From the IMG/VR virus record IMGVR_UViG_3300034020_001379, positions 1-21,660 of that record: a stretch of 21,660 nucleotides of DNA. One strand, 5' to 3'. A program made the translations under genes and the position numbers. A model generated the notes under the pieces. It did not search any database. It saw only the letters and a program-made list of their open reading frames with translations, and had not been told where the DNA came from. The stretch's first letter is position 1. Each line of letters begins with the position of its first letter. This DNA comes from a virus. Positions 1-21,660 of this stretch are shown here, piece after piece.

Positions 1-1060
1 CGGTGCTTCGCCCTCCTCGACCCAGGTCTCCCCGAGCTCGGTGTTCTTGAAGGTCTTGATGGCAGCCGCCGAGCCGGACTCCTTGTTGACGGCGCTCTCC
101 CACGCAGCAGCGATGTCGCGCCAACTGCGCCAACCAACCGGGCTGTACAACGACGAGAGGTGAAAGCCCGCCGTCTTGCCTGTGCCGTCACTGATCATCG
201 CGCGCCACTCGCCGTGCTCGAGCATCCAGGCCTTGTGATGCTCGGCAATTGGCTCGTCGCACGATTCGCAGACGTAGGCTGCCGTATCCGGTTGCCCCTT
301 CTCCCAGCGCAGTTGCTCAAAGCGCAGCCATTGGCGGTGTGAACAATGCGGGCAAGGCACGAAATACCGGCGCTGGTCGCTGGCCTCGTATTCGCGCTCG
401 ATGGCGCTGGCGCCGGAAATCGTCGGCGTGGAAACGATGAAGATCTTGCGGCGCGAGAACGTGCGCGTGCGCGCCTCGGCCAGCGAGATCGCATCGCCTT
501 CGCCCTCGACATCCAGGGGATAACCATCCACCTCGTCCAGAAACAGGTAGCGAACCGGCATCGAGCGCAGACCCACCGCGCTGTTCGCTCCGGTCATCAC
601 CAGCACACCACCCCGGAACTCTTTCGCCAGAATCGTGTTGCCCGAATCCCGGCTGCGCGCAGGCGCGATCAGTTCCGCCAGTGCCGACGACTCCTCGATC
701 AGCGGGTCGATTCGCTGCTTCGAGTTGCGCTTGGCCATCTCCACCGTCGGCCACACGGCCATCATCGGTCCGGGTGCGTGGTGGATGACGTAGCCGATCC
801 AGTTCGACCCCATCTCGGTCGCACCGAGCTGCGCTGCTTTCATGAATACCACCCGCTCGACCGGCGAGGTCGGCGATAGGCAATCCATGATGTCCTTCAG
901 GTACGGCGTACGGCTGGTGCGCCAGCGCCCCGGCTCGGCAGATGCCTTGCTGGAGAGCATCCGGTGGCGATCTGACCATTCCGATACCGTGAGCAGTGGG
1001 TCGGGAGTGATCCCGTCGCGCCACGCCCGTTCAATCTCCTGAGCACCCTCGTAGTCCATC
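1..1060 (-). CDS. Phage terminase large subunit, lambda gpA type (partial)
   Basis: This is the motor and nuclease subunit that packages phage DNA into procapsids. The reading frame starts at ATG 1060 and runs off the left edge with 353 codons visible; full gpA-type proteins are roughly twice that. A P-loop-like segment KAAQLGATE lies near residues 74-82, a Walker B YLFLDEVDG near 171-179, and an STPT coupling motif near 210-213. Paired CPHC (236-239) and CESC (264-267) form a probable zinc-binding site, as is common in GpA proteins. The nuclease domain lies outside the window. The gene starts 15 bases downstream of the small-subunit stop, in the usual TerS-TerL order. The identification rests on direct translation and motif recognition. 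Confidence 0.93.
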
Positions 1061-1075
1061 GTAATCAATCCCGAA

Positions 1076-1657
1076 TCAGTCGACTCTGGGGCGCAGCTCG
1101 CCCAGTTCGGTCAGGTGCTCGCGCACGGCAGCCTCCAGGGCAACGTGCATCTGGTGCGCGTCAATGCCGAGCGTGGACGCCATCTGGCCGGAGACGCGCG
1201 CAGGCCAGTTCAACCACGCATCGCGTTCGATGCGCGCGAGCTTGAAAACGTGGGCTACTGCCTGCGCCCGATCCACCAGTTCCTTTTTGCGGTGTGCCAG
1301 CTCCAGGTTGTTGAGCTTGGCCTTGAGCACCTCGTTGACCGTGCGGGCCTGCAAGAGCGAGGTGCCGCCCGCCGACATCGACGTTGTGCTGGTGTCGGCG
1401 GGATCGCGCTGCGGTATTGCTTCGGCGGTCGCTGTCGCGCGGCGGACCTTCGGTCTGCTGTCGTTCTCCGGCGCAGTGGCCCGACGCGACTGCAATGTAT
1501 TTTGTGCCCACTGGGCATCCGCCGTTTCCGGATCAATCGTGCCATCAGGCAGTGCAGTGATCCGCCCGGTGTCGATGGCCTTCTTCACGGCCACGTGCGA
1601 CACGCCACGGTGGCGCGCGTAGGCGCGAATCGAGAGTCCCATCGTCACCTTCTTCAA
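1076..1657 (-). CDS. Phage terminase small subunit (Nu1-like DNA-packaging protein)
   Basis: This 193-aa protein is the probable DNA-recognition subunit of terminase. The first 40 residues form a helix-turn-helix of the type LSIRAYARHRGVSHVAVKKAI, followed by a TGRI...DGTIDP wing as in Nu1-type and excisionase folds. Residues 50-90 are low-complexity and charged, probably a linker. The C-terminal half is helical (LLQARTVNEVLKAKLNNLELAHRKK as a likely oligomerising helix) and ends with a conserved-looking helical segment rich in Leu and Ala. It sits directly before the large-subunit gene on the same strand. The ATG at 1657 is only 95 bases from the divergent gene at 1753, so the control regions of the two directions must overlap. 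Confidence 0.85.
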   Translation of the reverse strand: MKKVTMGLSIRAYARHRGVSHVAVKKAIDTGRITALPDGTIDPETADAQWAQNTLQSRRATAPENDSRPKVRRATATAEAIPQRDPADTSTTSMSAGGTSLLQARTVNEVLKAKLNNLELAHRKKELVDRAQAVAHVFKLARIERDAWLNWPARVSGQMASTLGIDAHQMHVALEAAVREHLTELGELRPRVD

Positions 1658-1686
1658 TCATCTGTTCGTCATTCCTGCGGATTGAG

Positions 1687-1752
1687 CTTGGCTTCCATCG
1701 GGAACAGCGCGTTCATCACGTCACGCCAACCACACCCCGAAAGGAAAACGCC
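1687..1752 (+). repeat. LGF/EQRV leader element, copy A (truncated)
   Basis: CTTGGCTTC occurs at 1687-1695 and GAACAGCGCGTTCAT at 1702-1716, followed by CCCCGAAAGGA before the ATG at 1753. Read from 1687 the frame gives LGFHREQRVHHV and continues without a stop into the DUF6900 gene, but no ATG, GTG or TTG precedes it in that frame. The complementary GAAGCCAAG arm present in copies B and C is missing here. The copy lies against the start of the terminase small-subunit gene, so its left part may have been lost at a module junction. Confidence 0.8.
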
Positions 1753-1959
1753 ATGAGCCAGATCGACACCATCCTCACCCTGATCGCCCAGAAGCATCTG
1801 AGCATCGAAACCCTGCAAACCCGCCACGCCGACAGCCTGGACTTCCACGACACGGCGGTGTGGTGCATCCGGGACGCGCTGGAAGCGGCCTTCAAGGCGG
1901 GCGTCGAAATGGGCGCGGGTATGCCGAGGGCCACGGAAGCCGAGATAGCTAAGGACTGA
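1753..1959 (+). CDS. Small DUF6900-like protein
   Basis: This 68-aa acidic, soluble protein has no signal peptide or membrane segment. It contains ILTLIAQKHL and a C-terminal helix (CIRDALEAAFKAGVEMG) that resemble small DUF6900-type proteins found beside DUF3489 genes in phages and integrative elements. No biochemical role is known to me. ATG 1753 has AAGGA eight bases upstream. It is the first of four plus-strand genes facing away from the terminase and towards the methyltransferases. In its own frame the sequence after the TGA stop encodes a further 31 codons containing the LGF-TPEQRVHH motif (copy B), which could reflect readthrough or a decayed separate reading frame. The family name is from memory and is the less certain part. 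Confidence 0.65.
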   Translation: MSQIDTILTLIAQKHLSIETLQTRHADSLDFHDTAVWCIRDALEAAFKAGVEMGAGMPRATEAEIAKD

Positions 1960-1971
1960 TCGGAAACCCAC

Positions 1972-2055
1972 GAAGCCAAGCAGAAAGCGCTTGGCTTCAC
2001 TCCCGAACAGCGCGTTCATCACATCGTCATCCACCACCCCCGAAGGAGCAGCTAA
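1972..2055 (+). repeat. LGF/EQRV leader element, copy B, with perfect hairpin
   Basis: GAAGCCAAG at 1972-1980 and CTTGGCTTC at 1990-1998 form a perfect 9-bp inverted repeat with a 9-base loop. GAACAGCGCGTTCAT follows at 2005-2019 and CCCCGAAGGAG at 2038-2048. The frame through the element encodes LGFTPEQRVHH and ends at TAA 2053-2055, which shares one base with the ATG of the next gene (TAATG). There is no run of U after the hairpin, so it is not an ordinary intrinsic terminator. No start codon is visible in this frame after the TGA at 1957. Confidence 0.85.
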
Positions 2056-2645
2056 TGACCACAACCCAACTCACCCCGGCCCAGCACGCCATCCTCGCCA
2101 AGGCCATCAACACCAGCGGCGGCAAGATTGACTGGTTCCCCGACAACATCAAAGGCGGCGCGCGCAAGAAGGTACTCGATGGCCTGTTCAACCGCGCCCT
2201 GATCACCACCGACGGCACTGACTGGTTCGTCGCCGCCGAGGGCTACGACGCCCTGGGCATGAAACGCTCCCACGTCAACGTCGAACACGTCTCCAAGTTC
2301 GAGGCCCAACTCGACGCAATCATTGCCAGCGCCGAAGCGGCGCAGGACGAAACCGCAGACGCGGACGCGGAACTCGAAGCCGCCGTCGCGCACGCCGAGG
2401 CATCCTTCAAAACACCCGTCAAAGCGCCTCGTACCCGTGACAACAGCAAGCAAGCCGAAGTGATCCGGATGCTGCAGCGCCCCGAGGGCGCAACCATCGG
2501 CCAGATCTGCGCCGCCACCGGCTGGCAGGCGCACACGGTGCGCGGCACCTTTGCAGGAGCCTTCAAGAAAAAATTGGGCCTGACCATCGTGTCGGACAAG
2601 CCGCAGGGCGGCGAACGTGTCTACCGGATCGCCACAGAAGCCTGA
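2055..2645 (+). CDS. DUF3489 domain protein
   Basis: This 196-aa protein has two winged-helix-like regions. The N-terminal part (residues about 5-60: LTPAQHAILAKAI...GGARKKVLDGLFNRALI) resembles a DNA-binding replication or regulatory wing. Residues about 85-125 form an acidic, alanine-rich linker. The C-terminal part (about 130-190: SKQAEVIRMLQRPEGATIGQI...GWQAHTVRGTFAGAFKKKLGL...RVYRI) matches the DUF3489 domain, a helix-turn-helix unit common in phages and genomic islands of Proteobacteria. A role in DNA binding is inferred; the target is unknown. ATG 2055 has AAGGAG seven bases upstream and overlaps the stop of the copy-B frame by one base. Confidence 0.87.
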   Translation: MTTTQLTPAQHAILAKAINTSGGKIDWFPDNIKGGARKKVLDGLFNRALITTDGTDWFVAAEGYDALGMKRSHVNVEHVSKFEAQLDAIIASAEAAQDETADADAELEAAVAHAEASFKTPVKAPRTRDNSKQAEVIRMLQRPEGATIGQICAATGWQAHTVRGTFAGAFKKKLGLTIVSDKPQGGERVYRIATEA

Positions 2646-2674
2646 TCGCAACGCTAACACCCAGGAGAACATCC

Positions 2675-3034
2675 ATGAGCACGATGAGCATCACCATCGA
2701 ACGCACTCCGCGCACCTTGCAGTTTGGCGACACCACTCTCCAGGTTGAAGAGTTGAGCGTCCGCCTTCCATTTGCCCGCAAACCCGCCAACATCGGAGAA
2801 CTGGGTGGAAGCGACCCTCACAGGATCTACGTCACCGAGACCAAGGAACTGACCACCACCGAGTTTGATGCCTTTGCTGCAAGCCTGCTGATGTCACGCG
2901 ACTGGCTGCGTGGCAAGGGTGGCGGCACTGGCGACGGCTACCTTTGCGTCGAGGTCACTGCTCCCGGACGACCCTATCTCTACGTCAATCCCGAGGGCGG
3001 TGATTACGCCCGCTACGTGGCCCGTCTCGGGTGA
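2675..3034 (+). CDS. Conserved-looking hypothetical protein, 119 aa
   Basis: I do not recognise this family. The product is soluble, with a mixed strand/helix pattern (SITIERTPRTLQFGDTTLQ at the start; YLCVEVTAPGRPYLYVNPEGGDYARYVARLG at the end) and a central helix EFDAFAASLLMSRDWL. ATG 2675 has AGGAG eight bases upstream. It is the only gap in the block without a copy of the LGF/EQRV element upstream. Its stop codon TGA (3032-3034) overlaps a GTG at 3031 that opens a 35-codon frame, so translation could continue directly into that small frame. It is likely cargo co-transcribed with the DUF3489 gene. Confidence 0.72.
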   Translation: MSTMSITIERTPRTLQFGDTTLQVEELSVRLPFARKPANIGELGGSDPHRIYVTETKELTTTEFDAFAASLLMSRDWLRGKGGGTGDGYLCVEVTAPGRPYLYVNPEGGDYARYVARLG

Positions 3035-3138
3035 TCGAAATTGATCGAGAAAGAAGCCAGGAACAGCTTGGCTTCTCAATCGAACAGCGCGTTACTACAG
3101 GTGTCGCAACGATCAACCCGAAGGAGAAAACGCCATGA
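3031..3138 (+). CDS. Putative 35-aa coupled mini-ORF carrying the LGF-x-x-EQRV motif
   Basis: GTG 3031 overlaps the stop of the preceding gene (GTGA), and the TGA at 3136-3138 overlaps the ATG of the next gene (ATGA). The frame therefore bridges the two genes with a stop/start overlap at both ends. The predicted peptide is acidic and polar (IEIDRERSQEQ), followed by LGFSIEQRVTTG and a lysine-rich end (PKEKTP). No Shine-Dalgarno site precedes the GTG, so translation would depend on coupling. The same motif forms the C-terminus of the 63-aa protein at 18407. The alternative is that this is only a nucleotide element in the leader of the next gene. Confidence 0.45.
   Translation: MIEIDRERSQEQLGFSIEQRVTTGVATINPKEKTP
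3053..3134 (+). repeat. LGF/EQRV leader element, copy C
   Basis: GAAGCCAGG at 3053-3061 pairs with CTTGGCTTC at 3067-3075 over nine positions with one G-U pair and a five-base loop. GAACAGCGCGTTA follows at 3082-3094 and CCCGAAGGAG at 3117-3126. Relative to copy B, the left-arm change keeps pairing possible in RNA but not in both DNA strands equally. The downstream box differs at one base from the other copies (GTTA for GTTC). Confidence 0.8.
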
Positions 3139-3500
3139 CCACCAACCAGATCCCCGCCACCCAGAACGACGCTTGGGGCTTTTGGGGCACGATGAACGAG
3201 CACGCCAGCGGCGCGTGGCCCCTGGCGATGAGCGCCATCTCGGACGCCACCGGCCAGCCCATCGAATCGGTACGGATCTTCCTCGACAGCCGCCACGGAC
3301 GCCACTTTGCCGACGACGTCCAGAACGGGCTTTACGAGGGCAAGGCCCTGGCGGATGCGATCAACGCCGCCACTCAACGCTGGATGGGCTGGACGATTGG
3401 CCGCCAGACCAGCAAGCAGTACGGCATCCCGCGCGGCCTGCCTTACCTGACGGGCTTTGTGATTCACTGCGAGATCGTCGAGGAATTGCTGTCTGCCTGA
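3135..3500 (+). CDS. Hypothetical protein, 121 aa
   Basis: I cannot assign a family. The protein is soluble, tryptophan-rich near the N-terminus (DAWGFWGTMNEHASGAWPLAM) and then helical, with RHGRHFADDV and WTIGRQTSKQYGIPRGLPYLTGFV as the more conserved-looking parts. No signal peptide or clear catalytic motif is visible. ATG 3135 has AAGGAG nine bases upstream, supplied by the copy-C element. Its 3' end overlaps the 3' end of the opposing methyltransferase gene by 37 bases (3464-3500). This tail-to-tail overlap leaves no room for a terminator between the two operons. Confidence 0.75.
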   Translation: MTTNQIPATQNDAWGFWGTMNEHASGAWPLAMSAISDATGQPIESVRIFLDSRHGRHFADDVQNGLYEGKALADAINAATQRWMGWTIGRQTSKQYGIPRGLPYLTGFVIHCEIVEELLSA

Positions 3501-4726
3501 TCGAACACCGCGCCATCCGCCTCGCGGGTGGCCTGCTTGCCGGTGAACTCCTCCCACCGGCGCACGATCACATCGACGTACTTGGGGTCGAGTTCGATCA
3601 GCCGCGCAACGCGGGCTGACTTCTCTGCGGCGATCAAGGTTGTGCCCGAGCCACCAAACGGGTCAAGCACCACGTTGCCAGGGCGGCTCGAATTGCGGAT
3701 CGCGCGCTCGACCAACTCCACCGGCTTCATCGTCGGGTGCAGGTCGTTCTTCTGCGGCTTCTTGATGTTCCAGACGTCGCCCTGATCGCGGTCGCCACAC
3801 CAGTGGCGTGTCGCCCCCTCGGGCCAGCCGTAGAGGATTGGCTCGTACTGGCGCTGGTAATCGGCGCGACCCAGCGTGAAGGTGTTCTTGGCCCAGATGA
3901 TGAAGGTCGACCATTTGCCACCGGCAGCGCGGAAGGCGGCCTGCAGCACGTCGAGTTCGCTGGAGGACATCGCCACGTAGATGCCACCCCGGCAGTTCGC
4001 CACTGTCGGCGTCAGCGCCGCCAGCAGGAAATCGTAGAACCCGTCGCCCAAGTTGTCGTTCAGGATCGCGCGATCCTTGCCGCGCATCTTGTCCTTGGCG
4101 CTGTTGGCGTAGTTCACGTTGTAGGGCGGGTCGGTGAAGACCATGTCCGCCACGCCGCCCTGCATCAGACGGTCGTAGCTCTCGGCCACGGTCGAGTCCC
4201 CGCAAAGCAGTCGGTGCTGGCCCATGACCCAGACGTCGCCCGGACGCGAGATGGGTGTCTCGCTGACCTCGGGCACCGCATCCTCATCGGTCTGGCCTTC
4301 GTTGTCTGGCTCGTCGCCTGCGATCAGTTCCGCTAGGGCATCGGCGTCGAAGCCGGTGATGTCGAGGTCGAAGCCGTCCAGCTGCAAGGCTTCCAGTTCG
4401 ATCCGTAGCATCGCGTCGTCCCAGCCTGCGTTCTCGGCGATGCGGTTGTCCGCGATGACCAGGGCCCGGCGTTGGGTGGGGCTCAAGTGGTCGAGCACGA
4501 CCACCGGCACGATCTCCAGCCCCAGTTTCTGGGCGGCGGCCAGCCGTCCGTGGCCTGCGACGATGACACCGTCGCTACCCGCCAGGATCGGGTTGGTGAA
4601 GCCAAACTCGGCGATGCTGGCGGCGATCTGCGCCACCTGCTCCTCAGAGTGGGTGCGCGCGTTGCGTGCGTAGGGCAGCAACTTGGCGGTCGGCCACTGC
4701 TCGATCTTGTCGGCCAGCCAGTTCAT
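3464..4726 (-). CDS. ParB-domain DNA methyltransferase (DPPY type)
   Basis: This 420-aa protein is a fusion of a ParB/sulfiredoxin-like N-terminal domain and an N6/N4 amino-methyltransferase domain. The ParB part (residues about 10-130) shows LLPYARNARTHSEEQ, NPILAG, GHGRL (59-62) and ADNRIAENAGWD. After an acidic linker (136-155) comes motif IV DPPYNVNY (199-206). The AdoMet-binding FGGSGTT (357-363) follows, an order typical of beta-class enzymes. DPPY usually goes with N6-adenine methylation. There is no restriction endonuclease nearby, so it is probably an orphan enzyme that modifies phage DNA against host restriction. ATG 4726 overlaps the stop of the upstream methyltransferase by four bases, so the pair is translationally coupled. 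The target sequence cannot be read from the protein. Confidence 0.92.
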   Translation of the reverse strand: MNWLADKIEQWPTAKLLPYARNARTHSEEQVAQIAASIAEFGFTNPILAGSDGVIVAGHGRLAAAQKLGLEIVPVVVLDHLSPTQRRALVIADNRIAENAGWDDAMLRIELEALQLDGFDLDITGFDADALAELIAGDEPDNEGQTDEDAVPEVSETPISRPGDVWVMGQHRLLCGDSTVAESYDRLMQGGVADMVFTDPPYNVNYANSAKDKMRGKDRAILNDNLGDGFYDFLLAALTPTVANCRGGIYVAMSSSELDVLQAAFRAAGGKWSTFIIWAKNTFTLGRADYQRQYEPILYGWPEGATRHWCGDRDQGDVWNIKKPQKNDLHPTMKPVELVERAIRNSSRPGNVVLDPFGGSGTTLIAAEKSARVARLIELDPKYVDVIVRRWEEFTGKQATREADGAVFDQADSNSSTISQ

Positions 4727-6138
4727 GCCACCACCTCGGCATCAAGGGTGCTAGCGCGCTCGGCGGCGACCTGCTCGAAGGACTGACCGGTGGCGATCAA
4801 GCTGACCGGCACACCGGGGTGGTTCTGCTGGAAGCGCTTGATGGCGACGTCAACGTACTCCGGCGCGATTTCCACGCTACGGCAGATGCGGCCAGTGCGC
4901 TCGGCGGCCAGCATCGTGGTGCCGCTGCCACCGAAGGGTTCGAAAACGATGTCGCCCCCGTCCGTGTAGGCCTCGATCACGAACTCCGGCAGCGCCACCG
5001 GAAACACAGCCGGGTGATCGATGTCCTGGCCGATCTTGCCCTTGTGGCGCATCACGCGGATTACACTGTCGGGGATACGGGTGTCCTGTGTCGGCTGGCC
5101 CTTGTGCGTCCAGCCACCCACCTCGCCATCCTTACCACGCATCGCGGTGGACGAGCCATCGGCGCGCAGGTGGGATTCCTGTCCCGCGTGCTTGCAGGGC
5201 ACGATCTTGTTGGGCTTGCGGCTTTCGCGATTGAAGTGAAAAACGAACTCGAAGCTCGGCGCAAAGCGCCCTGCCCAGTCACCAGGCATCCCCGGCCCCT
5301 GGTCCCAGACGTACCATGCAAAGCGCCGCCAGCCCTGCTGCCGCATCCAGGATAACCAGCCGTCCCAATACGGGACCACCTCGTTATCGCGGTGGATCAG
5401 CCCCAGGTTGACCAGCACCTGACCATCGCCCGCCATCGGCAGGTGCGCGAACACGCCGCGCATCAGGCCATCCCAATCGGTGATCCCGCCCGAGGTGTAG
5501 TCGCGCTGGTTGCCGTAGGGAGGCGAGGTGAAGCACAGCCTTGCCGTGACGCCGTCCATCAGCGCAGCGACCACGGCCCGGTCGGTGGCATCGCCACAGA
5601 TCAGCCGGTGCGACCCGATGGCCCAGACGTCGCCGGGGCGGGACACTGCCACGGTAGGCGCATCCGGCACGTCGTCCGCCGCGTCCGGTTCGTCGGTGTC
5701 CGGTTCCGCGTCGGCATCGGTGTCGGTCACCTCACCCGTGAGCAGCGCCTCGATCTCGGCATCCTCGAAACCCGTCAGGGCAAGGTCGTACCCCGCCTCG
5801 GACAGGTCGGCCAACTCCAGCGTCAGCATCTCCTCGTCCCAGCCCGCATCGAGCGCCAGCCGGTTGTCGGCGATCACCAGCGCGCGTTTCTGCGCGACGG
5901 TCAGATGGGCCAGTTCGATCACCGGCACCTGATCCAGACCCAGCTTGCGGGCAGCGGCCAGACGTCCGTGCCCGGCGATGATGCCGTTGTCGCCATCGAC
6001 CAGGATCGGATTCGTCCAGCCGTACTCGACGATGCTGGCCGCGATCTTGGCGATCTGACCCTCGGCGTGCGTGCGCGGATTGCGTGCGTAGGGAATCAGC
6101 GCCTCGACCTTGCGGTACTCGACGTTGAGCGTGTTCAA
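4723..6138 (-). CDS. ParB-domain DNA methyltransferase (SPPY type)
   Basis: This 471-aa protein is a paralogue of the adjacent enzyme with the same two-domain plan. The ParB-like domain (residues about 5-130) shows LIPYARNPRTHAEGQ, GIIAGHGRL and ADNRLALDAGWD. An acidic Asp/Glu/Pro linker spans 137-160. Motif IV reads TSPPYGNQRDY (204-214) and motif I FGGSGTT lies at 402-408. SPPY is more often seen in N4-cytosine enzymes, so this copy may modify a different base from its partner. About 50 extra residues lie between motifs IV and I. The start is TTG 6138, with no good Shine-Dalgarno site; the ParB domain begins immediately, and no better in-frame start exists before the terminator hairpin just upstream. 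Confidence 0.9.
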   Translation of the reverse strand: MNTLNVEYRKVEALIPYARNPRTHAEGQIAKIAASIVEYGWTNPILVDGDNGIIAGHGRLAAARKLGLDQVPVIELAHLTVAQKRALVIADNRLALDAGWDEEMLTLELADLSEAGYDLALTGFEDAEIEALLTGEVTDTDADAEPDTDEPDAADDVPDAPTVAVSRPGDVWAIGSHRLICGDATDRAVVAALMDGVTARLCFTSPPYGNQRDYTSGGITDWDGLMRGVFAHLPMAGDGQVLVNLGLIHRDNEVVPYWDGWLSWMRQQGWRRFAWYVWDQGPGMPGDWAGRFAPSFEFVFHFNRESRKPNKIVPCKHAGQESHLRADGSSTAMRGKDGEVGGWTHKGQPTQDTRIPDSVIRVMRHKGKIGQDIDHPAVFPVALPEFVIEAYTDGGDIVFEPFGGSGTTMLAAERTGRICRSVEIAPEYVDVAIKRFQQNHPGVPVSLIATGQSFEQVAAERASTLDAEVVA

Positions 6139-6483
6139 AGTGAAAGTCCCAAAAGCAAAACCCGCCGAGCGTTGCCGCCGGGCGGGTTGAGTGAATGAAG
6201 ATTCTGGTGTGGCGGTAACTGCGCCTGGGGGTGGTAACCGGGGCCGGTAACCTGGCCGACTGGTAACCTTGCCCGCGCCCTGTCGCTAAAAAAGCGCCGC
6301 GCTCTTGCCCCCCGCATACGACTCTGGCGAGGAAGGACCCCTTTTGCCTAGGGCCACTCGCCGAACCGTCACCTCTATCCAGAAGATAGCTGAAATACTA
6401 CCCCCGAACGGGGTGATTTGTTGCAGCCTGACCGAGCGTCAAAAGGGACAAACGCCAGAAATGAAGGACAAGCGGAGTAAACA
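6139..6483. other. Intergenic gap with GGTAACC repeats
   Basis: I see no convincing gene here. The gap contains the minus-strand hairpin at 6151-6188 and four GGTAAC boxes starting at 6214, 6233, 6246 and 6262, three of them the palindrome-like GGTAACC. There is also a short inverted repeat CTATC/GATAG at 6375-6389. It separates the replication operon from the methyltransferase pair and would be the natural place for a methyltransferase promoter, but no good -35/-10 pair was found. Confidence 0.6.
6151..6188 (-). terminator. Intrinsic terminator or attenuator upstream of the methyltransferases
   Basis: On the minus strand AACCCGCC and GGCGGGTT (6181-6188 and 6159-6166 on the plus strand) form an 8-bp stem with a 14-base loop. 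TTTTGCTTTTGGG follows directly. It ends only about 12 bases before the TTG start of the methyltransferase. It could therefore stop readthrough from the replication operon, or act as a leader attenuator controlling the methyltransferase pair. Confidence 0.7.
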
Positions 6484-6900
6484 TTACCCTGCTTGGCCTA
6501 CGATTTTGGAAGGCAGTCGGATACCTTCGCTGTTGAGCTTCTCGGCCACGATCTCCAGGGCTCGCTGCCAGCGCCGCCACGCTGTCGTGCGGTCGCAGGC
6601 AAAGCGGATTGTGATGTCTCGCCAGCCGTAGCGCTTGGCGCGCATCCACACAAGGTGGCGCTGCTCGATTTCCAGCCACTGCACCCACTTCATCGTCTCC
6701 AGCATCCGGTCGATGGCGTCTGGTGCAGGTGGGAACGGTCGATAGACGCGCTCGTCGGCTGCGAACGTCTCCCACTCCTTGCGCACGATGACAGGCCACG
6801 TGTTGAAGTAGCCCTGCACACGCACAGGGGGCAGGCGTCGTCCGGTACTGGCGGCTTCCTCGAAGCGGGCTGCCACATCCTCAATCGTCCATTCAGCCAT
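6484..6900 (-). CDS. DUF6362-like HTH protein, possible late-gene regulator
   Basis: This 138-aa protein begins MAEWTIEDVAARFEEAASTG and matches the pattern I associate with DUF6362, a phage family. The middle contains VQGYFNTWP and PAPDAIDRMLETMKWVQWL. The C-terminal half (about residues 85-120: HLVWMRAKRYGWRDI...CDRTTAWRRWQRAL) is a helix-turn-helix resembling the DNA-recognition part of sigma-like and RinA/ArpU-type late activators. That functional parallel is inference. ATG 6900 has GGAGGG eight bases upstream. The start overlaps the stop of the preceding gene by eight bases. As the last gene of the replication operon, it sits where a regulator of the following late genes would be expected. 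Confidence 0.78.
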   Translation of the reverse strand: MAEWTIEDVAARFEEAASTGRRLPPVRVQGYFNTWPVIVRKEWETFAADERVYRPFPPAPDAIDRMLETMKWVQWLEIEQRHLVWMRAKRYGWRDITIRFACDRTTAWRRWQRALEIVAEKLNSEGIRLPSKIVGQAG

Positions 6901-7096
6901 GACTTGACCCTCCGTACAAGCGTTCACCAATGCGGCGCACGAGCTCTCGCTCGATGAAGTCCAGACGTTCGTCGGATGCGTTGACCACCAGGATGTGCTG
7001 GTCGCGCCAGCCACGTTCCTTGATGGCGTCAAGATCAGTGGCCTGGGGTTGCAGTCGCCCGAGGGGGCAGCGGTACTGGGGTGTGGGTACTTTCAT
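6893..7096 (-). CDS. Small hypothetical protein, 67 aa
   Basis: The product starts MKVPTPQYRCPLGRLQPQATD and has a helical C-terminal part (ERLDFIERELVRRIGERL). A central strand RDQHILVVNASDERL gives it an alpha/beta look. I do not recognise the family. ATG 7096 was chosen because AGGAGG lies seven bases upstream, and because it begins one base after the stop codon of the RuvC-like gene. It ends inside the start of the DUF6362 gene. Tight packing on both sides supports it being a real operon member. Confidence 0.7.
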   Translation of the reverse strand: MKVPTPQYRCPLGRLQPQATDLDAIKERGWRDQHILVVNASDERLDFIERELVRRIGERLYGGSSHG

Positions 7097-7097
7097 G

Positions 7098-7574
7098 TCA
7101 CACCTCCTGGCCATGATCGTGGTACTGGATTGCCCAGTGCAGCAGCGCCAGGGCATCGGCTTCGTTGTCGTCGACCGGGGCGTGCCCGCGCGCGGTGACG
7201 GAAGCGATCACATCTTCCTTGCCTGCGTTACCTTTGCCCGTGGCGTGCTTCTTGATCGTGCCGACGGGCACGCCTTGGTACGGGATCTGGTGGTGCTCGC
7301 ACCATGCGGTGAGCGTGGCCAGGAGGCCGCCGTAAACGTGCGCGGCATCCACGCCAACGTGGCGTCGAACCTCCTCAAAGTACAAAAACTGAATTTCAGA
7401 AACCGATTCCTGAATTTCAGAAATCCAGCGACGGAAACGCAAATAGCGCATGCCGCCTCCTTCGAAGCGCTGCGGTCGGAAGCTCTCGGAGCCGCTCGTG
7501 ATATGGCCGTCGCTGCCGCGCAGTGCCCAGCCGGTGGTAGTGCCCAGATCAATGGCGAGGATCGTGGTACTCAT
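7098..7574 (-). CDS. RuvC-like Holliday-junction resolvase
   Basis: This 158-aa protein has the RNase H-like fold of RuvC. The first catalytic Asp is in LAIDLGTTTGWAL (D9), the Glu in LYFEEVRRH (E68 or E69), and the C-terminal acidic pair in VDDNEADALALL (D135/D136 and D140). GTIKKHATGKGNAGKEDV matches the lysine-rich DNA-contact loop of RuvC relatives. The length agrees with RuvC (about 170 aa). The expected role is cutting branched phage DNA during recombination or before packaging. ATG 7574 has AAAGGA upstream. Residues 51-63 hold a tandem SEIQ repeat from a DNA duplication. The mRNA leader contains one arm of a large inverted repeat (7599-7692). Confidence 0.87.
   Translation of the reverse strand: MSTTILAIDLGTTTGWALRGSDGHITSGSESFRPQRFEGGGMRYLRFRRWISEIQESVSEIQFLYFEEVRRHVGVDAAHVYGGLLATLTAWCEHHQIPYQGVPVGTIKKHATGKGNAGKEDVIASVTARGHAPVDDNEADALALLHWAIQYHDHGQEV
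7389..7423. repeat. Two 11-bp palindromes spaced 21 bp inside the RuvC-like gene
   Basis: CTGAATTTCAGAAA is repeated exactly at 7389-7402 and 7410-7423. The core CTGAA-T-TTCAG is a palindrome, and the spacing is 21 bp (seven codons, about two helical turns). The segment is AT-rich against its GC-rich surroundings and encodes a repeated SEIQ in the protein. Confidence 0.75.
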
Positions 7575-7598
7575 GGTGTCAGTCCTTTCTTCTCTGGC

Positions 7599-7692
7599 CT
7601 GACGGATCGGACGGGTCTTATCGAAACATCCCATGAGGCGCGCGCACACGCGCGCGTGTAGGAGTTACGACGTAGTCCGTCCGATCCGTCAG
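7599..7692. repeat. 16-bp perfect inverted repeat with an inner palindrome
   Basis: CTGACGGATCGGACGG at 7599-7614 is exactly complementary to CCGTCCGATCCGTCAG at 7677-7692. The 62 bases between the arms include the 12-bp palindrome CACGCGCGCGTG (7647-7658) within a run of alternating CG/CA. The element fills the gap between the primase-helicase gene and the RuvC-like gene. There is no T tract, so it is not a standard terminator. A replication origin, a protein-binding cruciform or an mRNA processing hairpin are possible. Confidence 0.9.
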
Positions 7693-7703
7693 ATGCGGTT
7701 GTT

Positions 7704-10004
7704 TCAGTCATCGGCGTAAGGGGTGTAGGACGGTGCGGGCGGGTACTTGAGGCCCACGCCCTGAAACCCGCGCAGTCCCATACCGTTGCGCCATTTGTCC
7801 ATGCCACGGGTGAGCAGCAGATCGGCGAAGCGCTTTTGGGAGCCCGTGAATTCCCCGGCAGCCTCAGACCACTGCTTCCAGTCGTTGAACAACTCGGCGG
7901 TCAATGACTTGGCGTTGGGTTCGCGCACGCAGCGCTCATCGAGCCAGCGGCCCAGGGCGTCCTCGGCTTCGAAATACTCCTCGGTGGCGTCCACCACGCG
8001 CTGTGGCGGGCTGAGTCGTCCGTGGCGCTGCCAGTCGAGACAGCCCTGCACGGCCCACGCGAGGATGCCGTCACGTTCGGCCAGGAGCTTCTGTTGCAGG
8101 TTCTTGTCGCGGCGCTCGGGCGGCACGGTGATCGTGAAAGGGATCAGGTGCAGCCTGCGTTTCATCGCCTCGTCGATATTACGAATGGCGGGCTTGTGGT
8201 TGCCCGCCACGAACAACTTGAACTGCGGAAAGAACTCGAAGAAGTCCTGGCGCATGAAGCGCGCAGAGATCTTGTCGCCACCGGTGAGGTTCTTGAGCTT
8301 GGACTCAGCCCAGCGTTTTCCCTGCTCGGTTTCGATGGCCGCCACGAAGCGCGCGCCGCGCAGTCCCGCCATATCGGTCGGGTGCCGGTCGGTGCGCGTT
8401 TCCATGAAGGTGTCCATCGGCGCGTTGGTCGCGTAATCACCCAGGATGGTGGCCAGCGTGTTGACGAACACCGACTTACCGTTCGCGCCTGTGCCGTACA
8501 GGAAAAACAGCGCGTGCTCTTGCGTCGACCCGGTCAGCGCGTAACCGACCATCCGTTGCAGGTAGGACTGCAGCTCCTTGTCGCCACCCGTGACCTCGTC
8601 GATGAACTGCCTCCAGGTCGGGCAGTCGCCACTGGGCGTGGCTGTGGTGATCTTGGTCATCCGGTCGGCGCGCTCGTGCGAGCGCATCCGGCCTGTCTTG
8701 AGATCGACCACACCGCCCGGCGTGTTGAGCAGCCACGGATCTGCATCCCATTCGTCGGTGGTGGCCGCGTGCCTGCGGTCTGCGCGCGCCAGACGTTCCA
8801 CGCCGCCGACCGTTCCTGCGCTGGCCAATTTGGCGGCGACCTTGGGGTTGTCGGCGCGCACAGCCGTCTGGCGGCAGACGCTGCGGATCAAGTCCGTGGC
8901 CGCCAGTGTGTCCTCCGTGCGCCAGCGTTGCCCGTCCCACACCAGCCACTTGCCCCAGCCAGCCACGTAGCGCCAGTCGCGGTGGTAGCGGCGCGTGAAG
9001 GACAGCGCCAGCGCGTCCTCTGTACCCCAGACGGATTCATCGCTGCTGACCACCGGATCAACGTCGTCGGCCACGTCGTGCATCTGCAAACGTGGGCCGT
9101 GGGTGAGGAAGGTAGCGACCTCAAAGCCCTCGGCTATGGCATCGGCCACGTCCCAGCCCTCGGCGGCTTCCTCGGGCGGGTACAGGATGTGGCAGGACTT
9201 GGCACCCGCTGACAGGATGGCCTGTGCCGCCTGCGTGGCGTACTCCCATCCTGGCTTGTCGCGGTCGGGCCAGATCAGCACGGCCTTTCCGGCCAATGGC
9301 GACCAGTCGGTCTTGTCGACCGGAGCGTTCGCGCCGTGCATCGCCGTGGTGGCCACGATGCCCGCGTCGATCAGGGCCTGGGCGCATTTCTCGCCTTCGA
9401 CCAGCACCACCTGCGCGGCGCTGGTCATCCCTGGCTGGTTAAAGAGCGGGCGCGGGTCGGGCGGTGCCATCTTGCGCCGCTTCGCATCCCAGGGCCGGAA
9501 CTGCTTCTTCTGCCCAGGCGGGTCGTAGCGGTAGACGACGGCGATGAGATGGCCTTGGGCGTCGAGATAGTCCCACTTCGCGGTGGCGGGTCCGAGTTCG
9601 TCGACTGGCACGTCCTTCTTGCTGGCCTTGCGTATTGGTGCGGAGCGCGAACGTCCGAGCAGATCGGCAGCGGCGTCGAGCACGCGCGGAAAGTCGCTCA
9701 GCACGTCGATACCGAGGTGCGCGGCAATCAGTGCATAGATGTCACCGCCGTCGCCGGTGGCACGATCTGTCCACAGTCCAGCCTTCTCGCCATCGAGCAC
9801 TACCTCGAGGCTATCGCCTGGACTGCCCAGCACGTCGCCGATCAGGAACTTGCCCCGGCGCTTCTTGCCCGCCGGGAACAAGGTGGTCAGAACGGACTCA
9901 AGACGTCCGAGCAGTTCAGCACGCAGTTCTTCGCGTTCCGCATCGCTGAGGGTGCGGCGGTTGGGGTCTGGCAGTGGCTCGATGTCGTTGAAGTCGAGAG
10001 TCAT
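7704..10004 (-). CDS. Phage primase-helicase (TOPRIM plus P4/D5-type SF3 helicase)
   Basis: This 766-aa replicative protein carries primase-side and helicase domains. Residues about 75-100 contain LWTDRATGDGGDIYALIA, typical of primase N-terminal regions, although no zinc-finger cysteines precede it. A TOPRIM domain spans about 197-290, with VVLVEGEKCAQAL and the acidic VLIWPDRDKPG. The D5/P4 region follows: WLLNTPGGVVDLKTG, a Walker A GTGANGKS (504-511), a Walker B-like VAAIETE, a sensor LFVAGNHKP and an arginine-finger segment RRLHLIPF. The protein should unwind and prime phage DNA. Its ATG overlaps the upstream stop by four bases (ATGA). It is the longest gene of the operon and fixes the identity of the block as a replication module. 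Confidence 0.94.
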   Translation of the reverse strand: MTLDFNDIEPLPDPNRRTLSDAEREELRAELLGRLESVLTTLFPAGKKRRGKFLIGDVLGSPGDSLEVVLDGEKAGLWTDRATGDGGDIYALIAAHLGIDVLSDFPRVLDAAADLLGRSRSAPIRKASKKDVPVDELGPATAKWDYLDAQGHLIAVVYRYDPPGQKKQFRPWDAKRRKMAPPDPRPLFNQPGMTSAAQVVLVEGEKCAQALIDAGIVATTAMHGANAPVDKTDWSPLAGKAVLIWPDRDKPGWEYATQAAQAILSAGAKSCHILYPPEEAAEGWDVADAIAEGFEVATFLTHGPRLQMHDVADDVDPVVSSDESVWGTEDALALSFTRRYHRDWRYVAGWGKWLVWDGQRWRTEDTLAATDLIRSVCRQTAVRADNPKVAAKLASAGTVGGVERLARADRRHAATTDEWDADPWLLNTPGGVVDLKTGRMRSHERADRMTKITTATPSGDCPTWRQFIDEVTGGDKELQSYLQRMVGYALTGSTQEHALFFLYGTGANGKSVFVNTLATILGDYATNAPMDTFMETRTDRHPTDMAGLRGARFVAAIETEQGKRWAESKLKNLTGGDKISARFMRQDFFEFFPQFKLFVAGNHKPAIRNIDEAMKRRLHLIPFTITVPPERRDKNLQQKLLAERDGILAWAVQGCLDWQRHGRLSPPQRVVDATEEYFEAEDALGRWLDERCVREPNAKSLTAELFNDWKQWSEAAGEFTGSQKRFADLLLTRGMDKWRNGMGLRGFQGVGLKYPPAPSYTPYADD

Positions 10005-10246
10005 TCGGCCTCCTCACCACCGGCTTCACCGCTGCGCCCCTGCACGGCGGTGCTGCGGGCTGCCCACGCAGACAGTTCGGATGGCCGATAGCGCACCAGA
10101 CCGCCCATCAGGTAGTGGGGAATCTTGTACTTGCTGCGCATCTGCGAGTCCGCGAACCAGTAGTACGGCAGGCGCAGTGCGGCTGCAGCCTGCTTGGCGT
10201 CGATCATTGGTTCGACATCTCCGATGAATTGCTTGTCGTTGCTCAT
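10001..10246 (-). CDS. Small HTH (excisionase/AlpA-like) protein, 81 aa
   Basis: The core PMIDAKQAAAALRLPYYWFADSQ followed by KIPHYLMGGLVRYRPSELSAWAA has the helix-turn-helix plus wing layout of MerR/excisionase-like phage proteins. It could be a replication-initiator accessory or a regulator; nothing in the sequence selects between these. ATG 10246 was chosen because GGAGG lies five bases upstream. The gene overlaps the nuclease stop by four bases and the primase start by four bases, so three consecutive genes are translationally coupled. Confidence 0.78.
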   Translation of the reverse strand: MSNDKQFIGDVEPMIDAKQAAAALRLPYYWFADSQMRSKYKIPHYLMGGLVRYRPSELSAWAARSTAVQGRSGEAGGEEAE

Positions 10247-10989
10247 GTTGTCCTCCAGCAGCGGTCTTGCCACGCGCACATCCGGCATTCGAAGTGGGTC
10301 GAGTCGTGGAAGGCGCGTGGCAGCAGCTCGCCTGCCTCGGTCGCCGTGATGACCTTCACCGCTCGATCCGACATGCGCTGGGCCAGCGCCGCGTCAAAGG
10401 GCACGAGCTCGGTGTAGATCTCCATCGTGTCGGCGTTGAGCGCCGTGAAGATCGCCGGGTGCTCGTGCAGTTCGAGATAGGCTTGGTAGATCGCCACTTG
10501 CGCGGCGTAGATGGGCTTGGAAATGGCCAAGCCCTTTTTCTCCAGATCGCTCCAGGACTTGTTGCCCAGGCACTTGCACTCCCAAAGCGCGGGATAGGCG
10601 AAGCCCTCGGGGCCTCCAACGACGACACCGTCGACGTGGCCTTGCAGGCGACCGTCAGCTACCGAGAAGCCGAACTGCTCGCTTCCACCATCAGGAAGGG
10701 CCTTGCGGGTGCGCAAGTCAAAGCCTGCGTCCCGCAGCCACGCGACCATGCAGTCCTCCATGACATGGCCACGTTCGAAGATCCGCAGCATCCGGCCCGG
10801 GGTATCCCGCCCGTGGTCGATGGGAGCCTTGGCGTACTCGAACTGCAGCGCGCGCTCGCAGGCCACTCCGAGGCGCGAGGCCCCGAGGTACTGGCGCTCA
10901 GACTGGCGGGCGCGGACCTGCTGCAACCCGGCGTCGACCAGGGCGGTGACCTGACCCGAGATGCTCGATGAGGAATTGAAGTCCATCAT
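10243..10989 (-). CDS. PD-(D/E)XK nuclease with a probable Fe-S cluster (Cas4/AddB-like)
   Basis: This 248-aa protein has the pattern of PD-(D/E)XK exonucleases. It shows an N-terminal helix with LGASRLGVACERALQ, an RIFERGHVMED helix, DGRLQGHVDGVV (active-site D119) and LWECKCLG (E136, K138). Three C-terminal cysteines (C235, C238, C244 in FECRMCAWQDRC) plus C44 reproduce the one-plus-three spacing of Cas4 and AddB nucleases, which bind a 4Fe-4S cluster. A role in processing DNA ends for the neighbouring recombinase is likely. ATG 10989 overlaps the upstream stop (ATGA); the next codon (10986) is also ATG and cannot be excluded as the start. Confidence 0.87.
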   Translation of the reverse strand: MMDFNSSSSISGQVTALVDAGLQQVRARQSERQYLGASRLGVACERALQFEYAKAPIDHGRDTPGRMLRIFERGHVMEDCMVAWLRDAGFDLRTRKALPDGGSEQFGFSVADGRLQGHVDGVVVGGPEGFAYPALWECKCLGNKSWSDLEKKGLAISKPIYAAQVAIYQAYLELHEHPAIFTALNADTMEIYTELVPFDAALAQRMSDRAVKVITATEAGELLPRAFHDSTHFECRMCAWQDRCWRTT

Positions 10990-11486
10990 GGCCTCTTCCC
11001 CTTCGGTTCTTCCCAGGGCAGGTCGTCCTCCAGATCCGCGAACGGATTGGCGGCATCGGGTGCCAGCGGATCGGGCGTGGGCGGCAAGCCCCGCACAGGC
11101 GGAAACTTGCTGGACTCGTGGTGCGCGACCATGGCTTGAGACCAGCAGGTGACGATTGCATCGATCACCCGCAGGGCCTCGGCTTCTGAGTAGTCGCCCA
11201 GCGGTTTGGTGAAACCGATCTCGCCCGCTGCTTCGCCGAAGGCCTTGAGGCAATGGCGCATTGCGGCCAGTTCGACATCAGACGGATCGATCATGGTGAC
11301 CTCCGACTTGTCGATGCGACCTTCCTTGGCCCGCTGCCAGTTGCCATACAGCGCGTGAAACGCATCCTGGCAGCGACGGGAACAGAACACCCAGTCGATG
11401 GGGTAGCGCCGGGGATCGCCCACACTGTGGCGGTTGTCGGTGTGGCCGTAACCCCGGGCCTGTCGTTTGCAGACCCAGCATTTCAC
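10986..11486 (-). CDS. DUF6511-like zinc-binding phage protein
   Basis: This 166-aa protein opens with a zinc-ribbon-like module CWVCKRQARGYGHTD...WVFCSRRCQDAFHALYG, with paired cysteines near residues 3-6 and about 35-39. The middle is helical, and the C-terminal third is proline-rich and acidic (NPFADLEDDLPWEEP). The N-terminal pattern fits what I know as DUF6511. No function is established to my knowledge; a zinc-mediated DNA or protein contact is inference. ATG 11486 overlaps the stop of the P63C gene by four bases, and its own stop overlaps the nuclease start. Confidence 0.75.
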   Translation of the reverse strand: MKCWVCKRQARGYGHTDNRHSVGDPRRYPIDWVFCSRRCQDAFHALYGNWQRAKEGRIDKSEVTMIDPSDVELAAMRHCLKAFGEAAGEIGFTKPLGDYSEAEALRVIDAIVTCWSQAMVAHHESSKFPPVRGLPPTPDPLAPDAANPFADLEDDLPWEEPKGKRP

Positions 11487-12337
11487 GCCCCCTCCTCGAG
11501 TTCATCGAGCAGCAGACCCAACTGCAGGGCAGCGCCAGCAAAGGCGGCCTCGCAGCGGCGCTTGAAATCAGGATAGCTCTGCGAGCTGCGCGCAATCGCC
11601 GTGACCGCGTGAATCTGCGATTCCAAATGCGCGAGTCCCTGATCGGACAGCCACTGATGGTGCTTCTGCGAGATGCCCTTGCGATTGCGGATCTCGCCCA
11701 GCAAGTCCTCCGGCAACACCGGCCCGTAGACCCAACGCAGCGTGATCTGGCCGACGACGTGCGGCGGGTTCTGTTCGTGACCCTGGTACTTCCAGCCAAA
11801 CAGGCGATAGATCGCGCGGTAGTAGTCCGGGTGGAAGCGGCGCTCCCACGATGCGCAGGACTGGCGCAGCAGCTTCGAGATCAACTCCTGCAGCGCGTCC
11901 GGTGCGCGGTGGTGCTGGTATCCAGTGGCCTCGTCAATCAGCGCGACCTCGCCAGTGGTGGCCAGCGCCCGCATGATCTTCATGCAGTTGGGAACGATGC
12001 CCTGGCGTGCGCGGTGCAGCGTGCCTGCAATGGCTGCGTCCACCACGGAGGAGGACACGTCCGCGATGATGCCTGCAGGGAAGAACTGGGTCTGGCGTCC
12101 CGATGGCAGCAAAATCGGCCCAGATGATTTATCCAATATCGACAATGAGTTAGGCGCGATTTCAGCCAGAAAACGGGCGAAACGGCCACCCTTGTGCGAT
12201 TCGTGAAAACCGAGGAGCTTGGCCAGTTCCTTGCGGACGTAGCCGCGCTCGCCGGTGGTGAGCACGACCGCCTCGCAGTCGAGATCGCCGAAATGCACGA
12301 CGCCGTAGTGGCTGGCAGTGAGCATGGATGCGTTCAT
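11483..12337 (-). CDS. P63C domain phage protein
   Basis: This is a 284-aa protein. The N-terminal half (about residues 10-140) has GVVHFGDLDCEAVVL, ERGYVRKELAKLLGFHES and a run of short strands and helices, ending with ALIDEATGYQHHRAP. That last segment resembles the end of phage antirepressor-like domains. The C-terminal 100 residues match the P63C domain: FHPDYYRAIYRLFGWKY, the NPPHVVGQITLRWVYGPVLPEDL region, and KGISQKHHQWLSDQGLAHLESQI. The molecular role of P63C is unknown. ATG 12337 was chosen because a strong GGAGG lies five bases upstream. The gene lies 11 bases after the stop of the probable ssDNA-binding gene. Confidence 0.82.
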   Translation of the reverse strand: MNASMLTASHYGVVHFGDLDCEAVVLTTGERGYVRKELAKLLGFHESHKGGRFARFLAEIAPNSLSILDKSSGPILLPSGRQTQFFPAGIIADVSSSVVDAAIAGTLHRARQGIVPNCMKIMRALATTGEVALIDEATGYQHHRAPDALQELISKLLRQSCASWERRFHPDYYRAIYRLFGWKYQGHEQNPPHVVGQITLRWVYGPVLPEDLLGEIRNRKGISQKHHQWLSDQGLAHLESQIHAVTAIARSSQSYPDFKRRCEAAFAGAALQLGLLLDELEEGA

Positions 12338-12348
12338 GGCCACCTCCC

Positions 12349-12972
12349 TCACTGCGCCCACGACGGTTTGCCCGTCACGGGTGCGCGTTGCGGAGCCGGT
12401 GCTTGGTACGCGGGTGCTGCCTGCGCCGGAGCGCCGGAAGTGCCGCCGCCCGACGTCTTGGGCGGCACGCCCATCAACTTGGCGTAGTCGGGGTGGTCGG
12501 GTTCGACCGCGACCTTGACCACGTTACGGTCTTGGCCCTTGCCATCCTTCTCGATGTCGACGCGGGCAAGGAACTCCAGGCCATCCAGTTCGTGGAAGCC
12601 TTGGATGCGGCGTGCGGCCGATGCCTGCGGGCCATTGTCCTGCGGGTGGACGTTTCGGGCGCTGTTGAGCGCGGCGCGAATGAAGCTGCGCCCCATCTGG
12701 CCCCAGGTCGGACCCTTCTTGGAATGCAGGCCAATGTTCGACCACATCTTGCGTTTGGCGTGGTCGCCAGCGGTGACCACGAATTCAGCGGCAAGGTAGA
12801 TCGAGCCGGTATCGAAGGACTCGGTGGCGTAACCGCCGCCCCAGCCCTGCGACAGGTCGTCATAGCCACCGGGCTTGAGGGTCATGCGCACCGGAACAAC
12901 GGTGCCCTTGGGGATCAGATCAAAGCCGGATTGCTGGGCGTCGGCGTCGTTGAAGTCATTCCATGCGGTCAT
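12349..12972 (-). CDS. DUF669-like protein, probable ssDNA-binding partner
   Basis: This 207-aa protein starts MTAWNDFNDADAQQSGFDLIPKGT. A beta-rich core follows: VPVRMTLKPGG, YLAAEFVVTAGDHAKRKMWSNIGL, FHELDGLEFLARVDIEKDGKG and NVVKVAVEPDHP. It ends in a disordered Ala/Pro/Gln-rich tail (about residues 165-207). The layout resembles DUF669 proteins and, more loosely, OB-fold phage single-strand-binding proteins with a flexible C-terminus. It follows a RecA-like ATPase, a common pairing. The ssDNA-binding role is inference; the tail lacks the acidic tip of classical SSB. ATG 12972 has AGGAG nearby, and the upstream ATPase stop lies six bases away. Confidence 0.65.
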   Translation of the reverse strand: MTAWNDFNDADAQQSGFDLIPKGTVVPVRMTLKPGGYDDLSQGWGGGYATESFDTGSIYLAAEFVVTAGDHAKRKMWSNIGLHSKKGPTWGQMGRSFIRAALNSARNVHPQDNGPQASAARRIQGFHELDGLEFLARVDIEKDGKGQDRNVVKVAVEPDHPDYAKLMGVPPKTSGGGTSGAPAQAAPAYQAPAPQRAPVTGKPSWAQ

Positions 12973-12977
12973 TGCGA

Positions 12978-13826
12978 TTACTCCTGAGATTCGATGTGTG
13001 TGGGGATGGCGGCGCTGGCAGGCACGGCGGGTGCGCCTGCGCACTTGGCGATCAGCGCGCCGAGATGCGGCGGCTCCAGCAGGTCGAGACGACCGCTGCG
13101 GTCTTTGGCCGGAAAGCCGTAGGGATTGACGGTGTGGGTGACGAAGGCGCGGTAGGTACTGCCGTCCTCGGCCTTGATCTCGGCCAGCGTCACGACCTCA
13201 TCCACGATGCCGGGCAGCTCCAGGCTGGTTTTGCTGCCTTCGATCTGCGGGACGAACACCTTGCGGTTGTAGTCATCAAGGCGTTCGTCGAGGATCGCCA
13301 CGAACACCACGTTCTTGCCGCGCGCGTGCTGCAAGCGGGTCAATGCGCTGATCATTTCCTGGCCGAGCAGGCCATAGGCCGCGCGCAGGTCGGGCTTGCC
13401 GGAGCGGTCGCTAACGGCACCCGGCTGCGTCTTGCACCACGCGAAGCACTGGCGGGACAGCTGCGTGATCGAATCGAGAAAGAAGGTCTGGTAGCGGTCG
13501 AGTTGAGCCGGGTCGCCAAACTTCTCGATGACGTGGTCGTAGTGCGCCTGCGAGAACGCGCTCTCAGGAGGCAGCGACTTGTCCGGGCCCGCGAGGAACA
13601 CGAAGAAGTCGCGGCTCTCCGGCCACGAAGCCGGTCGGATGGTGTCGCCCGGCCAGTCGGCCACTGCCAAGTCACCGGCCTCGATGTCGAGGAACAGCGT
13701 GGTGGCCGGGTCGAGGTCTTTGAGCCGCGTGGTTTTGCCGATGCCGGATTTGCCCAGCATCAGCAACTTCACGCCCTTGCGCTCGGCCATCCGCTCGATT
13801 GCGGACACGATGGGGAGCTTTTTCAT
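12978..13826 (-). CDS. RecA-like AAA ATPase (Sak4-type recombinase)
   Basis: This 282-aa protein has a Walker A GKSGIGKTT (residues 25-33), a first acidic strand TLFLDIEAGDL (43-53) and a Walker B-like YQTFFLDSITQLSRQ. GKNVVFVAILDERLDD comes later. The architecture and phage context fit Sak4/AAA_24 single-strand annealing or recombinase ATPases, which act with a phage SSB. In the cell it would promote recombination-dependent replication and repair of phage DNA. The ATG at 13826 overlaps the stop of the upstream gene by four bases (13823-13826). A fully distinct DnaB-loader-like role is less likely but not excluded. Confidence 0.85.
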   Translation of the reverse strand: MKKLPIVSAIERMAERKGVKLLMLGKSGIGKTTRLKDLDPATTLFLDIEAGDLAVADWPGDTIRPASWPESRDFFVFLAGPDKSLPPESAFSQAHYDHVIEKFGDPAQLDRYQTFFLDSITQLSRQCFAWCKTQPGAVSDRSGKPDLRAAYGLLGQEMISALTRLQHARGKNVVFVAILDERLDDYNRKVFVPQIEGSKTSLELPGIVDEVVTLAEIKAEDGSTYRAFVTHTVNPYGFPAKDRSGRLDLLEPPHLGALIAKCAGAPAVPASAAIPTHIESQE

Positions 13827-14305
13827 GCGGCACCCCCATCGAGCGTCAGGGTGATGGTCGGCTTGCCTTCTTCGACCGTGCGCGCAGCCGCAAACTGCTC
13901 CTGCAGCGCCGTGGGCCAGTTGGTGTAGCGGGACTCGGACACCGAAAACTTGACGTCGATGTAGTCCTCGACCTTGTCGCCCGAGGCGGCGATGCGCTCG
14001 GCCATCTCCTTGAGGATGGTCTGGCTCCACGTCACTTTTTTGGGGAGCTCGTACTTGACGTGCAGCGCACCGTCGCTGACGTGGGCGGTTCCGAAGTCGC
14101 GGCCGGAATCCCGCAGCGCGCTACGGGCCTGCTCGCCGTAGCGCTGAAGCTTGGCGGCATCCAGCTTGGTGCGCAGCCGCTTGAGGTAAGCAGTGGCCTC
14201 GTCGACATTGCGCTCGGCATCGACGAAGTCAGTGATCGATAGCGCCACCAACTGGGCGGTGCTCATCGCAGCGAGGTCGGCGGGAAAGATTGTCAAATCG
14301 CTCAT
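13823..14305 (-). CDS. Hypothetical protein, 160 aa, coupled to the recombinase
   Basis: The protein is mostly helical in its first half (DLAAMSTAQLVALSITDFVDAERNVDEATAYLKRLRTKLDAAK is a likely coiled coil). A conserved-looking beta segment follows: HVSDGALHVKYELPKKVTW and DYIDVKFSVSESRYTNWP. I do not recognise a named family; similar small proteins often sit before Sak4-type genes. ATG 14305 was chosen because GAGGA lies eight bases upstream. ATG 14320 overlaps the previous stop (ATGA) and is the alternative, which would add five residues. Its stop overlaps the ATPase start. Confidence 0.75.
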   Translation of the reverse strand: MSDLTIFPADLAAMSTAQLVALSITDFVDAERNVDEATAYLKRLRTKLDAAKLQRYGEQARSALRDSGRDFGTAHVSDGALHVKYELPKKVTWSQTILKEMAERIAASGDKVEDYIDVKFSVSESRYTNWPTALQEQFAAARTVEEGKPTITLTLDGGAA

Positions 14306-14316
14306 GGCCGCTGTCC

Positions 14317-14574
14317 TCATTGGTACGCACGAGCGAAGGTCGAATGCCGCGAAACGCGACGCTCGAAGGCTTCGACCTCGGAGATCAAGTAGGTGACGCG
14401 GGCACCGAGCTTGCAGAAGACCGGGCCGAGCTGCTCCTGCCGCCAGCGGCGCAGGGTCTTGACGGAAAGCCCCCAGCGGATGGCCAGCTCGTTTTCGTCA
14501 AGGGCGATGCGCTGTGGCGCACCGGTTTTGGCCGGGATCGGGCCAGATGTTGCGTTGGTGAAGTGGGTTTGCAT
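14317..14574 (-). CDS. Small winged HTH (MerR/excisionase-like) regulator, 85 aa
   Basis: Residues about 20-75 form a helix-turn-helix with wing: RIALDENELAIRWGLSVKTLRRW, then GPVFCKLGARVTYLISEVEAFERR. This matches the short DNA-binding proteins (AlpA/excisionase style) that open many phage early operons. It is the first gene of the replication operon and may control it. ATG 14574 was chosen because AGGAGG lies nine bases upstream. That ribosome site is inside a 9-bp inverted repeat (14577-14608), which points to translational or autoregulatory control. Confidence 0.82.
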   Translation of the reverse strand: MQTHFTNATSGPIPAKTGAPQRIALDENELAIRWGLSVKTLRRWRQEQLGPVFCKLGARVTYLISEVEAFERRVSRHSTFARAYQ

Positions 14575-14576
14575 TT

Positions 14577-14608
14577 CGATGTGCCTCCTGTATGAAATGG
14601 GCACATCG
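14577..14608 (-). promoter_or_regulatory. Inverted repeat covering the ribosome site of the early operon
   Basis: CGATGTGCC and GGCACATCG form a perfect 9-bp stem with a 14-base loop, ending three bases from the ATG at 14574. The Shine-Dalgarno AGGAGG lies partly in the loop and partly in the second arm. As RNA it would restrict ribosome access to the first gene of the replication operon. As DNA it is a symmetrical operator candidate for the HTH product. Confidence 0.7.
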
Positions 14609-14623
14609 CAGTCTCCGCACGGG

Positions 14624-14664
14624 TTTATGGGCCGTGTCTGGTTCGATTTATGGGTGCGTTTATG
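14624..14664. repeat. Three TTTATG direct repeats upstream of the early operon
   Basis: TTTATGGG occurs at 14624-14631 and 14647-14654, and TTTATG again at 14659-14664. On the minus strand they read CATAAA, so any one could serve as a weak -10 for the replication operon. The alternative is a cluster of operator half-sites. The last copy overlaps the stop codon of the 312-aa gene. Confidence 0.45.
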
Positions 14665-15598
14665 TGTTGCGCCTCACCCGGTATTTCCCGCGCGAAACCA
14701 GCTCAATCACCTCCTCACGCGCTACTTTGTCGCCGAAGGCATCGTCGAAGGATTGGAAGCCGGTGTTGACGGTGACGGCACCATTCACCTCTTTCCACGA
14801 CATCACGGGCGGGGGACTTCCTTCGGTGCCCCACATCAGCTTGATGATCTTGGCGCGCGCTTCGGTGAGATCGATGGACGACGCCATGTGCGGGAGCTTG
14901 AGTCGCTTGCCATTGAAGAACTGCACCGGCTCCGGCTCACCCACGTGGGTTGCGTAGCCGCACAGGACACGATCAAAGGCGTCGGTGTCGAACGCATCTG
15001 CGCCATCGGCCACGCGCACGAACTCATCGAGGCCGCGCAGCGTGTGGTCACGTGGCAGCGAGGCATTGGTTCGCCTTGGGCACAAAACAACGCCACCACG
15101 CGGCCACACGGCGTCGGCAAGGACTGCGGTGATCTTGTCCTGCGGCGCGCGTGACCATGCTCGGGCAACGAACACCGGTGCGAAATTGTGCGTGCCAGCG
15201 ATTCGCTGCTCACCGAGGTGCCACAGGTGATTCGGTGTGCGGTAGATGTTGCTGGAGCGTCGCCTATCCTCAATGCCGATCAACGCAGACAGATCCGCCA
15301 GCCACGAATCCATCTGGATGGAATAGAGGGCGATCCCATCCAGCGGCTGGACGACGGTTCTTCCGTTCATCGGACTGCAGTAGCTGTAGCGACCGGCTTC
15401 CTCATCGACATCGACTTCGACTTCCTGCTCGGAATCGAGAAAAGGCACCATTACGTGGGTGAGATGGCCTGCGGGCACGATCCAGCGCCGCTGAAGAAAC
15501 TGCTGGTGGTCGCGCCCGAGCCTGTCGGCCAGCACTGATTCATCGAGCCTTGGGAGGTTGTCCAGCGCGAGGAAGAAGCTCAGATGCGGCGACGTCAT
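14660..15598 (-). CDS. Unrecognised 312-aa protein of the XRE/ImmA cassette
   Basis: I cannot place this protein in a family. The first half has a strand-rich region with PAGHLTHVMVPFLDSEQEVEVDVDEE. A central part holds LADLSALIGIEDRR and TPNHLWHLGEQRIAG. The C-terminal 90 residues look like a small winged domain (ARAKIIKLMWG...VMSWKEVNG...REEVIELVSRGKYRVRR). No signal peptide, membrane helix or obvious nuclease motif is present. ATG 15598 was chosen because AGGAGG lies six bases upstream; ATG 15604 is in frame but too close to that site. It follows the 474-aa gene by 11 bases, so the two are almost certainly co-expressed. Confidence 0.75.
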   Translation of the reverse strand: MTSPHLSFFLALDNLPRLDESVLADRLGRDHQQFLQRRWIVPAGHLTHVMVPFLDSEQEVEVDVDEEAGRYSYCSPMNGRTVVQPLDGIALYSIQMDSWLADLSALIGIEDRRRSSNIYRTPNHLWHLGEQRIAGTHNFAPVFVARAWSRAPQDKITAVLADAVWPRGGVVLCPRRTNASLPRDHTLRGLDEFVRVADGADAFDTDAFDRVLCGYATHVGEPEPVQFFNGKRLKLPHMASSIDLTEARAKIIKLMWGTEGSPPPVMSWKEVNGAVTVNTGFQSFDDAFGDKVAREEVIELVSRGKYRVRRNT

Positions 15599-15609
15599 CG
15601 GCATCCTCC

Positions 15610-17034
15610 TCAGAATTGGCTCAGCACGCCGATCTTGATGAGCTGTTCCTGCACGCGCTTGCGGTCATCGTCCGTCCGGCTCTTGTCGTTCAGTCCGTTC
15701 GGCGCGGTGATCTGGACAGCGACGTTGTGCGCCTTGCGGTGCGGCGTCTTGGACATCCTCATGACCAGCTTCACCTGCACGAGCGCGTACTGGCTCAGGT
15801 CTTCGGCGCAGTAGTCCTCATAAGCAACCTGATAGATGTTGCGGCCATCGCGCCGGTCGCGAGTGATTTGCATCTTGCTGGAGAGTTGCCGCACCACATC
15901 ACGTCCGCCGTACTCTGAGGTCTGCTCGAACGGCTTGGCCACCGTGATCTGCAGGATCGAGATGTCGTCGATGCCTGCGACCCGGTCACGTTTGAGGCGG
16001 TCGAGCATCTTGGAGGTCGCAAAGCCGAGCAGGTCGAACTGCCGCATGGGCATGTCCTCGATCTGGCCTTCATGCGCCAGCACGACGTCGCGGAAGACAG
16101 TGGCCAGCTCGCGGCGCGCCTCACGCTCTTCGCAGAACACGCTGAGCGAGCCTGTCTCTGGCTCCCAAGAGAAGCGTGCCGACATCGCAGCGGGTTCCTC
16201 GTGGTCGACGACATGCCCGTTCGCCACTTGCTGGAACGTGGCTGTCTTGCCATTGAAGGTCGCCGTCAGCGTGTGCAACAGCGCCGACTGACCGGCTTCG
16301 CAATCATCGTCATCACCCCGTTCGCATGACAGATCGCGACGCGTGAATTGCTCGATCAGGATTTGATCCTTCGGCACCTTCGGGAACAGTTCGGCAATGC
16401 GTGTGCGCAACACCTCTTGAACGTCGACCCCAGTTTTCGGCACGACGCCCTTGGGGCCCAGGTAGTGGCTGGAGTAGTGGTCGCTTTTCCACTGGCGATG
16501 CATGACTTGCAGATGCTCTGCCTGGTCGAAGCGCTCGTCGCGGCGGGCGCCTTGCGCTGGAAAGTCCTGCAAGAGGTGCAGATACAGGGCGCGGCTGTAG
16601 CGGTCGCTGGGCGCAGCCAGCACGGCGGCATCGTCGGCACGCTCTTCGTTGAGCAGGGACAAGACCGCCTGGGCCCCGTAGTCATCGTCAAGGAGCATCA
16701 CTCGCTCGGCGGCACACTCGATGCTGTACTGGGCGGTCGCAGCCAATTTGCTGACGGCATGAAAGAACGCCTGCCGTGACTCGACTGGCAGCTTGCCCTT
16801 GGTCGCTTCCGCCAAGGCCCTCAGCTCCGGCAAGGCCGTCGCGCTGGTGCGTTCGAGCAGATCTACCAGGAGCCCGGGGCGCGCAACCTTGCGCACGAGG
16901 CTGACGAAGTTCTCTGCGTTCGGCAGGATGTTTGCGCCCTCATCGGATCGATGTTCACGCGCACGTTTCGGCGTAGGCTGGCTCATGGCCACCTTGGTGC
17001 TTTTCTCTGTTGTTGAGGCTTGGTCGGCTGGCAT
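15610..17034 (-). CDS. Unrecognised 474-aa protein of the XRE/ImmA cassette
   Basis: I do not recognise this family. After a basic, disordered N-terminus (to about residue 40), a helical region carries FVSLVRKVARPGLLVDLLERTSATALPE and ECAAERVMLLDDDYGAQAVLSLLNEE. The C-terminal half is mixed strand and helix, with TATFNGKTATFQQV, MSARFSWEPETGSLSVFCEERE, ISILQITVAKPFEQ and ALVQVKLVMRMSKTP. An acidic cluster ERGDDDDCE lies near the middle. No enzyme signature is visible, so both an effector and a sensor role are open. ATG 17034 has AAAGGA upstream; ATG 16986 with AAGGTGG is an alternative. A terminator upstream separates it from the ImmA gene, suggesting its own promoter. Confidence 0.75.
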   Translation of the reverse strand: MPADQASTTEKSTKVAMSQPTPKRAREHRSDEGANILPNAENFVSLVRKVARPGLLVDLLERTSATALPELRALAEATKGKLPVESRQAFFHAVSKLAATAQYSIECAAERVMLLDDDYGAQAVLSLLNEERADDAAVLAAPSDRYSRALYLHLLQDFPAQGARRDERFDQAEHLQVMHRQWKSDHYSSHYLGPKGVVPKTGVDVQEVLRTRIAELFPKVPKDQILIEQFTRRDLSCERGDDDDCEAGQSALLHTLTATFNGKTATFQQVANGHVVDHEEPAAMSARFSWEPETGSLSVFCEEREARRELATVFRDVVLAHEGQIEDMPMRQFDLLGFATSKMLDRLKRDRVAGIDDISILQITVAKPFEQTSEYGGRDVVRQLSSKMQITRDRRDGRNIYQVAYEDYCAEDLSQYALVQVKLVMRMSKTPHRKAHNVAVQITAPNGLNDKSRTDDDRKRVQEQLIKIGVLSQF

Positions 17035-17061
17035 AGGCAAGTTCCTTTGACAAAGTGCGCG

Positions 17062-17078
17062 ATTGCGCGAACAGTTAA
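17062..17078 (+). promoter_or_regulatory. Possible second XRE operator half-site
   Basis: ATTGCGCG (17062-17069) is followed by AACAGTTAA (17070-17078), just upstream of the 474-aa gene. Both blocks resemble parts of the repeats around the XRE promoter, ATTGCGTG and AACAGTTGA. The match is imperfect and the spacing differs, so shared control by the XRE protein is only suggested. Confidence 0.3.
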
Positions 17079-17089
17079 TCGGATGGTTC

Positions 17090-17113
17090 AAAAAACGCCG
17101 ACGCGAGGTCGGC
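17090..17113 (-). terminator. Intrinsic terminator after the XRE-ImmA pair
   Basis: On the minus strand GCCGAC-CTCGC-GTCGGC forms a 6-bp GC-rich stem with a 5-base loop, followed by GTTTTTTG. It lies 22 bases after the ImmA stop and 56 bases before the ATG of the 474-aa gene. It should reduce or stop readthrough between the two gene pairs. Confidence 0.75.
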
Positions 17114-17134
17114 TCCACAGGCGGTAGATCCTGG

Positions 17135-17947
17135 TCAGCGCATCGTGGCCTCCTGAGTGGTCAGGCCATATCGGTTCAGACGTACTTGGATGAACCGAGG
17201 ATTGACACCGAAGCGCGTGGCCAGTGCCCTCTCAAAACACTCCATGCCGAAAATCCCCATCTCACCATCCGCAGTGATGCGCAGCGCTGTTCCTGGGTGA
17301 TCGGGATCGGTTGACGGATGGCGGTGGATGGTGATGTCGTGCTGGGGCGCAAGCTCTTCAACAGCTACGATGATGCGTTGGCGAGGCACCAGCAAGGACC
17401 CCATGAATTCGTTGGCGCGCAGCTCGGCGAAATGTTCTTCCGTCGTCGGCTTCGCAGATAGTGACTTGGACAGATGGTCGCTGTCCGGCGTCGTGGTGCG
17501 GTAGGCGCGTTGTATCGTCGGTTCGATGTCATCGAACAACCCTGGACCCTTGCTGCCCTGGACAATCCAGCCGGGGGCGTCGAACACAGCGTGGCCCAGT
17601 TCGTGGGCCAAGGTGCTGAGGGCCAGCAGCTCGCTGAGACTTTCACCCACGGGCGAGATGGACACAATCGCGGCGTCTGGCATTGCGGGGTCGAATTCAC
17701 AGACGCCGAAAACGTGGTTGCCTTGCTCGTCATGCACGGCGTAGTCCGTGCTGACCTCCAGCGCGAAGTCGATGCCGTTGATCTTCAGGCCGGAGATCTG
17801 CCGCAGCGCGTCGAAAGAAACAGCATCGATGCTGTCCGCGACCAGTTGCTGGCGTACGATCGATGCGATGCGCTCGACCTCAAGGTGCTTGATGTACAGA
17901 GGGCGTTTGCGGTCGCAGCACCGGTAGTCAAGGGTCAGTGCCGCCAT
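17135..17947 (-). CDS. ImmA/IrrE family metallopeptidase
   Basis: This 270-aa putative zinc protease carries AHELGHAVFDAPG (HExxH motif) near residues 113-125. The downstream acidic helix HFAELRANEFMGSLLVPRQ supplies the third metal ligand and matches the ANxFAxxLLMP pattern of the family. The first 90 residues form a mixed domain (LEVERIASIVRQQLVADSID...LRQISGLKINGIDF). ImmA-type proteases cleave or inactivate a partner XRE repressor in response to damage or signals. The gene next to this one encodes such a protein, and TGAATG joins the two without a gap. It is therefore probably the anti-repressor arm of a switch; the substrate is inferred from context. Confidence 0.9.
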   Translation of the reverse strand: MAALTLDYRCCDRKRPLYIKHLEVERIASIVRQQLVADSIDAVSFDALRQISGLKINGIDFALEVSTDYAVHDEQGNHVFGVCEFDPAMPDAAIVSISPVGESLSELLALSTLAHELGHAVFDAPGWIVQGSKGPGLFDDIEPTIQRAYRTTTPDSDHLSKSLSAKPTTEEHFAELRANEFMGSLLVPRQRIIVAVEELAPQHDITIHRHPSTDPDHPGTALRITADGEMGIFGMECFERALATRFGVNPRFIQVRLNRYGLTTQEATMR

Positions 17948-18226
17948 TCACTTCTTCTCCGTCACGTTGCGGCGGTACATCCGAACCAAGTTCCCAACAT
18001 CCTCACGAATGTCGGGCGGCAGACGACTGGCCTCGACGAAAGCGTCGTCGGCGCTGATGCCGAGGATCTCGGCCGCCTTGCGGATCAGTTCGTCCTTGGG
18101 CGGTTTTTCCATGTCGCGCTCGATGCGCGACCAGTAGGCGGGTGATATCTCCAGCTGACGCGCAAAGTCATTCATCTGAATGCCTTTCTCTTCGCGCTTC
18201 TTGCGGATGAATGCTCCAAAGGGCAT
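17948..18226 (-). CDS. XRE-family HTH regulator
   Basis: This 92-aa protein has a lambda-Cro/XRE helix-turn-helix at residues about 5-60 (FGAFIRKKREEKGIQMNDFARQ, SPAYWSRIERDMEKPPKDELIRKAAEILGIS). A short C-terminal extension has PPDIREDVGNLVRMYRR. It lacks a dimerising protease domain, so it would rely on the adjacent ImmA protease for inactivation. ATG 18226 lies downstream of a well-formed minus-strand promoter flanked by inverted repeats, which suggests autoregulation. It is the only obvious repressor candidate in the window. No Shine-Dalgarno site is evident before the ATG; the leader is short. Confidence 0.9.
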   Translation of the reverse strand: MPFGAFIRKKREEKGIQMNDFARQLEISPAYWSRIERDMEKPPKDELIRKAAEILGISADDAFVEASRLPPDIREDVGNLVRMYRRNVTEKK

Positions 18227-18238
18227 GGTTGTGACCTG

Positions 18239-18310
18239 ATTGCGTGATTAGTTAACGGCAGATGGTAGTGACCAGAAGCCACTCTGTCAACTGTTTCGTT
18301 AACACGCAAT
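18239..18310 (-). promoter_or_regulatory. XRE promoter with flanking inverted operator repeats
   Basis: On the minus strand TTGACA (18290-18285) is separated by exactly 17 bases from TACCAT (18267-18262), a good sigma-70-type pair reading into the XRE gene. The sequence ATTGCGTG-(ATTAG)-TTAACG-GCAG at 18239-18260 is repeated in inverted orientation at 18291-18310 as CTG-TTT-CGTTAACACGCAAT. The two arms flank the promoter, one at the likely transcription start and one overlapping the region just upstream of the -35 box. That placement suits repression by the XRE protein. Confidence 0.7.
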
Positions 18311-18406
18311 GGATTCATGGCTGGCGGGCACGATTACCCTGCGTTGCCATCCGCTTCGGAAGATCAGGCTCACTATCCCTGACGGTTGCAATTCCTCGGA
18401 GCCGTC

Positions 18407-18598
18407 ATGAAGAACCTCGAACTCGCATCTCCCCCAGAGATGAGCGCCAGCGCCCGTGCTGGCGAAATCGCCGCCATTCTCGCAAGCGCCATCATCCGCA
18501 CCCTTGCTGCGGATGAGCCAAAACAGAGAGAAGTTGGCCTTGGCTTCCTGCCCGACCAGCGCGTTCATACAACCCCCTATCAACAGGAGAAGTTGTGA
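18407..18598 (+). CDS. 63-aa protein ending in the LGF-x-x-DQRV motif
   Basis: The product has an N-terminal amphipathic helix (SASARAGEIAAILASAIIRTL) and a C-terminal tail REVGLGFLPDQRVHTTPYQQEKL. The tail is the translated form of the LGF/EQRV element, copy D. I have the impression that similar small proteins precede DUF2924 and recombinase genes elsewhere, but cannot cite one. ATG 18407 has GGAG eight bases upstream; a TTG at 18386 is possible but has no good ribosome site. Its TGA shares one base with the ATG of the DUF2924 gene (TGATG), so it opens a coupled operon with that gene and the recombinase. A small DNA-binding or regulatory role is possible but unproven. Confidence 0.72.
   Translation: MKNLELASPPEMSASARAGEIAAILASAIIRTLAADEPKQREVGLGFLPDQRVHTTPYQQEKL
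18515..18598 (+). repeat. LGF/EQRV leader element, copy D
   Basis: CTTGGCTTC (18539-18547) and GACCAGCGCGTTCAT (18554-18568) are followed by AGGAG at 18585-18589. An upstream GAGCCAA (18515-18521) can pair with TTGGCTT (18540-18546), using one G-U pair, with an 18-base loop. Here the frame is part of a complete small gene (18407-18598). Its TGA overlaps the next ATG by one base. Confidence 0.8.
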
Positions 18599-19047
18599 TG
18601 AACGAGAAACAAGCATCCGTCGCGGCACGGATCGCGGAGCTGGCCTGCCTGCCGATGTCCCAGCTCTGGACGGTTTGGGATCGGTATTTCCCCCGCCGCC
18701 CGGACTACCCCAACCGTACGCACGTCGAATCACGGATCGCCTACAAGCTGCAGGAGGATGCCTTCGGTGGCCTCGCGCCCGAGACCAAGCAGCGACTGGA
18801 GTCCATCGGCGCGAAACACTCCAAGATCAAGTTGCGGGCCAAGCCGCGCGAGTTCGATTTCGCGCCGGGCACGATCCTGCTGCGCGAATGGGGCGAGCGC
18901 GAACATCGGGTGACAGTCACCGCCGAGGGGCTGTTTGAGTACCAGGGGCGCAACTTCAGGAGCCTGACGGCGGTGGCCCGCCACATCACGGGCGCGCACT
19001 GGTCGGGGCCGCTGTTCTTTGGCCTGAGCAAGGCAGGTGCGCGATGA
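18598..19047 (+). CDS. DUF2924 domain protein
   Basis: This 149-aa protein matches DUF2924. The N-terminus has VAARIAELACLPMSQLWTVWDRYFPRRPD; LESRIAYKLQE-like sequence is present as VESRIAYKLQEDAFGG. The C-terminal domain reads PGTILLREWGEREHRVTV, FEYQGRNFRSLTAVARHITGAHWSGPLFFGL. The C-terminal fold resembles the small DNA- or protein-binding domain often placed beside large serine recombinases, so it is probably an accessory factor for integration. ATG 18598 is eight bases from AGGAG; GTG 18595 is the alternative and would add one residue. Its stop overlaps the recombinase ATG by four bases. Confidence 0.9.
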   Translation: MNEKQASVAARIAELACLPMSQLWTVWDRYFPRRPDYPNRTHVESRIAYKLQEDAFGGLAPETKQRLESIGAKHSKIKLRAKPREFDFAPGTILLREWGEREHRVTVTAEGLFEYQGRNFRSLTAVARHITGAHWSGPLFFGLSKAGAR

Positions 19048-20423
19048 GCGAGATTGCCAGCACCAAGGCCCGCAAGCGCTGCGCCGTCTACTGCCGGGTG
19101 TCCTCGGATGAACGACTTGACCAGGAGTTCAACTCCATCGACGCGCAGAAGGAGGCGGGCCACGCCTACGTCGCCAGTCAGCGATCCGAGGGCTGGATTC
19201 CGGTGGCCGACGACTACGACGACCCCGGCTTCTCTGGCGGTAACACGGATCGGCCGGGGCTGAAACGCCTGATGGCGGACATCGAGCGCGGCCAGATCGA
19301 CATCGTGGTGGTCTACAAGATCGACCGCCTGACGCGCAGCTTGGCCGACTTCTCCAAGATGGTTGAAGTGTTCGAACGCCACGGGGTGTCCTTTGTGTCG
19401 GTCACCCAGCAGTTCAACACCACCACCTCGATGGGTCGGCTGATGCTCAACGTCCTGCTGTCCTTCGCCCAGTTTGAGCGCGAGGTCACCGGCGAGCGCA
19501 TCCGCGACAAGATCGCCGCCGCCAAGCGCAAGGGGATGTGGATGGGTGGCGTCCCGCCCCTGGGTTACGACGTCGACAACCGCCTGTTGATCATCAACGA
19601 GGCCGAGGCGGCAGTGGTGCGTCGCATCTTCGAGGAGATGCTGACCATTGGTTCTCCAACCCAGATCGCCGTCAATCTGACTGCCGACGGCATCACGACC
19701 AAGGCCTGGACGACGCAGGAGGGCCAGACCCGCAGCGGTACGCGCATCGACAAGAAGTACCTGCACAAGCTGCTGCGCAACCGCATCTACCTGGGGGAGT
19801 TGTCGCACAAAGGGAACTGGTACCCCGGCGCTCACCCGCCGATCATCGACCAGGAGCTTTGGGACAAGGTCCACACGGTGCTGGCCAGGGATGGGCACAC
19901 CCGGTCGGTGGAAACCAAGATCCGGTCGCGCACCGACGCTTTGCTGCGCGGCCTGCTGTACGCGCCATCGGGCGAACGGATGTACCCGACCTACTCGCGC
20001 AAGAACGGGCGCAAGTACCACTACTACGTGTCCAAGTCGGAAAGCCGGTTCGGAGCACCGGGCAAGAGCTACGAGCGTCTGCCTGCGCCGGAGATCGAGG
20101 CAGCGGTGGTGGCCCAGATCCGCACGGTGCTGACCAGCCCGGAATCAATCGCATCAGTCGTGCGCCACATCCAGCGCAACGGCGGACAGGTTGACGAGGC
20201 CACCACGGTGATGGCGATGGGACGGCTCAACGACGTGTGGGATCAGTTGTTCCCGGTCGAGCGCCACCGCATCGCCAACCTGATGATCGAGCGCATCGAC
20301 CTCGTCCACGTCGGCGAGGTGCAGGGCATCAAGGTGAAGTGGCGGGAACTGGGCTGGGACGCCCTGATCGGTGAGTTCGCCCCGAGGGGCATCGGCGCGG
20401 AGCTGGTGGAGGTTGAGGCCTGA
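19044..20423 (+). CDS. Large serine recombinase (integrase)
   Basis: This 459-aa site-specific recombinase is the likely integrase of the element. The resolvase domain (about residues 10-155) has CAVYCRVSSDERLDQEFNS with the nucleophilic serine at 20, VVYKIDRLTRSLADF, and the helix TSMGRLMLNVLLSFAQFEREVTGERIRDKI. The recombinase domain follows (about 170-280: VVRRIFEEMLTIGSPTQIAVNL, KKYLHKLLRNRIYLGE). The region where a zinc ribbon is expected reads LLYAPSGERMYPTYSRKNGRKYHYYVS and lacks the usual cysteines. A helical tail ends the protein. ATG 19044 overlaps the DUF2924 stop (ATGA). It lies 1.1 kb from the tmRNA gene, the probable insertion region. Confidence 0.95.
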   Translation: MSEIASTKARKRCAVYCRVSSDERLDQEFNSIDAQKEAGHAYVASQRSEGWIPVADDYDDPGFSGGNTDRPGLKRLMADIERGQIDIVVVYKIDRLTRSLADFSKMVEVFERHGVSFVSVTQQFNTTTSMGRLMLNVLLSFAQFEREVTGERIRDKIAAAKRKGMWMGGVPPLGYDVDNRLLIINEAEAAVVRRIFEEMLTIGSPTQIAVNLTADGITTKAWTTQEGQTRSGTRIDKKYLHKLLRNRIYLGELSHKGNWYPGAHPPIIDQELWDKVHTVLARDGHTRSVETKIRSRTDALLRGLLYAPSGERMYPTYSRKNGRKYHYYVSKSESRFGAPGKSYERLPAPEIEAAVVAQIRTVLTSPESIASVVRHIQRNGGQVDEATTVMAMGRLNDVWDQLFPVERHRIANLMIERIDLVHVGEVQGIKVKWRELGWDALIGEFAPRGIGAELVEVEA

Positions 20424-20794
20424 TGGACGACACACTGGAAACCTTCGTGCCCCTGACGTTTCGCCGCCGGGGCGCGCGGCGGGTGGCTGCCGACGATCGC
20501 CACGTTCACGATGTGACGCTGCTGGAGGGGGTGGCACGCGGTTTCTACTGGCAGCACCTCGTGGACACCGGCGTGATGAAGAGTGGGTCGGACATCGCCC
20601 GAGCCGAAGGGCTTCATCCCTCGGTGCCCAACGAGCTGATGCGCCTGACCCTGCTCGCACCCGACATCCTCGACCTGCTGATGACAGGACGGCAGCCGCG
20701 CCGGATGAACCTGATCTGGTTCCAGCGCAACCCACTGCCGGTGGATTGGGAGGCGCAACGCCAGATCGTGAAGCGCTTTGAGGAGGACGCATGA
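20423..20794 (+). CDS. HTH accessory protein of the recombinase operon, 123 aa
   Basis: The protein opens with LETFVPLTFRRRGARR and carries a ParB-like helix-turn-helix near residues 50-80 (KSGSDIARAEGLHPSVPNELMRLTLLAPDILDLLMTGRQP). It ends with NPLPVDWEAQRQIVKRF. These segments look like the C-terminal extension of some longer proteobacterial recombinases, where a similar RLAFLAPDI...GRQP...LPLDW pattern occurs. It is therefore probably a detached DNA-binding helper for integration or excision. That parallel is from memory. The start shares one base with the recombinase stop (TGATG), and the stop overlaps the next ATG (ATGA). Confidence 0.8.
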   Translation: MDDTLETFVPLTFRRRGARRVAADDRHVHDVTLLEGVARGFYWQHLVDTGVMKSGSDIARAEGLHPSVPNELMRLTLLAPDILDLLMTGRQPRRMNLIWFQRNPLPVDWEAQRQIVKRFEEDA

Positions 20795-21264
20795 GCAAGA
20801 GGCACCGGGGCCGGTTCAAGGGTGATCCGGTCACCTATCAACTGCCGAGTCCGGCAGGCGGTGTGCAACTGGAAACCTTTGTGCCTTGGACGCTGGTAAA
20901 GCGGGGGTTGATGAAGCAGGTCATCACTCCCTTGGACGCGCCACAAGAGTTTCTGTCCGAGGCAACCCGAGAGCGGGAGGCACGGTCGGCCGCGCAGGAC
21001 ACCGCGTTGATGCGGGCGCTCGGACTGGCGCACCACTGGCAACGCCTTCTGAATGAGCAGCGGGCGGCATCAGTAGCCGAGATCGCCGATGCCGAAGGCA
21101 TGGACGTGACACAGGTGCGCCGGGTCATGCGGCTGACGCTCCTGGCCCCGGAGGTCGTAGAACGGCTGGTGGGCTCGCCCGATGCTGTGCTGGAGAAGGT
21201 GATGCGCCGCCCCTGGCCCAACGGCTGGGGCGACCAGATGCGCGTGCTCGCGCCACCCGGGTGA
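20791..21264 (+). CDS. Second HTH accessory protein, paralogue of the preceding one, 157 aa
   Basis: Residues about 25-40 repeat the LETFVP opening with LVKRGL. The helix-turn-helix SVAEIADAEGMDVTQVRRVMRLTLLAPEVVERLVGSP corresponds to the motif in the preceding gene. It differs by a basic N-terminal lead (SKRHRGRFKGDP) and an inserted helical stretch (SEATREREARSAAQD). It ends in RRPWPNGWGDQMRVL. Together with its neighbour it forms an overlapping paralogous pair that could act as a heterodimer at attachment sites, for example as directionality factors. That role is inference. It is the last gene before a strong terminator. Confidence 0.8.
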   Translation: MSKRHRGRFKGDPVTYQLPSPAGGVQLETFVPWTLVKRGLMKQVITPLDAPQEFLSEATREREARSAAQDTALMRALGLAHHWQRLLNEQRAASVAEIADAEGMDVTQVRRVMRLTLLAPEVVERLVGSPDAVLEKVMRRPWPNGWGDQMRVLAPPG

Positions 21265-21286
21265 GCGCGTTGCACCCAGCGCCAGC

Positions 21287-21309
21287 AACCGCCTGCGGGC
21301 GGTTTTTTT
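21287..21309 (+). terminator. Intrinsic terminator of the recombinase operon
   Basis: AACCGCC (21287-21293) and GGCGGTT (21298-21304) form a 7-bp stem with a tight four-base loop, followed by a T tract through 21309. It sits 22 bases after the stop of the last plus-strand gene. Confidence 0.88.
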
Positions 21310-21531
21310 GTGGCCGCTTGGCACTCGGTCGCCACCGCTACAGGAGTTGCCAACCACAACCGACCGCCTCTAAACCCGCGCCAGCAAAGGAAATGGCCTC
21401 GAGAACGCTCGCGTGGCCACCAGAGAAAACGGAGAACAGAGAGGCGTCGGTGGGGGCAAAAACGCCGACTTCGCAGGGGTGGCGCTCGCGAGGCCAGGCC
21501 CGAAAACCGCGCCAACACTGGGGGAACGGGC
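21310..21531. other. Gene-free junction region with short repeats (candidate attachment region)
   Basis: No credible gene is seen between the recombinase-operon terminator and the tmRNA terminator. TGGCCTCG at 21394-21401 and CGAGGCCA at 21489-21496 form an inverted pair. CGCTCGCG occurs near both. An imperfect symmetrical stretch, TGGCC...TGGCCA, lies at 21394-21419. The element/host boundary probably lies in this stretch, but the exact core cannot be set without the other end or an empty site. Confidence 0.4.
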
Positions 21532-21562
21532 AAAAAAAATCCCAACCGATGAGGGTTGGGAT
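21532..21562 (-). terminator. Intrinsic terminator of the tmRNA gene
   Basis: On the minus strand ATCCCAACC-CTCATC-GGTTGGGAT forms a perfect 9-bp stem, followed by a run of eight T. It begins ten bases after the CCA end of tmRNA. The opposite strand also has TTTT after the stem, so it may work both ways. Confidence 0.92.
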
Positions 21563-21571
21563 TTTGGGTAT

Positions 21572-21660
21572 TGGTGGAGCCGGCGGGAATCGAACCCGCG
21601 TCCGCAAGACTTCCATGAACAGTTCTACATGCTTAGTCGGTTAATTTGGATCTCGTTGTC
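21572..21660 (-). ncRNA. ssrA: tmRNA (ssrA), 3' part only
   Basis: The minus strand reads towards CGGACGCGGGTTCGATTCC and CCGCCGGCTCCACCA. This is the T-arm, acceptor stem and encoded CCA of the tRNA-like domain, ending at 21572. Upstream of it GACTAAGCATGTAG is the conserved segment found before the tRNA-like end of bacterial tmRNAs. The form of this 3' region resembles betaproteobacterial tmRNAs. The tag-coding part and the 5' end lie outside the window. tmRNA rescues stalled ribosomes together with SmpB. Its intact end and terminator indicate that the insertion has not destroyed the gene. Confidence 0.96.

Follow-up and report, generated by a model that had tools for sequence, protein, structure and literature searches.

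The window, a virus record of 21,660 bases, contains a large inverted repeat in a 129-bp gap. As the earlier note had stated, this gap separates a primase-helicase gene from a RuvC-like gene, and both genes are on the minus strand. The element has a total length of 94 bp (7599 to 7692) and lies directly 3' of the putative initiator gene, a size and position that match pRN1-type origins. The features at the locus are as follows.

7704..10004, minus strand: P4-family primase-helicase gene (D5_N, DUF5906, TIGR01613; weak Toprim), the proposed origin-binding initiator.
7704..7965, minus strand: DNA coding for a predicted winged helix (approximately residues 680-766), the proposed iteron-binding domain (AlphaFold2 model; RFX and P4 origin-binding domain matches; iteron co-evolution).
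7575..7703, no strand: non-coding gap between the primase-helicase and RuvC-like genes, holding the entire proposed origin (ORF coordinates; the same gap and element in 74 primase-anchored relatives).
7677..7692, iterons on the minus strand: primase-proximal arm, TGACGGA at 7685-7691 and GGACGGA at 7676-7682, 9-bp period (from the sequence).
7664..7669, minus strand: CGTAAC, left-hand partner of a TAAC-like/GTTW-like pair (alignment A1; 108/143 elements).
7638..7660, no strand: alternating purine-pyrimidine core of 23 bp, GCGCGCGCACACGCGCGCGTGTA, proposed Z-DNA-prone unwinding element (sequence and family conservation; palindromy is no explanation).
7623..7628, minus strand: GTTTCG, right-hand member of the TAAC-like/GTTW-like motif pair on either side of the core (alignment A1; both motifs in 108/143 elements).
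7599..7614, iterons on the plus strand: primase-distal arm, TGACGGA at 7600-7606 and GGACGGG at 7609-7615, 9-bp period (from the sequence).
7098..7574, minus strand: RuvC-like resolvase gene, the downstream neighbour (PHROG 159 RuvC-like, 5.8e-32).

We found that the two arms (CTGACGGATCGGACGG and CCGTCCGATCCGTCAG) are 16 bp long, 100% complementary and separated by 62 nt, and that the window has no other perfect inverted repeat of at least 16 bp with a spacer of at most 100 bp. When the window was simulated 300 times with a first-order Markov model, a comparable repeat arose once; the arms, which the earlier note had called unlikely by chance, are thus beyond chance. While the complementarity of the arm pair stands, its reading as one repeat does not: each arm is made of two tandem 7-bp iterons (TGACGSA-like, 9-bp period), and the whole reads →→ 62 bp ←←. 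An inner palindrome is present at 7646-7659; however, the 12-bp palindrome that had been singled out is not a separate feature, because the 23-bp alternating purine-pyrimidine tract yields it. A terminator is ruled out, as had also been claimed, since the gap sequence contains no T tract and the gene that follows has its own ribosome-binding site. Comparing the gap with phage records at the DNA level yielded no useful similarity. The GC-skew minimum in the window, at 6952, is close to the element, and in 3 complete phages (AcaML1, BPP-1 and phi105) there was no minimum at the element.

We collected 160 loci with a RuvC relative and 76 more with the primase C-terminus; these are nearest relatives, not a random sample, and iterons were scored with a threshold of at least 34 that was picked by eye. 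In all 74 of the 74 primase-anchored loci with enough downstream sequence, the inverted-iteron element is present, starting 8-27 nt past the primase stop, and the damaging case that the earlier note had named, relatives with the same genes and no repeat, is absent among these testable loci with a homologous primase C-terminus. In most homologous-primase loci, the inverted repeat ends 18-38 nt before RuvC, and its arms are changed yet complementary. When the arms are aligned by their repeats, we observe tandem iterons of the form TGACGSA at a 9-bp period or GGTGACCGAAGGTGAC-like iterons at 10 bp; iteron positions are near-invariant and complementary, while complementarity is often lacking in the 2-3 bp linkers that join them. 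A consensus RNA fold from a MAFFT alignment gave only 6 pairs because the 9- and 10-bp-period types were misaligned, and it was replaced by per-sequence pairing. In a continuous stem the linkers would have to stay paired, which paired protein sites do not require; such sites thus fit the arms better. The co-varying arm changes that the earlier note had proposed to look for are there as compensatory changes, although they are better explained by protein sites than by a stem.

The surrounding module is largely syntenic: DUF6511, a Cas4-like exonuclease, a small excisionase-like protein, the primase-helicase, the element, RuvC, DUF6362 and methyltransferases. In L143, a Rhodoferax relative, a gene separates the primase from RuvC, and the iterons remain right after the primase. 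The region 4442-4740 of this locus, approximately 560-260 bases before the RuvC start at 5001, holds two tandem inverted-iteron sets (CTGACGCTGCCGACG... and TCCGACGCAGCCGAC...) followed by the extra gene, and the double set is possibly a duplicated origin. In approximately 20 loci, RuvC is kept while the primase has no homology over its C-terminal half; the iterons of these loci, either TTGCCAACTG-like or CTGCAATCTG-like, bear no relation to the others and are often present in more copies. L124, L137 and about 15 similar loci carry, at most 260 bases upstream of RuvC, what appears to be another type of origin, in which TTGCCAACTG-like iterons are numerous and accompanied by a long hairpin, CTCCCCCTCCTACTACGTAGGAGAGGGA; this type goes with the non-homologous primase C-terminus. 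The locus of Wolbachia phage WO has a RuvC relative and neither an adjacent D5 primase nor the element.

We compared how the iterons change among loci with how the flanking proteins change. Across 133 loci, iteron distance correlates with the last 110 residues of the primase at 0.62; the helicase part gives 0.23 and RuvC 0.20. Once the winged helix is controlled for, the partial correlation between iterons and RuvC is –0.03. When the proteins are scanned window by window (125 loci), the iteron correlation (rho) is approximately 0.2-0.3 in the helicase domain and 0.76-0.81 at residues 707-747; windows along RuvC give 0.17-0.28, although the RuvC start is about equally close in the DNA. The correlation between winged helix and iterons is 0.76 after a synonymous third-position control, and the reverse control gives –0.02. 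Because the winged helix physically adjoins the element, block transfer by recombination contributes to the co-variation; however, linkage alone is disfavoured by the synonymous-site control, and also because RuvC starts at a similar distance. Within the TGAC[GA][CG] iteron class alone (105 loci), residue 724 is K with TGACGGA in 37/40 and R with TGACGCA in 65/65, together 102/105 loci. The mutual information between residue 724 and the base is 0.79 bits, the runner-up column is 744, and all RuvC columns are at or below 0.18. On a tree of the helicase domain, residue 724 switches 13 times and the base 15 times, with 12 switches on shared branches; some of these may reflect transfer of the winged helix and its neighbouring element as one block. 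These comparisons show that the iteron sequence co-evolves with the C-terminal winged helix of the primase, not with RuvC, and the RuvC-like protein is probably not the ligand of the element.

The primase-helicase belongs to the P4 family: it matches TIGR01613 primase_Cterm with 383 bits against a cut-off of 108.7, and D5_N at 6.4e-40. In its N-terminal third, the sole match is a weak one to Toprim (0.0027), and there is no Prim-Pol domain, which pRN1 ORF904 shows at 2e-11. When the primase C-terminus was compared by sequence with solved structures, there was no meaningful match, and fold comparison was needed. In an AlphaFold2 model of the 166 C-terminal residues (model residue n is protein residue n + 600), a winged helix is predicted with pLDDT of approximately 86-93 at model residues 81-150; residue 724 lies in its third helix and residue 744 at the wing strand. 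The predicted fold compares best with the RFX DNA-binding domain (Z 10.0), the ASFV primase C-terminus (approximately 9) and 1KA8, the P4 origin-binding domain (Z 7.8), above generic winged helices at Z 5-6. In the model, the Z of 7.8 to 1KA8 would be middling by itself, and the family context adds weight. Taken with the co-evolution, the fold leads us to infer that the winged helix binds the iterons and that residue 724 (K or R) may read the sixth base of TGACG(G/C)A.

In the family, the spacer between the arms is 62 bp long (quartiles 61-63) and has a GC content of 0.58 as compared to 0.63 in the flanks; it is not the AT-rich region that lies between the iteron sets of PICI/SaPI-type origins. 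In the middle of the spacer lies an alternating purine-pyrimidine (mostly CG) tract with a median length of 21 bp. Such a tract of at least 18 bp is present in 128 of 143 elements, and there is one in 1.33 Mb of surrounding loci DNA. The elements contain 76 distinct tract sequences, and self-complementarity of the core is 5.35 as compared to 5.23 (sd 0.14) in shuffles that preserve alternation, which rules out reading the (CG)n core as a hairpin. Since the tracts are varied and have no palindromy beyond that of the shuffles, the conserved property is alternation, not hairpin formation. TAAC-like and GTTW-like motifs are found on the flanks of the core in 108/143 elements. Alternating purine-pyrimidine sequence is the classical signature of Z-DNA-prone DNA, and this suggests that the tract is a Z-DNA-prone unwinding element.

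Distant phages with a D5 primase and without RuvC have the same iteron grammar, with other iterons, in the gap after the primase. In phi105, TGTTACTTT occurs twice and again inverted across a spacer of 82; in BPP-1, TTTGCCTCG occurs twice and again inverted across a spacer of 73, located in the second gap, after bbp28. T25, EG37K, A9Y, B025 and AcaML1 have similar grammar, and AcaML1 has a RuvC relative. We scored this grammar as two tandem and two inverted units, counting a region when it scored above all of 10 shuffles: 38/40 regions of this family, 31/40 phi105-like, 29/40 BPP-1-like and 5/40 regions of a related, AvGardian-like actinophage group did so. Spacer GC is 0.21 in phi105-like and 0.34 in BPP-1-like elements, both AT-rich. 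Downstream of the main pair in phi105 (L242:2910-3177), by approximately 40 bases, there is an extra close inverted iteron pair, GTTACTT AAAA AGTAAC. AvGardian-like actinophages (L394-L442) have primases of the family without a downstream inverted-iteron element. In AvGardian, the reference of this group, a polymerase I gene directly follows the primase and overlaps its end, leaving no gap; these phages must have their origin elsewhere or use another replication mode.

The stem-loop arms of four archaeal plasmids, pRN1, pHEN7, pRN2 and pDL10, have a best internal period of 9, which is clear in pRN1 and pHEN7 and weak in pRN2 and pDL10. The arms of pRN1 (L258:5084-5183) contain TGTCCA twice and those of pHEN7 contain GTCACM twice, in both cases at a 9-bp spacing. 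The pRN1 stem-loop is needed for replication and has been described as a stem-loop without iterons (PMC4234260). Our data argue against that description, as they do against the published statement that no other bacterial replicon has the PICI layout.

The element resembles several known origin systems. Phage P4 has a two-part ori and crr arrangement. As in P4 alpha, the protein here is of the TIGR01613 family with an SF3 helicase and a predicted C-terminal winged helix resembling 1KA8; however, the winged helix folds are only moderately similar, with 75 residues aligned at an rmsd of 3.2. PICI origins lie directly 3' of the rep genes, with two iteron sets around an AT-rich region (PMC6092414), and the SaPI origin and the putative Cch2 origin likewise lie directly 3' of rep genes (PMC7581432). 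Here too, the element is immediately 3' of the primase and consists of two iteron sets in opposite orientation, and the iteron type follows the C-terminal domain of the initiator, as in PICI/SaPI. In contrast to the AT-rich PICI/SaPI elements, most members have exactly two iterons per arm at 9-10 bp and a spacer of GC 0.58 with an alternating tract; moreover, PICI and SaPI are satellites, while this element is found in phages and prophages. The stem-loop of the pRN1 family and BIP-1 phage is, like the element here, an inverted repeat of approximately 100 nt on the 3' side of a P4-family initiator gene whose product ends in a winged helix (PMC4234260); the arm and spacer of pRN1 (21 bp and 58 nt) are similar to those here (16 bp and 62 nt). 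In contrast, the pRN1 initiator has Prim-Pol and its spacer is AT-rich, whereas the initiator here is Toprim-like and the spacer is not AT-rich. Cch2 of SCCmec is a D5-type helicase that uses its C-terminal domain to bind short direct repeats immediately after its own gene, as is proposed here; for its binding, three 5-nt direct-repeat iterons suffice and inverted repeats are dispensable (PMC7581432), while here the iterons are inverted between arms. Because the PICI match lacks the AT-rich spacer here and pRN1 has a Prim-Pol initiator, we regard the element as a variant of the initiator-adjacent inverted-iteron origin, not as a PICI origin.

Taken together, these comparisons make it very probable, on sequence evidence, that the element is the replication origin of a prophage replication module of the PICI/pRN1 type. 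A replication origin was one of the options in the earlier note, and it now has strong comparative support, since the iterons track the primase C-terminus and stay with the primase in L143. In the mechanism that we propose, the C-terminal winged helix of the primase-helicase would bind the four iterons, and two initiator oligomers would assemble on the inverted arms so that they face each other (as for P4 alpha, SaPI Rep, Cch2 and pRN1 ORF904). The SF3 helicase domain would then open the spacer, the primase would prime and host replication proteins would take over. We hypothesize that a B-to-Z transition of the core under negative supercoiling aids or gates opening. This scheme of loading and opening is modelled on P4 alpha and pRN1 (PMC4234260) and on SaPI/Cch2 (PMC7581432). 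A broader proposal, which we put forward only tentatively and think somewhat doubtful, is a bacterial-virus origin class in which the duplex would open by the B-to-Z transition of a sequence-variable, alternating CG-rich tract, within a universal four-iteron grammar that prophages would share with archaeal plasmids, provided that the weaker signal in the pRN plasmids stands up.

Among other explanations, we weighed a partition (parS-like) site, a targeting site for the nearby ParB_N-methyltransferase proteins and an operator through which the primase regulates itself. Inverted repeats are typical of operators, and two adjacent methyltransferases have weak matches to the ParB N-terminal domain; however, the element follows the initiator gene instead of lying at a promoter, the four-iteron grammar also occurs in phages where no such methyltransferases are seen beside the primase, the iterons co-evolve with the primase C-terminus, and the layout equals that of the tested PICI and pRN1 origins (PMC6092414, PMC4234260). 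We consider this group of explanations very unlikely, and the partition-like site of the earlier note found no positive support.

The element could instead be a structured RNA leader, a cis-regulatory hairpin through which the mRNA governs how the RuvC-like gene is translated. Three observations favour this: the transcript folds strongly, with z = –7.4 on the minus strand, the arms co-vary, and the hairpin ends 18-38 nt ahead of the RuvC start with a Shine-Dalgarno downstream. However, the plus strand folds about equally (z = –6.6), the excess of G-U over A-C is weak (92 vs 70), the inter-iteron linkers are unpaired, and there is no Rfam match near its cut-off. Moreover, the iterons keep to the primase where RuvC is separated from it (L143), the element exists in phages without RuvC, and the iterons co-evolve with a domain of the protein encoded upstream. 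We therefore rejected a structured cis-regulatory RNA, which appears extremely improbable.

That the element is a cruciform or another specific substrate of the RuvC-like resolvase, serving for example to resolve replicating or integrated DNA, is just as improbable as the RNA leader: the RuvC-like gene is adjacent and conserved, and palindromic DNA could extrude a four-way junction, but the iterons follow the primase C-terminus and do not track RuvC (the partial correlation and mutual information given above), they stay beside the primase and away from RuvC in L143, other D5-primase phages have the element without RuvC, and Wolbachia phage WO has a RuvC relative without the element, all of which speaks against this option of the earlier note.

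With the replication-origin reading, origins could be located in a great many prophages that have yet to be characterised (Comamonas, Xanthomonadales, Cupriavidus, Pseudomonas, Acidithiobacillus and others), by a simple rule for finding them: two iterons 9-10 bp apart, inverted at 60-80 bp, right after a P4/D5-family primase. It would also join PICI iteron origins and pRN1 stem-loop origins, which have so far been described separately. Residue 724 together with base 6 is a candidate switch of protein-DNA specificity, and the conserved alternating CG tract is a possible case of Z-DNA acting at a replication origin.

Elsewhere in the window, the two adjacent methyltransferases with weak ParB N-terminal domain matches are of the N6/N4 DNA methyltransferase type (3464-6138, minus strand) and are kept downstream of the module in most relatives. 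A large serine recombinase, the probable prophage integrase, is encoded on the opposite strand (19044-20423, plus), followed by two small ORFs.
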